Positions 1-64,000 are shown, numbered from the stretch's first letter. The stretch is 64,000 bases of DNA from Kocuria palustris (GCF_016907795.1 NZ_JAFBCR010000001.1:310001-374000), one strand, 5' to 3'. Notes: generated by a model from the sequence alone, not told the origin. A program made the numbers and translations.

Positions 1-984
1 TGCGGCGCCGAGCTCGGCGTCCAGCGGGTCGGCCTCCGGCAGGTCCGCGAGCTCCGGCGACGGCATGAAGGCGTCCGGGCCCACGGCGGCGACCTCGTCG
101 GCCACGCGCTCCGGCTCGGTGACGGGCACCAGCAGGCGGTCTCGGCCATCGGTCCCGGCGCCCAGCGACTCGGCAGAGGCCATGCGTCGCAGCATCTGGC
201 CTCGGCCCGGGGCCACGTCGACGGCGACCGATCCCAGTGCCGGTGAGGCCTCGAGCGCATCCAGGCGGTCGTTCATGGAGAACCCGGCCGGGGGCTCGAA
301 GGTCTGGGCGGTGGCTCGGACCTCGGAGACGATGCGCGAGAGCCTGAACGTGCGCTCGGCCTGGCGGTCCAGGTCCCAGCCCGTCACGTACCACGAGCCG
401 AACCGGGAGCCGACGCCCCACGGCTCGAGCCGACGATGCGTCTGCTCATCGGTCGAGGCCGCCAGATAGTCGAAGCGCACCTGGCGGTGACGCAGCACGG
501 CCTCCATGAGCGGAGCGAAGGCCGGTTCCTGGACCGTGACGGTGGGCTGGATCATGGGCGAGGGCTCGTCCTGGACGGCCGAGGCCTCCAGCACGGGCTC
601 GAGCTTGCGCAGGGCGCGCCTGGCCACGGTGCCCAGCGACGCCTCGGTCCAGGCGTTGGCGGCCAGGCCGAGCACAGCCGTCTCCTCTGCGGTGAATCGC
701 AGCGGAGGCAGCGTGAAGGAGCCGCGCGGGATCCGGTAGCGGAAGGTGGCATCGTCCTCGAAGAGCAGCGACTCCGGGACCTCCTCGATCGGGAAGCCCA
801 GGGCGCGCAGCTCCTGCTTGTCGCGCTCGAACATCCGCTCGAAGCCGCTGTCGGTCGTGGCCTCCTGGTAGTCGGGCACGACCCCGCGCAGCTCCGCGCG
901 GGTGTAGCCCCGCTCGCGGTACAGCAGCGCGAGCATCAGATTCAGCCGACGCTCCGTAGCGCGTCGGCGCTGGTCGGCAGGCAC
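1..984 (-). CDS. pafB: PafB-like WYL-domain transcriptional regulator (partial)
   Basis: The frame is open from a GTG at 984 to the window edge, so the C-terminus is missing. The N-terminus has the PafB winged-helix pattern: RRLNLMLALLYRERGYT, then FERMFERDKQELRALG. A WYL-type core follows (GSRFGSWYVTGWD, then RTFRLSRI). In the family, PafB pairs with PafC to activate the mycobacterial DNA-damage response, and the genes sit downstream of pafA. The GTG was chosen because no other start lies between it and the in-frame stop near 1024; it begins 7 bp after the FKBP stop, which suggests co-transcription. The partner pafC would be expected just outside the window. Assignment as PafB rather than PafC rests on position and the N-terminal pattern. 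Confidence 0.85.
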   Translation of the reverse strand, partial: MPADQRRRATERRLNLMLALLYRERGYTRAELRGVVPDYQEATTDSGFERMFERDKQELRALGFPIEEVPESLLFEDDATFRYRIPRGSFTLPPLRFTAEETAVLGLAANAWTEASLGTVARRALRKLEPVLEASAVQDEPSPMIQPTVTVQEPAFAPLMEAVLRHRQVRFDYLAASTDEQTHRRLEPWGVGSRFGSWYVTGWDLDRQAERTFRLSRIVSEVRATAQTFEPPAGFSMNDRLDALEASPALGSVAVDVAPGRGQMLRRMASAESLGAGTDGRDRLLVPVTEPERVADEVAAVGPDAFMPSPELADLPEADPLDAELGAA

Positions 985-991
985 TGCTGCG

Positions 992-1387
992 TCAGCGCAC
1001 GTCGACGAGGTCGACGACGAAGATCAGGGCCTCGTTCGGGCCGATGGCGCCGCCTGCGCCGCGCTCCCCGTAGGCCATGGACGACGGGATCTCGAGACGA
1101 CGGCGTCCGCCCACGCGCATGCCCAGCAGACCCTGGTCCCATCCCTCGATGACCTGGCCGATGCCGACCGTGAAGTCCAGCGGCTGGCCGCGGTTCCACG
1201 AGGCGTCGAACTCCTCGCCGGTCGAGTGGGCCACGCCGACGTAGTGGCAGGAGACCTGCTTGCCGGGCTCCGCCACAGCGCCCTTGCCCTCGACCAGGTC
1301 GATCGACACGAGCTCGGTGGGGGCATCGCCCTCGGGGAAGTCCACCTCGGGCTTGGAGCGGTCGAGATTTCGCTGTCCGAAGGACAC
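992..1387 (-). CDS. FKBP-type peptidyl-prolyl cis-trans isomerase, cytoplasmic
   Basis: A 131-residue protein with one complete FKBP domain and no signal peptide. Visible hallmarks are VSCHYVGVAHSTGEEFDASW, then VIEGWDQGLLGMRVGGRR and AYGERGAGGAIGPNEALIFVVDL, which carry the usual aromatic and Asp residues of the proline-binding pocket. It should catalyse prolyl isomerisation in the cytosol. The start is a GTG with a strong AGGAGG five bases upstream. It lies between the larger FKBP lipoprotein and pafB; in Micrococcaceae these FKBP genes sit in the pafA-pafB interval, but here trmI, M50, mshC and others also lie between pafA and them. Confidence 0.93.
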   Translation of the reverse strand: MSFGQRNLDRSKPEVDFPEGDAPTELVSIDLVEGKGAVAEPGKQVSCHYVGVAHSTGEEFDASWNRGQPLDFTVGIGQVIEGWDQGLLGMRVGGRRRLEIPSSMAYGERGAGGAIGPNEALIFVVDLVDVR

Positions 1388-1513
1388 GGTTTCCTCCTGG
1401 GGGTTCGGATGGGGGATCTCTGGGGTGGGAGATCGACGGTCGCACGGCCTGGACCGATGCGACGCGGACTGTTCGACCAGGATAGCCGGACCTGACCATC
1501 AGCGGCCTGCGGA

Positions 1514-3265
1514 TCAGCCCTCGGCGGACGCCTGGTCGCCGGCGGTCGCGGAATCCTCCGCACCGTCCGTCGCGTCGCCGGTCGCCGGCGCCTCCGGCTG
1601 CTCGGCGGATTCGGTGGCGCCGAGGATGTCCACGACGAACAGCAGGTCGCCGGCGGGGCTGCCGCTGCCGTCGGCATCGACCTCCTCCTGGGTGCCGTAG
1701 GCCTTGTCGGCGGGGATCGAGATCAGTACGCGCGAGCCGACCTTCTGGCCCTCCAGACCCTCCGACCAGCCCGGGATCACGGCCGAGAGCGGGAACGCGG
1801 TGGGGACGCCTCGCTCGTAGGAGGAGTCGAAGACCTCGCCGTCCTCCCAGCGCACGCCGACGTAGTCCACCGCCACGGTGTCCTCGGCCTTGACCTCGGC
1901 GCCGTCGCCTGCGATCAGCGTCTGGGTGACGACGTCATCCGGCGCCTCGCCCGACGGCTTCTCGATCTGCGGGGTGCCGCTCTCGCCCTCCGAGACCTGC
2001 GGCAGGCCGTCGGTGCTGGCGGCCATCTCGCCCTCGGGCGAGTCCGGCAGGATCTCCTGGACGGTGTAGCGCACGGTGGTCTCCTGGACCTGCCCGGTGC
2101 CGTCGTCGGCGCTGGAGGTGATGTCCACGGAGGTCCCGACCCTGGCGTCGGCGAGCTGGTCGTGGAGGAACTGATCGTTCTCTGCCAGGTCGTCGTCGAT
2201 GCGCATGACCTGGTCCTGCTCCTGCTCCTGCTGCGGCTCGCCGTCCGCGACCGGCGAGGTGCGCACCAGCAGGGTGTCGCCGTCCTCGACCTCCGCGCCG
2301 TCGCCCTCGTTGACCACGGAGGCGGTGGGATCGGGCAGGGGCTCCGGCTCGGGGGTGTCGTAGGAGGCCAGCAGGTCAACCACGAACACGAGGTCGCCGG
2401 CCGGGTACTCGGAGTCCTCGCCGAGCTCTTCAGCGGTGCCGTAGGCCTTCTCGGCGGGGATCGACATGATGACCCGCGAGCCGACCTTCTTGCCCTCGAG
2501 GGCCTCGGCCCAGCCCGGGATCATGGTGTCCAGCGGAAGAGCCGCCGGGGAGCCGGACTCGTAGGAGGAGTCGAAGACCTCTCCGTCCTCCCAGCGCACG
2601 CCGACATAGTCGGCCACGACGGTGTCGCCCTCGCCGATCTCCTCGCCGTCGCCCTCGATGAGGTACTCGGAGGTGACTTCGGACGGGGCCTTGCCCTCGG
2701 GCTTGGCGATCTGCGGGGCTCCGTCCTCCCCCTCGGTGACCGCCGGCAGCCCGTCGGGAGACTCCTTCATCTCGCCGTCGATGCCGCTGGGCACCTCGTC
2801 GATGATCTCGTAGACCTCCACTGCGGTGGAGTCATCGCCCTCGGTGCCGCTCTGCCCGGCCGTGGCGTCCGAGGAGTAGGCCACGACGCCGCCGACCTTC
2901 ATGCCCTCCATGGCCTCGTAGAGCTCCGGGACCCGCTCCTTGAGGTCATCGTCGAAGGTGAGGACCTGACCGGCGCGCTGGGAGTAGGACTCCCCCAGCT
3001 CCGACTTGTCGCCGCCGCTGTAGATCGACATCTGGACCATCAGGGTGTCGCCGGGGTCGATGTCCTCGCCGTCGCCCTCGTCCAGGACCTTGGTCTCGTT
3101 GCCCTCGACCTTGATGGGGGTCTCGTAGTCGATCGAGGGGGCCTCACCGGCGGCGCGGTCCTCATCCGTCATCTCGACGGAGCGCAGTCCTCCGCCTCCC
3201 GAGCAGCCCACCAGGAGCAGGGCTGCGGACATCGCGGTTCCGGTGACGAGCAGGGGCTTGCGCAC
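1514..3265 (-). CDS. Secreted lipoprotein with four tandem FKBP-like modules
   Basis: A 583-residue protein starting at a GTG preceded by GGAGG. The N-terminus is a lipoprotein signal: basic MRK, a hydrophobic stretch, then the lipobox LLVGC with Cys near residue 21. After a short acidic linker the protein is built from a roughly 260-residue unit repeated twice. Each unit has a degenerate FKBP-like module (GDTLMVQMSI and GDTLLVRTSP) followed by a well-conserved FKBP module (DYVGVRWEDGEVFDSSYE, then IPGWAEALEGKKVGSR or IPGWSEGLEGQKVGSR, then AYGT and GDLVFVVDLL). The linkers also match (DGLPAVTEGEDGAPQI against DGLPQVSEGESGTPQI). This fits an extracytoplasmic, membrane-anchored folding catalyst. 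The two canonical modules are likely active; the degenerate ones probably bind or space. Confidence 0.88.
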   Translation of the reverse strand: MRKPLLVTGTAMSAALLLVGCSGGGGLRSVEMTDEDRAAGEAPSIDYETPIKVEGNETKVLDEGDGEDIDPGDTLMVQMSIYSGGDKSELGESYSQRAGQVLTFDDDLKERVPELYEAMEGMKVGGVVAYSSDATAGQSGTEGDDSTAVEVYEIIDEVPSGIDGEMKESPDGLPAVTEGEDGAPQIAKPEGKAPSEVTSEYLIEGDGEEIGEGDTVVADYVGVRWEDGEVFDSSYESGSPAALPLDTMIPGWAEALEGKKVGSRVIMSIPAEKAYGTAEELGEDSEYPAGDLVFVVDLLASYDTPEPEPLPDPTASVVNEGDGAEVEDGDTLLVRTSPVADGEPQQEQEQDQVMRIDDDLAENDQFLHDQLADARVGTSVDITSSADDGTGQVQETTVRYTVQEILPDSPEGEMAASTDGLPQVSEGESGTPQIEKPSGEAPDDVVTQTLIAGDGAEVKAEDTVAVDYVGVRWEDGEVFDSSYERGVPTAFPLSAVIPGWSEGLEGQKVGSRVLISIPADKAYGTQEEVDADGSGSPAGDLLFVVDILGATESAEQPEAPATGDATDGAEDSATAGDQASAEG

Positions 3266-3418
3266 GTGTTCCTCCAGGCCGCGACCAGGGGCGGCATCTC
3301 GGTGGGGTCATCCCGGAAGCGAGGCGGCTTCCCAGGACGGACCGGTGGTCGGCGCACAGGCTATCGGTCGGGGCTGAATGCCGCCTGTGCCGACACTGGC
3401 GGCGCAGTTGGCCGGAGC

Positions 3419-4504
3419 TCAGTCCTGCGGAGTCTGCTCCTGCGGATCCTGACGCGCCTGGGCATCCGCCTGCGCGGCGCGATCGGCCAGGTGGCGGGCG
3501 TCGCGACTGGCGCGGCGGGCCTTCTTGTCCGTGACCTCGCGCTCCCCCAGCGTCAGCGGGGTCCAGGCCTGCAGGTCCTCCTGGGTGTACTCGGACTTCG
3601 ACGCACGCCGCTTGGGCGCCAGCCGGCGGGCGCCGTCGGCCAGGCGGCGGGCGGTGATCAGGAAACCGGTGTGGGCGACCATGCGGTGGTCCGGGCGCAC
3701 GGCCAGGCCCTCCACGTGCCAGCCGCGGACCATAGTCTCGTGCGCGTCGGGCTCGGTGTAGCGCCCGTCGGCGCGCATGGCCTCGGCCACCCGCGACAGC
3801 TGCGTCACCGTGGCCACGTAGCAGATCACCACGCCGCCGGGGACGAGCACCCCCGCGACGGCATCCAGGCACTCCCACGGCGCCAGCATGTCGAGCACCA
3901 CGCGGTCCACGCTGCAGGGCTCCTCGCGCCGGCCGAGCTCCTCGGCCAGATCGCCGATGCTCAGCCGCCAGGCGGGGTGGGCTCCGCCGAAGAACGTCTC
4001 GATGTTGCCCTGGGCGACCTCCGCGAACTCCTCGCGGCGCTCGAAGGAGTGCAGGCTGCCCTCGTCGCCGATCGCGCGCAGCAGCGCGATCGACAGGGCT
4101 CCCGAGCCCACGCCGGCCTCGACCACGCGGGCGCCCGGGAAGATGTCGCCCATCGTGACGATCTGCCCGGCGTCCTTGGGGTAGACCACCGCGGCACCGC
4201 GCGGCATGGACAGCACGAAGTCCTTCATCAGCGGGCGAAGGGCCTGGTAGGCGATGCCCACGGAGTTCTCGACCACGGTGCCCTCGGGCTGCCCGATCAG
4301 CAGATCGTGCGGCAGGACGCCCTTGTGGGTCTGGTACTCCTGCCCGGCCGTGAGCGTGATCGTGGTCAGCTTGCCCCGGTCGTCCATGATCTGGATGCGC
4401 TCGCCCTCGCGCATGGGCCCGCGGCGGTTGATCGCCCCGGAAGGGCCGTGCGCGCGCTCGCTGGAGGTCTGCGGGGAGCTGGTGGGGGTGCTGGCCTCGG
4501 TCAT
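3419..4504 (-). CDS. trmI: tRNA (adenine-58-N1)-methyltransferase TrmI
   Basis: The N-terminal beta-rich domain (GERIQIMDDRGKL, then HDLLIGQPEGTVV) and the Rossmann methyltransferase core (PKDAGQIVTMGDIFPGARVV, then EAGVGSGALSIALLRA, the SAM-binding loop) identify TrmI, which makes m1A58 in the T-loop of tRNAs as a tetramer. The acidic VDRVVLDMLAPWE segment matches the catalytic Asp motif. The ATG at 4504 was chosen over two upstream starts because AAAGG lies seven bases before it. This gives 361 residues; the extra length is a low-complexity N-terminus and a charged C-terminal tail rich in Ala, Gln and Asp. In mycobacteria trmI also lies near the mpa locus. Confidence 0.92.
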   Translation of the reverse strand: MTEASTPTSSPQTSSERAHGPSGAINRRGPMREGERIQIMDDRGKLTTITLTAGQEYQTHKGVLPHDLLIGQPEGTVVENSVGIAYQALRPLMKDFVLSMPRGAAVVYPKDAGQIVTMGDIFPGARVVEAGVGSGALSIALLRAIGDEGSLHSFERREEFAEVAQGNIETFFGGAHPAWRLSIGDLAEELGRREEPCSVDRVVLDMLAPWECLDAVAGVLVPGGVVICYVATVTQLSRVAEAMRADGRYTEPDAHETMVRGWHVEGLAVRPDHRMVAHTGFLITARRLADGARRLAPKRRASKSEYTQEDLQAWTPLTLGEREVTDKKARRASRDARHLADRAAQADAQARQDPQEQTPQD

Positions 4505-4760
4505 GGACTGCCTTTCGCTGGCGGGAGAGCTCACTGCACGAGCACGGGACGGGTGCGCCGGTGGCGGCGTCGAGGATTCGGGGCCGAGGCCCTGCGGGGC
4601 TTCGGCGACGGACATTGTCGCATCACCGCGCTCGACCGGCCGACCGCGACCGGCGCCCACAGGTCTCAGGCTCGGGACCGACGGGCGTCGGCAGTTCTCA
4701 GGCTCCTGGAAGAGGGGTGCGGCTGCGTCGCTTGCCTGGCGTCAGCCGGGTGCCTCGTGC

Positions 4761-5972
4761 TCAGCGTGCCGAGCCGTCCGGGCGGATCAGCCCGGATCGC
4801 TCGAGCTCGGCATTCAGACGCGCCGCCGACAGGGTGCCGATCACGGTGCCCTCGGCATCGACGACGACCATCACCGGGCTGGCGCAGCGCACCGCAGCCT
4901 CGAGCAGGTCGTGGCCGGAGAGCTCCTCGGGCAGGATCGCCGACGGGCGGATCGGCAGCAGGGCGCGGCTCAGCGGGGAGGCCGCGCGCTCGTGGGACGG
5001 CACGGCGCTGAGCCGGCCGCCGTCGAGCACGCCCACGGGGATGCCGTCCTCCATCCCGACGACCGAGGTGCCGGGCTCGAGCTGGGCTGCGGTCTGCTCG
5101 ACGGCGCGCAGGCTCTGCCCGGCGGGGATGCCGACCGCCGGCTGGCTCAGGCCCAGGGCGGTGCGGCCCTCCATGGCCGCCGAGGCCTTCGAGCGCCGCA
5201 GGCCATCCGCGGCGCCGGAGACCAGCATCCACACGAGCAGACCCGCCACGATCAGGCTCAGGGGACGCTGCCACATCCCCAGCAGCAGCACTGCGGTCAC
5301 GATCGCCACGGCGCACAGCCGACCCGTCCAGGCCGCGGCCACGGTGCCCATCCGCTCGCTGCCGGTCAGTCCCCACACCAGGCCCTCGACCACCCTGCCG
5401 CCGTCCAGCGGAAGGCCCGGGACGAGGTTGAACAAGCCCACCAGGAGGTTGGCGGTCGAGGTCAGCGACAGCACTGACCAGCCGATGCGGGCAACCATGG
5501 CGCCGTCGACCTGCGCGGCCTCCCCCAGCCCGGGCAGCAGCGCGAATCCGACCGCCGCGATCAGCAGGTTCACGATCGGACCCACGACCGACACGACCGT
5601 GGACGCCCACCAGCGCGGATTCGTGCGCCCGAAGGCCGTGTGCCCGCCGGCGATCGAGAGCACGATCCGATCCACGGGCCAGCAGAAGGCCCGGGCGGCA
5701 CCGGCATGGGCCAGCTCATGCAGCAGCACGGAGACTCCGAGCAGAAGGCAGAAACCGAGGGCCACCGCGTAGGCGCCGAGGCCGAGCTCGGGCATCGACC
5801 GGCGCAGGACGGGGCCGTAGAGGAGCACGACCAGGAAGCTGATGATCAGCCAGGAGGACTGCAGGTGCAGCGGCATCCCGGCGATGCGCCCCAGGGGCAC
5901 GGACCCGCGCGGGCCCCTCCGCCGCCGCGGCTGGGACGCCGGCGCTGCGCTGCCGGAAGGCGCCCTCGTCAC
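4761..5972 (-). CDS. M50 family site-2-type membrane protease with CBS domains
   Basis: This integral membrane metalloprotease of 403 residues has the zinc motif HELAH in LLGVSVLLHELAHAGAA and the second metal-site motif NLVPGLPLDGGRVVEG. Several hydrophobic segments surround these, and a C-terminal cytosolic CBS-like pair follows (AVEQTAAQLEPGTSVVGMEDG, then ASPVMVVVDAEGTVIGTLSAARL). This matches the Rip3-like, CBS-containing branch of site-2 proteases, which cleave substrates within the membrane. The GTG at 5972 overlaps the stop of the HAD gene (GTGA), so the two are translationally coupled. The substrate cannot be inferred. About 256 bp without a recognisable gene separates it from trmI downstream. 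Confidence 0.9.
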   Translation of the reverse strand: MTRAPSGSAAPASQPRRRRGPRGSVPLGRIAGMPLHLQSSWLIISFLVVLLYGPVLRRSMPELGLGAYAVALGFCLLLGVSVLLHELAHAGAARAFCWPVDRIVLSIAGGHTAFGRTNPRWWASTVVSVVGPIVNLLIAAVGFALLPGLGEAAQVDGAMVARIGWSVLSLTSTANLLVGLFNLVPGLPLDGGRVVEGLVWGLTGSERMGTVAAAWTGRLCAVAIVTAVLLLGMWQRPLSLIVAGLLVWMLVSGAADGLRRSKASAAMEGRTALGLSQPAVGIPAGQSLRAVEQTAAQLEPGTSVVGMEDGIPVGVLDGGRLSAVPSHERAASPLSRALLPIRPSAILPEELSGHDLLEAAVRCASPVMVVVDAEGTVIGTLSAARLNAELERSGLIRPDGSAR

Positions 5973-6769
5973 GGGCGGCGCCGCTCGCGCTCGTCGACCC
6001 AGGTCCCGAGCGCTGCCGGGGTGACCTCGCTCAGGGAGCCGACCTCCCGGTCCAGACCCACATCCGAGATGTCGATCAGGTTGGACACCCCGAGGACGAA
6101 GGCCCCGGAGCCGATGGCAGAGCGGATGCCGGTCAGCGAGTCCTCGATGGCGACCATCCGGCGGATGCTCAGCTCTTCGGGGTTCTCCTGGCGCTCGGAG
6201 ACCAGGGCGGAGAGCCGACGGGCGGCGAAGACGTAGGGGGCCGGATCCGGCTTGACCGGCAGACCGATGTTGCCCGTGACGATCAGATCGAACAGCGGGC
6301 CGTCCCAGCTGGTGGCGGGGTCCTCGCCGGAGGCGGCGATCGCGCCGAGCTTCTCCACGACCACATCGGCCACCGGGGACTCGGAGTTGGTCACCAGCGC
6401 TGTGGGAATGCCCTCGCGCCGAAGGGCCACGAGCAGCTCGAGGGCCCCGGGGCGCAGCTCGAGCTCGCGGCGCACGCCTGCGGCCACGCGCTCGCACAGG
6501 GCGTCGACGACCTCGCGCACGCTCAGCGGGATCCCGGCGCGGACCATGATCCGCCCGGTCTCCTCGAGGTCTCCGCCGACCACGCTCAGGGAGTCCTCAT
6601 CCGTCCAGACGAGGCCGTGGGAGCCCATGAGGTCGGCCTCGGCGGCGAACCAGTGCGGCTCGGTGTCCACGAGAGTTCCGTCCATGTCCCACAGGACGGC
6701 GTGGGGGCGCGCGGAGGCCGCGGCGGCGGAAGCGGTCTCTGTCGCGGGATCGGGACTCGTCGGAAGCAT
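5969..6769 (-). CDS. HAD-superfamily phosphatase
   Basis: A 266-residue protein with all HAD motifs: WDMDGTLVDTEPHW (motif I, two catalytic Asp), LVTNSE (motif II), a conserved Lys in GLPVKPDPAPY (motif III) and VAIEDSLTGIRSA (motif IV). It belongs to the beta-phosphoglucomutase/phosphoglycolate phosphatase-like subfamily; the substrate is not evident. The ATG start has no Shine-Dalgarno sequence but lies six bases after a TAGGAT hexamer, which suggests a leaderless transcript. Its stop overlaps the start of the M50 protease gene. It is divergent from the PAC2 gene. Confidence 0.9.
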   Translation of the reverse strand: MLPTSPDPATETASAAAASARPHAVLWDMDGTLVDTEPHWFAAEADLMGSHGLVWTDEDSLSVVGGDLEETGRIMVRAGIPLSVREVVDALCERVAAGVRRELELRPGALELLVALRREGIPTALVTNSESPVADVVVEKLGAIAASGEDPATSWDGPLFDLIVTGNIGLPVKPDPAPYVFAARRLSALVSERQENPEELSIRRMVAIEDSLTGIRSAIGSGAFVLGVSNLIDISDVGLDREVGSLSEVTPAALGTWVDERERRRP

Positions 6770-6775
6770 GCTGGG

Positions 6776-6781
6776 ATCCTA
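6776..6781 (-). promoter_or_regulatory. -10 hexamer TAGGAT for HAD gene, leaderless arrangement
   Basis: TAGGAT followed by CCCAGC and then the ATG. The six-base gap places the expected transcription start at or next to the start codon, and no ribosome binding site is present. Confidence 0.55.
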
Positions 6782-6884
6782 TCGGCTCGCCCTGGCCCGT
6801 ACCGGTACCGCGCCTGTGAAGTGAGCGTGTGCGCTCACGGCGAGCAGCGGGCTCCCCGGCCGGGCGGACCGCAGGCCCCGCGCG

Positions 6885-6890
6885 TACAGT
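6885..6890 (+). promoter_or_regulatory. -10 hexamer TACAGT for PAC2 gene, leaderless arrangement
   Basis: TACAGT, then GAGTCGC (7 bases), then the GTG start. No purine-rich ribosome binding site is present, so the transcript probably begins with the GTG. Confidence 0.6.
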
Positions 6891-6897
6891 GAGTCGC

Positions 6898-7791
6898 GTG
6901 AGCGGATTCGACGAGACCTTCCCCCAGCCCGAGGCGGGCCCGTTCGGCATCGTGCAGGAGGCCGGATCGGGCGAGCGCGTTCGGGTGCTGATCGGTGCCT
7001 TCGAAGGCTGGAACGACGCCGGCGATGCGGCCACGGATGCCGTGAAGCTGCTGGCCGAGGCCTTCGGCGCGGTCGAGGACTTCGAGGTCAGCCCCGATGA
7101 GTACTACGACTACCAGTACTCGCGTCCGCGCATCGTCCGCTCCGCCACCGGCGAGTCCAGGATCGTGTGGCCGACCACGCGGATGCTGCGGGCCTCGGTG
7201 CCCGGGACCAACCTGGATCTGATCCTGCTGCACGGCTGGGAGCCGTCGTACCGGTGGTCCAGCTTCGCCGCCGAGATCCTGGAGCACGCGACCCAGCTCG
7301 AGGTGGACTTCGTGGTGATGGTGGGGGCGCTGCTGGCCGATGTGCCGCACACCCGCCCGATTCCCATCACCGTCACCTCGGAGACCGAGGAGCTGCAGCA
7401 GGAGCTCGAGATCACCGGCTCGGACTACGACGGCCCCACCGGCGTGGTCGGAGTGCTCAGCCACCTGGCCTCGATGTCCGGGATCCCCTCGCTGAGCCTG
7501 TGGGCCGCCGTGCCGCACTACGTGGCCCAGTCTCCCTCCCCCAAGGCGCAGCTGGCCGTGCTGCGCCGGCTCGAGGACCTCCTGAGGATCACGGTGCCCA
7601 TGGACGCGCTGGTCGAGGACTCCGAGGCGTGGGAGCGAGGGGTGGACGATCTGGCCGAGGAGGACCCGGAGATCGCCGCCTACGTGGCCAAGCTCGAGGA
7701 GGCCAAGGACACCGCCGATCTCCCCGAGGCCAGCGGCGACGCGATCGCCCAGGAGTTCGAGCGCTTCCTGCGCCGCCGCGACCAGGGCTGA
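6898..7791 (+). CDS. PAC2 (proteasome assembly chaperone 2-like) family protein
   Basis: A 297-residue protein of the PAC2 / DUF75 family, recognised from VLIGAFEGWNDAGDAATDAV at the N-terminus, then LILLHGWEPSYRW and LEVDFVVMVGALLADVPHTRP. The Mycobacterium Rv2125 type is found in the same mpa-region neighbourhood. The biochemical role of bacterial members is unsettled; the name comes from a eukaryotic proteasome chaperone and does not prove a link to pupylation. The C-terminal 70 residues are acidic and helical. The GTG at 6898 was chosen because it sits exactly seven bases after a -10 hexamer. It is the first of only two plus-strand genes in the first 17 kb. Confidence 0.88.
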   Translation: MSGFDETFPQPEAGPFGIVQEAGSGERVRVLIGAFEGWNDAGDAATDAVKLLAEAFGAVEDFEVSPDEYYDYQYSRPRIVRSATGESRIVWPTTRMLRASVPGTNLDLILLHGWEPSYRWSSFAAEILEHATQLEVDFVVMVGALLADVPHTRPIPITVTSETEELQQELEITGSDYDGPTGVVGVLSHLASMSGIPSLSLWAAVPHYVAQSPSPKAQLAVLRRLEDLLRITVPMDALVEDSEAWERGVDDLAEEDPEIAAYVAKLEEAKDTADLPEASGDAIAQEFERFLRRRDQG

Positions 7792-7809
7792 GACAGCCGC
7801 TGAACCGGC

Positions 7810-7844
7810 AAGGGGCCCGTGCGCATCTCGCGCACGGGCCCCTT
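7810..7844. terminator. Bidirectional terminator between PAC2 gene and mshC
   Basis: A perfect 14-bp stem (AAGGGGCCCGTGCG and its complement) with a 7-base loop lies between the convergent PAC2 and mshC genes. A and T residues on both sides suit termination from either direction. Confidence 0.85.
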
Positions 7845-7865
7845 CCTCATGTCCTGCAGCAGCTC

Positions 7866-9185
7866 CTAGAGGACGACGCCCAGCCGTGCCTCGATGGCCT
7901 GCAGTACGAGGTCGTCTCCGGAGCCGCGCTGTCCGCCGACCAGCACGCCCTCGGCCCAGACGTCGATCGCCTCGATCGCCCGGGGCGAATCGAGGTCATC
8001 CGCCAGGGCGTCGCGCACCGAGTCGAGAGCATCGGCGAAGGAGCCCTCCACGGCGACGTCGGCGGCCATGCGCCAGCGCGTGAGACGCGCCTCGGCGCGG
8101 GTGAGGACGTCCTGGCTCCAGGCCCAGTCCTCGCGGTAGTGCTGGGCCAGGATCGCCAGGCGGACAGCGGCAGGCTCGACGCCGCGCTCGCGCAGCCGCG
8201 AGACGAGCTCCAGGTTGCCCAGCGACTTGGACATCTTCTGCCCGTCCAGGCCGACCATCCCGGTGTGCACGAAGTTCCGGGCCATGGGCCGACCGGACAG
8301 CGCCCAACTGTGACCGGCTCCCATCTCGTGGTGCGGGAAGACCAGGTCCGAGCCGCCGCCCTGGACGGTGAACGGCGCCGGCAGCAGCTTGAGGGAGATC
8401 AGCGAGCACTCGATGTGCCAGCCGGGACGCCCCACGCCCAGCTCGCCGCCGTCCCAGGACGGCTCGCCCTCGCGGTGCACGCGCCACAGCAGCGGATCGA
8501 AGATGTCGCGCTTGCCGGGGCGCTCCGGGTCCCCGCCGCGCTCGCCGAAGACCTCGAGCATCTCGTCGCGGGTGAGCCCGGAGATCTGTCCGAGGCTCCA
8601 GGGGCCGGGCGCGCCGTCCTCGTCGCCCTGCACCTTCGGCTGCAGCACCGGGATGGTGCTGTCGCCGGCCTCGGCGACAGCGCGGACGTCGAAGTAGACG
8701 TCGCCGTCCGGCTCGCCGTCCTCCCCCTGGACCCGATAGGCCAGGCCCTGGGCCAGAAGCCCCTCGACGGCCGGGACGATCCACTCGAGCGTCTCCGTGG
8801 CGCCCACGTAGTGCTGCGGCGGGATGACATTCAGCGCGGTCATGTCCTCGCGGAACAGGTCGGTCTGCTCACGGGCCAGATCGCGCCAGTCCACGCCGTC
8901 GCGATCGGCGCGCTCGAGCAGGGGGTCGTCCACGTCGGTCACGTTCTGGACGTAGTCGACCGGCATCCCGGCATCGAGCCAGGCCCGATGCAGCAGGTCG
9001 AAGGCCACGTAGGTGCTGGCGTGGCCCAGGTGGGTGGCGTCGTACGGGGTGATGCCGCAGACGTACAGCGAGGCTCGCTCCTGCTGCGGCAGCTGCTCCA
9101 CCTGCCGGGTCCGGGAGTCGAAGACCGCGGGCGGGGCTGCCTGACCGGGAAGCTCGGGGACGGGGCGTGCGGACCAGGACTGCAT
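7866..9185 (-). CDS. mshC: L-cysteine:1D-myo-inositol 2-amino-2-deoxy-alpha-D-glucopyranoside ligase MshC
   Basis: MshC joins cysteine to GlcN-inositol with ATP, the third step of mycothiol synthesis. It resembles cysteinyl-tRNA synthetase, and the signature is visible: a HIGH-like motif THLGHASTY, a zinc/cysteine-binding region ([10 protein letters not shown] and WHIECSLI), and KMSKS in [10 protein letters not shown]. The 439 residues are near the usual 410-430, and there is no full tRNA-binding C-terminal domain, which separates it from CysS. The ATG at 9185 has AGAGGTGA upstream. In actinobacteria mshC is commonly found close to uppP, as here. Its presence predicts mycothiol as the low-molecular-weight thiol. 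Confidence 0.93.
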
Positions 9186-9400
9186 TGTCACCTCTGGGGA
9201 CGGTCGTACTGAAGATGGGGCGCGGAGACCTGCCCGCGCGGGGTGCGCTCGCTCGGCGGGGCGAGCGCACGTCTCGTCCAGTCTCCCACGTCGGCCGAGT
9301 GCCAAGGACCCCGCCGCACTCGGCTCCGCCTGCCGCGGCGGACGGCCGGGGCCCACGGGGTCGGATCGACGGGGTCCGGACGGGGCCTCGCAGCGGCGGA

Positions 9401-10255
9401 TCAGCCGCCGGCGGTCAGCTCCGGCACCGCGGAGATCACGCCGGTGCCCAGGAGGATGAACAGCACGATGCCCAGGATGATCCGGTACCACACGAACAGC
9501 GAGTAGGAGCGGTTCGAGATGTAGTGCATGAACCAGCCGATGATCACGTAGCCGATCACGAAGGCGACGATCGTGGCCAGGGCGGTCTGGGCCATCGAGT
9601 ACGGCTGGGGCGACGGATCGACGATCTCCGAGGCCAGCTTGTAGAGCCCCGAGGCGAACACCGCCGGGATGGCCAGCAGGAAGGCGTAGCGGGCGGCGGC
9701 CTCGCGCTTGTAGCCCATGAGCAGGCCCGCGGTGATCGTGCCGCCGGAGCGCGAGACCCCCGGGATCAGGGCCATGGCCTGGGCGAAGCCGTAGAGCACG
9801 CCGTGCTTGACGTTGAGGTCCTCGAGGTCGCGGACCTGCTTGCCGATGTGATCGGCGATGCCCAGGATCACGCCGAAGACGATCAGCATGGTGGCCGTGA
9901 TCCACAGGCTGCGCAGCGTGGTGTCGATCTGGTCCTCGAACAGCAGTCCCAGGATGCCGATGGGCAGCGAGCCAGCGATGATCAGCCATCCCATGCGGGC
10001 ATCCGGATCGGAGCGATCCATCTTTCCCACGAGCGACAGCGCCCAGTGCTTGATGATCCGGACGATGTCCCGCCAGAAGTAGAGGATCACGGCGGTCTCG
10101 GTGCCGAGCTGCGTGATCGCCGTGAAGGCCGCACCGGGGTCCGCGGAGCCCGGGAGGAACTCCCCCACGATGCGCAGATGGGCGGACGAGGACACGGGGA
10201 GGAACTCCGTCAGGCCCTGGACCAGGCCGAGGATGATCGATTCAAGCCAATTCAC
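9401..10255 (-). CDS. uppP: Undecaprenyl-diphosphatase (bacitracin-resistance BacA/UppP type)
   Basis: A polytopic membrane protein that dephosphorylates undecaprenyl diphosphate for recycling in wall synthesis. Both catalytic regions are visible: [18 protein letters not shown] near the N-terminus and the arginine-containing [18 protein letters not shown] in the middle, with about eight hydrophobic segments. The 284 residues fit the family. The GTG at 10255 was preferred to the one at 10264 because TAGGGT lies seven bases upstream, a leaderless arrangement; an AGGGTGA overlapping that hexamer could alternatively act as a ribosome binding site. It would serve the wall-polysaccharide pathway at the far end of the window. 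Confidence 0.93.
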
Positions 10256-10262
10256 GCCGTTC

Positions 10263-10268
10263 ACCCTA
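10263..10268 (-). promoter_or_regulatory. -10 hexamer TAGGGT for uppP
   Basis: TAGGGT, GAACGGC (7 bases), GTG. It gives uppP its own promoter downstream of the strong terminator at 10348-10381. Confidence 0.5.
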
Positions 10269-10347
10269 TGGCACGGCCCTGCGACTGCCCCCGAGGGACG
10301 CCGTGCGATTCCCGGCACACATGCGCCGACACCCACCCCACGACGAC

Positions 10348-10381
10348 GAAGCCCCCGGTGATCGGGATCACCGGGGGCTTC
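10348..10381 (-). terminator. Terminator of the acidic-protein gene
   Basis: A 15-bp perfect stem (GAAGCCCCCGGTGAT and complement) around a 4-base loop, 28 bp downstream of the acidic-protein stop and upstream of uppP. Confidence 0.85.
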
Positions 10382-10409
10382 GGATGCCGGACGTCAGCCG
10401 GCGGCGGGA

Positions 10410-10715
10410 TCAGGCTCCGCGCTCGTCGTCGGAGTCGTCCTCCGCGTCGTCGTCGAAGTCCTCGAGGTCGTCCTCGTCATCCTCGAAGTCGTCGTCGTCC
10501 TCATCATCCTCATCGTCTGCGAAGACGGTCAGAGGCGTGACCTCGTCGTAGTTCTCGTAGAGGGACTCCTCGTAGGCGTCGAAGGCATCGGCGATCGCCA
10601 CGTAGGCGGCATCCACCGAGGGGTCGTCCTCCCCGCGGCGATTGGACAGGGCGGCCAGGTGCTCTTCGAGGGCGGAGACGAGGGACTGGAGTGCGACGCG
10701 CGGATCGTTGCTCAT
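10410..10715 (-). CDS. Small conserved protein with highly acidic C-terminal tail
   Basis: A 101-residue protein. The first 65 residues are helical and ordered (DPRVALQSLVSALEEHLAAL, then VDAAYVAIADAFDAYEESLY). The last 35 are almost entirely Asp and Glu, ending DDERGA. I do not recognise a named domain; similar small acidic-tailed proteins occur in this part of other actinobacterial genomes. The tail could mimic nucleic acid or bind basic partners, which is inference. The ATG follows TAACGT by seven bases, without a ribosome binding site. The gene is divergent from the DUF5703 gene, with only 30 bp between the two start codons. Confidence 0.75.
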   Translation of the reverse strand: MSNDPRVALQSLVSALEEHLAALSNRRGEDDPSVDAAYVAIADAFDAYEESLYENYDEVTPLTVFADDEDDEDDDDFEDDEDDLEDFDDDAEDDSDDERGA

Positions 10716-10722
10716 GGACTCG

Positions 10723-10728
10723 ACGTTA
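10723..10728 (-). promoter_or_regulatory. -10 hexamer TAACGT for the acidic-protein gene
   Basis: TAACGT, CGAGTCC (7 bases), ATG. It lies inside the 30-bp gap between two divergent start codons. Confidence 0.55.
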
Positions 10729-10745
10729 CCGCCCCGAGGAGCAGA

Positions 10746-11000
10746 ATGGGAGCGATGAGAGAGCAAGTCATCCAGAGTTCCCCTCGCGACCCCGGGGTGG
10801 GCCAGCCCATGCTCGACCCGCGCTTCGAGTACCTGGTGCTGACCGTCGGGCCCGGAGAGCGCCTCGCCGGCGCCCGCGCGAGAGTCGTCGAGCACGCCGA
10901 ATACGGCAAGTGGGAGCTGCACCGAGTGGTCCACCTCTACAGCGGGGCCCGCAAGCACTGGCTGCGCCGCCGGGTCATGCGCGTCGAGCGCACCCTCTGA
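10746..11000 (+). CDS. DUF5703 family small protein
   Basis: An 84-residue basic protein containing FEYLVLTVGPGERLAGAR, then EHAEYGKWELHRVVHLYSG and KHWLRRRVMRVERT, the pattern of the uncharacterised actinobacterial family DUF5703. No signal or membrane segment is seen. The ATG at 10746 has GAGGAG four bases upstream; an in-frame ATG at 10755 is an alternative. It is divergently paired with the acidic-tailed protein, an arrangement suggesting shared control, and possibly a basic/acidic partner pair (speculative). Confidence 0.75.
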   Translation: MGAMREQVIQSSPRDPGVGQPMLDPRFEYLVLTVGPGERLAGARARVVEHAEYGKWELHRVVHLYSGARKHWLRRRVMRVERTL

Positions 11001-11155
11001 GAGCAGTCAGCCAGCGCGTCGACGACACGGCATCAGCCCCATTCCCACCCCATCTCCATCGAGTGGCCGATTCGCCACCGTCTCAGCCATGAACCGGTGA
11101 CAACTCGGCCGCTCGATGGCTGGACGGGCCGGATTCGGCCGCTCGAGGGAGCGGC

Positions 11156-12493
11156 TCAGTAGCCGGTGAGCAGCGTGTGCAGGACGTCGGCGCCGAACTC
11201 GAGCGAAGCGATCGGCACTCGCTCGTCGACCCCGTGGAACATGGCCGGGAAGTCGAGCTCATCGGGCAGGCGCAGCGGCACGAAGCCGTAGCCGGTGATC
11301 CCCAGCGGATCCAGCGCCTTGTTGTCCGTGCCCGCCGAGAGCATGTACGGCAGGACCACGGCCTCCGGGTCGTGCTGCTTCAGCGAGGCGACCATGGCAT
11401 CGACCACGTTGCCGGAGAACGGGACCTCGAGCCCGATGTCGTCGGCCTCGAACTCGAAGCGGATGCCCTCCCCCGCCAGCTCGCGCAGCTTCTCCAGCAC
11501 GATCTCGCGCTGCTCCGGCAGGAAGCGCACGTCCAGCCCGGCCTCGGCGGTGCCGGGGATGACGTTGACCTTGTAGCCGGAGCTGAGCATGGAGGGGTTG
11601 GCCGTGTTCTGCAGCGTGGCACCGACGAAGCGGGCCACCGAGCCCAGCTCGTCGAGCATCCGCTGCGGGTTCTGCGGATCGAACTCCACGCCGGTCAGCT
11701 CCGTCACGGTGTCCAGGAACTGGCGCGTGGTCTTGGTCAGCTCGATCGGCCACTGGTACTCGCCGATGTTCGCCATGGCCCGGGACAGCCGCGTGACCGG
11801 ATTGTCGGTGTTGACCTGGGAGCCGTGCCCGGCGGTGCCGTCGGCGAACAGGCGCATCCACATGAGCCCCTTCTCCGCGGTCTGCAGCAGGTAGGCGCGC
11901 TGGCCGCCGATGGTCGCCGAGTAGCCGCCGACCTCCGAGATCGCGTCCGTCACGCCCTCGAAGAGCTCCGGGTGGTTGCGCACGACCCACTTGGAGCCGT
12001 ACTCCATCCCGGCCTCCTCATCGGCGAAGAAGCCCAGCATGATGTCCCGCTTGGGCTTCTGGCCGGTGCGCACCATGTGCCGCACGACCGAGAGGATCAT
12101 GGCGTCCATGTCCTTCATGTCCACGGCGCCGCGGCCCCAGATCATGCCGTCGCGGATCTCGGCGGCGAAGGGGTCCACGCTCCAGTCCTCGGCCACTGCA
12201 GGAACCACGTCCAGGTGTCCGTGCACCAGCAGGGCATCGGCCGACGGGTCCGTGCCCTCCATGCGCGCGAAGACGCTCGTGCGTCCCGGGGCGGATTCCA
12301 CCATGGTGGCCGCCAGCCCGACCTCGTCGAGCAGCCCGGCCACGTACTCCGCGGCACGGCGCTCCCCCTTGGACTCGCCGCGCCCGTAGTTGGAGGTGTC
12401 GATCCGGATCAGGTTCCGGCAGATCTCGGCGGCCTCGTCATGGGCCGTGCCCGCTGAGCCGGCGGGGGTGGTCGAGGGGTTCGGGGTGTTCAC
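11156..12493 (-). CDS. M20 family metallopeptidase (ArgE/DapE/CPG2-like)
   Basis: A 445-residue dinuclear zinc hydrolase. The metal-site motifs appear in order: LLVHGHLDVVPA, WGRGAVDMKDMDA, the catalytic Glu pair in FFADEEAGMEYGS, and the late His in PAMFHGVDERVP. A dimerisation domain insert is evident between about residues 190 and 330. The mycobacterial relative Rv2141c sits in the same neighbourhood. It probably cleaves a dipeptide or acylated amino acid; the substrate cannot be told. The GTG start has AGGAG six bases upstream. It lies 110 bp downstream of pafA, possibly at the end of the pup operon. The 155 bp beyond its stop hold only GC-rich short repeats. Confidence 0.88.
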   Translation of the reverse strand: MNTPNPSTTPAGSAGTAHDEAAEICRNLIRIDTSNYGRGESKGERRAAEYVAGLLDEVGLAATMVESAPGRTSVFARMEGTDPSADALLVHGHLDVVPAVAEDWSVDPFAAEIRDGMIWGRGAVDMKDMDAMILSVVRHMVRTGQKPKRDIMLGFFADEEAGMEYGSKWVVRNHPELFEGVTDAISEVGGYSATIGGQRAYLLQTAEKGLMWMRLFADGTAGHGSQVNTDNPVTRLSRAMANIGEYQWPIELTKTTRQFLDTVTELTGVEFDPQNPQRMLDELGSVARFVGATLQNTANPSMLSSGYKVNVIPGTAEAGLDVRFLPEQREIVLEKLRELAGEGIRFEFEADDIGLEVPFSGNVVDAMVASLKQHDPEAVVLPYMLSAGTDNKALDPLGITGYGFVPLRLPDELDFPAMFHGVDERVPIASLEFGADVLHTLLTGY

Positions 12494-12603
12494 GGAGAGC
12501 TCCTGAGGGGTTCGAGGGACGTGAGGGACCTGAGGTCATCGTCCGCCCGGGCCGGAGCAGGTGTCCAGCCCGGGCGGCGGTGGCCCAGGATCGGCCGCTC
12601 GGC

Positions 12604-14082
12604 TCAGACGGCCGGCGGCAGCGGCGAGGACGTGACCGCGGTGGTGCGCTCTGCGCGCAGCCGCTCGAGCAGCTGCTCGGCGGCCTCGTCGTGCGTGGCG
12701 AACGGGTCCCGCAGGGTCACCACGCGCTGGGCCGGCCCGTTGACCTTCATGTTGACCCAGTCGGCCGTGAAGTGGACGCCGGCCTCCATGCCCGCCTGCA
12801 CGAGCGCACCGCGCAGGGCCGCGCGCGTGGCCGGGGGCTGGTCGACCGCCGCCTCGGCCTCGGATCCGTCGGTGCCCGGCAGCCTGGCTGCCATGCCCCG
12901 TTCCTCCAGCATGCGGAACAGGCCGCGGCCCGGGGCGATGTCGTGGTAGGTCAGATCCAGCTGGGCGGCGCGCGGGTGGCTGTAGTCCGCACCGGCTCGC
13001 TCGGCCCACGAGTCGATGAGCTTCTTCTTGATGGCCCAGTCGATCTCGGTGTCGATGAGCGAATGGTCCCCGCTCTCGACGGCCTCCAGGGACCGCGCCC
13101 ACAGTTCCAGCAGCCAGTCCACTCGGTCGTGGTGCGCGCCGTTGGCCTGCACGAAGCGGGAGACCACCTCCCAGTACTCGCGCTGCAGGTCCAGCGCCGA
13201 GCGGGTGCCGCCCTCGCGCATGGCCACCTGGAAGGTGCCGGTCAGATCATGCGAGATCTGACGCAGCGCCATGGCCGGCGAGTTCAGCGTGCGGTCCTGC
13301 AGCGGCTGACCGGACTCGATCACCCGCAGCATCAGATCCGTCACGCCCAGGCGCAGCGCCGTAGTGGTCGTCGACATGGTCGAGTCCCCCACGATCACGT
13401 GCAGGCGGCGGAAGCGCTCGGAGTCCCCGTGCGGCTCGTCGCGGGTGTTGATCAGCGGCCGGGCGCGCGTGGTCGAGGACGACGCGTCCTCCCAGATGTG
13501 ATCGGCGCGCTGCGAGAACGAGTACGAGGCCTCGCCCTGCCCGCCGCCGAACGTCTGGCCCTCGCCGAAGCCGACGGGCCCGTTCGGGTGGATGCGCCCG
13601 GTGCCCGAGTAGAGCTGCCGGGTGACCAGGAACGGGATCAGGCTGGCCACGAGGCGGGCGAAGCGGGTGTCGCGCCCAATCATGTAGTTCTCGTGGGAGC
13701 CGAACGAGTTGCCGGAGCTGTCCACGTTGGTCTTGAACAGGTAGACCGATCCCCCGGTGCCGTCGGCGGCCAGCTTGGCCTCCAGCGCCTGGCGCATCCG
13801 GTCGACGATCAGCTCGCCGGCGCGGTCCTGCGCCACGATGTCCTGGAGGTTCGCGCACTCGGCGCTGGCATACTCGGGGTGCGCGCCGACATCCAGGTAG
13901 AGCCGGGCGCCGTTGGGCAGGAACAGGTTCGAGGACCTGCCCCACTCCACGATCGGGTGGAAGAGCAGTCGGGCCGCATCATCCGGGCTCAGCGTGCGCG
14001 CAGGCTCCCCGGAGGGGGCGTCGCCGCGCGGCGTGTGGATGATCCCGAACTCGGTCTCGACGCCGATGATCCGCTGATCCAT
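12604..14082 (-). CDS. pafA: Pup--protein ligase PafA
   Basis: PafA couples the C-terminal Glu of Pup to substrate lysines, using ATP, through a glutamine-synthetase-like fold. The N-terminus RIIGVETEFGI, the ATP/metal segments LPNGARLYLDVGAHPEYAS and LFKTNVDSSGNSFGSHENY, and VNTRDEPH-type region (LINTRDEPH) are diagnostic. Lacking the Dop-specific loop, and with the start PafA-type, it is assigned as ligase rather than depupylase. The 492 residues are slightly long, with a C-terminal extension. Only 4 bp separate it from the pup stop, where prcB and prcA lie in proteasome-bearing actinobacteria. Confidence 0.95.
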   Translation of the reverse strand: MDQRIIGVETEFGIIHTPRGDAPSGEPARTLSPDDAARLLFHPIVEWGRSSNLFLPNGARLYLDVGAHPEYASAECANLQDIVAQDRAGELIVDRMRQALEAKLAADGTGGSVYLFKTNVDSSGNSFGSHENYMIGRDTRFARLVASLIPFLVTRQLYSGTGRIHPNGPVGFGEGQTFGGGQGEASYSFSQRADHIWEDASSSTTRARPLINTRDEPHGDSERFRRLHVIVGDSTMSTTTTALRLGVTDLMLRVIESGQPLQDRTLNSPAMALRQISHDLTGTFQVAMREGGTRSALDLQREYWEVVSRFVQANGAHHDRVDWLLELWARSLEAVESGDHSLIDTEIDWAIKKKLIDSWAERAGADYSHPRAAQLDLTYHDIAPGRGLFRMLEERGMAARLPGTDGSEAEAAVDQPPATRAALRGALVQAGMEAGVHFTADWVNMKVNGPAQRVVTLRDPFATHDEAAEQLLERLRAERTTAVTSSPLPPAV

Positions 14083-14086
14083 CGGA

Positions 14087-14296
14087 TCACTGACCGCCCT
14101 TCTGGACGAAGCCCTTCACGAACTCCTCGGCATTGGCCTCGAGGATCGAGTCGATGTCCGCCAGGAAGTCATCGGCCTGGCTGCTGCGGGCCTGGGCGGC
14201 CTCCGAGGGCGCCCCGCCGCCGCTGGGGGCCGGGCCCGTGGGCTCGACGTCCTCGTCGCGACGCTGCGGCTCGTTGTGCTGGATGCGCTCTGCCAT
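14087..14296 (-). CDS. pup: Prokaryotic ubiquitin-like protein Pup
   Basis: A 69-residue, mostly disordered, acidic protein. The C-terminal half has the conserved helix region ADDFLADIDSILEANAEEFV followed by KGFVQKGGQ. It ends GGQ, so Dop must first deamidate Gln to Glu before PafA can conjugate it. The start is the ATG at 14296 (MAERIQ), which has a strong AAGGAG; the longer frame upstream lacks Pup-like sequence. It lies between dop and pafA in one operon, with a 103-bp gap to dop. Confidence 0.97.
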   Translation of the reverse strand: MAERIQHNEPQRRDEDVEPTGPAPSGGGAPSEAAQARSSQADDFLADIDSILEANAEEFVKGFVQKGGQ

Positions 14297-14399
14297 GTTC
14301 GTTCTCCTTCGATGTTCGCTGCTGTGCGCGGCCGTCGGGCGGTCGCTGCGTGTGCGGTGCCATGCGCCCCGGCTGAGGCCAAGGACCACGGAGGCTGTG

Positions 14400-16037
14400 T
14401 CAGCCGATGCGGGCGGAGACCTCCACCAGATCGGGTCGATCCCGCTGCACCCGCTCGATGAACTCCTCGATGTCGGCTGCGGCCCACCAGTCCTGCGTCT
14501 GCTCCCGGGTCAGCTCGGTCGGCTCGGGCATGGTGATCCGCGCACCGCGGCGCAGTCCGGGGAGCTCCACGGCGATGGTCTCCCAGCCGGCGGCGATGAC
14601 GTCGTCGGGGAAGCGCGCCACGAGGCGGCCGCGGAAGTCCGCGCGAGTGTCGGCCGGCGGGGTCCACATGGCCTGGCGGATCTCCTGCTCGTCGAAGAGG
14701 CGCCGCATCCGCCCGGCCGCCTCGAGCTTGCCGTACAGGCTTTTGTCCGGGCGGACGTCGTGGTACTGCAGGTCGATCATGGCCAGCTTGGCGTCGTCCC
14801 AGCGCAGGCCGCCGCGCTCGCGGTAGCCCAGCAGCAGCTTGAGCTTGGCCAGCCAGTCCAGGCGGTCCGCCATGGCCATGGGGTCGGTCTCCAGCGTATC
14901 GAGGGTCTCGCGCCACATCTGCAGGATCTCGGCGGTCTCCGGATCGGGGCTCGCTCCGTCGGCGCTCTCCATGGCCTCGGCTGCCTCGAGGTACATCCGC
15001 TGGATCTGGATCCCGGTCAGTGGCTCGCCGTCACGACGGCCCACCGCGGCCTGCAGCGACGGATCGTGGCTGATCCGGTGCAGCGCGAGCACGGGCTCGG
15101 TGAGCTCGATCCTGGGCTGCAGGCCCTGCTCCACCAGGCGCAGCACGAGCGAGGTGGTGCCGAACTTGAGCACCTGCGCCCAGTGGGACAGGTTGGCGTC
15201 GCCGATGATGACGTGCAGACGACGGTAGCGCTTCTGATCCGCGTGCGGCTCGTCGCGGGTGTTGACGATGGGCCGGCGCACCGTGGTCTCCAGGCCCACC
15301 ATCCGCTCGAAGAAGTCCGCGCGCTGGCTGATCTGGAAGCCCGCCCGCTCGCTGCCGGGGCCCAGCCCCACGCGCCCGGCGCCGCACATGACCTGGCGGG
15401 AGGCGAAGAAGGGCAGCAGGGCGGCGGTCAGGGCGTCGTCGTCGATGTCGCGGGGCACGGTGTAGTTCTCGTGCGTTCCGTACGACGACGACTTGCCGTC
15501 GGTGTTGTTCTTGTGCAGCAGCACCTGCTCCTGGTCGCCGACCTCGGCGGTGGCCTGCAGCGTGGCCACGATCTCGGCCGCCACACGGTCTCCGGCGAGA
15601 TCGTAGAGGGCTGCATCGCGCGGGGTGAGGACCTCGGGCGAGGAGTACTCGGGATGCGAGTGGTCCACGTAGAGCCGGGCGCCGTTGGGCAGGACCGTGT
15701 TCATCACGACCTGCGGCGTCTGCTCGGACCACAGCCCGGACTCGGTCAGCGCCTCGGCCGCGATCTCCTCCGAGGTCAGCACCGGGGCCACGTCCGTGAG
15801 CTGGGTGGGGTGAGCCTCTGCCCGGGACATCTCGAAGCCGCGGGCATCGCGCAGCGGCGTCTCCGAGCTGTAGTCGAAGTCCACGGTCCGGTCCGCGCGC
15901 GAGCCGAGCTCGCGGGCCACCAGGGCTGCGTATGCCGTCACTGCCCGCGTGGAGAGCAGGGTCGAGTTGGCCTTGGGGTTGCCCGGTGCCAGGATCCCGA
16001 ACTCGGTCTCGGCCCCCATGATGCGGCGCACGGTCAT
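14400..16037 (-). CDS. dop: Pup deamidase/depupylase Dop
   Basis: The 545-residue paralogue of PafA, which deamidates Pup and removes Pup from substrates. The N-terminus VRRIMGAETEFGILAPGNP and the blocks LPNGARLYVDHSHPEYSS, LHKNNTDGKSSSYGTHENY and IVNTRDEPHAD are clear. The segment after PGNPKANSTLLSTR corresponds to the Dop-specific loop region. The ATG at 16037 overlaps the mpa stop (ATGA), so Dop translation is coupled to Mpa. In Corynebacterium, which also lacks a proteasome, Dop/Pup/Mpa have been linked to iron release from ferritin; whether that applies here is inference. Confidence 0.95.
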   Translation of the reverse strand: MTVRRIMGAETEFGILAPGNPKANSTLLSTRAVTAYAALVARELGSRADRTVDFDYSSETPLRDARGFEMSRAEAHPTQLTDVAPVLTSEEIAAEALTESGLWSEQTPQVVMNTVLPNGARLYVDHSHPEYSSPEVLTPRDAALYDLAGDRVAAEIVATLQATAEVGDQEQVLLHKNNTDGKSSSYGTHENYTVPRDIDDDALTAALLPFFASRQVMCGAGRVGLGPGSERAGFQISQRADFFERMVGLETTVRRPIVNTRDEPHADQKRYRRLHVIIGDANLSHWAQVLKFGTTSLVLRLVEQGLQPRIELTEPVLALHRISHDPSLQAAVGRRDGEPLTGIQIQRMYLEAAEAMESADGASPDPETAEILQMWRETLDTLETDPMAMADRLDWLAKLKLLLGYRERGGLRWDDAKLAMIDLQYHDVRPDKSLYGKLEAAGRMRRLFDEQEIRQAMWTPPADTRADFRGRLVARFPDDVIAAGWETIAVELPGLRRGARITMPEPTELTREQTQDWWAAADIEEFIERVQRDRPDLVEVSARIG

Positions 16038-17755
16038 GACTGCTCTCCTGCCCGGGCGGTCGGTGCGGAAGCGGCTGCAGCGCGCGAGCCGCGGTGCAGC
16101 ACGAAGCGCAGGTCCGCGATGGTGTCCTTGCGGCGCCCGGAGATCCGGGCCCACTCCTCCGGATCGGAGGTATCCGGCAGGTCCTGCTGCTCCAGGAACT
16201 CCTCGGCCACCGCTCGACGCAGGTGCTCCTGGGACAGGCCGCGCACCTGATCGGTGAGCAGGTCCTTGATCGCCATCTTCTTGGCGCGGTCCACCACGTT
16301 GCGGATGACCGCGCCCGAGGTGAAGTCCGAGAACCACAGGGTCTCGCGCGAGCCGTCCCGGTAGGTGATCTCCAGGAAGCGCGTGGAGTCGTCCTGGGCG
16401 TACATGGACGACACGCCCACCTCGATGAGCTGCTCCAGGGCCGCCTCGCGGGAGCCTGCGGCGATGACCTCCTCCTGGCGCAGCGGCAGCGTCTCCGTGA
16501 GGTAGAGCCCGAAGATCTCCCGGGCGCCTTCGGCGGTGGGGCGGTCGATGCGGATCTTGGCGTCGAGTCGGCCGGGGCGCAGCACGGCCGGGTCGATCAT
16601 GTCCTCGCGGTTGGTGGCGCCCACGATGATCACGTTGTCGAGCTTCTCGACGCCGTCCATCTCCGTGAGCAGCTGCGGGACGATCGTGGTCTCCACGTCC
16701 GAGGAGACCCCCGAGCCGCGCGTGCGGAACAGCGACTCCATCTCGTCGAAGAACACCACGACGGGCACGCCGGAAGCGGCCTGCTCGCGGGCGCGGGAGA
16801 AGATCTGGCGGATCTGGCGCTCGGTCTCGCCCACGTACTTGTCCAGCAGCTCCGGGCCCTTGATGTTCAGGAAGTACCCCTTGGCCTCCTTGCGCCCCGA
16901 CTGCTCGGCGGCGCGCTCGGCCAGGGAGCGGGCCACGGCCTTGGCGATCATGGTCTTGCCGTTGCCGGGAGGCCCGTAGAGCAGGATGCCCTTGGGCGGG
17001 GTCAGCTGATGCTGGCGGTAGAGCTCGGGGTGCAGGAAGGGCAGCTCCACCGCGTCCTGGATCGCCTCGATCTGCGGGCCCAGGCCGCCGATGTCCGTGT
17101 AGCGGATGTTCGGGACCTCCTCCAGGACCAGCTGCTCCATCTCCTGGCGCTCGACGAGCTCCAAGGCCATCCCGTTGCGGGAGTCGATCGAGACCATCTG
17201 GCCCGGGCGCGGCTTGGCCTTGCGCAGGGCGCCGGACATGCGCAGGACGCGGTCGTCGCCGGAGCGTCCGCCCACGACCAGCCGGGTGGCGTCAAGGACC
17301 TCCTGGACCGGTGCCAGCTCGCCCGACTGCTCGTAGCCCAGCACGGCGACCACGGTCGAGTTCTCGTTCATGAGCACCTGGCGACCGGGCTCCAGCTGTC
17401 CCGCCGTGGCGATCAGCGGCGAGACGGGGCAGCGCACGAGCCGCCCGGAGATGTGGACGTCAGCGGTCAGGGTCGCCGAGCCCACCGTGGTGGACGGCGG
17501 GACCACGCGCACCAGAGTGGCGATCGTCAGCGGGACCTCGACCTCGTTGGCCAGGAACTTCTTGAGCTGCTCGATCTGGCCGCGGGCGGACTCCAGGGCG
17601 GTGCGCAGCTTCTGGTTCTGATCGCCGGCCGTGGCCAGCTGCCGGTCCAGATTGCGCTTCTCGTCCCGGACCAGAGCGACCTGCCGACGGGCGGTGGCCA
17701 GCGCATGGTCCTGCGCCGTGCCGTGGGGGTCTGCTCCGGAGGTCGATTCGGTCAT
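16034..17755 (-). CDS. mpa: Proteasome-associated AAA ATPase Mpa/ARC, without docking tail
   Basis: A 573-residue AAA ATPase. It has an N-terminal coiled coil (about residues 20-75) that binds Pup, then OB-type domains, then the AAA module with Walker A GPPGNGKT (about 260), Walker B VVFFDEMES (about 333), and IIVGATNREDMIDPAVLRPGR. Mpa unfolds pupylated proteins. In mycobacteria the last residues are GQYL, used to open the 20S gate; here the protein ends with an Ala-rich stretch and GEQS, so that motif is absent. It heads the mpa-dop-pup-pafA operon and is divergent from the MFS gene. Confidence 0.94.
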   Translation of the reverse strand: MTESTSGADPHGTAQDHALATARRQVALVRDEKRNLDRQLATAGDQNQKLRTALESARGQIEQLKKFLANEVEVPLTIATLVRVVPPSTTVGSATLTADVHISGRLVRCPVSPLIATAGQLEPGRQVLMNENSTVVAVLGYEQSGELAPVQEVLDATRLVVGGRSGDDRVLRMSGALRKAKPRPGQMVSIDSRNGMALELVERQEMEQLVLEEVPNIRYTDIGGLGPQIEAIQDAVELPFLHPELYRQHQLTPPKGILLYGPPGNGKTMIAKAVARSLAERAAEQSGRKEAKGYFLNIKGPELLDKYVGETERQIRQIFSRAREQAASGVPVVVFFDEMESLFRTRGSGVSSDVETTIVPQLLTEMDGVEKLDNVIIVGATNREDMIDPAVLRPGRLDAKIRIDRPTAEGAREIFGLYLTETLPLRQEEVIAAGSREAALEQLIEVGVSSMYAQDDSTRFLEITYRDGSRETLWFSDFTSGAVIRNVVDRAKKMAIKDLLTDQVRGLSQEHLRRAVAEEFLEQQDLPDTSDPEEWARISGRRKDTIADLRFVLHRGSRAAAASAPTARAGEQS

Positions 17756-17847
17756 CGTCGAAGGTCATCCTGATCTCGCCGTGAGGGGCGTACGGTGCTG
17801 TGGGTGCTGGGGCGGCCGGCTCGCGGCCGCACTGCCGAGCATGTGTC

Positions 17848-17861
17848 TAAGGTTCACCTTA
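17848..17861. promoter_or_regulatory. Inverted repeat resembling a DtxR/IdeR iron box
   Basis: TAAGGTTCACCTTA is a near-palindrome in the divergent mpa/MFS intergenic region, 93 bp from the mpa start and 126 bp from the MFS start. By eye it matches about 12 of 19 positions of the DtxR/IdeR consensus. It could control either gene. The identification is tentative. Confidence 0.35.
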
Positions 17862-17898
17862 TGCCTGTCCATGCCCTGCGTCACACTGAGACCAGCAA

Positions 17899-17926
17899 TT
17901 GACACAGTCGCCAGCACTGATTCGAT
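17899..17926 (+). promoter_or_regulatory. Putative promoter of the MFS gene
   Basis: A consensus TTGACA at 17899-17904 is followed after 16 bases by TTCGAT, a weak -10. Downstream, the leader contains a 7-bp hairpin (CTCCGGC/GCCGGAG, 17940-17957) and the ribosome binding site GGGAGGGGAG. Confidence 0.45.
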
Positions 17927-17986
17927 CAGGCGTATCGATCTCCGGCCTCTGCCGGAGGAGGACACGAGGCAGGGAGGGGAGCTCGC

Positions 17987-19198
17987 ATGTCGGTGAGCCG
18001 ACCTGAGGAGGGGTTCGCGGCGGGGTCGTCGGGCTATCGCCGAGTGCTCGCAGTGCTCGCGCTGGGCGGTCTGGCGAACTTCGCGCTGATCTACTTCGTG
18101 CAGCCGCTGCTTCCCGAGTTCGCGCGCGTGTTCGGCGTCGAGGAGGGCGCCACGGGGGCCGCGCTGTCCGCCACGACCCTGGCGATGATCCTGGGACTGC
18201 TCATGGCGGGGCCGCTGGCCGATCATCTGGGGCGCATCTGGGTGATGGCCGGGTCGCTGATCCTCTCCGGGGCGCTCAGCGCCCTGTGCGCGGTGGCCCC
18301 GAGCTGGGAGGTCTTCCTGATCCTGCGCGCCGCCGCGGGCATCGCCCTGGCCGGGCTGCCTGCGATCGCGCTGGCGTATCTGCGCGAGAAGGTGGCCGCC
18401 TCCGCCCACGCCAAGGCCAACGCCATCTACATCATGGGCACGGGCCTCGGCGGAGCGGCCGGCCGGCTGCTGCCGGGACCGCTGTCCGGGCTCGGCGGCT
18501 GGCAGCTGGTGAGCCTGGTGCTCGGGGTGTTCTCGGTGCTCGTCGGAGTGGCCGTGGTGGTCCTGCTGCCGGGTGATCGACCCACGCGGTTCCCCTTCTC
18601 GGTGGTCGATATCGCCACGGGGACGTTCAGCCTGCTGCGCAGCGGACGGATCGCCCTGGTGTGCGGCCTCGGCTTCTCCTCCATGGCCGTGTTCGTGGGG
18701 GTCTACAACGCGGTGTCGCTGCGGCTGGAGGCCGAGCCTTTCGCCATGAGCCCCGAGCAGGCGGCAGTGCTCTACCTGGCCTACCCGGCCGGTCTGCTGG
18801 CACCCGCCTTCTCCCGGCGTCTGGCCGAGCGCACGGGGCGGCCTGTGGCGGTCATGCTCGGCATCGCGGCCATGGCCGCAGGCACCGCGCTCACGACCCC
18901 GGATGCCGTGCTGCCCATCCTGCTGGGACTGGGCCTGCTGACCTTCGCGTTCTTCTCCGCCCACTCCGTGGCCAGCGGATGGGCGGTGGACGGCGCGCAC
19001 CGCGCAGGTCTGGACACCGCGCGCGCCTCGAGCCTGTACCTGATCTTCTACTACGCCGGCAGCTCGGTCTCCGGGACGCTGTCCACCCACATCTGGAGCG
19101 CCGGCGGCTGGTTCGGGGTCCTGGGGATGATGGGCGTGTGGATCGTCCTGGGCCTGGCCTGCGCCCTGGTGCTGGCGCGGCAGGAGCGCTCGCGCTGA
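17987..19198 (+). CDS. MFS transporter, DHA1/YnfM-type putative exporter
   Basis: A 403-residue protein with about twelve hydrophobic segments. The MFS motif A appears as GPLADHLGRIWVM between segments 2 and 3, and related GxLxxRxGR-like sequence (RRLAERTGRPVAVM) follows segment 8. The start FALIYFVQPLLPEFARVF is typical of the YnfM / CynX-like proton-driven efflux branch. The substrate is unknown. The ATG has GGGAGGGGAG upstream. It is divergent from mpa and followed after 81 bp by the gamma-glutamyltranspeptidase gene, which has its own ribosome binding site. The possible iron box upstream raises siderophore or metal export as one option, unproven. Confidence 0.88.
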   Translation: MSVSRPEEGFAAGSSGYRRVLAVLALGGLANFALIYFVQPLLPEFARVFGVEEGATGAALSATTLAMILGLLMAGPLADHLGRIWVMAGSLILSGALSALCAVAPSWEVFLILRAAAGIALAGLPAIALAYLREKVAASAHAKANAIYIMGTGLGGAAGRLLPGPLSGLGGWQLVSLVLGVFSVLVGVAVVVLLPGDRPTRFPFSVVDIATGTFSLLRSGRIALVCGLGFSSMAVFVGVYNAVSLRLEAEPFAMSPEQAAVLYLAYPAGLLAPAFSRRLAERTGRPVAVMLGIAAMAAGTALTTPDAVLPILLGLGLLTFAFFSAHSVASGWAVDGAHRAGLDTARASSLYLIFYYAGSSVSGTLSTHIWSAGGWFGVLGMMGVWIVLGLACALVLARQERSR

Positions 19199-19279
19199 GC
19201 CGTCCTCCGCCCTGCTCGCCGTCGGAGCGTAGGGTGTTCTGCATCACACCCGAGGAACGAGTGCTCAGCGGAGGCGGAG

Positions 19280-21145
19280 ATGACGCAGCACAGCACCGGA
19301 CGGATCACCCGACGATCGGCCCTCGCAGCCGGGGCGGCACTGGGGGCCGGTGCCCTGGGTGCGAGTCAGGCGATGGCGGCAGCTCCAGGGCCTGAGGCAC
19401 CAGTCCCGTCGGATCCCGGGCTGGGCTCCGCGCCCGAGCCGCTGAAGCTCAACGAGGCGGTCGGCACCACCGCTGCCGTGTCCTGCGTGGACCCGTACGC
19501 CAGCGACATCGGCCTGAGCATCCTGCAGGGCGGCGGCAGCGCGATGGATGCCGCCGTGGCCATGGCAGCCGCGCTCGGGGTCACCGAGCCGTACTCGTGC
19601 GGGATCGGCGGCGGCGGCTTCCTGCTCTACCGCGATGCCGCCACCGGCCTGGTGCACACGATCGACGGCCGCGAGACGGCCCCCATGAGCTATACCGAGA
19701 CCCAGTTCACCGACGCCTCGGGCGCCGAGCTGGACTTCGACGCCGTCGTGAACTCCGGTCTGTCCATCGGGGTGCCAGGCACCCCGGCCATGTGGGCCCT
19801 TGCCGCCGAGCGCTTCGGGACGCTTCCGCTGGGTGCGCTGCTGGAGCCGGCCGAGCAGCTGGCCCGGCGCGGCTTCGTGGTGGACCAGCACTTCCACTCC
19901 CAGACCGACGAGAACGCCGAGCGCTTCTCCCGGTTCCCGGAGACCGCCCGCGTCTTCCTGCGCGACGGCAGCGCCCCCGAGGTCGGGAGCACGTTCGCCA
20001 ATCCCGATCTGGCCGAGGTCTACCGGCGGCTGCGCACCGAGGGCATCGACGTCTTCTACCGCGGCGACATCGGGGCCGCGATCCTCGCGGAGGCGAACGC
20101 ACCCTCGGCCGTGTCCGGTCAGGAGGTTCAGGGCAGCCCCATGACGGCGGCGGATCTGGCCTGCTACTCCCCCGTCCTGCGAGCGCCCACGGTCAGCGCG
20201 TACCGCGGGATGACCGTTTTCGGGATGCCGGCGCCGAGCTCGGGAGGCGTGGCCGTGGGCGAGATCCTGAACCTGCTCGAGCACTACGAGCTGCGCACCG
20301 GGGTCGGCCTGGCCCAGCTCGGCGAGACCGACTACCTGCACCGCTTCTCGGAGGCCTGCGCCACGGCCTTCGCAGATCGCAACCGCTGGGTGGGCGATGT
20401 CGCGGACGTGCCGTACGCCGAGCTGCTCGGCGACGGCTTCGCTGCCGAGCGCGCCGAGATCATGCGGCCGTCGTCGGCCCGGCCCCGTCCGATCCCGTTC
20501 GGCTGGCCCGACGGCGACTACACGACGGCCCCGCCGGCCGGCGCAGCGCAGCCGGAGCCGTACGAGGGGCAGTCGACCACGCATCTCAACGTCGTGGATC
20601 AGTGGGGCAACGCGGTGTCCTACACGCTGACGATCGAGCAGACGGGCGGCTCCGGCATCACGGTGCCCGGCCACGGGTTCCTGTTGAACAACGAGCTGAC
20701 GGACTTCAACTTCGTGCCGGTGACTCCGGGGGTTCCGGATCCGAACCTCCCGGGGCCCGGCAAGCGGCCCCGCTCGTCCATGGCACCCACGATCATCACC
20801 GACGCCACGGGGCTGCGCCTGGTGGTCGGCACCCCCGGCGGGGCCACGATCATCACCTCGGTGGCCCAGATCATCGCGGGTCACTTCGAGCGGGGGCTAC
20901 CGCTCGTAGACGCGATCGCCGCCCCGCGACTGAGCTCGCGCAATGACGAGGACGGCGAGGACACCGACCTGGGTCTGGCCGGATCCCCCGCCGGGCGCGG
21001 ACTCACCGGACTGGGGCACCACCTGGCCCCGCGCGAGGAGAAGGACTGGATCGGCAACGCCTCCGGGATCAGCCGGGAGGCGATCTGGCTGGTAGCGGCC
21101 GCCGAGACGGTGCGCGGAGGCGGAGGGGCGGCTCGCGCGTGGTGA
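19280..21145 (+). CDS. ggt: Gamma-glutamyltranspeptidase, Tat-exported
   Basis: A 621-residue secreted enzyme. Its N-terminus has a twin-arginine signal (RITRRSALAAGAALGAG, then cleavage near AMAAAP). The catalytic threonine lies in STTHLNVVDQWGNAVSYT at about residue 432, where the precursor self-cleaves into large and small subunits. Upstream is GGSAMDAAVAMAAALGVTEP, and the conserved GGG stretch CGIGGGGFLLY. The oxyanion glycines lie in GTPGGATIITSVAQII. The enzyme hydrolyses or transfers gamma-glutamyl groups from glutathione-like or other gamma-glutamyl compounds; since this organism has mycothiol genes, the physiological substrate may be something else. GGAGGCGGAG precedes the ATG. Confidence 0.93.
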   Translation: MTQHSTGRITRRSALAAGAALGAGALGASQAMAAAPGPEAPVPSDPGLGSAPEPLKLNEAVGTTAAVSCVDPYASDIGLSILQGGGSAMDAAVAMAAALGVTEPYSCGIGGGGFLLYRDAATGLVHTIDGRETAPMSYTETQFTDASGAELDFDAVVNSGLSIGVPGTPAMWALAAERFGTLPLGALLEPAEQLARRGFVVDQHFHSQTDENAERFSRFPETARVFLRDGSAPEVGSTFANPDLAEVYRRLRTEGIDVFYRGDIGAAILAEANAPSAVSGQEVQGSPMTAADLACYSPVLRAPTVSAYRGMTVFGMPAPSSGGVAVGEILNLLEHYELRTGVGLAQLGETDYLHRFSEACATAFADRNRWVGDVADVPYAELLGDGFAAERAEIMRPSSARPRPIPFGWPDGDYTTAPPAGAAQPEPYEGQSTTHLNVVDQWGNAVSYTLTIEQTGGSGITVPGHGFLLNNELTDFNFVPVTPGVPDPNLPGPGKRPRSSMAPTIITDATGLRLVVGTPGGATIITSVAQIIAGHFERGLPLVDAIAAPRLSSRNDEDGEDTDLGLAGSPAGRGLTGLGHHLAPREEKDWIGNASGISREAIWLVAAAETVRGGGGAARAW

Positions 21146-21205
21146 GCAGATGATCCCCCGGCAGCGATCGCGCACCTCTCATCACGGTGCTCGGAGGGGC
21201 CGTCC

Positions 21206-21722
21206 GTGATCAGCGCGCCGCGCGCCCCGGGCATCCTGCGGTTCTCCACGGCCTCGGCCGCCGGTGAAGATCCGCTGAGCAGCTGGGAGCGGCACCAGGC
21301 CGAGTCGCTCCCGAGCTGGGGGCACTCGGGCCTCTCGCGCAGCCGCGGGTGCTCGGCTTCGCGCGCACGCCCGGCGATGCTGCGGGCAAGTCGTCGGCGA
21401 CCCGCGCCGTGGCCGAGCGGATGGGCGCTGCGATGCATGGCATTCCCACGGATCCGGAAGCGCTCGAGGACGGGCTGATGCAGCATCTGAGTGCGCTGCT
21501 GGCGGTCGAGGCCCCGGCTGCGGACCACCTGGCGATCATCACGCGGGCCATCGAGGACCGATGCGCCGACCCCGCGCTGGATGCCGCGCGGATCGCCGAG
21601 GCCGCCGGGATCTCGACCCGGCAGCTCTCCCGCGTGCTGGGCGCGGCGGGCACCAGCGTGCCGTGCGGGGGCGCTTCGGGACCACGCCGCTGCGCCTGCG
21701 TCGGGACCTGCTCCAGAGCTGA
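21206..21722 (+). pseudogene. AraC-family regulator, deleted and frameshifted
   Basis: The sequence begins with ILRFSTASAAGEDPLSSWERH, the start of an AraC ligand-binding domain. It then jumps after about 40 residues to RIAEAAGISTRQLSRVLGAAGTS, part of the first helix-turn-helix of an AraC DNA-binding domain, in a different frame. A further shift or deletion leads to RFGTTPLRLRRDLLQS and a stop at 21720-21722, which resembles the AraC C-terminus. Most of the ligand domain and half of the DNA-binding domain are missing. It lies immediately upstream of the hydroxyquinol operon and could be its former regulator. The pieces are recognisable, but each is short. Confidence 0.7.
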
Positions 21723-21766
21723 GGAGGACGTCGTCGTTCTTGCGGATTTCCGCCATCTCTGCCAAC

Positions 21767-21835
21767 TAAGATTCCCGTGACGCCGCTCACATCGCAGGCT
21801 GGCTCCACATGAGGCACCGGCGGCTGAGCCGGTGC
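21767..21835 (+). promoter_or_regulatory. Promoter -10 and leader hairpin of the hydroxyquinol operon
   Basis: TAAGAT at 21767-21772 is a good -10 with no clear -35. The leader then contains an 8-bp perfect hairpin, GCACCGGC/GCCGGTGC (21814-21835), ending 23 bp before the monooxygenase ATG. The hairpin may be an operator or an RNA element; there is no uridine run. Confidence 0.45.
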
Positions 21836-21858
21836 ACCGCCAGCAGCGAGGAGCTGAG

Positions 21859-23673
21859 ATGGTCATCTTCAACGACGGGGTCGCCGTGACCCAGACGCCC
21901 GTGAGCAAGGACATCGAGACCGATGTGCTGATCATCGGCTCCGGGCCGTTCGGGGCCTCCATGGCCCTGTTCCTCTCGGAGCTCGGGGTCCGCAACATCA
22001 TGGTCACCAAGTACCGCTGGACGGCGAACACGCCGCGAGCGCACATCACCAACCAGCGCACCATGGAGATCTTCCGCGACGTCGGGATCGTCTCCGAGGT
22101 CAAGGCGCAGGCCGTGCCGCACGAGATGATCGGCGACACCGTGTTCTGCACCTCGATCGCCGGCGACGAGATCGGGCGCGTCCCCTCCTGGGGCACGCAT
22201 CCCTCCCGGCACGCCGACTACGAGCTGGCCTCCCCCGAGCTGAACTGCGATATCCCGCAGACCCTGCTCGAGCCGATCATGGTCAGCCATGCCACGCGCC
22301 GCGGCACGCAGATGCAGTTCTCCGTGCAGTACGTCTCCCACGTCCAGGACGACGACGGCGTGACGACCAAGGTGCTCAACCGCGTGACGGGCACGGAGCA
22401 CACCATTCGCGCCAAGTACCTGATCGGCGCCGACGGGGCGCGCTCGCAGGTCGCCGCCGACATCGGCCTGCCGCTCGAGGGGCAGATGGACATCGCCGGG
22501 TCCATGAACATCACCTTCACCGCGGATCTCTCGCGACTGGTCGGACACCGTCCCTCGGCGCTGTACTGGGTGCTCTCCCCCGGGGCGAACGTCGGCGGCA
22601 TCGGCGCCGGCCTGGTGCGCATGGTCCGGCCCTGGAACGAGTGGCTGATCGTGTGGGGCTTCGACATCGCCCAGGGCACGCCGGAGGTCTCCGAGGACGA
22701 CGCCCGCCAGATCGTGCGCACCCTGGTGGGCATCCCTGACCTCGAGGTCGAGATCACCGGGATCTCGCTGTGGGGCAACAACGAGCAGTTCGCCACCGAG
22801 CTGCACAGGGGCAGGGTCTTCTGCGGCGGGGACGCCGTGCACAAGCACCCGCCGAACAACGGCCTGGGCTCGAACACGTCGGTGGGAGATGCCTACAACC
22901 TGGCCTGGAAGCTGGCCGCCGTGCTGCGCGAGCAGGCCGGCCCGGACCTGCTCGAGACCTACGACGACGAGCGCGCCCCCGTGGCGCGTCAGATCGTCAC
23001 GCGCGCCAATCAGTCCGGACGCGAGTCCGCGCAGCTGTTCGAGGCGCTCGGGATCACCGAGCCGGGTCTGTCGGAGGAGCAGATGCGCGCTCGGATCGAG
23101 TCCCGGAAGGACGCCACCCCTGAGGGCAGGGCGACCCGCGAGGCCGTGCGCAGGGCCCTGGAGCTGAAGGACTACGAGTTCAACGCCCACGGCGTGGAGC
23201 TCGGTCAGGCCTACGAGTCCTCCGCCGTCCTCGGCGACGGGACCCCGGCCCCCGAGCCCACGCGCGATCCCGACTTGTACTACGAGCCCTCGACCCGCCC
23301 CGGCGTGCGCCTGCCGCACGCATGGGTGGGCGATGCCATGACCAAGGTCTCGACCCACGACCTCGCTCCCTACCGGCGCTTCACCCTGTTCACGGGCGTG
23401 ACCGGCCCGGGGTGGGCGGAGGCCGCGCAGGAGGCGGCATCGTCGCTGGGGATCGACCTCGAGACCGTGGTCATCGGACCGGGCCAGGAGGTCACCGACC
23501 TGTACTGCGACTGGGAGCGCCTGCGCGGCGTCGACGAGGACGGCGCCGTCCTGGTCCGGCCCGACAAGCACATCGGCTGGCGCAGCCAGAACCTCCCCGA
23601 GGATCCTGCCGCGGCCCTGCGTGATGCCCTGGCCTCGATCCTGTCCGTGACGACCGAAGGAGCCGGCGCATGA
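21859..23673 (+). CDS. FAD-dependent phenolic monooxygenase (resorcinol / chlorophenol hydroxylase type)
   Basis: A 604-residue class A flavoprotein hydroxylase. The N-terminal FAD fold is VLIIGSGPFGASMALFLSEL; the middle motif LIGADGARSQVAADIGLP (DG motif) and the second FAD motif RVFCGGDAVHKHPPNNGLG are intact, followed by a thioredoxin-like C-terminal domain. It resembles TfdB-type and resorcinol hydroxylases. Its neighbours, a maleylacetate reductase and an intradiol dioxygenase, suggest it makes hydroxyquinol from resorcinol or a similar phenol using NAD(P)H and O2. The ATG at 21859 has GAGGAG five bases upstream and is preferred to one at 21832. The stop overlaps the next start (ATGA). 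Confidence 0.88.
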   Translation: MVIFNDGVAVTQTPVSKDIETDVLIIGSGPFGASMALFLSELGVRNIMVTKYRWTANTPRAHITNQRTMEIFRDVGIVSEVKAQAVPHEMIGDTVFCTSIAGDEIGRVPSWGTHPSRHADYELASPELNCDIPQTLLEPIMVSHATRRGTQMQFSVQYVSHVQDDDGVTTKVLNRVTGTEHTIRAKYLIGADGARSQVAADIGLPLEGQMDIAGSMNITFTADLSRLVGHRPSALYWVLSPGANVGGIGAGLVRMVRPWNEWLIVWGFDIAQGTPEVSEDDARQIVRTLVGIPDLEVEITGISLWGNNEQFATELHRGRVFCGGDAVHKHPPNNGLGSNTSVGDAYNLAWKLAAVLREQAGPDLLETYDDERAPVARQIVTRANQSGRESAQLFEALGITEPGLSEEQMRARIESRKDATPEGRATREAVRRALELKDYEFNAHGVELGQAYESSAVLGDGTPAPEPTRDPDLYYEPSTRPGVRLPHAWVGDAMTKVSTHDLAPYRRFTLFTGVTGPGWAEAAQEAASSLGIDLETVVIGPGQEVTDLYCDWERLRGVDEDGAVLVRPDKHIGWRSQNLPEDPAAALRDALASILSVTTEGAGA

Positions 23674-24773
23674 GCCTGGAGTTCACCCACACCACACTTC
23701 CCCAGCGCGTGCTCTTCGGCGCCGGTCGCGGGGCCGAGCACCTGGAGACCGAGGTCCGGCGCCTGGACGCGCAGCGGGTCATGGTCATCACCGGTGAGCG
23801 CGAGCTCAAGATGGCCCGCGGGATCGCCGCGCGGATCGACGTGGCCCTGTGGCACGACGAGGTCGTGATGCACGTGCCCGTCGAGGTGGCCGAGCGCGGG
23901 CGCGCCGCAGCCGCCGAGCACGGGATCGACCTGCTGGCCAGCGTGGGCGGCGGGTCCACCACCGGGCTGGCCAAGGCCATCGCGCTGACCAGCGGCGTGC
24001 CGATCATCGCGGTGCCCACCACGTACGCCGGCTCGGAGGCCACCGACGTCTGGGGGCTGACGGAGAGCGCCCGCAAGACCACCGGCGTCGATCAGCGAGT
24101 GCTGCCGCAGGCGGTCATCTACGACGCGCAGCTGACCATGTCCATGCCGACCGAGCTGTCCGTGGCCTCCGGGCTCAATGCCCTGGCGCACTGCATCGAC
24201 TCCCTGTGGGCACCGCGGGCCGATCCGATCAACGCCGCGCTGGCAGGGGAGGCGATCCGGGCCCTGAGCCAGGGGCTTCCGGCCGTGGCCGCCGACGGCG
24301 AGGACGTCGACGGACGCGATCGGACCCTCTACGGCGCCTACCTGGCGGCGGTGTCCTTCGCCTCGGCCGGCTCGGCCATGCACCACAAGATCTGCCACGT
24401 CCTGGGCGGGACCTTCGATCTGCCGCACGCCCCCACGCACGCGACGGTGCTGCCGTACGTGCTGGCCGTCAACATGTCCCATGCCCCGGAGGCAGCCGAC
24501 AGGATCGCGGCGGCCTTCGGCAGCTCCACCGCGCTCGAGGGCCTGCAGCAGCTGCGACGGGTGCTCGATGCCCCGCAGCGGCTCTCGGATCTGGGCTTCA
24601 CAGCCGAGGGGATCCCCGAGGCCGTCGAGATCGCCCTGGCAGCCATCCCCGCCGACAATCCCCGCCCGGTCACGCAGGAGAACCTGAGCGAGCTGCTCAC
24701 CGCCGCCCTGAACGGCGACGACCCGCACACGCTGGTCTCCGCGACCGGCGCAACCGAAGGAGACCCGTCATGA
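23670..24773 (+). CDS. Maleylacetate reductase
   Basis: A 367-residue member of the iron-containing alcohol dehydrogenase superfamily, and of the maleylacetate reductase branch that reduces maleylacetate to 3-oxoadipate with NAD(P)H. Diagnostic stretches are [64 protein letters not shown] and [20 protein letters not shown]. It overlaps both neighbours by ATGA, so all three proteins are translationally coupled. This gene turns the ring-cleavage product into a 3-oxoadipate-pathway intermediate. Confidence 0.93.
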
Positions 24774-25669
24774 GCACCCAGCCCGAGATCAGCCCCGAGC
24801 AGACCGCGGTCGAGGAGGACCTGATCGAGCGCGTCCTGGCCTCCTTCGCCCAGACGCAGGATCCGCGCCTGAAGACCGTGATGGAGTCGCTGACCCGGCA
24901 CCTGCACGCGTTCATCCGCGACGTGCGCCTCACCGAGGACGAGTGGAACGCGACGATCGAGTTCCTCACCGCCGTCGGGCACATCACCGATGACCGACGC
25001 CAGGAGTTCGTGCTGCTCTCCGATGTCCTGGGGGCTTCCATGCAGACCATCGCGGTCAACAACGAGGCCTACGAGAACGCCACCGAGGCCACGGTCTTCG
25101 GACCGTTCTTCGTGGAGGACGCCCCGGAGATCCCGATCGGCGGCGATATCGCCGGCGGTGCCTCGGGTCAGCCCTGCTGGGTCGAGGGAACGGTCACAGA
25201 CACGTCGGGCCAGCCCGTCCCCGGGGCCCGGATCGAGGTCTGGGAGGCCGACGACGACGGGTTCTACGACGTCCAGTACACCGACGGCCGCGTGGCCGGG
25301 CGCGCTCACCTGCAGGCCGACGACGAGGGCCGCTACTCGTTCTGGGCCCTGACGCCCACCCCGTACCCCATCCCGCACGACGGTCCGGTCGGACAGCTGC
25401 TGGAGAGGGTCGGCCGCTCCCCCGTGCGGGCGGCGCATCTGCACTTCATGGTCACCGCACCGCAGCTGCGCACGCTGGTCACGCACATCTTCGTGACCGG
25501 GGACCCTCAGCTGGAGATCGGCGACTCGGTCTTCGGCGTGAAGGACTCGCTGATCAAGGACTTCGTGGAGCAGCCGGCGGGCACGCCTGGTCCGGACGGC
25601 CGTGACCTGGGCGATCAGACCTGGGCCAGGGCGCGGTTCGACATCGTGCTCGCCCCGGAGAATGCCTGA
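24770..25669 (+). CDS. Hydroxyquinol 1,2-dioxygenase (intradiol ring cleavage)
   Basis: A 299-residue intradiol dioxygenase with an N-terminal helical dimerisation domain and a C-terminal beta domain. It carries the non-haem Fe(III) ligands: a Tyr in [16 protein letters not shown] and His residues in [10 protein letters not shown], with another Tyr in DDGFYDVQY. The order of genes and the [10 protein letters not shown] stretch fit hydroxyquinol dioxygenase, which opens hydroxyquinol to maleylacetate; catechol dioxygenase is a less likely alternative. The ATG is inside the previous gene's stop and has GAAGGAGA upstream. The gene set and order resemble the resorcinol operon of Corynebacterium glutamicum. 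Confidence 0.9.
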
Positions 25670-25710
25670 GAATCCGCCTGAGGCCCCTGTCTGGCGCCTG
25701 GCGGCGGGCC

Positions 25711-25716
25711 TAAGCT
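25711..25716 (+). promoter_or_regulatory. -10 hexamer TAAGCT for the small acidic gene
   Basis: TAAGCT lies 40 bp upstream of the ATG at 25757, giving a predicted leader of about 33 bases that contains AAAGGAGAGG. Confidence 0.45.
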
Positions 25717-25756
25717 GATCCCGATCTGCCCCGCGAACCGAAAGGAGAGGACCACG

Positions 25757-25924
25757 ATGTCCCCTCGCAACCAGGATTCCGACCCGGCCCTGACCGGCGG
25801 CGCCGACGACGCCGTCGAGGAGGCCCGCAACATCCAGGAGATGGACGAGGCCCAGGAGCCCGCCGATGAGGGCGTCGGCGCCATGACCGACGACCAGGAA
25901 CGGGAGCCGGACACGCAGAACTGA
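25757..25924 (+). CDS. Small acidic protein of 55 residues, unknown function
   Basis: A short gene with a very strong ribosome binding site (AAAGGAGAGG), a -10 upstream and a strong terminator just after it, so it is a complete transcription unit. The protein is hydrophilic and rich in Asp, Glu, Ala and Gln (it contains DDAVEEARNIQEMDEAQEP), with no Cys, no hydrophobic segment, and probable disorder or helix. I do not recognise a family. It lies at the boundary between the catabolic operon and the IS-rich region. Confidence 0.65.
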   Translation: MSPRNQDSDPALTGGADDAVEEARNIQEMDEAQEPADEGVGAMTDDQEREPDTQN

Positions 25925-25940
25925 GTCCTCTGCCACCACG

Positions 25941-25977
25941 ACGGCCGCCGCCTCGCCTCGAGCGAGACGGCGGCCGT
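25941..25977 (+). terminator. Terminator of the small acidic gene
   Basis: A 16-bp stem with one mismatch (ACGGCCGCCGCCTCGC and its partner) and a 5-base loop, starting 17 bp after the stop. Confidence 0.8.
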
Positions 25978-26034
25978 TGGCGTTGGTCGAGGCTCATCAG
26001 GCGCATCTGGACTGACCCATGAACTGAATCCTCT

Positions 26035-26064
26035 CTATATAACGATAGACACCTAAAGTTATAG
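26035..26064. promoter_or_regulatory. AT-rich patch with an inverted repeat upstream of the Fic remnant
   Basis: CTATATAAC and GTTATAG form an imperfect inverted repeat 14 bases apart inside the most AT-rich stretch of the window. It is a plausible promoter or operator for the truncated Fic gene. It may mark the left edge of transferred DNA. Confidence 0.35.
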
Positions 26065-26095
26065 AAGATGCTCATATGACCAACCCTCCGAAACG

Positions 26096-26811
26096 GTGAC
26101 TTGGCGGTCCACAGCCGTCAGGTGGGAATCCGTCGAGTGGAAGCGTGATCCGGCCAGGGACGCCATGATGTCGCATCGGGCTCGATTGGCAGCCCGTGGA
26201 ACCTACCGAGCAGCGATCCCCGCCCAGATCGCCCGGCTCCCGCTGACGCTCCCTCCGGAGGTTTCGGCTGCGGCAGAGGATGCCGTGCTGGCGATCTCCC
26301 GCTTCGATGCTGCCGCCACGGCCGCGATGTCTGCGCCCGGGCGCGGCTCAGGGGCGAGCGCCAGGGTGGAAGAGGAGCCGCAGGAGCTGGGTCCCCTCTC
26401 AACGATCCTGCTGCGCACCGAGTCCGCGTCGTCGTCGCAGATCGAGGACATCACCGCGGGAGCCAAGGCGCTGGCCCTGGCCAGCATGGGCGAGCGCGCT
26501 GGGCCGAACGCCGCCAAGGTCGCAGCCAATGTGGAGGCGATGCTCGCGGCCGGGCGCTTGGCCTCGGACCTCGCACCGGAATCGGTTCTGGCTGCTCATG
26601 CGGCGCTGATGCACGACCAGCCCCATGCCAGCCCAGGTCGTTGGAGGGAATCCGCCGTGTGGATCGGCGGTCATGCTCCCACTGCCCACACCGCGACTTT
26701 CGTCCCGCCGCAGCCCAGCCGCATCCACGACGCCATCGCGGACCTGATGGCCTTATGCGCCCGGACCGACCTTCCCGTGCTCACCCTTCCATCGCCGTCC
26801 ACTGATCCGCC
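26096..26811 (+). pseudogene. Fic-family protein, N-terminal fragment only
   Basis: About 240 residues from a GTG match the N-terminal part of actinobacterial Fic proteins: SHRARLAARGTYRAAIPAQI, then GPLSTILLRTESASSSQIED (the Fic_N inhibitory-type segment), AAKVAANVEAMLAAG, and the start of the Fic fold, SPGRWRESAVWIGG followed by FVPPQPSRIHDAIADLMAL. The catalytic HPFxxGNGR loop that transfers AMP is missing; the sequence stops being Fic-like just before it and continues in frame into an unrelated gene. No piece of the missing domain is seen nearby. The product, if made, cannot AMPylate. Confidence 0.8.
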
Positions 26812-26817
26812 TACACT
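26812..26817 (+). promoter_or_regulatory. -10 hexamer TACACT for the tandem hydrolase gene, leaderless arrangement
   Basis: TACACT, TCCATGC (7 bases), ATG. It sits exactly at the junction with the Fic remnant and argues that the hydrolase starts at 26825, not as a fusion. Confidence 0.6.
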
Positions 26818-26824
26818 TCCATGC

Positions 26825-28606
26825 ATGACTGAGCGGACTATGCGATGGAGATTCGACGGGGACCCCATGGTCTTCCCGTCCCTGGAGAGCTTCGAGGACC
26901 GCACGGAGACTCCCCCTGGCAACATCCAGATCGACGAGGGACTGCCGATCCACCTGCACTGGACGCCCAAGGATTCGAACGTCACTGTGGTGACCTTCAC
27001 AGGCTCGGTCTCCAAGGATCATGAGCATGTTCCGTCGTTCACCGGCTACACGATGTCCCGCGGGATCGATGCAAACATCCTCATGATCTCCGACCCGACG
27101 CTGATCCTCGACCGGTCCCTGATGCTCGCCTGGTACCAGGGCAGCCTCGCGCAGCCGGAACTGCCCCAGCTGATCACCCGCATCATCCGCTCGGTCGCCG
27201 GTGACGACAGGATCGTGCTGTTCGGCTCCTCAGGGGGAGGGTACGCGGCACTGGATCAGGCCAGGCGACTGCCGGGCTCCACCGCGATCGCCAGCAATCC
27301 CCAGACAGATCTGCGCCGCTATTGGCCGTCGCCCGTCAACGAATACCTGCGAACGGCCTGGTACGCGGATCTCGAGCATCTGGACCAGCTTCCGTCCGGT
27401 CCTGACGGTCCGAGCATCTCGATGGTCGATGCCTATCGCGATCCGGTCGAATGCGACGTCATCTACGTGCAGGGCGCCCAGGATGCGCACCACATCACGC
27501 ATCATCAGCGTCCCTTCCTAGCCGCGATCGACTCGTCCACTCGGCTGATCCAGCGCAGCGCAGACTTCGGCCCGGGGCATGCTCCTGGCAGCCGAGAAGC
27601 CTTCCGGCGGCTGATCACCGCGGCGGTCAAGACTCCCGACAAGGTAGTCCTGAACTCTCGCGTGGCGGAGATGACACTCGATACCGCAGCGCTGAAGCCA
27701 GCAGCCAAACCTGCAGCCGCGGCGAAGAAGACGGTCACTGCTGCCGCGTCAGCACGCGGTGTGCGCTGGGCGTTCGGCGATGCACCGACGATCTTCAGCT
27801 CGCTGAGCGAATTCCTCACGCGCGAGCAGACGCCGCAGGGCAACATCCAGATCGAGCACGGGCTGCCGCTGCAGTTCTACTGGGAGGACAACGGGGCGGA
27901 CTGCACCTTCGTCACCTTCCAGGGAAACGTGAATGCCAGATTCACTACCGTCCCCGTCTACACCGGATTCACCACTACCGACGGGCTCAAGGCCAACCGC
28001 CTGCTGCTGTCCGACCCGACCATCAAGATCAGCAAGGACCTGAGTCTCGCCTGGTATGCAGGGTCGAGTCTGCAGCGCAATCTGCAGATGAAGCTCACCA
28101 ACATCATCACCTCGCTGGCGGCAGGCACTCGCGTGGTTCTCTTCGGTGCCTCCGGCGGAGGCTTTGCAGCCCTCGAGCAGTCGACTCGGGTGCCGGGCTC
28201 CACTGTCCTGGCCATGAATCCGCAGACGGACGTGAGCCGCTATCTCGAATCCGCGTATCGAAAGTACCTGGCCCGCGCCTGGAGCATGAAGAAGCTTGCA
28301 CCCAGCCCGGCGCAGATGCCCTTCAACCACAGCGTGGTCGATGCCTTCGCACGACCGGTCCCAGCGAACGTCGTCTACGTGCAGAACCGCAGCGATACGT
28401 TTCATATCGAGAACCACCAGGAGCCGTTCCTGAAGGCCCTTCATCCGCAGAACCGAGTGCTCACGATCTCCACAGATCTTCCGGGACGGCACGTCATCCC
28501 TGACAAGCCCTCCATGCGCCGGCTGTACGAGGCGGTGGTGGATGGGTCCACGTGGGAGGAGCTGACGGAGACGGTTCCGCAGGTTCCGTTGGTGCTCACA
28601 AACTGA
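26825..28606 (+). CDS. Tandem alpha/beta-hydrolase-like protein, two homologous halves
   Basis: A 593-residue protein made of two related domains joined by an Ala/Lys-rich linker (KPAAKPAAAAKKTV). Each half starts with a similar strand (MRWRFDGDPMVFPSLESF and VRWAFGDAPTIFSSLSEF), then PGNIQIDEGLP or QGNIQIEHGLP. Each has a nucleophile elbow (VLFGSSGGGYAAL and VLFGASGGGFAAL), and a late Asp and His (QGAQDAHH with FGPGHAPG; QNRSDTFH with GRHVIPD), so both catalytic triads look complete. A single-domain relative lies at 52706, in the polysaccharide cluster, which suggests a role on cell-surface glycans, for example as an esterase or acyltransferase (inference). No signal peptide is seen. The start is inferred from a -10 seven bases upstream. 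Confidence 0.7.
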   Translation: MTERTMRWRFDGDPMVFPSLESFEDRTETPPGNIQIDEGLPIHLHWTPKDSNVTVVTFTGSVSKDHEHVPSFTGYTMSRGIDANILMISDPTLILDRSLMLAWYQGSLAQPELPQLITRIIRSVAGDDRIVLFGSSGGGYAALDQARRLPGSTAIASNPQTDLRRYWPSPVNEYLRTAWYADLEHLDQLPSGPDGPSISMVDAYRDPVECDVIYVQGAQDAHHITHHQRPFLAAIDSSTRLIQRSADFGPGHAPGSREAFRRLITAAVKTPDKVVLNSRVAEMTLDTAALKPAAKPAAAAKKTVTAAASARGVRWAFGDAPTIFSSLSEFLTREQTPQGNIQIEHGLPLQFYWEDNGADCTFVTFQGNVNARFTTVPVYTGFTTTDGLKANRLLLSDPTIKISKDLSLAWYAGSSLQRNLQMKLTNIITSLAAGTRVVLFGASGGGFAALEQSTRVPGSTVLAMNPQTDVSRYLESAYRKYLARAWSMKKLAPSPAQMPFNHSVVDAFARPVPANVVYVQNRSDTFHIENHQEPFLKALHPQNRVLTISTDLPGRHVIPDKPSMRRLYEAVVDGSTWEELTETVPQVPLVLTN

Positions 28607-28938
28607 AGTCCAAACCATAGTCTGAATCGCCCCGGGTCTGGTGGAGGCTGTGATCCCACGGGAGGATGAGCACCATGACAGCACCGAAGAAGTAGTACCC
28701 CGACGAGCTCCGGGAAAGGGCCACGAGGATGGCTGTGGCCGCGCTGCTGGATCCAGCCGGCGAGGCCGGGTGCGTTCGGCCGTGTGGGCGAGCAGCTCGG
28801 GATCCATCCGGAGACGTTGCGGATATGGGTCCGGCAGGCTGAGATCGACGAGGGCCACCGGCCCGGGACCACGACCAGCGATGCGCAGCTCCTCGCTGAG
28901 CTGGAGAAGGAAGTGCGCGAGCCGCGTCGAGCGAACTC

Positions 28939-28941
28939 GAT
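28939..28941. repeat. 3-bp target duplication GAT, left copy
   Basis: GAT directly before the left IS30 end; the matching GAT at 30176-30178 follows the right end. Removing the IS and one copy restores the orfA reading frame (RRANSILKSA). Confidence 0.85.
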
Positions 28942-30175
28942 GGCGGATTCAAGCGGTCAGCGCAACATCTCCTGTGAGATGGGACAGTCACTGACCACAG
29001 GAGGATCCGGATGCAGGGCAAGCACGGTCATCTCAGCCGGGAGCAGAAGCAGCTGGCGCTCAGGTTGCACGCGAGGGGCTGGCGGCTGGTCGATATCGCC
29101 AAGGAGATCGGCTGCAGCGCGCCGATGGTCGGGGTCATGGCCCGGAGCGGCAGGCACCTCGATGCCAAACCGCTCGGCTGGAAACCACGCCAGGGCTGCC
29201 TGACGATCGATGAGCGCGAGCAGATCCTTCTGGGGATCAATCGTGGCGACACATTCACCGCGATCGCCGGGCAGCTGGGGCGAACGGTGTCCACCATCAG
29301 CCGTGAGGTCAAGCGCGGCGGAGGCCGCTGCGAATACTCGGCTTGGCGCGCACATGAACGTGCCCGCCAGCAGACTCGTCGGCCGAAGCCGTTCAAGCTC
29401 AGGCCCGGCCGACTGCTCGAGGAGGTCGCCAGTCGGCTGGAGCAGTTGTGGTCGCCCGACGAGATCGCGGTGCGCCTACGGTTGGATCATGCCGATGATC
29501 CGCAGATGCGTGTGAGCCACGAGACGATCTACCAGTCGCTGTTCGTGCAGGGCAGAGGCGAGTTGCGCCGTGAACTGGCCCGGTGCCTGCGGTCCGGAAG
29601 GACGGCTCGCAAGCCTCGCGGGGCCATCGAGGGTCGTGGCCGCATCCCCGGCATGGTGATGCTCAGCCAGCGCCCTGCCGAAGCCGACGACCGTGCAGTG
29701 CCCGGGCATTGGGAGGGTGACCTCATCCTTGGTCAGGGCAGCCGCAGCGCTGTCGGGACGCTCGTCGAGCGCTCGACACGGATGACATTGCTGCTGCACC
29801 TGCCCGATGGCAAGAGCGCCGAGCAGGTCGAGGCAGCAATGCGCGAGGCGGTCAGCAAGCTGCCGTCCTCCTTGGCCCGAACGATCACCTGGGACCAGGG
29901 CGCGGAGATGGCCAAGCATGCTGCGTTCACTACCGCCACGGGCATTCCGATCTACTTCTGCGATCCTCACTCGCCCTGGCAGCGCGGCAGCAACGAGAAC
30001 ACCAACGGCCTGCTGCGCCAGTACCTCCCCAAAGGCACCGACCTCAGCGGCCTCAGCCGCAGGGAACTCGACATGATCCAGGACAGTCTCAACGGACGCC
30101 CTCGGAAGACATTGGGCTATCTGACACCATCAGAGAAGCTCGCAGAGTTCCTTGCGCTCACCGCTTGAATCCGCC
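28942..30175 (+). mobile_element. IS30-family element nested in the IS3 element
   Basis: Inverted repeats of 24 bp with one mismatch (beginning GGCGGATTCAAGCGGT) at 28942-28965 and 30152-30175 flank one intact transposase gene. A GAT target duplication is present. It is 1234 bp long and looks complete. Confidence 0.93.
29011..30168 (+). CDS. IS30-family transposase
   Basis: A 385-residue DDE transposase. Two helix-turn-helix segments (DIAKEIGCSAPMVGVMAR and TAIAGQLGRTVSTISREV) are followed by the catalytic core: VPGHWEGDLILGQGSRSAVGT (first Asp), TITWDQGAEMAKH (second Asp) and HSPWQRGSNENTNGLLRQ with the catalytic Glu. The family length is typical and no disablements are seen. AGGAGG lies upstream of the ATG. 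It differs from the second IS30 transposase at 33333, so the two are separate arrivals. Confidence 0.95.
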   Translation: MQGKHGHLSREQKQLALRLHARGWRLVDIAKEIGCSAPMVGVMARSGRHLDAKPLGWKPRQGCLTIDEREQILLGINRGDTFTAIAGQLGRTVSTISREVKRGGGRCEYSAWRAHERARQQTRRPKPFKLRPGRLLEEVASRLEQLWSPDEIAVRLRLDHADDPQMRVSHETIYQSLFVQGRGELRRELARCLRSGRTARKPRGAIEGRGRIPGMVMLSQRPAEADDRAVPGHWEGDLILGQGSRSAVGTLVERSTRMTLLLHLPDGKSAEQVEAAMREAVSKLPSSLARTITWDQGAEMAKHAAFTTATGIPIYFCDPHSPWQRGSNENTNGLLRQYLPKGTDLSGLSRRELDMIQDSLNGRPRKTLGYLTPSEKLAEFLALTA

Positions 30176-30235
30176 GATCCTGAAGTCGGCCTCGGCTTTT
30201 TTCGCAGCGGAGCTCGAGCGCCCACCGCGTTGATC

Positions 30236-31164
30236 GTTCAGGTCATCGACCAGCACAAACAGGAGTTCGGTGCTCACACCGATCTGCCGCACGCTCACCG
30301 CAGCGGGCACCAAGATCGCGCCGAGCACCTACGACGCCTTCAAGACCCGCCCGCCCTCGAAGCGCACGATTCGGGACAAGGAGCTGCTGGTCCAGATTCG
30401 CCGTGTCCATGCGAAGAACTTCGGGGTCTACGGCGCGAAGAAGCTCCACGCTCAGCTGCGCCGAGAAGACGTCATGGTCGCGCGCTGCACCGGGCAACGA
30501 CTGATGCCGGCGGAAGGACTTCGCGGGAGCACTCGAGAGAAGGCCCCGCGGACCACGCTTGCCGGCGACGGCCCGGACACTCGCCTTGACCAGGTCGAAC
30601 GGGACTTCACCGCGACCGCCCCGAACCAGCTGCCGGTCGCGGACATCACCTGCTGCCGCACCTTCGCGGGCTGGGTCTATGCCGCGTTCGTCATCGATGT
30701 ATTCTCCCGCCGTGTGGACGGCTGGCAGCTGTCGACGTCGCTGCCGCAGCGACCTCGCCCTGGACGCGCTGGAGACGGGCATCGGGACCCGCGAGCACGC
30801 AGGCCACGACGTCTGCGGGCTCAGGCACCACAGCGACAAGGGCATCCAGTACGTCGCCGTGCGCTGCACGCAGCGCCTCGCCGAGGCTGGGGCCGTGGCC
30901 TCGGTCGGTTCGACCGGCGATTCGTACGACAATGCCCTGGCCGAGGCCTTCAACTGTCTCTACAAGGCTGAATTGGTCCGCAACCGCGGGCCCTGGACGG
31001 GCATTGACGAGCTTGAGATCGCGACCGCTGAGTACATCGACTGGTTCAACCATCACCGGCTCCACGGCGAGATCGGCATGATCCCGCCCGTCGAGCTCGA
31101 GGAGAACGACCATCACCACCAGACCATGCCGGCGACCGCCGACGCGGCACTTGCCAGCCTCTAA
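30236..31164 (+). pseudogene. IS3-family transposase orfB, multiple frameshifts
   Basis: The DDE core is recognisable across several frames: VIDQHKQEFG, then in another frame PICRTLTAAGTKIAPSTYDA and VHAKNFGVYGAKKLHAQLRR, VADITCCRTFAGWVYAAFVI with the first Asp, and, after a shift near 30755, DLALDALETGI, HHSDKGIQYV (second Asp) and GDSYDNALAEAFNCLYKAE (Glu). At least two frameshifts make it inactive. It ends 5 bp before the right inverted repeat. Confidence 0.85.
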
Positions 31165-31182
31165 CAAACCCGGGGCGATTCA

Positions 31183-31578
31183 CTGCGCCGAGTCCGCGGC
31201 CTGTTCCGCTCTCTGATCGGTCACGAGAACCTCTTCACATTCTTGGACCCCGCCCTGACCAGCGCGACCGGCCACCTCCTGCATCGCACGACCTCGCCAT
31301 TGGAGGGCGGGCCGAACAAGGCGATCAAAGAGCTGCTGCGCACCCATCGCGGAATGCCCGAAGCCCATGCCCGCACCGCAGTGGACTAGCTGCTGGAATC
31401 GGCCACCGAGCACCCACGAGATCCATGGGAGATCGCTCGAGCACAGCTAGCTGAACCACCACAGCCGGCTGCCCCGACACCGGAGGAACCGGTGTGCCCG
31501 GCGCTCTATGACCTGGGCTTCAGCTGGGAGGACGGCAACGGGATCCAGCACGGCCGGGGCGGACGATCACGGCCCTGA
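31183..31578 (+). pseudogene. IS1249-like (IS256-related) transposase, C-terminal remnant
   Basis: A frame of about 130 residues begins directly at the IS3 right end: RGLFRSLIGHENLFTFLDP, then TTSPLEGGPNKAIKELLRTH, then RGMPEAHARTAVD and a TAG where the family has Trp. Downstream it continues open to a TGA at 31576. The pattern is the C-terminal end of IS1249-type transposases. The 5' part is missing, presumably lost when the IS3 element arrived or by later deletion. Confidence 0.7.
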
Positions 31579-31652
31579 GCCCCTGGACACGCCCGGGCCA
31601 TACACACATTCCTGCCTATAACCCCACCTTCGCCTATAGCCCGCAGAGCACA

Positions 31653-31695
31653 ATGAGAAGCGCCCCGAACCTCAATGGTTCGGGGCGCTTCTCAT
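31653..31695. terminator. Strong hairpin, probably the original tRNA-Leu terminator
   Basis: A perfect 19-bp stem (ATGAGAAGCGCCCCGAACC and complement) with a 5-base loop. It lies 13 bp from the left copy of the 15-bp tRNA-end repeat; before IS481 arrived it would have been just downstream of tRNA-Leu. Confidence 0.7.
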
Positions 31696-31707
31696 GTCCT
31701 GGGACAA

Positions 31708-31722
31708 CTGTGCGCGGAGGGG
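31708..31722. repeat. 15-bp direct repeat flanking IS481, left copy
   Basis: CTGTGCGCGGAGGGG, identical to 33044-33058. The right copy is the 3' end of tRNA-Leu plus three flanking bases. It is read as the target duplication of the IS481 element. Confidence 0.85.
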
Positions 31723-31792
31723 TGTTGAGTCTCAATACCTCGTCACCACATGTCTCAATACCCCAGCAACACCACCGGACCCACGATGAGAC

Positions 31793-33007
31793 ATGACCCG
31801 TCGCCGCCAGATCATCACCGCCGTGACCACCGGAACCCTCACCCAAGCCCAAGCAGCACGGGCCTACGGCGTCTCACCCTCGATGGTTTCCAAGCTATTG
31901 AGACAGTGGGCCCGCGAAGGCACAGCCGCCTACTACACCAAGCCCTCCACACCCCACGGACACCCCGCAGCCACCCCACCAGCCACGATCCGCGCGATCA
32001 CCGCCCTGCGCACCGAGCTCACCACCCAAGGCCTCGACGCCGGCCCGGCCACCATCGCCGCGACCCTGGCCACCACCCGACCCGAGCTGCCCATCCCCTC
32101 CCGAGCCACGATCGCCCGGATCCTGCAGCGCGAAGGACTCATCACCGCCGAACCCCGCAAGCGTCCCAAGTCCTCGCTGCACCGCTTCGAAGCCGACCTG
32201 CCCAACTCCTGCTGGCAATCCGACTTCACCCACACCGCCCTGACCCCACCAGCGCCCCCAGCTCCGGCAACACCACCTCGACCCTCAGCGCAGGCCTGGC
32301 GCGAGCACGACGTGGAGATCATCACCTGGCTGGATGACTACTCCCGCATGGCCTTGCACATCTCGGCTCACCAGCGCATCACCGGCGCGATCGTGGTCGA
32401 GACCTTCACCGCCACCACCAAGATCTACGGGCCCCCGGCCTCGACCCTGACCGACAACGGGCTGGTCTACACTGCCCGCTACCGCGGCGGAGTCAACGCC
32501 TTCGAGAAGCTGCTGCGCTCCCGCAGCATCGAACAGCGCAACGGCCGCGGAGGCCACCCGCAGACCCAGGGCAAAGTCGAGCGCTTCCAGCAGACCCTGA
32601 AGAAGTGGCTGGCAGCCCAGCCCCCACCAGCAGACCTGCCGGGCCTGCAGGCCCTGCTCGATCAGTTCCGCGAGATCTACAACACTCAGCGGATCCACTC
32701 AGCGAAGAAGACCACCCCGTACGCCGCCTACATCGCCGCACCGAAGGACACCCCAGGGCCCCTGGCACCGGCCACGACCCGGTTCCGCACCGACAAGATC
32801 GACGCCACGGGCAAAGTCACGCTGCGCTACGACGGCCAGCTCTTCCACATCGGCATCGGCCGAGCCCACGCCCGAACCCACGTCGTTCTGATCGTTGAGG
32901 ACCGCGAGATCACCATCGTGGCCAAGGCCACCGGAGAGATCCTCCGCGAGCTCACCCTGGACCCCACGCGGAAGTACCAGCCACAACGAAAAACACCCCG
33001 AACCTGA
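31793..33007 (+). CDS. IS481-family transposase
   Basis: A 404-residue integrase-core transposase. The N-terminal helix-turn-helix (TQAQAARAYGVSPSMVSKLL) is followed by a second DNA-binding region and the rve core: SCWQSDFTH (first Asp), STLTDNGLVYTARY (second Asp) and RGGHPQTQGKVERFQQTLKKW with the catalytic Glu. A Pro/Ala-rich insertion (TPPAPPAPATPPRPSAQ) interrupts the core after the first Asp. The frame is intact, and no strong ribosome binding site precedes the ATG. Confidence 0.94.
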   Translation: MTRRRQIITAVTTGTLTQAQAARAYGVSPSMVSKLLRQWAREGTAAYYTKPSTPHGHPAATPPATIRAITALRTELTTQGLDAGPATIAATLATTRPELPIPSRATIARILQREGLITAEPRKRPKSSLHRFEADLPNSCWQSDFTHTALTPPAPPAPATPPRPSAQAWREHDVEIITWLDDYSRMALHISAHQRITGAIVVETFTATTKIYGPPASTLTDNGLVYTARYRGGVNAFEKLLRSRSIEQRNGRGGHPQTQGKVERFQQTLKKWLAAQPPPADLPGLQALLDQFREIYNTQRIHSAKKTTPYAAYIAAPKDTPGPLAPATTRFRTDKIDATGKVTLRYDGQLFHIGIGRAHARTHVVLIVEDREITIVAKATGEILRELTLDPTRKYQPQRKTPRT

Positions 33008-33022
33008 GGGTTCGGGGTGTTT
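32991..33022. terminator. Terminator hairpin inside the right end of IS481
   Basis: AAACACCCCGAACC and its complement form a perfect 14-bp stem with a 4-base loop, overlapping the transposase stop. Its CCCCGAACC core is shared with the hairpin at 31653-31695. It can end both the transposase and the tRNA transcript. Confidence 0.8.
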
Positions 33023-33043
33023 CCGATGTACTGAGACATCACA

Positions 33044-33058
33044 CTGTGCGCGGAGGGG
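33044..33058. repeat. 15-bp direct repeat flanking IS481, right copy (tRNA-Leu 3' end)
   Basis: CTGTGCGCGGAGGGG. It overlaps the acceptor and T-stem of tRNA-Leu, so the tRNA remained whole after the insertion. Confidence 0.85.
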
Positions 33059-33132
33059 GACTTGAACCCCCACCCTCTAATACGAGGACTAGCACCTCAA
33101 GCTAGCGCGTCTGCCTATTCCGCCACCCGCGC
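33047..33132 (-). tRNA. tRNA-Leu (anticodon GAG)
   Basis: An 86-base class II tRNA with a long variable arm. The acceptor stem pairs GCGCGGG with UCCGCGC, discriminator A. The anticodon stem CUAGC/GCUAG encloses the 7-base loop UUGAGGU, anticodon GAG, reading CUC/CUU. The T-arm is GGGGG-UUCAAGU-CCCCC. CCA is not encoded. A TAAGGT hexamer about 55 bp upstream (complement of 33187-33192) may be its -10. Its 3' flank is now an IS481 element. Confidence 0.93.
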
Positions 33133-33332
33133 GGGTGACTCCAACGTCCTGCCAGGAAACGGCCGGGTCGCTGAGCAACGCGGACAACCTTAGCACAGCC
33201 AGCAGCCCGACGTGGTCCGCCGGCGGACGACGCGGTGATGGCGCAGCTGGACTACGGAGACGACTCGGATGCGATGGCGACGCCATGAACGCCCTCGAGG
33301 GGACGCATCCGCCGGATTCCAGGCCGGCGGTC

Positions 33333-34574
33333 TCAAGGGGCTATCGCAACACCTGTGATGAGTTCGGTCAGCTTCTCATGCGGTGTCGCCCACCCCAGGG
33401 TCTGACGAGGCCGCCCATTGAGCAGGTCCTGTGTCTCGGCGAGGTCCTCATCCGTGATCTCGTTGAAGTTCGTGCGCTTGGGATAGAAGTCCCGGATCAG
33501 CCCGTTCGTGTTCTCGTTCGTGCCCCGCTGCCAGGGCGAATGCGGATCACAGAAGAACACCTTGCAGTCGGTGGCCATCGTGAAGCGGGCGTGCTGGGCC
33601 ATCTCTGTGCCCTGATCCCAGGTGATCGTGCGCAGCAACATGGCCGGCAGGGCCTGGATCATTCGCTGCAGAACCTCGATCACCGTCGTGCTGTCTCGCA
33701 CCCCGGGCAGCCGCCCCAGCAGCACGTAGCGGGTCGAGCGCTCCACCAGGGTCACGATCCCGGACTGGGCCGGGCCCACCACCAGATCGCCTTCCCAGTG
33801 CCCGGGCACCGCCCGGTCCTCGACTTCGGGCGGGCGATCCGTGATCCGGGCTCCGTCGAGCCAGGGACGGTTCGTGCGCCGGGGCAGCTTCGAGACCGGC
33901 TTGCGGGTCGTGCGCCCGGAACGCAGGGCCTTCACGACCGCCAGCTCGTGCCGCAGCCCGGTCTTTCCCTGGACGTAGAGCGCCTGATAGATCGTCTCGT
34001 GCGACACCTGCATCTCCTCCTGACCGGGAAAGTCCTGCTTCAACCGGGCCGAGATCTGAACCGGTGACCAGCGATGACTCAGCCCGGCCACGACCTCAGC
34101 ACGCAGCCTCGGATTGGACTCCAGTCTGCCCGGGCGCGGTCGTCGTCGTGCGCTGCGCGCCTGATAGTGCGCGAGGCGGGCGTCGTACTCGTCCTTGCCC
34201 CAGAACCTGGTGCGGTGAGCTCGGATCTCTCGAGAGATCGTGGAAGGACTCACCCCGAGCTCCCGGGCGATCCGACGGATCGACAACGGCTCGGGCAGAG
34301 TCCTGGCCGCGTGGATGTAAGACCGATCCGAGAAGGTCAGACGCCGGTAGGCCCGGGACGGATCCACGACCGGGTCAGTCTCTGGGAATTCAACGGCAAG
34401 GCCTCCGGGAGGCCCTGGATGCAGTTCCATGCCCGCAATCCTGGCCCACCGCTTGATCGTGGTCAGGCTGTTCCCCGTCGCGTTGGCGATCTCTGGGCCG
34501 GTGCGCCCGTCGAGGAACAGGTGCAGGACTTCCTGACGGGCTTTCCAGGGGACCTTCTTGGCCAAGGCAGCCAC
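33333..34574 (-). CDS. IS30-family transposase
   Basis: About 413 residues. An N-terminal helix-turn-helix (GPEIANATGNSLTTIKRWAR), a second one (RRIARELGVSPSTISREIRA), and the DDE core: VPGHWEGDLVVGPAQSGIVT, TITWDQGTEMAQH, and HSPWQRGTNENTNGLIRD. The start is uncertain: GTG at 34574 or TTG at 34565, the latter with GGAGG at a good distance; any longer start would lie outside the element. The stop codon falls four bases beyond the inverted repeat, in flanking DNA. It appears intact. Confidence 0.9.
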   Translation of the reverse strand: MAALAKKVPWKARQEVLHLFLDGRTGPEIANATGNSLTTIKRWARIAGMELHPGPPGGLAVEFPETDPVVDPSRAYRRLTFSDRSYIHAARTLPEPLSIRRIARELGVSPSTISREIRAHRTRFWGKDEYDARLAHYQARSARRRPRPGRLESNPRLRAEVVAGLSHRWSPVQISARLKQDFPGQEEMQVSHETIYQALYVQGKTGLRHELAVVKALRSGRTTRKPVSKLPRRTNRPWLDGARITDRPPEVEDRAVPGHWEGDLVVGPAQSGIVTLVERSTRYVLLGRLPGVRDSTTVIEVLQRMIQALPAMLLRTITWDQGTEMAQHARFTMATDCKVFFCDPHSPWQRGTNENTNGLIRDFYPKRTNFNEITDEDLAETQDLLNGRPRQTLGWATPHEKLTELITGVAIAP

Positions 34575-34606
34575 CTCCAGCTGTGTGTGGAGGTGTTGCG
34601 CTAGCC
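33339..34606 (-). mobile_element. Second IS30-family element
   Basis: A 16-bp inverted repeat, GGCTATCGCAACACCT at 33339-33354 against GGCTAGCGCAACACCT on the other strand at 34591-34606, bounds the transposase gene. Flanking bases do not match, so no target duplication is seen. The flanks (33133-33338 and 34607-34821) hold no recognisable gene. Confidence 0.82.
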
Positions 34607-34690
34607 ATCTGAAGTCGCCGCCCCGAAAGGCGGCAAGTGGGTCCCCTCGACGCCGAGACCCCTGGATGCCACCCCCGACGGGACGCTTGT

Positions 34691-34717
34691 GCCGTCCTTC
34701 AGGCGCTGAAGGACGGC
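34691..34717. other. Perfect hairpin in a gene-free remnant region
   Basis: GCCGTCCTTCAG and its complement form a 12-bp stem with a 3-base loop. No gene is recognised between the IS30 end and the glgA terminator, so this may be a terminator orphaned by rearrangement. Confidence 0.45.
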
Positions 34718-34821
34718 ATACGAGTCCTCTCGGTGCCGGACAGGCATCCAACGTACGACGCGGCAGCAGAGGACGCCCTCGGCATCAGATCACGCCGCAG
34801 CACCGGAGCCCGCGAATGAAA

Positions 34822-34860
34822 GCGGGCCGCAGACTCCCCCGCGGGGAGTCGACGGCCCGC
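34822..34860 (-). terminator. Terminator of glgA
   Basis: A 7-bp (GCGGGCC) plus 8-bp (GACTCCCC) stem interrupted by a bulge, beginning 13 bp after the glgA stop. Confidence 0.75.
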
Positions 34861-34873
34861 AGCGCGAAGACGA

Positions 34874-36076
34874 TCAAGCGCGCTCGATCGCGGCCCGGTA
34901 GACCTCCAGGGTGCGCTCGGCGATGGCCTCCCAGGCGAAGTGCTCCTCGGCGCGCTTGCGCCCGGCGCGGCCCATCTCCCGGGCGCGCTCGGGATCCGAG
35001 AGGACGTCGGTCAGCGCGGCGGCGAAGTCCGAGACGAACTTCTCGGGATCCAGGGGCGTGCCGGAGCCGTCGTCGACCTGCTCGATCTCGACCAGGCGGC
35101 CGGTCTCGCCGTCCACGACCACCTCGGGGATGCCGCCGGTGGCGGTGGCCACCACGGCGGAGCCGCAGGCCATGGCCTCGAGGTTCACGATGCCCAGCGG
35201 CTCGTAGATCGACGGGCAGGCGAAGGCGGTGGCGTGGGAGAGGATCTGGATGACCTCCCGGCGCGGGAGCATCTTCTCGATCAGGACCACGCCGTCGCGG
35301 GTGGACTTGAGCTCGTCGATCAGCTGGTTGACCTCGGCACCGAGCTCGGGGGTGTCGGCGGCGCCGGCGCACAGCACGAGCTGGACGGACGGATCGAGCT
35401 GCTTCATGGCCCGCAGCAGGAAGGGCACGCCCTTCTGCCGGGTCACGCGCCCCACGAACGCCACGGACGGCCGGGACGGGTCGATCCCGTAGGTCTCCAG
35501 GACATCGGTGGACTCGTCGCGGTCCCACTGCTCGACGTCGATCCCGTTGTGCACGGTGTGCACCTTCTCGGGGTCGACCTCCGGGTAGGAGCGCAGGATG
35601 TCGCGACGCATGCCGTCCGACACGGCGATGATCGCGGAGGCGCCCATGTATGCGGTCTTCTCCACGAACGACGACAGCGCGTACCCGCCGGCCAGCTGCT
35701 CGGCCTTCCACGGGCGCAGCGGCTCGAGCGAGTGGGCTGAGACCACGTGCGGGATGCCGTGCATGAGCCCGGCCAGGTGCCCGGCGAAGTTGGCGTACCA
35801 GGTGTGGGAGTGGACCAGGTCGGCGCCGGCGATGTCGTCGACCATGGTCAGATCGGTGCCCAGCGTCTCGAGGGCGGGGTTGGCGCCCTTGAGGTCGGCG
35901 GGAACGGGGTAGGCCTTCACGGTCGCGCCGTGGAAGTCCGGGTCGCGGGGCTCGCCGAAGCAGCGGACGTTCAGGTCCACCAGCGGGGCCAGGACCCGGG
36001 ACAGCTCGGCCACGTGGACGCCTGCGCCTCCGTAGATGGCGGGCGGGAATTCTTTGGAGATGATGTCGATGCGCAC
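34874..36076 (-). CDS. glgA: Glycogen synthase / maltose-1-phosphate synthase, GT4 family
   Basis: A 400-residue GT-B glycosyltransferase of the actinobacterial GlgA type (Rv1212c-like, now often called GlgM), shorter than the enterobacterial GT5 enzyme. It has PPAIYGGAGVHVAELSRVL at the N-terminus, HSHTWYANFAGHLAG, VHNGIDVEQWD, GRVTRQKGVPFLLRA and the E-x7-E motif in CPSIYEPLGIVNLEAMA. It uses ADP-glucose made by the divergent glgC product, to extend glucan or to form maltose-1-phosphate for the GlgE route; sequence cannot decide which. The GTG start follows TAGTGT by seven bases with no ribosome binding site. Confidence 0.92.
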   Translation of the reverse strand: MRIDIISKEFPPAIYGGAGVHVAELSRVLAPLVDLNVRCFGEPRDPDFHGATVKAYPVPADLKGANPALETLGTDLTMVDDIAGADLVHSHTWYANFAGHLAGLMHGIPHVVSAHSLEPLRPWKAEQLAGGYALSSFVEKTAYMGASAIIAVSDGMRRDILRSYPEVDPEKVHTVHNGIDVEQWDRDESTDVLETYGIDPSRPSVAFVGRVTRQKGVPFLLRAMKQLDPSVQLVLCAGAADTPELGAEVNQLIDELKSTRDGVVLIEKMLPRREVIQILSHATAFACPSIYEPLGIVNLEAMACGSAVVATATGGIPEVVVDGETGRLVEIEQVDDGSGTPLDPEKFVSDFAAALTDVLSDPERAREMGRAGRKRAEEHFAWEAIAERTLEVYRAAIERA

Positions 36077-36083
36077 GTGATCG

Positions 36084-36089
36084 ACACTA
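36084..36089 (-). promoter_or_regulatory. -10 hexamer TAGTGT for glgA, leaderless arrangement
   Basis: TAGTGT, CGATCAC (7 bases), GTG. Confidence 0.55.
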
Positions 36090-36138
36090 CAGTCCGCCGC
36101 TCGGGCTGCCCATACACGCGCAGCAGATTCGCCCACGT

Positions 36139-36170
36139 CGTGCCCGCACGGAGGGGTCCGAGCGGGCACG
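36139..36170. promoter_or_regulatory. Inverted repeat in the glgA-glgC intergenic region
   Basis: CGTGCCCGC and GCGGGCACG, 14 bases apart, lie in the 273-bp divergent region. They could be a regulator site or a hairpin in a long glgC leader. Nothing else is recognised there apart from the glgA -10 and the glgC ribosome binding site. Confidence 0.4.
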
Positions 36171-36349
36171 AGCGCCGTCGCGTGACCGCAGAGCGACGAA
36201 CGCGCAAATGCAAGAGCAAATTGCGGCAAGGCGGCTTCCCATCGGTCCCGATTCAGGGTTGAGTAAGCCCGGGTGCGCGGACGTGATCTGCGCCTCCTCT
36301 GGGGGCGGGGCCCCCGGGACGACGACGTCTTCACTCGAGAGGTTCCATC

Positions 36350-37585
<1,236 letters not shown>

Positions 37586-37600
37586 GACCGCTGAACACCA

Positions 37601-37638
37601 CGGCGCCGGCCCCCTCGCGGCAGAGGGGGCCGGCGCCG
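37601..37638. terminator. Bidirectional terminator between glgC and the transglutaminase operon
   Basis: A perfect 16-bp stem (CGGCGCCGGCCCCCTC and complement) with a 6-base loop lies between convergent genes. Confidence 0.85.
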
Positions 37639-37688
37639 TCGTCGTGCCGGGTCGCAGAGGACCGGTCGGGGAGCAGGCCCGCCGCGGC

Positions 37689-38546
37689 TCAGCTGAGCCG
37701 GGTGATCTCGACCGTGACGTCGAGGGACTCGGTGGACGAGCCGCCGGTGAGCATGCCCTTCAGCGGGGGGACGTCGCGGTAGTCGCGGCCGTGGCCGACC
37801 TTGACGTGGCTGTCGTCGAGCGCCTTGTGGTTGGTGGGGTCGTAGGCGCGCCAGTCGCCGTCCCACCACTCGAGCCAGGCGTGGGACTCCCCCGCCACGG
37901 TCTGCCCGATCCCGGCGTCCTCGTCCGGGTGGATGTAGCCGGAGACGTAGCGTGCCGGGATCCCGAGCTCCCGCAGCAGCGCGATGGCCACGTGGGAGAG
38001 GTCCTGGCACACGCCCTTGGCGTCGCTCCACACGGCGTCGGCGTCGGTGTGCACGCCCGTGACGCCGGATTCGTAGGCGACCCGTTCAGCGATCCGGCGC
38101 AGGATCTCCCGGGCTGCGGCATCGGGAGTCTCGGCGGTCTCGCGCACCTGCTCGGCCACGGCCTTGAGCTCCTCGCCGGCCGCGGTCAGGGACGTGGGCG
38201 CGATGTACTCCGCCTGGGTGTCGAGCAGGTGCGGGTCCCGCAGCTGCTTCCAGCCCACCCTCTCGACGTCAGTCTCCGCAGCCGCGGAGCGGTCCACGTC
38301 CACAGTGGCCGAGGAGCGCACCTCGAGCACGGTGTGGCGGTGGGGGACGTCGAAATCGGCCACGCGGGTGCCGAAGTAGTCGACGTAGTTGTGGATCGAA
38401 GCCGACGACGGCTTCACGGCCAGCTCGGCCGTGATGACGTGCTGCTCGTCGTCGCTGACCGGGGTCATGCGCGCCTCGTTGTGCGAGCGCGAGACCGTGC
38501 CCTCGTAGGTGTAGCGGGTGATGTGATCGATCTTGAGCCTGCTCAC
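37689..38546 (-). CDS. Transglutaminase-like cysteine protease family protein
   Basis: A 285-residue protein with an N-terminal beta domain (LKIDHITRYTYEGTVSRSHNEARM) and a C-terminal transglutaminase core. The catalytic triad is visible: Cys in AKGVCQDLSHVAI, His in GESHAWLEWW and Asp in WRAYDPTN. Such proteins are consistently encoded with an alpha-E protein and an ATP-grasp protein, as here. The set has been proposed to form and trim peptide-like bonds in an unidentified metabolite or protein. The GTG start overlaps the stop of the alpha-E gene (GTGA), so it is the third coupled gene. Confidence 0.9.
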   Translation of the reverse strand: MSRLKIDHITRYTYEGTVSRSHNEARMTPVSDDEQHVITAELAVKPSSASIHNYVDYFGTRVADFDVPHRHTVLEVRSSATVDVDRSAAAETDVERVGWKQLRDPHLLDTQAEYIAPTSLTAAGEELKAVAEQVRETAETPDAAAREILRRIAERVAYESGVTGVHTDADAVWSDAKGVCQDLSHVAIALLRELGIPARYVSGYIHPDEDAGIGQTVAGESHAWLEWWDGDWRAYDPTNHKALDDSHVKVGHGRDYRDVPPLKGMLTGGSSTESLDVTVEITRLS

Positions 38547-39475
38547 AGGACACCTCCGAACCAGGACGCCTCCTGGGCGTGGATGAAGTACTTCTCGCTC
38601 ACGGCCTTCGAGGCGCGGCTGATGGCGGACTGAACGTCGTTGAGCTGCCGAGGCAGGTGCTTCACGATGTCATCGGAGCTGTCGTACTCGAGCTCCATGA
38701 GGGCCTTGCCGATGATGCGCCGGGCCTCGCTGGACACGCCCAGGCGCCCTCCGCCGGGATCGAGGTCCGAGAGCACCTTCTCCGCCCGGCGCAGCGAGTA
38801 GATGATCGTGCGGGGGAAGAGGCGGTCGAGGACCAGGAAGCAGGTCGCGGACTCGTCGTTGAAGGAGCCGCCGCGCGAGCGCAGGAAGGCCTCGTAGGCC
38901 CCGGCGCACTCGAGGATCTCGGCCCAGGTGGCCTCCCCGGAGCCGCCCCGGGAGGAGGCGCGGGTCCACAGCAGCCGGGCGGTCATGTCCGCGCGCTCGA
39001 GCGTGACGCCCAGGGTCAGGAACTGCCAGGACTGGTCGTGGGCCATGGTCATGTCCGCCAGCCCGCGGGTCATGGAGATCCGCTCGGAGGCCCACTGGCA
39101 CATGCGGAAGGTGCCCACGGTGTCCTTGCGGTGATCCGCCAGCCCGTAGTTTGTGGCGTTGAGCGTCTGCCACATGGACGAGGAGACGATCTCGCGGGCA
39201 CGGCGCGCGTTCTCGCGCGCCGCTCCCACGGAGCCTGCGATCGAGGTGGTCGTCTGCGTGTTCCAGGCGAGCTCGAAGATCATGTCCTGCACGCCGGCAT
39301 CGGCCTGGGGCTCCACGCCCATGATGGCCATGATCCGCCGTGCCTCCGGGCCCTGCTCGTGCTCCGGCAGCTGGGTGATGCGCTCGAGGTGGACCTCGAG
39401 GATCCGGGCCACGCCGTCGGCGCGCTCCATGTAGCGCCCGATCCAGAACAGCGATTCTGCGATGCGGCTGAGCAT
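38543..39475 (-). CDS. Alpha-E domain protein (DUF403)
   Basis: A 310-residue all-helical protein. MLSRIAESLFWIGRYMERADGVARILE at the N-terminus (the core RIAESLFWIGRYMERA is diagnostic), and DRLFPRTIIYSLRRAEKVL, are alpha-E hallmarks. The biochemical role is unknown; the family occurs as partner of the ATP-grasp protein encoded immediately upstream. Its ATG overlaps the ATP-grasp stop by one base (TGATG), and its own stop overlaps the transglutaminase start. Confidence 0.92.
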   Translation of the reverse strand: MLSRIAESLFWIGRYMERADGVARILEVHLERITQLPEHEQGPEARRIMAIMGVEPQADAGVQDMIFELAWNTQTTTSIAGSVGAARENARRAREIVSSSMWQTLNATNYGLADHRKDTVGTFRMCQWASERISMTRGLADMTMAHDQSWQFLTLGVTLERADMTARLLWTRASSRGGSGEATWAEILECAGAYEAFLRSRGGSFNDESATCFLVLDRLFPRTIIYSLRRAEKVLSDLDPGGGRLGVSSEARRIIGKALMELEYDSSDDIVKHLPRQLNDVQSAISRASKAVSEKYFIHAQEASWFGGVL

Positions 39476-41106
39476 CAGCGCTTCCTCTCTCCCGTGGTGC
39501 GGCGGACAGCTGCAGCGTCGTCGACGACGGCCGCCTGCTGCTGCTGCTGCTCCTGCTGGCGGCGCAGGGCGGATTCGTCGAAGTCCCCGCCGTGGGCCGG
39601 TGCGGTGGCCTCCATGTCGGCCACGGTCTCGGTGGTCTCAGGATCATCCGTGGGCTCCGAGCGGTGCTGACCGACCACCCAGGTGTCCTTGGAGCCGCCG
39701 CCCTGCGAGGAGTTCACGATCAGCGAGCCCTTCTGCATGGCCACGCGCGTGAGCCCGCCGGGCAGGACGTGCATGTCGTCGCCGGAGTTCACGCAGAACG
39801 GGCGCAGGTCCACGTGCCGGGGCGAGAAGCCCTCGCCGTCGAAGGTGGGCACGGTGGACAGCTGCAGCACGGGCTGGGCGATCCAGCCGCGCGGGTCCTC
39901 GAGGATCTTGGCGCGCACGTCCTCGATCTCCTGCTCGCTGGCCAGCGGGCCGATCACGATCCCCTTGCCGCCGGAGCCGTCCACGGGCTTGACCACGAGC
40001 TCCTCGAGGTGCTCCAGCACGTAGGCGCGGGCCTCGTCCTCCTCGAGCCGGTAGGTGTCCACGTTGGGCAGGATCGGCTCCTCGTCCAGGTAGTACCGGA
40101 TGAGGTCGGGGACGTAGGAGTAGACGAGCTTGTCGTCGGCCACGCCGTTGCCGATCGCGTTGGCGATGGTGACATTGCCCTGGCGCGCTGCGTTCACCAG
40201 GCCCGGGCAGCCCAGCACGGAGTCGGGGCGCAGCTGCAGCGGGTCGGTGAAGTCGTCGTCGATGCGCTTGTAGATCACATCCACGCGCTGCTCGCCCTCC
40301 GTGGTGCGCATGAAGACGCGGTCGCCGCGCACCACCAGATCGCGGCCCTCCACGAGCTCCACGCCCATGAGCCCGGCCAGCAGGGTGTGCTCGAAGTACG
40401 CCGAGTTGAACACCCCCGGCGTCAGCACGACCACGACGGCGTCGTCGCCGGGCTCCGGGGCCGTGCTCCGCAGCGCGTGCAGCAGCTGTCGCGGATACGA
40501 GTCCACGCCGAGGATCGGGGTGGAGACGAAGGCCTCCGGAAGGCCCTTCATCATGGCGCGGCGGTTCTCGATCACGTAGGAGACGCCCGAGGGCACGCGC
40601 ACGTTGTCCTCCAGGACGCGGAAGACGCCCTGGTCGTCGCGCACCAGGTCGATGCCGGCCACATGGATGCGCACCCCGCCCACGGGCTGGAAGCCCCACA
40701 CGCAGCGGTGAAAGTGCGAGGACGACGTGATCAGCGACCGCGGCACGATGCCGTCCGAGATCACCCGCTGCTCGCCGTAGACGTCGTCCAGGAAATGCTC
40801 GAGGGCCTTCACGCGCTGCTTCACGCCGCGCTCCACGACCTCCCATTCCTCCTGCGGGATGATCCGCGGAACGATGTCCAGCGGGAAGGGCCGCTCCTCC
40901 CCGGCGAAGTCGAACGTCACGCCGCGATCCAGGAAGGACCGGGCCATGAGCTCGTCGCGTCCGGTCACGGAGGACAGGTCGAGGCCGTCGAGGACCTCGT
41001 GCACCCGGTCGTACGGAGCGCGCACGGCCCCGGGGTCGGAGAACATCTCGTCATAGGCCGTCTGGCCAGACAGATCGTCCGGATAGCCGCTGAACAGTCT
41101 CGTCAT
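39475..41106 (-). CDS. Circularly permuted type 2 ATP-grasp protein
   Basis: A 543-residue protein of the DUF404/DUF407 family, predicted to be an ATP-dependent carboxylate-amine ligase. Recognisable segments are YDEMFSDPGAVRAPYDRV, FHRCVWGFQPVGGVRIHVAG, FRVLEDNVRVPSGVSYVIEN, YKRIDDDF, GNGVADDKLVYSYVPDLIRYY and KPVDGSGGKGIVIGP. The C-terminus has a Gln-rich run encoded by repeated CAG-type codons, followed by a basic end. ATG at 41106 was chosen as the start of conserved sequence; its ribosome binding site is poor. It heads the three-gene operon and is divergent from pepN. Confidence 0.92.
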   Translation of the reverse strand: MTRLFSGYPDDLSGQTAYDEMFSDPGAVRAPYDRVHEVLDGLDLSSVTGRDELMARSFLDRGVTFDFAGEERPFPLDIVPRIIPQEEWEVVERGVKQRVKALEHFLDDVYGEQRVISDGIVPRSLITSSSHFHRCVWGFQPVGGVRIHVAGIDLVRDDQGVFRVLEDNVRVPSGVSYVIENRRAMMKGLPEAFVSTPILGVDSYPRQLLHALRSTAPEPGDDAVVVVLTPGVFNSAYFEHTLLAGLMGVELVEGRDLVVRGDRVFMRTTEGEQRVDVIYKRIDDDFTDPLQLRPDSVLGCPGLVNAARQGNVTIANAIGNGVADDKLVYSYVPDLIRYYLDEEPILPNVDTYRLEEDEARAYVLEHLEELVVKPVDGSGGKGIVIGPLASEQEIEDVRAKILEDPRGWIAQPVLQLSTVPTFDGEGFSPRHVDLRPFCVNSGDDMHVLPGGLTRVAMQKGSLIVNSSQGGGSKDTWVVGQHRSEPTDDPETTETVADMEATAPAHGGDFDESALRRQQEQQQQQAAVVDDAAAVRRTTGERKR

Positions 41107-41246
41107 GTCGTGGCGGTCGCTTCCTCGTCTGCGCTGGATCTGCGGCCGCGCCGCGGAGCCGGGCCCCTTGCCCGTCATGAGTGTCACACATCCGAGCACC
41201 GCCGCCCGGTTGCCCCACGGGATGACGGGCACCGGTGAGCTGTCCC

Positions 41247-41252
41247 TAGGAT
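41247..41252 (+). promoter_or_regulatory. -10 hexamer TAGGAT for pepN, leaderless arrangement
   Basis: TAGGAT, GGGTCC (6 bases), GTG. Confidence 0.6.
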
Positions 41253-41258
41253 GGGTCC

Positions 41259-43856
41259 GTGCCGACTCCCAGCCTGACCCGTGAAGAAGCAGCCGATCGC
41301 ACCGAGCGCGTGCACCCGCACCGATGCGAGGTCGACCTCGACCTCACCGGCGCCCCGGATGCCGCGCGCCGCACCTTCCCCGTGGAGGTGGCCTGGACGT
41401 TCTCCTTCGACCGGGCCGACGGCCCCGATGAGACGTTCCTGGACTTCACCGGCGAGGTCCTGGAGCTGGAGATCAACGGCCGCAGCCTCAGCGCCGAGGA
41501 GATCGCCGCCGCCTTCGCCGAGGACCGTCTGCGCCTGGAGGGCCTGCAGCCCCAGAACCGGGTGCGCGTGCGCGGCGAGGCCCTCTACTCCCGCTCCGGG
41601 GAGGGCATGCACCGATACACCGACCCGCAGGACGGCGAGGTCTATCTCTACACGCAGTACGAGCCGGCCGATGCCCACCGCGTGATGCCGTGCTTCGATC
41701 AGCCGGATCTGCGCGCCGAGTGGGTCTTCCGCCTCACCGCCCCGCAGCAGTGGGCAGCGCGCTCCAACGGCACGCCGGTCAGCACTCCGGCGCAGGACGG
41801 CTCAGCTGCGACCCGCCACGAGTTCTCCCCCACGTTGCCGATCCCGGCCTACCTGACGTCGGTGCTGGCCGGGCCGTATATCAGCGCCCAGTCCTCGTGG
41901 GAGTCCTCGGCTCCTCAGCGCCCGCAGCACCTGCCCCTGCACCTGTGGTGCCGCGCCTCGATGGCCGAGCACCTGGACGCCGAGGAGATCTTCACGATCA
42001 CCCGGCAGGGCCTCGACTTCTTCACCGACCTGTTCGACATGGCGTACCCGTTCGACACCTACGAGCAGGCCTTCGTCCCCGAGTACAACCTGGGCGCCAT
42101 GGAGAACCCCGGGCTGGTCACCTTCACCGAGGACTACCTCTTCCCGGACGGCGCCAGCCGCCAGCAGCTGGCGGGCCGCGCGAACACGATCCTGCACGAG
42201 ATGGCGCACATGTGGTTCGGGGACCTGGTGGCCATCCACTGGTGGGAGGACCTGTGGCTGAAGGAGTCCTTCGCCGAGTTCATGGGAGCCCACGCCTCGG
42301 TCAGCGCCACGCAGTTCACCGAGGCCTGGGCGGGCTTCGCCGTGCGGCGCAAGGCCTGGGCCTACCGCCAGGACGCCCTGTCGACCACGCACCCGATCGT
42401 GGCCGACGTCCCGGACGTGGCAGCGGCCAAGCAGAACTTCGACGGCATCACCTACGCCAAGGGGGCGGCCGCCCTCAAGCAGCTCGTGGCCTTCGTGGGC
42501 CTCGAGGACTTCACGCAGGCCTGCCGGGTCTACTTCCGCCGTCACGCGTTCGGCTCCGCGCGCCTCGAGGACTTCCTGGCCGTTCTCCAGGAGTCCTCCG
42601 AGCGGGACACGGCCTCCTGGGCCCGCGACTGGCTGGCCACCACCGGAGCCACCGTCCTGCGGCTGCAGACCCACCGCGATCCCAACGGGGCCCTGGTCTC
42701 GGCCTCCCTGACCCCGGAGGGCACCGTCCACGACCCCGCCTCCGAGCGCGATCATCAGCTCGCCGTCTCCGTGTGGGGATCCGCGCAGGAGCCCCAGCGC
42801 ACCGTCGAGCTCACCCTGTCCGGGCGCACGGCCCACGAGCTGCCGCATCTGGCAGGTGCCGACGGCGTGCTGGTGGTCAACGACCGCGACCTGGACTTCG
42901 CCGAGATCGTGGTCGATCAGCCCACGCGGGAGGATCAGCTGGCCCGGCTGTCGTCGATCCCGGACCCCATGGCCCGAGCCGTGGTGTGGTCCGCGCTGTG
43001 GACCGATGTCCGCCAGGCCCGCCTGGACCCGGAGGACTTCGTCGCGGCGGTGATCGAGCACCTGTTCGTCGAGTCCGACGAGGCCGTGTTCACCACGGTG
43101 CTCAGCCAGGCGGAGGAGGCCCTGGAGTCGTACCTGCCGGCACGACGCCGCCCCCAGATCCGCGGCCGGCTGATGGAGCGGGTGATCGGGCAGCTGCAGG
43201 CCGCCGAGCCCGGCTCGGACCGCCAGCGCAGCCTGGCCTCCTCCCTGGCCCGCCTCAGCCACCGCGACGGCGCCGCCCACGGCCTGACCCAGGACCTCCT
43301 CAGCGGGGAGGTCGTGATCCCCGGTCTGCACCTGGGCCCTGCCCTGCGCTGGTCCCTGCTGACCGGCCTGGTGGCCACCAACCACGCCGTGGACTCCTCG
43401 ATCCTGCGCGAGTCCGAGCGCGATGCCTCCCGCATCTCCCAGATCGGCCGGGCCCGCACGAACGCGGCACGGCCCACCGCACGCGCCAAGGACCTGGCGT
43501 GGGCGGAGATCCTGGGCCACGAGCTGACCAACGACCTGCTCTCCGCCACGATCGAGGGCTTCCAGCTCGGCAGCCCGGACCTGCTGGCCCCGTACCGGAC
43601 GCGCTACTTCGAGGTCATCGAGCCCGAGTGGTCCCAGCGCTCCATCGGCATGGCCACCCGCCTGGTCCGCGGCCTCTTCCCGGCCGCGGCTGACCTGTCC
43701 CCGGGGGCCGATCCCGAGCAGGATCCGATCCTGCGGCGCAGCGGGCAGTGGCTGGACGAGCACGCCCAGGCCGATCCGGCCCTGCGCCGGATCGTGATCG
43801 AGTGCCGCGACGAGCTCGCCCGGAGGCTGCGGGCCCAGGCAGCAGCCAGGCCCTGA
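41259..43856 (+). CDS. pepN: Aminopeptidase N (M1 family)
   Basis: An 865-residue zinc aminopeptidase of the ERAP1-like actinobacterial type. The exopeptidase motif is GAMENPG, and the zinc site is HEMAHMWFGDL with the third ligand Glu in LKESFAEFMG; the catalytic Tyr would lie in NFDGITYAKGAAALKQL. The C-terminal half is a helical repeat domain. No signal peptide, so it acts in the cytosol, removing N-terminal residues from peptides. The GTG start lies six bases after a -10 with no ribosome binding site. Confidence 0.95.
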   Translation: MPTPSLTREEAADRTERVHPHRCEVDLDLTGAPDAARRTFPVEVAWTFSFDRADGPDETFLDFTGEVLELEINGRSLSAEEIAAAFAEDRLRLEGLQPQNRVRVRGEALYSRSGEGMHRYTDPQDGEVYLYTQYEPADAHRVMPCFDQPDLRAEWVFRLTAPQQWAARSNGTPVSTPAQDGSAATRHEFSPTLPIPAYLTSVLAGPYISAQSSWESSAPQRPQHLPLHLWCRASMAEHLDAEEIFTITRQGLDFFTDLFDMAYPFDTYEQAFVPEYNLGAMENPGLVTFTEDYLFPDGASRQQLAGRANTILHEMAHMWFGDLVAIHWWEDLWLKESFAEFMGAHASVSATQFTEAWAGFAVRRKAWAYRQDALSTTHPIVADVPDVAAAKQNFDGITYAKGAAALKQLVAFVGLEDFTQACRVYFRRHAFGSARLEDFLAVLQESSERDTASWARDWLATTGATVLRLQTHRDPNGALVSASLTPEGTVHDPASERDHQLAVSVWGSAQEPQRTVELTLSGRTAHELPHLAGADGVLVVNDRDLDFAEIVVDQPTREDQLARLSSIPDPMARAVVWSALWTDVRQARLDPEDFVAAVIEHLFVESDEAVFTTVLSQAEEALESYLPARRRPQIRGRLMERVIGQLQAAEPGSDRQRSLASSLARLSHRDGAAHGLTQDLLSGEVVIPGLHLGPALRWSLLTGLVATNHAVDSSILRESERDASRISQIGRARTNAARPTARAKDLAWAEILGHELTNDLLSATIEGFQLGSPDLLAPYRTRYFEVIEPEWSQRSIGMATRLVRGLFPAAADLSPGADPEQDPILRRSGQWLDEHAQADPALRRIVIECRDELARRLRAQAAARP

Positions 43857-44005
43857 GGCCGAAGCCCATGATGTCCCAGCCCACAGCCCCGCAATCCCCG
43901 GCTCAGCTGCCGCCTCGTGACAGACTGGCGGGACCGGGAGACCGACTGTCCCCGGCAGCAGCGGATGGCAGCGCCCGGAGCGCGCCCCAGAGGCAGAGGA
44001 AGACG

Positions 44006-45370
44006 ATGGCCGACTACCCCCTGAACGATCGGGGATCTCTGCAGGTCGTGACCGAGAACTTCTACGACGCGGAGATCATCCGCGTCTTCGGCGACCTCCC
44101 CCTCGGCACCCCCCGCAGCTACGACGGCCCCGCCGTCCTGGTCCCCGAGCCGGACCACCCCGTGGACCCCACCACCATCACGGTGCGCATCAACGGCCAG
44201 CGGGTGGGGCACCTGGCGCCGCAGGACGCCGAGCGCTACTGGCCCTCGATCACCCGCGTGGTCGCCTCCGGCTACGACGCCGTGGCCACGGCGCACCTGA
44301 AGGCCTCCCTGGTGGCCGCCGACGACTTCACGGAGGTCGATGCCGACCTGCGCCTGGACCTGGCCGCCCCGGACCTGCTCTTCCCCCTGAACTCGGCCCC
44401 GCAGCGGGCCACCGTCCTGCCGCAGGGCTCCTCCATCAAGGTGCTCGACGAGTCGCAGCACGCCGAGTACCTGCATTCCGTCCTGCCGCGCACCGGCGAG
44501 GGCCGGGTCATGCTGACCCTGGAGGTCAACCAGGTCCGCACCCCTGCCGGCGAGCACGTGGACATCGTGGAGGTCCTGCACCAGCGCCAGGTCGTGGGAC
44601 GGCTGTCCACGCAGCTGTCCGAGGTCTTCATCCCGGTGATCCGCCACGCCTTCGACCACGACCTGCTCACTGCCGCCTGGGGCACGATCCGCGGCACCTC
44701 ATACGAGGTCTCGCTGACCGTGCAGGCGGCGCGCCCGGACATGATCCCGGACGAGTGGTTCGAGCGCCTCCCGCGCGAGTTCCTCCCGCTGGAGCCCGAG
44801 GCAGACAGCTACCGCGTCCCGAACGCCTACGTTCCCTCCGAGCTCGAGGCTGCGCGGCCGTCGCGCTGGCGCCGTCGCTCCGGTGGGGCCACAGGCACCG
44901 CGGAGACGACTCACGGCGCGTTCCCCGGGCTGGCCGGTCGCGGCGAGCAGGAGGACACGCAGTCCCCCAAGCGCGCCCCCAGGGCCTCGGGCCGCGGCTC
45001 GTCGCGAGCCCAGCCCTCAGGACCGCAGGCCGAGCGCCCCGGCGGCGGGCGCCAGGTCCAGGGCGGTCGTCCCGACGGCACCTTCGTGGGCCTGCTGGCG
45101 ATCACCGCGGCCCTCGTGGTGCTCGGGCTGATCTTCGTGGGTCGTGAGCCGCTGGTGACCGCCCTGTGCCTGATCGTCGCCCTGGCGGCCGGTCTGATGG
45201 CCTTCTACCTGCGCTCGGTCATGCCCGGGTCCACGCGGCGCTCCGAGCAGGACAGCGCCGGGCTCGACGACGACGCGCGGCAGCAGGTCGGCACCGGGCC
45301 GGACACGCGCGATGACATCCCCACCGTCGCCGAGCCTGCGCAGCGCGACAAGACGCCGAACGAATCCTGA
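44006..45370 (+). CDS. Conserved hypothetical protein with C-terminal membrane hairpin
   Basis: A 454-residue protein. The first 270 residues are a soluble region (IRVFGDLPLGTPRSYDG, then TITVRINGQRVGHLAPQDAERY, which vaguely recalls a HIRAN-like beta barrel). A basic, Gly/Arg/Gln-rich linker (about 285-345) follows. Two transmembrane segments come next (TFVGLLAITAALVVLGLIFV and TALCLIVALAAGLMAFYL), and then an acidic tail. No function is recognised. The ATG at 44006 has AGAGGA; upstream ATGs at 43868 look less suited. It is 11 bp from the ABC1 kinase gene, so the two are probably co-transcribed. Confidence 0.75.
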   Translation: MADYPLNDRGSLQVVTENFYDAEIIRVFGDLPLGTPRSYDGPAVLVPEPDHPVDPTTITVRINGQRVGHLAPQDAERYWPSITRVVASGYDAVATAHLKASLVAADDFTEVDADLRLDLAAPDLLFPLNSAPQRATVLPQGSSIKVLDESQHAEYLHSVLPRTGEGRVMLTLEVNQVRTPAGEHVDIVEVLHQRQVVGRLSTQLSEVFIPVIRHAFDHDLLTAAWGTIRGTSYEVSLTVQAARPDMIPDEWFERLPREFLPLEPEADSYRVPNAYVPSELEAARPSRWRRRSGGATGTAETTHGAFPGLAGRGEQEDTQSPKRAPRASGRGSSRAQPSGPQAERPGGGRQVQGGRPDGTFVGLLAITAALVVLGLIFVGREPLVTALCLIVALAAGLMAFYLRSVMPGSTRRSEQDSAGLDDDARQQVGTGPDTRDDIPTVAEPAQRDKTPNES

Positions 45371-45381
45371 CCAGCCCCGGA

Positions 45382-47073
45382 ATGCTCTCGCGGCGCGAAC
45401 GGCTCTTCCAGATCCTGGAGGTCCTCTCCCAGCACGGCTTCGGCTTCGTGCTGGCGGGCCTCAAGCCCGAATGGCGCGCCCCGCTGGAGCGCGTGCGCCT
45501 GGTGGACCCGGACAAGCTGCGCCCGCAGCCCGTCCACCTGCGCCTGGCCCTCGAGGAGCTCGGGCCCACGTTCGTGAAGCTCGGCCAGCTGGCCTCCACG
45601 CGCCCGGACCTGCTGCCTCAGGAGTACGCCCGCGAGCTGGCCCGCCTCCAGGACTCGTCCCCGCCGATCCCGCCGGATCGCATCCGCGAGCTGCTCGAGC
45701 AGGAGCCGGACACCGCGGCAGAGGAGATACTGCGCCACATCGACCCCGTCCCGCTGGCCACCGGCTCAATCGGGCAGGCCCACACCGCGGTCTACGACGG
45801 CATGGACGTCGTCGTGAAGATCCGCCGCCCGGGGATCGTGGACACCGTCAACCGCGACCTGGAGGTGCTGCGCGAGCTCGCCGTGCTGATCACGCGCTAC
45901 TGGCCGGGCGTGGGCGATCAGGACCTGACCGCGCTGGTGGATCAGTTCGCCGCCTCCATGCGCGATGAGCTCGACTACCTGGCCGAGGCCCGCAGCACGG
46001 AGCGGATGCGCGAGCTGTTCGCGGGGCATCCGTCGCTGATCGTGCCCGCTGTGGTGTGGCAGGCGACCTCCTCAAGGGTGCTGACCACCGAGCGCATGTC
46101 CGGCATGAAGATCACGGATCACACGGCCCTGGACGCCGCCGGGGTCGATCGCCACCAGCTGGCCGTGACGGCCACGGAGATCCTGTGCCAGATGATCTTC
46201 GTCCACGGCTTCTTCCACGCCGATCCGCACCCGGGGAACCTGTTCATCCACTCCGACGGCTCGATCGCCATGATCGACTTCGGCATGGTCGGCAGCCTCT
46301 CGGAGGAGTTCCGCGATGCCCTGGTGACCATGCTCGTGGGCGTCTCCCAGGGCAATGCCCGTCGCGCCACCACCGGGCTGCTCAAGCTCACCGACCGCGC
46401 CCCGGAGAACCTGGACCGCGCCGCCCTGGACCGCGATGTCGAATCCATGATCCGCAGCTACGCCGACCGGCCCCTGGCCGAGGTGCGGATGGCGGCGCTG
46501 CTGTCCGACCTGGTGGCCTGCCTGCGCCGCCATAGGCTGCGCCTGCCGCGCGATTCGGCGCTGTTCCTGCGCATGGTGATCACCGCCGAGTCGATCGGCA
46601 AGGGCCTGGATCCCGACTTCGACCTGATCTCCGTGATCCGCCCGTTCGCCCGCCAGTTCGTGCTGCGCCGCGTCTCGCCCGAGGCGCTGCTGCACCGGGT
46701 GCGCGGGCTGGTGGAAGAGGCGGTCCAGCTGGGCCAGGACTCCCCCGACGTCATCCGACGGATCATGTCCGTGCTGGAGAACGGCGGATTCGACGTCCAT
46801 CTGCGCGCGGACGAGCTCGAGCCTCTGCTCAACCGCGGCGAGCGCATCGGCCACCAGGTCATCGCCGGCGCGGTGATCGCCGCGACGATCAACGGCATGT
46901 CCCACGTGGTGGCCTCCGAGCCGCAGCGCTACGGCCGCTTCCACGTCCCGCTGATGATCGGCGGGACCGGAACGGTCGGGGTGCTCTCGGCGTATCTGGC
47001 GGCCTCCACGGCCACCCCCAGAGTGCGCCGGGTCGTCTCCTCGCTGCGTGAGCGCAGACGACGTACACGGTGA
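45382..47073 (+). CDS. ABC1/UbiB-family atypical kinase
   Basis: A 563-residue protein of the ABC1/ADCK/UbiB family. It has the KxGQ motif in ELGPTFVKLGQLASTRPDLLP, the Ala-loop region ATGSIGQAH, the catalytic HADPHPGNLF and the DFG-like MIDFGM. Two C-terminal hydrophobic segments (HQVIAGAVIAATINGMSHVV and GTGTVGVLSAYLAAS) anchor it in the membrane. Family members support quinone-lipid metabolism, probably as ATPases; in actinobacteria menaquinone would be the relevant quinone (inference). The ATG has only a weak CCGGA upstream and probably depends on coupling with the preceding gene. Confidence 0.9.
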   Translation: MLSRRERLFQILEVLSQHGFGFVLAGLKPEWRAPLERVRLVDPDKLRPQPVHLRLALEELGPTFVKLGQLASTRPDLLPQEYARELARLQDSSPPIPPDRIRELLEQEPDTAAEEILRHIDPVPLATGSIGQAHTAVYDGMDVVVKIRRPGIVDTVNRDLEVLRELAVLITRYWPGVGDQDLTALVDQFAASMRDELDYLAEARSTERMRELFAGHPSLIVPAVVWQATSSRVLTTERMSGMKITDHTALDAAGVDRHQLAVTATEILCQMIFVHGFFHADPHPGNLFIHSDGSIAMIDFGMVGSLSEEFRDALVTMLVGVSQGNARRATTGLLKLTDRAPENLDRAALDRDVESMIRSYADRPLAEVRMAALLSDLVACLRRHRLRLPRDSALFLRMVITAESIGKGLDPDFDLISVIRPFARQFVLRRVSPEALLHRVRGLVEEAVQLGQDSPDVIRRIMSVLENGGFDVHLRADELEPLLNRGERIGHQVIAGAVIAATINGMSHVVASEPQRYGRFHVPLMIGGTGTVGVLSAYLAASTATPRVRRVVSSLRERRRRTR

Positions 47074-47235
47074 GCTCGGCTGACCCGATCCATCGCGTGC
47101 CCGCCTCTGCCCACCTCTGCTGGTGTGTGTTCACGTGGTCCGATCTCGTCCGCGCCGTCCACACAGACGGGCGCGAAACTTGAAACCTCATTCAGCTCGA
47201 CGGGCTTCTGGGCGACTTCGCTCCTGACCAACCAG

Positions 47236-47241
47236 TAACGT
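47236..47241 (+). promoter_or_regulatory. Putative -10 hexamer TAACGT upstream of the 47372 gene
   Basis: TAACGT lies in the 298-bp gap after the kinase gene, implying a leader of about 120 bases. No -35 or other element is clear in this gap. Confidence 0.35.
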
Positions 47242-47371
47242 CGATACCGTCGTACATCGGACGGACTGCCCCCCCGGCCGATGCCGGCCCCTCATCGTCG
47301 CGCAACCCGCTGGATGAGGCGTGTCCTCCCACCCGTGCGGATCCTTCCGCAGGCACAAGATGAGGTCTCCC

Positions 47372-48184
47372 ATGCCGGACTTCGACTCCGCTCCCTTGCT
47401 CGTCTCGGAGCCCATGAGCCTCGAAGCCGTGCGCCACGGCCGCCCGCTGAAGCTGTCCGCGCAGCAGCGCGAGAGGATCCGCCGAGGGTTCGCCGCCCTG
47501 GTGCGAGAAGGCCTCCAGTTCGACGGTGTGGACGTGGCCCGCGAAGAGCCGGTGCGCGTGATCCTGTCGATCCGCGAGCCCGGCGCCTACGACCTGCTGG
47601 CCTCCATCCGCGACGCCCGTCCGCTGCACCGTCGGCTGCTCTCGCCGCGCAGCGTCGACGAGATCTCCGTGCTGGAGGACAAGCTGGGCGAGGCCGTGGA
47701 GACGGTGCTCTCGGGCGTGCAGATGCTGCCGATCATCCTGGGGGCCAAGTCCGTGGTGGTGGGCACCGCAGCGGATGAGCTGAACCTCGTGCCCATGGTC
47801 ATGGACGATCGGTACGTGATGCGGGTGCCGACCAGTATCTTCGCGATCCTCCGCTCGTCGCAGCAGGCCCAGGCCGCTGCAGAGGACCTGAAGCACCTCT
47901 TCGAGCAGGACGACTCCACGATCACCTTCGTGCAGGGCAGGGGGCCCTACACGCGCGAGGGCGCCACGGTCATGGAGGTGCCGGCGAACATGTGGGAGCG
48001 GGTGCGGGAGATGCACCCGGCCACGATCTTCGACTCCGTGCCGCGGGTCGAGGATCCGCTGCTGCCTCTGGTCACGCGCACTCCGCGCGAGGACTTCCCC
48101 CGGCCCGCCCAGAGCGATGTGGGTCCTGAGGACCGCGGCCGACGCACCGATGTGCGGATGCCGCCGCCCGGCCCTCTGCTCTGA
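47372..48184 (+). CDS. Hypothetical protein, 270 residues
   Basis: A soluble, Arg-rich protein with no signal peptide or membrane segment. It contains RRGFAALVREGLQFDGVDVA, ISVLEDKLGEAVETVLSGVQ, VVVGTAADELNLVPMVMDDRYV and a Pro-rich C-terminus. I do not recognise a family. The ATG at 47372 has GAGG six bases before it; an ATG at 47360 is possible. It converges on the 48198 gene, leaving 13 bp between stops. Both proteins share a general layout (a basic core and a Pro/Asp-rich tail) but no clear sequence similarity. Confidence 0.7.
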   Translation: MPDFDSAPLLVSEPMSLEAVRHGRPLKLSAQQRERIRRGFAALVREGLQFDGVDVAREEPVRVILSIREPGAYDLLASIRDARPLHRRLLSPRSVDEISVLEDKLGEAVETVLSGVQMLPIILGAKSVVVGTAADELNLVPMVMDDRYVMRVPTSIFAILRSSQQAQAAAEDLKHLFEQDDSTITFVQGRGPYTREGATVMEVPANMWERVREMHPATIFDSVPRVEDPLLPLVTRTPREDFPRPAQSDVGPEDRGRRTDVRMPPPGPLL

Positions 48185-48197
48185 AGCTGCGGCCGCC

Positions 48198-48938
48198 TCA
48201 GGCGGCGCCGGGCTTCGCGTCGGGGTCCAAGCCGGCGCCGGGCTCCGGGTCGGGATCGGGATCGGTGCTCAGCCGGTCGATCGGGCGCTGCACCTGCGCC
48301 CCGCGCACGAACTCCAGGACGCGATCGGTCGCGATGACCATGTGCTGGATCCGGCTGCGCTTGGCCTCCGCCCCGTAGGCCAGGGAGACGGCACCCACTC
48401 CCTCCCGCGTCAGCCCGGAGAGAAACTCCCGCATCTGGGCGTCGAAGCTGCCGTGCATCAGCCCGTAGTCGACCTCCGGCGAGACGCGCAGGTGCTGGCC
48501 GTCGTCGGCCTCGGTCAGGTCCACGTGACCGCAGCGCACCTCCCGCACGGTCTGCGGCGCGGCCAGCACGAAGCCGAAGGCCCGCACGATCTCCACGAGC
48601 CCGAGGACACTCAGGCGCAGGGCCTGCTCCGCGGTGCGGACGGGCTCCGGATTGCCGGCGCCCAGCGGCGTCGGCTGATCACCGGCGCGTCCTCGCACAT
48701 CGGCGACGACCTGCGCCACGAACACGACGGCACCGGGGCCGGGCTCGTAGAAGCTCATGCTCAGGCCCTCCTCCGGGAACCGCTCCGGAGGACGATGGCG
48801 GGCGTAGAGCGTGCGAGCCATGGCCTTCAGCGCCATGTAGGACCGGCGCACGACGTCCCGGTCGATCTCGATCGGTCGCCCGGCGGGGTCGTCGACCCGC
48901 ATCACCACGTCGATCGATGCCCTGTTCAGAGGTGTCAT
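48198..48938 (-). CDS. Hypothetical protein, 246 residues
   Basis: A soluble protein starting MTPLNRASIDVVMRVDD, with RDVVRRSYMALKAMARTLYARH, EPGPGAVVFVAQVVADVRG, LRLSVLGLVEIVRAFGF and an acidic Asp/Pro repeat tail (DPDPDPEPGAGLDPD). No domain is recognised. The ATG has GAGGAGAGG about eight bases upstream. It lies 189 bp downstream of the histidine kinase gene, on the same strand, and could be read from it. Confidence 0.7.
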   Translation of the reverse strand: MTPLNRASIDVVMRVDDPAGRPIEIDRDVVRRSYMALKAMARTLYARHRPPERFPEEGLSMSFYEPGPGAVVFVAQVVADVRGRAGDQPTPLGAGNPEPVRTAEQALRLSVLGLVEIVRAFGFVLAAPQTVREVRCGHVDLTEADDGQHLRVSPEVDYGLMHGSFDAQMREFLSGLTREGVGAVSLAYGAEAKRSRIQHMVIATDRVLEFVRGAQVQRPIDRLSTDPDPDPEPGAGLDPDAKPGAA

Positions 48939-49127
48939 CTCCCGAACCTCTCCTCGGATGTCCAAAACACCGTCCCGAGCGTCCTCTGCACCGTCGCGGA
49001 GGCATGCGCTCCAGCGATGGGGGCGCTCGGCCTGCGCGGATTCATGCTGCAATCCAGATCACTGTCCGGTGTGAAAATCTCAGTCACGTCCTGCGGTGCT
49101 CGTTCTCGGTCGTCTTCGGCGCGGCCC

Positions 49128-50459
49128 TCAAGCACGCCGATCCGCCTCCTGCAGCGGGATCCGGGCCATGAGCTCCCAAATGTCCAGCTGGCGCCCGAAA
49201 CTCAGCTCGCCGCCGAAGATGTCCACGCGCTCGCTCAGGCCGACCAGTCCGAGGCCGCCCTCCAGGAAGATCTCCCGGGGCAGTCGGGCGCTGCGGCTGC
49301 GGGCATCGCGGACCAGGTTGCGCACCCGGATCACCGCGATCGAGCGGCCCTGCGGCGTGGTCTCCAGGCTGGCGCTGAGGCTCACCGGCGCGCTCGGGAT
49401 CCCGTGGCGGATGGCGTTGGCGGTGCCCTCGCGCAGCACGCGCTGGCACAGGGACCGCACGCTCGTGGCGATCTCCTCCCAGCCGTCTCCGCGGGCGATC
49501 TCGACCCGGTCGAATCCGGCGTCCTCGAGCAGCTGACGACACCGGTCGAGCGCGGTCTCCATGGAGTCCGTGGGCGCGGTGGGACGCTGCGCACCGGTCT
49601 GATCGGTGCGCAGCGCCTGGTGCTGGGGAGCGATCCCGTCCTCGAGCGCGGTGGCCTCCCCCGCCTCCTCCTGCAGGGCCGAGACCATGCGGCGCAGATC
49701 CTCGATGGTGCCCGAGGCTCCGTCGGCGATGTCCTGCAGCACCCGGCGCTGCACCTGCGGCCCCCCGGAGAGCAGCCCGGCATTGGCCCGCAGCGCGGTG
49801 GCCGTGACGTCGTGGGCCACGAGGTCGTGCAGCTCGCGAGCCAGGTCCCGGCGCTCGGCCGAGCGCACTCCGGCCACCTCGGTCTCCAGCTGGGCGACCC
49901 GCAGCTGGGTGAGCCGGGCCCGGCACCGGAAGAAGCGGATGGTCCAGCCCACGGCAGAGCCGGCGAAGATCATGAAGGCGAGCAGGAACGCCTGCATGCG
50001 GATGGTGACGGTGTCTCCGAGCCCCACCAGGGACAGGGCCGCCGTGAGCTGGGCGAGCATCAGCAGCATGCCCACGCCCCAGCGGTTCCACATGCACAGG
50101 ATGACGCAGCAGATGATCGCCGGGGCGACCACAGCGATCGGCTGCTGGCTGAGCAGCACCATGGCATAGGCCACGGTCAGAGCCACAACGCACAGACCGC
50201 GGGTGATCCACACGCAGATCAGCGGCAGGAAGATGACGATCAGCGTGAAGGACAGAGCCTCCCCGCTCAGCCAGGCCTGCCCCAGGAGGTTGCTGATGAC
50301 CTGCAGCCCCAGGAAGATCAGGACAATCAGCAGCATGGCCGCCCGGAACGGCACGGGAGGGGCGAGGACCGCGGAGTCGGCCAGCTCCGGCCATCGGCTG
50401 TCCACGGCTGCGGTGAAGCGTCGCCAGAGCCGGGGAGGCTCGAGCAGATCGGCCCTCAT
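49128..50459 (-). CDS. NarL-type sensor histidine kinase
   Basis: A 443-residue membrane kinase. Six hydrophobic segments fill residues 40-190 (for example AMLLIVLIFLGLQVISNLLG and MQAFLLAFMIFAGSAVGWTI). These are followed by a HisKA_3 dimerisation domain with the phospho-acceptor His in RRDLARELHDLVAHDVTA. The ATP-binding domain is diverged but keeps the N-box-like EGTANAIRHG and GGLGLVGLSERVDIFGG. Few extracytoplasmic residues are present, so it probably senses membrane or wall stress through its transmembrane domain. The partner response regulator is divergent, 259 bp away. Confidence 0.9.
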   Translation of the reverse strand: MRADLLEPPRLWRRFTAAVDSRWPELADSAVLAPPVPFRAAMLLIVLIFLGLQVISNLLGQAWLSGEALSFTLIVIFLPLICVWITRGLCVVALTVAYAMVLLSQQPIAVVAPAIICCVILCMWNRWGVGMLLMLAQLTAALSLVGLGDTVTIRMQAFLLAFMIFAGSAVGWTIRFFRCRARLTQLRVAQLETEVAGVRSAERRDLARELHDLVAHDVTATALRANAGLLSGGPQVQRRVLQDIADGASGTIEDLRRMVSALQEEAGEATALEDGIAPQHQALRTDQTGAQRPTAPTDSMETALDRCRQLLEDAGFDRVEIARGDGWEEIATSVRSLCQRVLREGTANAIRHGIPSAPVSLSASLETTPQGRSIAVIRVRNLVRDARSRSARLPREIFLEGGLGLVGLSERVDIFGGELSFGRQLDIWELMARIPLQEADRRA

Positions 50460-50718
50460 GGCCCGCTCACCGCAGCAGCCTGGATCACCCTCACTGCCCT
50501 CCCAAGGGGCCCACGACCAGGCCCGACGCTTCCGATTGATGCTGCAGCGATATTACCCATCGGCCGGCGGGATCTCGTTGAGTGCATGTACTTGTCCCCA
50601 TTTGAGTCCCTGCGACGGCTGTCTGTCGCTGGACCTCCGTCGTTACGATGATCGGCGACCTGGCCGATGTCGGCCGCCCCGGCCCACAGCTCGGCCGTCG
50701 GACAGACTTGGAGCAGCG

Positions 50719-51402
50719 ATGACCAGGGATCAGTCTCCGGAGCCCGGCTCCGACGAGCTGCTGAGCGTGCTGATCGCCGATGACGAGGCGGTCGTCCGCG
50801 AGACCATCTCCATCTATGTGAACAGCGCCCCCGACATGCAGGTCGTGGGGACCGCCGCGGATGGGCGCGCGGCCGTGCAGATGGCCGAGACCCTGCGTCC
50901 GGACATCATCCTGATGGACATACAGATGCCGCGCGTGGACGGCGTCGAGGCCGTCGCTGAGGTGCTTCGGCTCATGCCGCGCACTCACGTGGTGATGATC
51001 ACGACGTTCACCTCCCGGGAGGCCGTCGTTCCCGCCCTGCGCGCCGGCGCCCTGGGCTACGTCCTGAAGTCCGATCCGCCCGAGCGGCTGCTCTCCGCGG
51101 TGCGCGAGGCCGTGGCCGGACGCACCCAGCTCTCCCCTCAGGCCCTCGAGGCGGTGGTGGGGCATCTGCGCGAATCGGACAACCGGGCCAGCCTGCCCGC
51201 CTCCGTCACGCTGACGGCCCGCGAGTCCGAGGTGCTCAACCACCTGGCCGAAGGCCACAGCAACCGGGAGATCGCCGAGCTCATGGTCCTGTCCGAGAAG
51301 TCCGTGAAGCTTCACGTGACGAACATGGTGTCCAAGTTCCAGGTCCGCGACCGGCTGCAGCTGGTCATCGCCGCTCACAAGGCCGGGCTCATCCAGCTCT
51401 GA
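50719..51402 (+). CDS. NarL/LuxR-type response regulator
   Basis: A 227-residue regulator with a receiver domain (acidic pocket in VLIADDEAVVRE, phospho-acceptor Asp in IILMDIQMPRVDG, Thr in VMITTFTS and Lys in GYVLKSDPP) and a C-terminal LuxR helix-turn-helix (LTARESEVLNHLAEGHSNREIA, then LSEKSVKLHVTNMVSKF). GGAG precedes the ATG by six bases. With the divergent kinase it forms a two-component system; its position next to the polysaccharide cluster makes control of that cluster plausible but unproven. A 36-bp stretch near its 3' end has a diverged copy at 63459-63494. Confidence 0.93.
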   Translation: MTRDQSPEPGSDELLSVLIADDEAVVRETISIYVNSAPDMQVVGTAADGRAAVQMAETLRPDIILMDIQMPRVDGVEAVAEVLRLMPRTHVVMITTFTSREAVVPALRAGALGYVLKSDPPERLLSAVREAVAGRTQLSPQALEAVVGHLRESDNRASLPASVTLTARESEVLNHLAEGHSNREIAELMVLSEKSVKLHVTNMVSKFQVRDRLQLVIAAHKAGLIQL

Positions 51403-51457
51403 ACCGCGAGCCTTCGGGCACGACGCGCCCCACCCAGGGCCGTCGCCACCCCGAATC

Positions 51458-51918
51458 GGGGACAGCTGTGTGAGAATCTGCTGAGGATTGCCTGTCCGCC
51501 CGCCGATGAGTGAAAGAGTCACCGATGCCGCTGACCGTGATGCCGATCTACGGAACCCGCCCGGAGGCCATCAAGATGGCACCGATCGTGAAGGCCCTGC
51601 AGGACTCCGACGAGTTCCAGTGCGTGGTGACCGTGACCGGCCAGCACCGCGAGATGCTCGATCAGGTCAACGAGATCTTCGACATCACCCCGGATCACGA
51701 CCTCAACATCATCCGCCCCCGCCAAACCCTCAACGGCGTGCTCACCCGCACCGTCGAAGGCCTGGATACGATCTTCGAGCACAACGCCCCCGACGCCGTC
51801 GTCGTCCAGGGCGACACCACCACCTCCACCGCCGGTGCGATCGCCGCGTTCTACCGCGGCATCCCCGTGATCCACGCCGAGGCCGGACTGCGCTCCTTCG
51901 ACCTGTTCTCCCCCTTCC
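51458..51918. repeat. Direct repeat, copy 1 (wecB promoter and first 394 coding bases)
   Basis: By eye 460 of 461 bases are identical to 63540-64000; the single difference is a silent Ala codon (GCA here, GCC there). The repeat begins 67 bp upstream of the wecB ATG. It may be longer, since the second copy is cut by the window edge. Confidence 0.95.
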
Positions 51919-52688
51919 CGGAGGAGGCCAACCGCAAGATGACCTCCCAGATCGCCTCCCTGCACCTGGCCCCGACCGACATCTCCCGGCGCAACCTGAT
52001 GGCCGAGTCCATCAACGGCGACGACATCGTGGTCACCGGCAACACCGTGATCGACGCCCTGCACCACACCGTGGCCCGCGAACTGCCCTTCACCGACCCC
52101 GCCCTGGAGGACCTGGCCGCCTCCGGACGCCGCGTCCTGCTGGTCACCACCCACCGCCGCGAGAACCAGGGCGATGCCATGCGCGGCGTGGGCCGCGCCC
52201 TGGCACGCATCGCAGCCGATGAGCCCGATCTGACCATCGTGCTGCCGGCCCACCGCAACCCCGTGGTCCGCGAAGCCGTGCTACCGGCCCTGGAAGGCCT
52301 GGACAACGTCCTGGTCACCGAACCCCTGGCCTACGGCGAGTTCACCCGCATGCTCGCCGTGGCAGACGTCGTCCTCACCGACTCCGGCGGAGTCCAGGAA
52401 GAGGCCCCGTCGCTGGGCAAGCCCGTGCTCGTGATGCGCGAGAACACCGAACGCCCCGAAGCCGTCACCGCCGGCACCGTCAAGCTCATCGGCACCGACG
52501 AGGAGCGCATCGTCGAAGAGGTCTCCACCCTGCTGCACAACGAGGCCATCTACACCTCCATGGCCAACGCCGTGAACCCCTACGGCGACGGCCGCGCCGC
52601 CGAACGCACCGTAGCCGCCATCGCCCACATGTTCGGTCTCGGTGAGCGCCTGCCCGACTTCGCACCCGAGACCCAGCCACAGGGCTGA
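51525..52688 (+). CDS. wecB: UDP-N-acetylglucosamine 2-epimerase (non-hydrolysing), copy 1
   Basis: A 387-residue enzyme that interconverts UDP-GlcNAc and UDP-ManNAc. The signatures are VMPIYGTRPEAIKMAPIVKAL, VVQGDTTTSTAGAIAAFYRG, HAEAGLRSFDLFSPFPEEANR, TTHRRENQG and TDSGGVQEEAPSLGKPVLVMRENTERPEA (only the core TDSGGVQEEAPSLGKPVL is cited as diagnostic). The ATG at 51525 follows a weak AAAGAG; a GTG at 51510 is possible. With wecC at 61745 it supplies UDP-ManNAcA, the building block of Micrococcus-type teichuronic acid. Codons end overwhelmingly in C. Confidence 0.95.
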   Translation: MPLTVMPIYGTRPEAIKMAPIVKALQDSDEFQCVVTVTGQHREMLDQVNEIFDITPDHDLNIIRPRQTLNGVLTRTVEGLDTIFEHNAPDAVVVQGDTTTSTAGAIAAFYRGIPVIHAEAGLRSFDLFSPFPEEANRKMTSQIASLHLAPTDISRRNLMAESINGDDIVVTGNTVIDALHHTVARELPFTDPALEDLAASGRRVLLVTTHRRENQGDAMRGVGRALARIAADEPDLTIVLPAHRNPVVREAVLPALEGLDNVLVTEPLAYGEFTRMLAVADVVLTDSGGVQEEAPSLGKPVLVMRENTERPEAVTAGTVKLIGTDEERIVEEVSTLLHNEAIYTSMANAVNPYGDGRAAERTVAAIAHMFGLGERLPDFAPETQPQG

Positions 52689-52705
52689 GCTCTGAGGTCT
52701 GCAGC

Positions 52706-54037
52706 ATGGAACACAACCCGGAGGCGGTCGAACGGGAGTATCCGAGCCTCGAGGACTTCACCGTTGCGCTGCGCTCGGAGAGCTTCCCTCTCGACACGCA
52801 GGTGAGACTCATCATCCAGCGCGGTGAGCGGGCTCCGCTGCCGCTTCTGCTGGTGCGCCGCCCGGAAGCCGAGCGCGTCACCATCCTGTTCAACGGTGCG
52901 GTCGACCTCGAGCGGACGGGCGGCCAGCCGATCTTCCAGCGCTCCAGCTGGTGGCGCTCGATCCCCACGCATCAGATCTACGTCTGCGATCCGGGAACCG
53001 CGGGTGAGGATGCCCTGTCACTGAACTGGGGGCAGGAGTCCCTCGCCCACGATGCTCTCCCGGACATCGGCTCCGCCGTCCGGACCCTGTGCTGCGCCCT
53101 GGGAGTGCTCGACTCCCGCCGACGGACCTACTTCGGCTCGTCGGCGGGAGGGTTCCTGGCCCTCATGACGGCGGCCCAGGACGACGATCCGCACGTAGTC
53201 GTCAACAACGCGCAATTCGACTGGACTCGCTGGATGAGAGGCGGCGTCGTCGCCCTGTCCGCCCGGCGATTCAACGCAGCGGCACCGGCGGCGCTGCGGC
53301 GAGCCATACCCTGGCGGACGAGCGCGCTGCGGCGGCTCTCGCAGCGCAGCACACCGCTGAGCGTCGACTACTGGGTCAACATCGCTTCCCCGCATGATCT
53401 GAAGGTGGACCTGACCCAGGCCATGAGCTTCGTCCACGACGAGCGAGCACTCGCCGAACGGTTTGCCATCCATCGCTACAGCGACCCCGTTTCGCTCCAC
53501 AACCCGCTCGGTCGCGAACAGACGCTGGAACTGCTCTCCAGCCACCCAGCAGCACCGCAGACGGTCACGATGGAGGCCTTCGCCGAGACACCAGCGCCCG
53601 GTCTGCAACCGGGAGATCCCCAGATCAGGTACACCCCAGCCGCATCAGAGGCCGGCTATGCGTACCCGCTGACCGGTGGAGCCGACTGCCGCCCCATAGC
53701 TCGCATCCGCCCGGGTCTCAGTCAACGGGACGCCCTCATCATCGCGGAACTGATCGGTGTAAATGGCGATCGCCGTCCTGCTCCCGGCTGGCACTGGTCG
53801 CAGAGGAAGCGGCGCAGCTTCCAGTACCTCTCCGGTGGACATCCCGTACACGAGGATTGGGTCGAACTGCCCGAGATCCCCACCGACGATTCGGACATCG
53901 GCATCGTTCTGAGCATCAGCCCATGGCCCGCTCGGGGAGAGGACCCCCGTCGACTGGTCGAGGCCCTCGGCTTGAAGTCGGAGACGCAGACACGAACCGA
54001 CAGTCTGAATGAGACAAGCTTCCGAGAGCTGCAGTGA
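52706..54037 (+). CDS. Alpha/beta-hydrolase-like protein of a surface polysaccharide cluster
   Basis: A 443-residue protein with one alpha/beta-hydrolase-type domain. The nucleophile elbow is TYFGSSAGGFLALM; the early strand VTILFNGAVDLE and the later HHAFAQ-like triad region are less clear. The relative at 26825 has two such domains and the same overall order. No signal peptide is seen. It starts 17 bp after wecB, so they probably form one transcript. It may add or remove acyl groups on the polymer or process a glycan intermediate (inference). The last 150 residues are not recognised and may bind substrate. Confidence 0.65.
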   Translation: MEHNPEAVEREYPSLEDFTVALRSESFPLDTQVRLIIQRGERAPLPLLLVRRPEAERVTILFNGAVDLERTGGQPIFQRSSWWRSIPTHQIYVCDPGTAGEDALSLNWGQESLAHDALPDIGSAVRTLCCALGVLDSRRRTYFGSSAGGFLALMTAAQDDDPHVVVNNAQFDWTRWMRGGVVALSARRFNAAAPAALRRAIPWRTSALRRLSQRSTPLSVDYWVNIASPHDLKVDLTQAMSFVHDERALAERFAIHRYSDPVSLHNPLGREQTLELLSSHPAAPQTVTMEAFAETPAPGLQPGDPQIRYTPAASEAGYAYPLTGGADCRPIARIRPGLSQRDALIIAELIGVNGDRRPAPGWHWSQRKRRSFQYLSGGHPVHEDWVELPEIPTDDSDIGIVLSISPWPARGEDPRRLVEALGLKSETQTRTDSLNETSFRELQ

Positions 54038-54137
54038 TCCGTGCTGGCGCCTCCACCTGACAGGTGCTGGGGCGAGTCGGGGCGACACATGAGGTCATAG
54101 GTAGACGTGCGAGCATAATCCTCGCACTCCATGGCTC

Positions 54138-54698
54138 CTACCTCGGACCTGGGAGACTGCGGATGACTCGTGCTGGAATGCCTCCCACCACCGTGTTTGC
54201 GGGCACGTCCTTCGTGACGACTGCGCCGGCCCCGACGGTGACCCCTCCGAGGACAGTCACCCCCGCGCCTACCCACGTTCCGTCGCCGATTGAGATGCCG
54301 GGGAACGAGACCCTCCCTGCACGTCGATCCGATCCGCCTACCGCGTGGGTGTCTGTGATGAATCGGGCGAAGGCTCCGATGTTGCAGTTCTTGCCGAACG
54401 TGACATTCGCGCGGATATAGACGTCACGGTTGAATGAGCAGCCTTCGCCGATGGTCGCGGGACCGACGATCTCAGCTCCCCTGCGCAGAAGCACCCGCTC
54501 GCCGAACCGCACGGTCCGTCCGCCGCTGGCGATGATCTTGCAGGAGGGATGGATCCGCACACCCGGTGCGCCGATGGCACCCTCAGCCCCGTTCCAACGT
54601 GTGGGGTGAGCACGTTCCAGCTGCTTCTCCAGCTCACTGAGGCGCTGGGTGAGCGCCGCTATGGCGCTGGCCGTCTCTTCATCCACCGGTCCATTCAA
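54138..54698 (-). CDS. Hexapeptide-repeat (LbH) acyltransferase
   Basis: A 186-residue protein. An N-terminal coiled-coil (about 5-30: ASAIAALTQRLSELEKQLE) precedes a left-handed beta-helix of hexapeptide repeats (VRFGERVLLRRGAEIVGPATIG, in short runs), and ends GAGAVVTKDVPANTVVGGIPARVI, the standard signature of the acetyltransferase subfamily. A catalytic His is present in FITDTHAVGG. It probably acetylates a sugar of the polymer. The TTG start at 54698 is uncertain; a GTG at 54686 is an alternative, and no good ribosome binding site is visible for either. The 170 bp between it and the large glycosyltransferase hold nothing recognised. Confidence 0.85.
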   Translation of the reverse strand: MNGPVDEETASAIAALTQRLSELEKQLERAHPTRWNGAEGAIGAPGVRIHPSCKIIASGGRTVRFGERVLLRRGAEIVGPATIGEGCSFNRDVYIRANVTFGKNCNIGAFARFITDTHAVGGSDRRAGRVSFPGISIGDGTWVGAGVTVLGGVTVGAGAVVTKDVPANTVVGGIPARVIRSLPGPR

Positions 54699-54868
54699 GC
54701 GCGGACACGGCGACTGCTCAGGACTTCCTCACCCCGCCCGACCCTGAAGTCCGGGGCTGCTGCACACACGGATCACCCAGGACGTGGTGAACGCGGTGAG
54801 AGGGGCGACAGACGCCCCTCTGGTTCACCGCCGACTCACTGCCTAGGGTGAACGTCCGCCTCGAGGCT

Positions 54869-57800
54869 CTAGAGCGATACTGAACCATCGCGCAGAGATC
54901 GGACGTAGGCCGAGTCCTGCAACGGTGCTGCAGGGACCAATTCGAGGCTCTCCTGCAGCAGCAGGTGAGCCGAGAAGACAGCGCCTTCGCCGGATCCGGG
55001 TCCCTCAGGAAAGAGGAATCCATCGAGCGCTCCGACCGGGACTAGCTTGCAGGTGTCCATTCCCAGCAGATGCTGGTGAGCAGACAGCGACCGGCTTCCA
55101 TGGCCCAGGCGCTTCATGCGTCGGTCGTGGGGCGCATCGGAGCTTCGAGCACCTGTGGTCGCATCCTCGTCGACGAGTCCCCCGATGACCAGGGTGTCGG
55201 GACCGGCCGACAGCCACATGGACAGGATGCAGTTCTCATCCAAGCTGTCGTAGTCGTCAGCGAACGCGACATATGCTCCGCTGACCTGCTTCAGACCGAG
55301 ATTATGCGCGGCACCCACATCCGCCTGAGGCGAGTGGAGGTACCTGACAGTCATCTCACGGTGATCGTCCGCGAACTCCCCCACGAGTGCCCGTGTGCCA
55401 TCATCCGATCCGTTCTCGACCACGATCACTTCCAGCAGATGCTCGGGGAACGTCTGTGCTCCCAGCGATTCGAGCAGTCGAGGGATCCTGTTGCCTCCGC
55501 TGTGCGTCGCCACGATGACGGAGACCTTCTCCTCCTCGAGAGGAGGCATCTCGGTGGTTCGCCATTGCGCCAGCAGCTGCTTGGCCAGGCGACGGGAGTC
55601 CTCAGTCGAGACGGCAGAGCCTCCCTGCATGGGCCGCGGCTCGGCCTGGGCAGACACCGGCACGCCGGCACTGCGCAGCAGACGCAGCAGTCGGGGCCGA
55701 AGGCTCCCGATGTCCTCCCAATGATCGGCGGTGCTCACTGAGATCGGGTGGCGCTGCAGCAGCTGCAGCAGCGCCGTTCGGTGCACTGCGCTCACGTGGT
55801 CGGCACGACGCGCCATCGTGGCGTAGAACGGCTCGTCCCAACGACTGGCTTCCAGCACGAAGCAGCCGGGGATGCCCAGGGCCCTGGCCTCATCGAACAT
55901 GCTCGCCGCAGGCAGGAGTTCGTCAGGAGTGCTCCGCCGCAGCCGTCCTGCCCACGAGCCGCCCTGATCGGCCGACGAGAAGACGATCAGAGCGTCCAGA
56001 TCTGCTGTCAGATGCTTTGTGGGCTCCTCCGGCTCGACTGGGCGCACTTCCTTGACCAGACTCTGGAGCTCGCGAAGAGTCGCGGAGTCGGCGACCACTG
56101 CCAGCCGAAGATCGCCGAGCTGTTTCAGCAGCTCCGCAGGGGCAGCCACCCGAGCCTGTGATGTGGCCTCCAGCATCGAGCGACGGAAGGCAGCTGGATC
56201 CTGGTCCGAACGGACTGCTGCATCGCCCAAGCGTAGATCGAATCGGCGGTCCAGCACGGACATGCCATCCACCGCTCGAATCCGGGAATCGGCCCGGAGA
56301 AAGACCACACGGGCCAGCTGCGCAGAGAGGTCCGGCGAGCCTGGGTCCTGAATGGCACGTTCGACAAGAGAGATGTCCGCATCGTCCGTGACGATCCAGT
56401 GCACTCGACCGCCCAGCCTGTCGGCGGCATGCGCCGCAGTGAGCGCAGCCCACCATGGTCCAGCGACAACCAGGTCCGAGATGCCTCGAGCCGCTGCCTC
56501 GCGGGCTATATCCGATGCGGCGACGTGCACCCACCGGTCGAATCGCAGTCCGCGCGCAGCCGGAACAGCCGCCATGCCACGGTCCTGCTGGACGTCAGGA
56601 AGCCGGGCCGGTGGAGTGTCAGGCTGCTGCAGGCCTGGTGGAGTGTCCAAGTCCACGGCGAAGCGGTCCAAGCCGTACTCGGACCATCGCACGGTCATCT
56701 GCCCGCCGCCTCGCACCAGCAGAACGTCGACCGGATCAGTGATCTGCTCGGATTCCGAACCGGCCTGGCTGTTCGACGGCGGCAGGAAGAGAGAGAAGCG
56801 TCGGGTGTCAGCTGCGACCAGGCCGCGGCACAGCAGCTCGAGGTCCTTCAGCTTCCCCTGCTCTTGAGCGGTCACCCGCACATGGGCATCAAGGTCAGAC
56901 AGGGCCGCTTCCGTATCACCGCGGTCGAGATCCGCGACGACGCGCTCGTAGAGCATGGTGCCTTGCATGGTGCTGGCTACCACCTCCTCGGCCCCATCAT
57001 CAGAGATGTCCCGGCTCGCCTGATCCAGCAGGGAGAACCACTGGTCGTTGCACACGACATCTGCGGAGTACCGGTCCGAGTGGCTGCGCGCAGCCTGCGA
57101 GAGCGCCGCGAACGACTCACGAGACTCGTTCGCCTCCAGGATCACCTTCGCGATCTCCTCGGAGGAATCATGGACGAAACGGCCCCCGATGATCTCCTCG
57201 GCGCCCTCGCGCCGCCATGCCACGGGAACTGCCCCACTTCTGGCACCTTCGATGGCTGCCATGTGGAAGGTCTCTCGGGTGGATGTCGACAGGACCCAGC
57301 CGACCTTCCGCAGCCAATTGCCCATATCGGGCCCGAACGGCTCGAAGGCGATGTGCTCGCGCAAGCGCGGAGACCGGCCGATCCTGCGGAAGAACTCCCG
57401 GTATGCGTCCTGGTGGGCGGCCTTCTTCCACTCCCACACGTAGTTCCAAGGCGGGTTGCCCTTGAGATGCAGGATGTACCGATCATCGTGCTCGAGGAGG
57501 ATCTCCAAGACGTCCAGGGCACGATCCGGGCGCTTCAGGATCGGAACATATCCGATGAGCGCCAGATGGAAATGGGCGCCGTCCAGCTTGGGCCGGTCCA
57601 GGTCATCTGCATTGACGCTGTTCGGGATGACGATGACCTTCTCCGCAGGCCAATCCTTCATCTCGAGGCAGCGCTGCCGATAGAACTCGGAAGCCACCAC
57701 GATGCGATGCACATTGTGGATCTCGAGCTCATCGATCCAGGTGGAGAGCAGCTCGAAGCCGTGCAGATGGACGATGAGCTTCTGCTCGGGGCGGACATTC

Positions 57801-59071
57801 TGCGAATACCAGATCGCGTTGTGAGCCGCGAACTCCGCGATGATCACATCCGCCCATTCGAGGTACTTCCGGCTCGCCCAAGGCTGCGGCCGCGAATGAT
57901 GCACGAACCTGTCCACTCTGACGTCGAAATCGTCCTGGACCGCCAAGCGATCCACCAGATCGCCAGAGAACTTGAAATCGCTTCCAGCCAGGACCACCCG
58001 GGGCTTCCGCTGTTCGTCCTGGGCCGGCCGCCTGCGTAGGGTGCGGGTCTCCGAGAGAAGGGACGCGAAGGACGCGGCACCAGCGTCCTGGGTCTGGGGG
58101 CTCAGCTCTTCGCCGGACCCCGGAAGAAGCGCGCCTTCCACGTCCGTGGTGACCGTCATGCGCCTCGCCACAGCGATCTGACGCCCGATCTCGGCCAGGG
58201 CAGGCGCTGGATCCTCCGGCATGATCAGAACCCGATCTGCCGTGCTCTCAGCTGAGAGCTCCAGCAGGGGCAGGCTCTGGATCTCCGCACCCGGGAAATC
58301 GAGCAGAGCGCTTGCCTCACGGCGCCCCGTCTCTGCCTCAGCCGTGCCGCAAACCAGCAGACGAACCGGACGGCGCTGCTCTCGAGCCCGCGCCGTGATA
58401 TCGCGGGCAGACGGCATCGGCGATTCGCCCCAGAGGCTGAGGTCGACGACCACAGACCGGTCTGCGGGAGCCTCCGTGGGCGCCGGGGCCTGGTCGAGCA
58501 GCAGCTCGAGCATCGGCGCGACACGGGTCTTGGAGGTCGCTGCGCGGCTCCGGCTCTCCACGACCGATCGCTGCTGCTCGCTGGTGGTGACGATCCGGTA
58601 GCTGCCCGTGGCGATGTGCTCCAGCTCGGCGACCCTGCGTTCCGGCAGCACAGCAGCCATGACCGGGTCGTCATCGATCAGCGACCACAGCTTCTGCGTG
58701 AGCGTCCCCCCCGACGCTGCATCGCAGCACAGCGAGAAGCCCTGCGCCACGACGATGTCGATGTCCTCCTGGGCACCGAGGGCTGTGAGCTGTCGGCTCA
58801 CTGCATCGTGGCGATACGAGGTCTCGCCAAGTGCTGCGTCTTCGCTGCCGGTCTTCGGCGCTGATACGACAGCTGCCCCCAAGGCCTCCAGCGTGCTGTG
58901 CATGGGGAGGCGCTGCACGGCGCCTGAGACGAAGGTGACCTCAGCGCCTTCACGCAGCAGATCTCTCACGACAGCACCGAGCCATGCCTGAGCCAGCGCA
59001 CCGTCAGCCTCCTCCACCTCGGCTGCGACGAGTACAGACACGGCCTTCCTGCGGGTCTCCGTCACCGTCAC
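54869..59071 (-). CDS. 1400-residue multi-module glycosyltransferase (GT4 plus GT2)
   Basis: A very large soluble protein, apparently with four modules. Residues 1-330 look like a degenerate GT-B N-terminal half (VLVAAEVEEADGALAQAWLG, then IDIVVAQGFSLC). Residues 345-700 are a GT4-like GT-B enzyme (LIVHLHGFELLSTWIDELE, VIPNSVNADDLDRP, FGPDMGNWLRKVGWVLSTST, then ETFHMAAIEGARSGAVPVAW). Residues 780-1140 resemble another GT-B without clear catalytic motifs. Residues about 1170-1400 are GT2 (VSVIVATHSGGNRIPRLLESL, VENGSDDGTRALV, and AFADDYDSLDEN as the metal motif). It could add two different sugars, for example in an alternating polymer (inference). The GTG start overlaps the previous stop (GTGA). 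Confidence 0.85.
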   Translation of the reverse strand: MTVTETRRKAVSVLVAAEVEEADGALAQAWLGAVVRDLLREGAEVTFVSGAVQRLPMHSTLEALGAAVVSAPKTGSEDAALGETSYRHDAVSRQLTALGAQEDIDIVVAQGFSLCCDAASGGTLTQKLWSLIDDDPVMAAVLPERRVAELEHIATGSYRIVTTSEQQRSVVESRSRAATSKTRVAPMLELLLDQAPAPTEAPADRSVVVDLSLWGESPMPSARDITARAREQRRPVRLLVCGTAEAETGRREASALLDFPGAEIQSLPLLELSAESTADRVLIMPEDPAPALAEIGRQIAVARRMTVTTDVEGALLPGSGEELSPQTQDAGAASFASLLSETRTLRRRPAQDEQRKPRVVLAGSDFKFSGDLVDRLAVQDDFDVRVDRFVHHSRPQPWASRKYLEWADVIIAEFAAHNAIWYSQNVRPEQKLIVHLHGFELLSTWIDELEIHNVHRIVVASEFYRQRCLEMKDWPAEKVIVIPNSVNADDLDRPKLDGAHFHLALIGYVPILKRPDRALDVLEILLEHDDRYILHLKGNPPWNYVWEWKKAAHQDAYREFFRRIGRSPRLREHIAFEPFGPDMGNWLRKVGWVLSTSTRETFHMAAIEGARSGAVPVAWRREGAEEIIGGRFVHDSSEEIAKVILEANESRESFAALSQAARSHSDRYSADVVCNDQWFSLLDQASRDISDDGAEEVVASTMQGTMLYERVVADLDRGDTEAALSDLDAHVRVTAQEQGKLKDLELLCRGLVAADTRRFSLFLPPSNSQAGSESEQITDPVDVLLVRGGGQMTVRWSEYGLDRFAVDLDTPPGLQQPDTPPARLPDVQQDRGMAAVPAARGLRFDRWVHVAASDIAREAAARGISDLVVAGPWWAALTAAHAADRLGGRVHWIVTDDADISLVERAIQDPGSPDLSAQLARVVFLRADSRIRAVDGMSVLDRRFDLRLGDAAVRSDQDPAAFRRSMLEATSQARVAAPAELLKQLGDLRLAVVADSATLRELQSLVKEVRPVEPEEPTKHLTADLDALIVFSSADQGGSWAGRLRRSTPDELLPAASMFDEARALGIPGCFVLEASRWDEPFYATMARRADHVSAVHRTALLQLLQRHPISVSTADHWEDIGSLRPRLLRLLRSAGVPVSAQAEPRPMQGGSAVSTEDSRRLAKQLLAQWRTTEMPPLEEEKVSVIVATHSGGNRIPRLLESLGAQTFPEHLLEVIVVENGSDDGTRALVGEFADDHREMTVRYLHSPQADVGAAHNLGLKQVSGAYVAFADDYDSLDENCILSMWLSAGPDTLVIGGLVDEDATTGARSSDAPHDRRMKRLGHGSRSLSAHQHLLGMDTCKLVPVGALDGFLFPEGPGSGEGAVFSAHLLLQESLELVPAAPLQDSAYVRSLRDGSVSL

Positions 59072-59625
59072 TCCATTCCCTCACGCATCGCGGTAATCCG
59101 GCTCAGTTCGGCCCATACCCGGCCCTGCACTGCGTGCTCCTCCAGATCGGTGTCGGGGATCTGATTCATCCACTGCGTCGTCGTGGCGTCGATGAGCCTC
59201 CAGTTCGGACCCTGGCTGCGCCGTGGCGATGCGAGGGCGAGCACGCTGCGACCCGTCTCGCGGAAGATCCTGCCTGCCTCGAAGATCTCATCGGCCAGCT
59301 GGCGTCCGACACCGGAGTCGGCTCCCATCCACGGGCCGGCGTCGAAGGCCTCCTCATCGATGATCAGAACGGTGGCCTGGGTTCGCCGCGCCTGCAGAGC
59401 GGCGGCTCCTGGAATCGCCGCTTCCACGTCAAGCGGCTCCCGCAGCAGAGCGAGCGTGGCCGGGGCCGCTACAGCCAGCGCATCGGACACGCCTGACTTG
59501 TTCGGATCCTGCAGCAACGAGTGCAGATCCAGGCCGAATCGCGATTCGTTCACGGGAGGAGTCGACGCCCTGCCCAACGACCTCAGCAGTTCGGAGACAT
59601 GCATCAGATCAAGTTCTGCGCTCAT
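59068..59625 (-). CDS. Hypothetical protein in the polysaccharide operon, 185 residues
   Basis: A soluble protein starting MSAELDLMHVSELLRSLGRA. It contains LDVEAAIPGAAALQARRTQATVLIIDEEAFDAG (core ATVLIIDEEAFDAGPW) and GRQLADEIFEAGRIFRETGRSVLAL, which resemble the N-terminal half of a GT-B fold but are too short for an enzyme. It overlaps both neighbours (TGATG upstream, GTGA downstream), so its dosage is tied to the two glycosyltransferases. It may be an accessory subunit. No family is recognised. Confidence 0.7.
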   Translation of the reverse strand: MSAELDLMHVSELLRSLGRASTPPVNESRFGLDLHSLLQDPNKSGVSDALAVAAPATLALLREPLDVEAAIPGAAALQARRTQATVLIIDEEAFDAGPWMGADSGVGRQLADEIFEAGRIFRETGRSVLALASPRRSQGPNWRLIDATTTQWMNQIPDTDLEEHAVQGRVWAELSRITAMREGME

Positions 59626-61289
59626 CAGAGCTGGTCCTCCACTTCCGGGAACTTGTCCACGACCATGCTCCACAGGGCATCACGGGCGCTGTAGACATCG
59701 CCGACCGGCGTCTTCACCGTCACCGGCTTGGACGAGAGGATCGATCCCTCCTCGAGGAACCCCCAGACCTTGGCCCGGGATCCGCTGTAATCGCTCCATT
59801 TGGAGGGGAGATAGGGGTTGACCTCGTGATGATCGCCCGACCGGGCATCGTTGACAATGAGATAGTCCATGAGGTCCGAGGTGGCCAGGAACTCCAGATA
59901 CGGCAGGGCTGAGTTCAGAGCCACCTGGTCTTCCATCCCCTGCGCTCCCACGCCGTCGATCGCACGAGCCACCAACGCGTCGAACTGGGCCTTGGAGAAC
60001 TGCCGCGGGCGACGCGAATTCTCTCCAGCAGGGATGTAGTTCGTGAACACATGCAGCCGCACACGATCGCGCAGCACCGGAGGCAGTCCGCGCATGGCCG
60101 ATGTGACCTCACGGATGCTTCGGCTCGAATAGAATTCACCGAAATAGGCGAGGTTCACGAAGTCCGGATCGACGCGGTACGGCGATCCGAGACGCTCGTA
60201 GTACGGTCGCGGCAAGGTGGGGTGATTGCTCACTCGACTATGCCGCTCGACGCGAGCTGCCAGCTCCGGATTCGAGATGGTCGCGAGCATGGTCTGCTTC
60301 TGATGCTCGTTCGTGAAGATGATCTCGTCAGCGAACGCATATACCAGCCGCTCCGCGAAGGCGAAGATCGAGAACTCCTCATCGGGAATTCCGCCGTACA
60401 GCTCCTCGACCCGTCGACGCAAGGGACCCGAGACCTCGTCCTCGACGACAGGGCCGCCACGAAGAAGGCCCTCCACATCGAGGGAGAGCGGATCGGAGAA
60501 CTCAGCGATCCACCGGACCTCAGGATTCCTGAGCTTGAACTCGGCCCCGGCGTAGAGCGAAGGGGCCCACATGGCTCGCGAGTACACGAAGTCATAGCCG
60601 CCGTTGGACGCCATGAATCCCTCGGCCAGGCGCGACGCCTGGACGGCGAATGCCTTGAACGGAGACCAAGAAGCCCAGGAGGGGTTCAGCGGCAGGAAGG
60701 TCTTCCGATTGACGTACGGTTGGGAGATGGCCTCGACCGTGAAGTCCTGCTTCTTCTTGTGGAGGAACGAGCAGGCGATGACGTCGACGCTGCGGCCGAA
60801 ATCCCGCAGCCGCTTCGAGGCAACAGACGCACCGGTGTCCTGGAACGGAGAGAAGTTGTACAGCAGGGCCAGCCCCTCCGAAGAAGGGCGCACTGAATCC
60901 CACGGGAAGACCGAAGACGCACCTTGGATCAGGTCGGTGATCTCCCGGCGCTGCTGAGGATCTGCCTGCTGCAGCACATCTCGCAACCATGCCACGGCGT
61001 CCAGCGCCGATTGGTCCAGCGTGCTGGACACCTCCGGCCGGTGCATCGCCACCTCATGCAGGTGAGCGTGCACTTCGACGCACCGCCGAACCATGTCCTC
61101 TGCGGCTCCGCCCAGATCAGCACTGGGCTCGCTGCGGTCGCTCTGGCCCTCGACGTCATCTGCGCCCAGGCCCACGAGCGCCTCTGCGCCCACCGCAGTC
61201 GCAGCACTGGAGAGAGCGTCATCAACGGCGAGTGAAGCCGTGTGCAAGACCTCGCTGGTCAGCAGACCTCGGGGATGAGAGTCCCTCAA
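59625..61289 (-). CDS. GT-B glycosyltransferase
   Basis: A 554-residue protein. The N-terminal 120 residues are helical and acidic; a GT4-like fold follows (LALLYNFSPFQDTGASVASKRL, DVIACSFLHKKKQDF, GGYDFVYSRAMWAPSLYAG, EIIFTNEHQKQTML, and VNLAYFGEFYSSRSI). The conserved C-terminal E-x7-E motif is not obvious, so it is a diverged member. The TTG start overlaps the previous stop (TTGA); the overlap, and GAGGA nine bases upstream, support it. It probably adds a sugar in polymer assembly; donor and acceptor are unknown. Confidence 0.78.
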   Translation of the reverse strand: MRDSHPRGLLTSEVLHTASLAVDDALSSAATAVGAEALVGLGADDVEGQSDRSEPSADLGGAAEDMVRRCVEVHAHLHEVAMHRPEVSSTLDQSALDAVAWLRDVLQQADPQQRREITDLIQGASSVFPWDSVRPSSEGLALLYNFSPFQDTGASVASKRLRDFGRSVDVIACSFLHKKKQDFTVEAISQPYVNRKTFLPLNPSWASWSPFKAFAVQASRLAEGFMASNGGYDFVYSRAMWAPSLYAGAEFKLRNPEVRWIAEFSDPLSLDVEGLLRGGPVVEDEVSGPLRRRVEELYGGIPDEEFSIFAFAERLVYAFADEIIFTNEHQKQTMLATISNPELAARVERHSRVSNHPTLPRPYYERLGSPYRVDPDFVNLAYFGEFYSSRSIREVTSAMRGLPPVLRDRVRLHVFTNYIPAGENSRRPRQFSKAQFDALVARAIDGVGAQGMEDQVALNSALPYLEFLATSDLMDYLIVNDARSGDHHEVNPYLPSKWSDYSGSRAKVWGFLEEGSILSSKPVTVKTPVGDVYSARDALWSMVVDKFPEVEDQL

Positions 61290-61696
61290 CGACCCGCGTC
61301 CTCAGCACGTGCAGCTGCGTCCATCTGCAGACGGAGCATCCGCACCTCCCGACGGAACTCGTTCGCGTACGCCGCGAACTCCTCGGTGTTCAGCTCGGTC
61401 ATCTGACGCGCGAGCTGATCGAATCCGATTCGGTCAGCCGCCTCCGCGGCCGCATTGAGCTTCTTGGTGGCGTTGTCGAGGCCAGCGCGGGCCTGCTTGG
61501 TCCCCTTGCGCTGAGACGTGTTCTGCCTGCGCATGCGCAGGTGCTCAGTCAGCGGGGTGAGCGCCAGCGAGCTGCCGATTAGAGCGAGGCTCGTCCGCTG
61601 ATGGCCCAGGACCGCCATACCCGCAGCAGCTGCACCGAAGAACACCCCCGAACCGAGGGCACCGAGATAGATCTGCTTCTCTCGAGCTGCGTCCAT
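61286..61696 (-). CDS. Small membrane protein with C-terminal coiled coil
   Basis: A 136-residue protein with two hydrophobic segments near the N-terminus (YLGALGSGVFFGAAAAGMAV and TSLALIGSSLALTPL). A long charged helix follows (KQARAGLDNATKKLNAAAEA, then EFAAYANEFRREVRMLRLQM) that is likely a coiled coil. No enzyme motif is present. GAAGGAG precedes the ATG. It sits between wecC and the GT-B gene in one operon, so it may anchor or organise the glycosyltransferases at the membrane (inference). Confidence 0.75.
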   Translation of the reverse strand: MDAAREKQIYLGALGSGVFFGAAAAGMAVLGHQRTSLALIGSSLALTPLTEHLRMRRQNTSQRKGTKQARAGLDNATKKLNAAAEAADRIGFDQLARQMTELNTEEFAAYANEFRREVRMLRLQMDAAARAEDAGR

Positions 61697-61744
61697 GATC
61701 CTTGTGTCTCCTTCTGATCGAGTCGGGGAACCGGGGTGATCGGC

Positions 61745-63007
61745 TCAGCGCCAGAGGCCCTTGGTATCCACCACAGCCTTGCCCTTCAGCGCCGCAGCAG
61801 GAACAGCCTTGAACTCATCGTGATCCACCAGCACCAGCACCACATCAGCACGCTCGATCGCCTCCGCAGTCTCGGCCAGCTCCACATTCGCCAACCCAGA
61901 CAGCACCTCCGGCAACTCCGACACATTCGGCTCCACCGCCAACACCGAGACCTCCGGCATCGACTCAGCCAGATCCTTGGCGATGTTCAACGCCGGCGAC
62001 TCCCGCAGATCATCGATATTCGCCTTGAACGCCAACCCCAGCGCCGCCACCACAGGCCTCTGGCGACCAGCCAGCGCCTCACGCACCTTGCCGATCACCC
62101 ACCGCGGCTTCCCATCATTGACCTCACGCGCCGTGCGGATCAGATTCGAGTTCTCCCGATCCGAAGACACGATGAACCACGGATCCACCGCAATGCAGTG
62201 CCCACCCACACCCGGACCCGGCTGCAGGATGTTCACCCGCGGATGATGATTGGCAAGCTCGATCAGCTCCCACACATCGATCCCCAGCTTGTCCGAGATC
62301 AACGACAGCTCATTCGCGAAAGCGATGTTCACATCACGGAACGAGTTCTCCGTCAGCTTCGCCATCTCCGCCGTGACATCATCCGTGACCAGCAGCTCAC
62401 CCTCACAGAACGTGGCATACACAGCCTTGCCCCGAGCGGCCGCCTCCGCAGTCATGCCCCCGATGATCCGGTCATTCGTGACCAGCTCCTCCATCGCACG
62501 CCCGGGCAGGATCCGCTCCGGGCAGTACGCCATATGGATCAGCTTCTTACCGCCCTGGGCCGCCTCCTCCGGATCCACCGTCAGATCCGGCCGAGCCTCC
62601 GTCAGCACCCGACCAAGCAGACGCGTGGTCTGCGGCGGCGAGGTCGACTCCAGGATCACCAGCTCATCACCCTCAAGCAGCGGAGCAATGCTGCGACCAG
62701 CAGCCTCGATATACGAGGTATCCCCCACATAGTCATCCTTGAACGGCGTCGGCACCGCGATCACGAACGCATCACCATGCTGCATCTCCGTCGAAGCCGT
62801 CAGCTGACCGGAGTCCACCGCACGCTTGAGCTCCTCCTCCAGGCCCGGCTCCACGATCGTGACCTCACCACGAGCCACCCGCTCCACCACAGACTCATTC
62901 ACATCCACGCCCTTGACCCGCACACCGCTGTTCGCCAGCGTCACCGCGGTCGGCAGGCCGATATAGCCCAACCCCACGAACACGACAGTCTGCTCGGTCT
63001 CACTCAT
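61745..63007 (-). CDS. wecC: UDP-N-acetyl-D-mannosamine dehydrogenase
   Basis: A 420-residue NAD-dependent enzyme that oxidises UDP-ManNAc twice, to UDP-ManNAcA. It shows the Rossmann start VVFVGLGYIGLPTAVTLANSG, the catalytic Lys region AEMAKLTENSFRDVNIAFANE (core KLTENSFRDVNIAF), the catalytic Cys in GPGVGGHCIAVDPWF and LGLAFKANIDDLRESPA. It resembles WecC more than UDP-glucose dehydrogenase, and the presence of wecB supports that. ATG at 63007 is preferred to GTG at 63013 because AAGGA is then at a usable distance. It heads the minus-strand operon that runs to 54869. Confidence 0.94.
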   Translation of the reverse strand: MSETEQTVVFVGLGYIGLPTAVTLANSGVRVKGVDVNESVVERVARGEVTIVEPGLEEELKRAVDSGQLTASTEMQHGDAFVIAVPTPFKDDYVGDTSYIEAAGRSIAPLLEGDELVILESTSPPQTTRLLGRVLTEARPDLTVDPEEAAQGGKKLIHMAYCPERILPGRAMEELVTNDRIIGGMTAEAAARGKAVYATFCEGELLVTDDVTAEMAKLTENSFRDVNIAFANELSLISDKLGIDVWELIELANHHPRVNILQPGPGVGGHCIAVDPWFIVSSDRENSNLIRTAREVNDGKPRWVIGKVREALAGRQRPVVAALGLAFKANIDDLRESPALNIAKDLAESMPEVSVLAVEPNVSELPEVLSGLANVELAETAEAIERADVVLVLVDHDEFKAVPAAALKGKAVVDTKGLWR

Positions 63008-63102
63008 GTGCACTCATCCTTGATCTCCGCCTCAGCGGTCGCTCCACGATGACCTCACCCGTCAGCAAGATGTGGACTGCTCTGGGCGCGCGGCCGGCGC
63101 AC

Positions 63103-63108
63103 ATCCTA
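63103..63108 (-). promoter_or_regulatory. -10 hexamer TAGGAT of the wecC operon
   Basis: TAGGAT lies inside the small palindrome CACATCCTATGTG, giving a leader of about 90 bases before the wecC ATG. No clear -35. Confidence 0.45.
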
Positions 63109-63450
63109 TGTGCAGACGAGGGCGGGGCTTCGGAATTTCGCGCCCACCCTACAGTTCCAACGACTCCACGAGCCGCACCGGACTCGGACTCGCGGCAGGG
63201 GCACTGCGTGTACCGCGACGCGGCACTCCCCCGAGCGTTCCCGCACGCCATCCACACTCTGGAGCCGACCCCGATGCCCACTGCCACGCCCACCCCTCGA
63301 CCCGCGGGCGGCCGGCGAGCAGTCACCTGAAGCGGGTCCCTCGGGACGCTGGAGCATGATCGCCCACAGCGCCAGCCTTCAGCCGCAGGACAATCGCTCC
63401 GAGAAGCAAGGAGCCGTCCCCTCAAGGCACTCAAGGCTGCGGTGGGGCTC

Positions 63451-63495
63451 CTGCGCGTGATCGCCGCGCACAAGCACGGGCTCTTCCAGCTCGGG
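63451..63495 (+). pseudogene. Relic of a LuxR-type response-regulator 3' end
   Basis: The frame reads LRVIAAHKHGLFQL, close to LVIAAHKAGLIQL at the end of the response regulator at 50719. Over 36 aligned bases I count 31 identities. The stop codon and upstream parts are lost. It lies 45 bp upstream of the second wecB repeat, as the intact gene lies 56 bp upstream of the first. Confidence 0.6.
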
Positions 63496-63539
63496 CCTGA
63501 GCACTTCCGCGTCGACACCCTGCGTCACGACCCAATAAT

Positions 63540-64000
63540 GGGGACAGCTGTGTGAGAATCTGCTGAGGATTGCCTGTCCGCCCGCCGATGAGTGAAAGAG
63601 TCACCGATGCCGCTGACCGTGATGCCGATCTACGGAACCCGCCCGGAGGCCATCAAGATGGCCCCGATCGTGAAGGCCCTGCAGGACTCCGACGAGTTCC
63701 AGTGCGTGGTGACCGTGACCGGCCAGCACCGCGAGATGCTCGATCAGGTCAACGAGATCTTCGACATCACCCCGGATCACGACCTCAACATCATCCGCCC
63801 CCGCCAAACCCTCAACGGCGTGCTCACCCGCACCGTCGAAGGCCTGGATACGATCTTCGAGCACAACGCCCCCGACGCCGTCGTCGTCCAGGGCGACACC
63901 ACCACCTCCACCGCCGGTGCGATCGCCGCGTTCTACCGCGGCATCCCCGTGATCCACGCCGAGGCCGGACTGCGCTCCTTCGACCTGTTCTCCCCCTTCC
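63540..64000. repeat. Direct repeat, copy 2 (continues past window edge)
   Basis: Matches 51458-51918 at 460 of 461 bases, in the same orientation, 12,082 bp apart. The left boundary is sharp; upstream identity drops at once. Confidence 0.95.
63607..64000 (+). CDS. wecB: UDP-N-acetylglucosamine 2-epimerase, copy 2 (partial)
   Basis: The first 131 codons are identical in protein sequence to the wecB copy at 51525, including VMPIYGTRPEAIKMAP and VVQGDTTTSTAGAIAAFY. The rest lies beyond the window. The frame is open and the promoter region is duplicated too, so this copy is probably expressed if complete. Whether it is full length cannot be seen. Confidence 0.92.
   Translation, partial: MPLTVMPIYGTRPEAIKMAPIVKALQDSDEFQCVVTVTGQHREMLDQVNEIFDITPDHDLNIIRPRQTLNGVLTRTVEGLDTIFEHNAPDAVVVQGDTTTSTAGAIAAFYRGIPVIHAEAGLRSFDLFSPF

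Follow-up and report, generated by a model that had tools for sequence, protein, structure and literature searches.

The Kocuria genome analysed here carries a doubled cell-surface glycopolymer locus, in which two alternative cassettes stand in tandem where relatives have one. Judging from the sequence, the two modules are probably older than the near-identity of the genes at their ends, and recent recombination within the chromosome, mainly gene conversion, would have homogenised these ends in this one strain. Surface-polymer loci swap their cargo between conserved flanks, and to our knowledge the intermediate state of such swapping has seldom been seen. Two complete cassettes with homogenised ends would show that replacement can proceed via a doubled state, with a polymer kept at every step.

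The window (that is, the whole stretch of 64,000 nucleotides that was analysed, G000:C1:310001-374000) is part of one 2,897,960-bp contig, in an assembly that is 99.96% complete. The locus extends beyond its right edge, and the layout can be written as RR-[wecB1-cargo A-wecC1]-[wecB2-cargo B-wecC2]-GTs-Wzt/Wzm exporter-LCP. From left to right, the genes are HK, RR, wecB1, cassette A, wecC1, a 0.5-kb junction, wecB2, cassette B and wecC2, which are followed by a pair of glycosyltransferase proteins, the conserved glycosyltransferase C684, a Wzt-like ATPase, a Wzm-like permease, two glycosyltransferases and an LCP protein. The features are as follows, in window numbering unless genome positions are indicated:

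49128..50459, minus strand: HK, sensor histidine kinase (HisKA_3), adjoining the locus
50722..51402, plus strand: RR, LuxR-type response regulator, intact, directly upstream of wecB1
51458..52661, plus strand: direct repeat copy 1, comprising the promoter region and wecB1 minus its last eight codons
51525..52688, plus strand: wecB1, non-hydrolysing UDP-GlcNAc 2-epimerase (TIGR00236), with the ATG at 51525 backed by relatives
52706..54037, plus strand: 443-aa hydrolase-like protein of cassette A, similar to the 933-aa protein of cassette B
54138..54698, minus strand: hexapeptide-repeat acetyltransferase of cassette A (PF00132)
54869..59071, minus strand: 1400-aa protein of cassette A, with a glycosyltransferase family 2 domain (PF00535, 9.4e-17)
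59068..59673, minus strand: 201-aa protein of cassette A, no family match
59625..61289, minus strand: 554-aa protein of cassette A, probable glycosyltransferase, no family match
61286..61696, minus strand: 136-aa protein of cassette A, no family match
61745..63013, minus strand: wecC1, UDP-ManNAc dehydrogenase (NF008286)
63445..63492, plus strand: decayed remnant of the 3' end of an RR gene, in the syntenic position before wecB2
63540..64000, running on to 64743 in window numbering, plus strand: direct repeat copy 2, cut by the window edge
63607..64000 in the window, plus strand: wecB2, start of a full-length gene that ends at genome 374770
genome 374891-388936: cassette B, beyond the window, between wecB2 and wecC2
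genome 389200-390468, same orientation as wecC1: wecC2, beyond the window

Each cassette (about 9 kb for A and about 14 kb for B) is bounded by a wecB of its own on the left and a wecC of its own on the right, and the reading frames are intact in both wecB and both wecC genes. The ABC exporter (Wzt/Wzm-like) and the LCP ligase form a single set common to both cassettes, located to the right of both. The occurrence of PF00005, PF01061 and PF03816 together with glycosyltransferase families, in an order conserved in Kocuria, marks the region as an ABC-exported wall or capsule polymer locus. The G+C content of both cargoes (53-66%) is below the 68% of the region, and lowered G+C is usual in exchanged polysaccharide genes. 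The names wecB and wecC, given by the initial annotation of this DNA, hold: wecB scores 451.5 bits against the equivalog profile TIGR00236 (cut-off 210, profile positions 2-363 of 366), and wecC scores 556 bits against the equivalog profile NF008286 (cut-off 459, profile positions 4-420 of 420). Since both are above the curated family cut-offs, both wecB/wecC pairs should supply UDP-ManNAc and UDP-ManNAcA.

Between these ends, the cargoes are different. The 1400-aa protein of cassette A also has a weak group-1 glycosyltransferase region, and homologues of the 201-aa protein adjoin the homologue of the 554-aa protein in other Micrococcaceae. Cassette B encodes a 933-aa protein, a 755-aa glycosyltransferase, a 204-aa protein, a pyruvyltransferase, a 392-aa protein, an acetyltransferase, a heparinase-like protein and a 988-aa glycosyltransferase. 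Besides the end genes, homologues in A and B are far apart, at 42-51% protein identity: the two acetyltransferases are 42% identical, and the 443-aa protein of A shares 51% identity with the C-terminal part of B's 933-aa protein over a length of 235 aa. A tandem duplication of one capsule locus, as in cap-b, has the same cargo twice, which is not what is found here.

The nearest named wecB loci are those of Kocuria. Among 26 other Kocuria genomes, a wecC of this kind is present in 18, all of which also have wecB. Both genes are single-copy at this similarity in these 18 genomes, a few of which carry a more distant wecB elsewhere (66-68%); draft assemblies might conceal near-identical repeats, and G006, a single contig, has one wecB and one wecC. 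The two genes are on one contig in 15 of the 18, framing one variable cargo, and in the loci read the usual order after wecC is C684, Wzt, Wzm, glycosyltransferases, LCP. G005 and G016 are exceptions, their loci being very short and LCP adjoining wecC directly. Cargo B resembles other Kocuria cargoes, and the genes of cargo A lie between wecC and wecB in L165 and in part also in L167, both from other Micrococcaceae genera. Because a single variable cargo occupies the place elsewhere and both cargoes have relatives in other genomes, A and B can be regarded as two alternative fillings of one slot, set in tandem.

Several further observations concern the Kocuria loci. The short loci of G005 and G016 (L131 and L144), in which the wecB-wecC interval is about 1.5 kb and contains a second dehydrogenase only, with no exporter before LCP, are natural near-empty versions of the cassette slot. 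In many Kocuria, a second nucleotide-sugar dehydrogenase comes directly after wecB (e.g., L120 16760-17971); it is about 30% identical to wecC, its closest models are UDP-glucose dehydrogenases of TuaD/AglM type, at scores below the cut-offs, and it is missing from both modules of the window genome. Only some Kocuria have the HK/RR pair beside wecB; G039 and G006, for example, lack it. Of this pair, the regulator is conserved, RR and its counterparts just before wecB in several Kocuria being about 75% identical, and the kinase much less so, HK being about 41% identical to the kinase at the same place in some Kocuria. Within Kocuria, the closest wecB and wecC are those of G039, whose wecB frame is broken after about 56 codons; unrelated sequence stands at the contig end (L141 1-70, G039:C44), and the remainder of the gene begins another contig (end of L140, G039:C6). 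This split gene was considered as a sign of a second repeat and rejected, because the contig enters unrelated IS-like sequence within wecB, and an insertion sequence probably lies inside the gene.

The wecB copies form a direct repeat of 1204 bp (51458-52661 and 63540-64743, window numbering), in which 1201 of 1204 positions match. The three mismatches are at 51581, 52542 and 52543, the longest exact run is 960 bp, and the sequences diverge abruptly on both sides of the block. The initial annotation, made from the window, had reported direct wecB repeats with one difference in 461 visible positions and a spacing of 12,082 bp; the former is confirmed, only 51581 being different, and so is the latter, measured from start to start on the same strand. 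The sequence past position 64,000 completes the second wecB as a full-length gene on the same strand, neither truncated nor inverted. This gene is annotated at genome 373592-374770 with a GTG start, but it more likely begins at the ATG at 373607. Just past the block, the last eight codons of the two copies align but differ (APETQPQG vs. NPEAKPVG), and this C-terminal WecB tail is also variable between species. The wecB repeat is far beyond chance, and within the surrounding 116 kb the sole other repeat of more than 80% identity and more than 100 bp is the wecC pair (61736-63024 and genome 389187-390479), which is 98.8% identical. The second wecC is 17.45 kb beyond the first.

Such repeats, 1.2-1.3 kb long and exactly at the cassette ends, are places where an assembly could misplace a cassette or the junction, so that order or copy number would be wrong, and short reads are blind to the order A-B versus B-A. 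However, the copies have fixed differences, the outer flanks of all four end genes (wecB1, wecB2, wecC1 and wecC2) differ, and the locus lies on the single long contig described above. An assembly error is thus considered very unlikely.

Then, why are the end genes nearly identical? At four-fold sites, the copies differ at 3 of 237 positions in wecB and at 5 of 249 in wecC, compared with 27-69% between this wecB and those of other species. Purifying selection or protein constraint is therefore ruled out as the cause. In addition, the wecB tree and the wecC tree each place the two copies as sisters, with 100/100 support. The initial annotation had put duplication or gene conversion behind the near-identity, and this reading is upheld. 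A recent duplication of wecB alone was rejected, since it fails to explain the second wecC, the parallel layout of the modules and the RR remnant. A plasmid origin was likewise set aside, as the 12.6 kb had no match in the plasmid collection.

The RR remnant upstream of wecB2 is a match of 47 bp at 79%, whose score of 29 exceeds the highest value, 24, of 1000 dinucleotide shuffles; just before it, an earlier part of RR is matched more weakly. Apart from this remnant, a search for the origin of the junction (63025-63440) gave no convincing match. In the wecB pair, the near-identical block lies between flanks that are homologous but diverged, which is the trace expected of gene conversion, and the copies are sisters in the tree. 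The wecC pair resembles it in block and tree; a diverged homologous flank was not found around its block, so that conversion at wecC would follow by analogy with wecB.

The best fit is gene conversion between two older, different modules. Two different modules, each with its own wecB and wecC, would predate the identity of the end genes, of which one wecB and one wecC would recently have been replaced by the sequence of the other copy through recombination inside the chromosome, chiefly by gene conversion. The low identity of the other homologues shared by A and B (42-51%) and an independent, gene-sized wecB pair at 98.6% in another genus also speak for it. Some points count against it. The different levels of divergence, about 1% in wecC and 0.25% in wecB, must mean that homogenisation took place at different times or incompletely, the RR remnant is short (47 bp), and the wecC block shows no flank of the kind seen at wecB.

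The main rival is a recent joining of two conspecific alleles, by which the loci of cassettes A and B would have been brought into tandem through transfer and recombination. Both loci would already have had the species-typical wecB and wecC, giving near-identity without later conversion. The identity levels are explained as well in this way, since 98.8-99.75% is within the range expected inside a species. The cassettes at the slot vary between species, other Micrococcaceae genera have genes of cassette A at this slot, and the variable WecB tail stays with each cassette, all of which suits a joining of alleles. The decayed RR end, however, speaks against it. Some 50 bp from sequence that is 99.75% identical, the remnant is so strongly decayed (79% over 47 bp, with the rest unrecognisable) that the flank upstream of wecB2 would be older than the identity, and the junction between wecC1 and the remnant would require an additional illegitimate event. 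A recent joining is possible but, in our estimate, rather unlikely, and gene conversion between older modules is preferred.

To the right of wecC2, two adjacent proteins of 536 and 474 aa (genome 390698-393763; L008 2698-5763) precede C684 and correspond, at about 50%, to the C-terminal and the N-terminal half of cassette B's 988-aa glycosyltransferase. Other Kocuria have nothing between wecC and C684, where this pair sits, and a similar split pair is found inside the cassette of L126. The pair is possibly the trace of a third cassette; a remnant of a further wecB or wecC was looked for beside C684, and none was found.

Recombination between the two wecB genes would remove 12,082 bp (cassette A and wecC1) and leave a complete cassette B locus, while recombination between the two wecC genes would remove 17,451 bp (wecB2 and cassette B) and leave cassette A. 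The predicted products have the single-cassette layout of the genus, save the extra glycosyltransferase pair between wecC2 and C684. Amplification by unequal crossing-over may also be possible. The initial annotation had proposed that the deletion leaves one wecB and polymer-negative cells, and thus a switch between two states. Its observation was right but incomplete, and the second wecC beyond the edge changes the meaning. Because the product of wecB recombination keeps wecB, cassette B, wecC2 and the exporter genes, no polymer-off state is expected, and recombination should drop one gene set or the other rather than turn the polymer off. It is true that direct repeats as long as 1.2 kb are good substrates for homologous recombination, which speaks for a reversible on/off switch. 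Nevertheless, direct repeats lead to deletion and not to two interconvertible forms, the deletion is not reversible by itself for either gene pair, and a complete cassette with its exporter remains, which makes a reversible switch hardly credible. Reading beyond the window edge turns the expected off-switch into a choice between two cassettes. More broadly, wecB and wecC might serve as recombination handles for the exchange of surface-polymer cassettes across Micrococcaceae, with the present genome caught in mid-replacement and resolving to A or B; this we consider doubtful. If true, the outcome would be set by the recombining gene pair, and mixed surface types could occur in one culture.

A family-wide search covered 295 genomes, 151 of them with a strong wecB match. 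Several have more than one wecB on one contig, and the double wecB/wecC frame was seen only in the window genome. For example, G150, from another Micrococcaceae genus, has two direct wecB copies 10,067 bp apart, which are 98.6% identical over a gene-sized block of 1170 bp (L169 1967-3112 and 12034-13167, G150:C61). They enclose apparent housekeeping genes, such as a RecG-like helicase, and adjoin a wecB-wecC-Wzt/Wzm locus; a single wecC was found in the 73 kb that were read. Near-identical wecB pairs have thus arisen independently at least twice in the family. The remaining wecB pairs compared are 70-78% identical. Separately, G230 has three same-strand wecB genes within 17 kb (L170, G230:C4:4001-24000), which are 71-73% identical to one another.

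A literature search on two-cassette capsule loci with gene conversion found no paper, and the present locus can be compared with four known cases. The cap-b locus of Haemophilus influenzae consists of tandem copies of the same serotype locus, linked to IS1016 and with a bexA-IS1016 deletion (PMC6535587). As there, a polysaccharide locus stands in tandem, with long homology between the copies and a copy number changeable by recombination; here, however, the two cargoes are different and the match is confined to the end genes, with no IS1016-like bracket seen. Concerted evolution of duplicated prokaryotic genes makes paralogues within a genome more alike than orthologues between species (PMC6053082). 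The two copies here are likewise closer to each other than to those of other species, whereas that work describes long-lasting cases across many genomes and the present case is one genome. The teichuronic acid of Micrococcus luteus, which belongs to the same family, is a ManNAcA-containing wall polymer made from UDP-ManNAcA (PMC3005890), the product expected of WecB and WecC. In contrast to M. luteus, glycosyltransferases and decorations differ between A and B, and the Kocuria polymer is known from its precursor genes alone, whereas a teichuronic acid locus of the ManNAcA-Glc type would make a peptidoglycan-linked polymer of ManNAcA and glucose; the M. luteus paper gives no gene cluster for comparison. 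In the cps locus of Neisseria meningitidis, duplicated D/D' and galE1/galE2 genes surround a mosaic capsule region, with a truncated galE2, a partial D' and galE copies that support inversion; whether the duplicated genes arose by duplication or by transfer is debated (PMC6619384, PMC3647402). Both loci have duplicated sugar-precursor genes at the ends of an exchanged, recombination-mosaic region. Unlike those of N. meningitidis, both copies here are full-length direct repeats, bracketing two different complete cassettes. Therefore, while mosaic capsule and wall-polymer loci are already known, what is new is the presence of two different complete cassettes with direct, full-length and near-identical genes at both ends.
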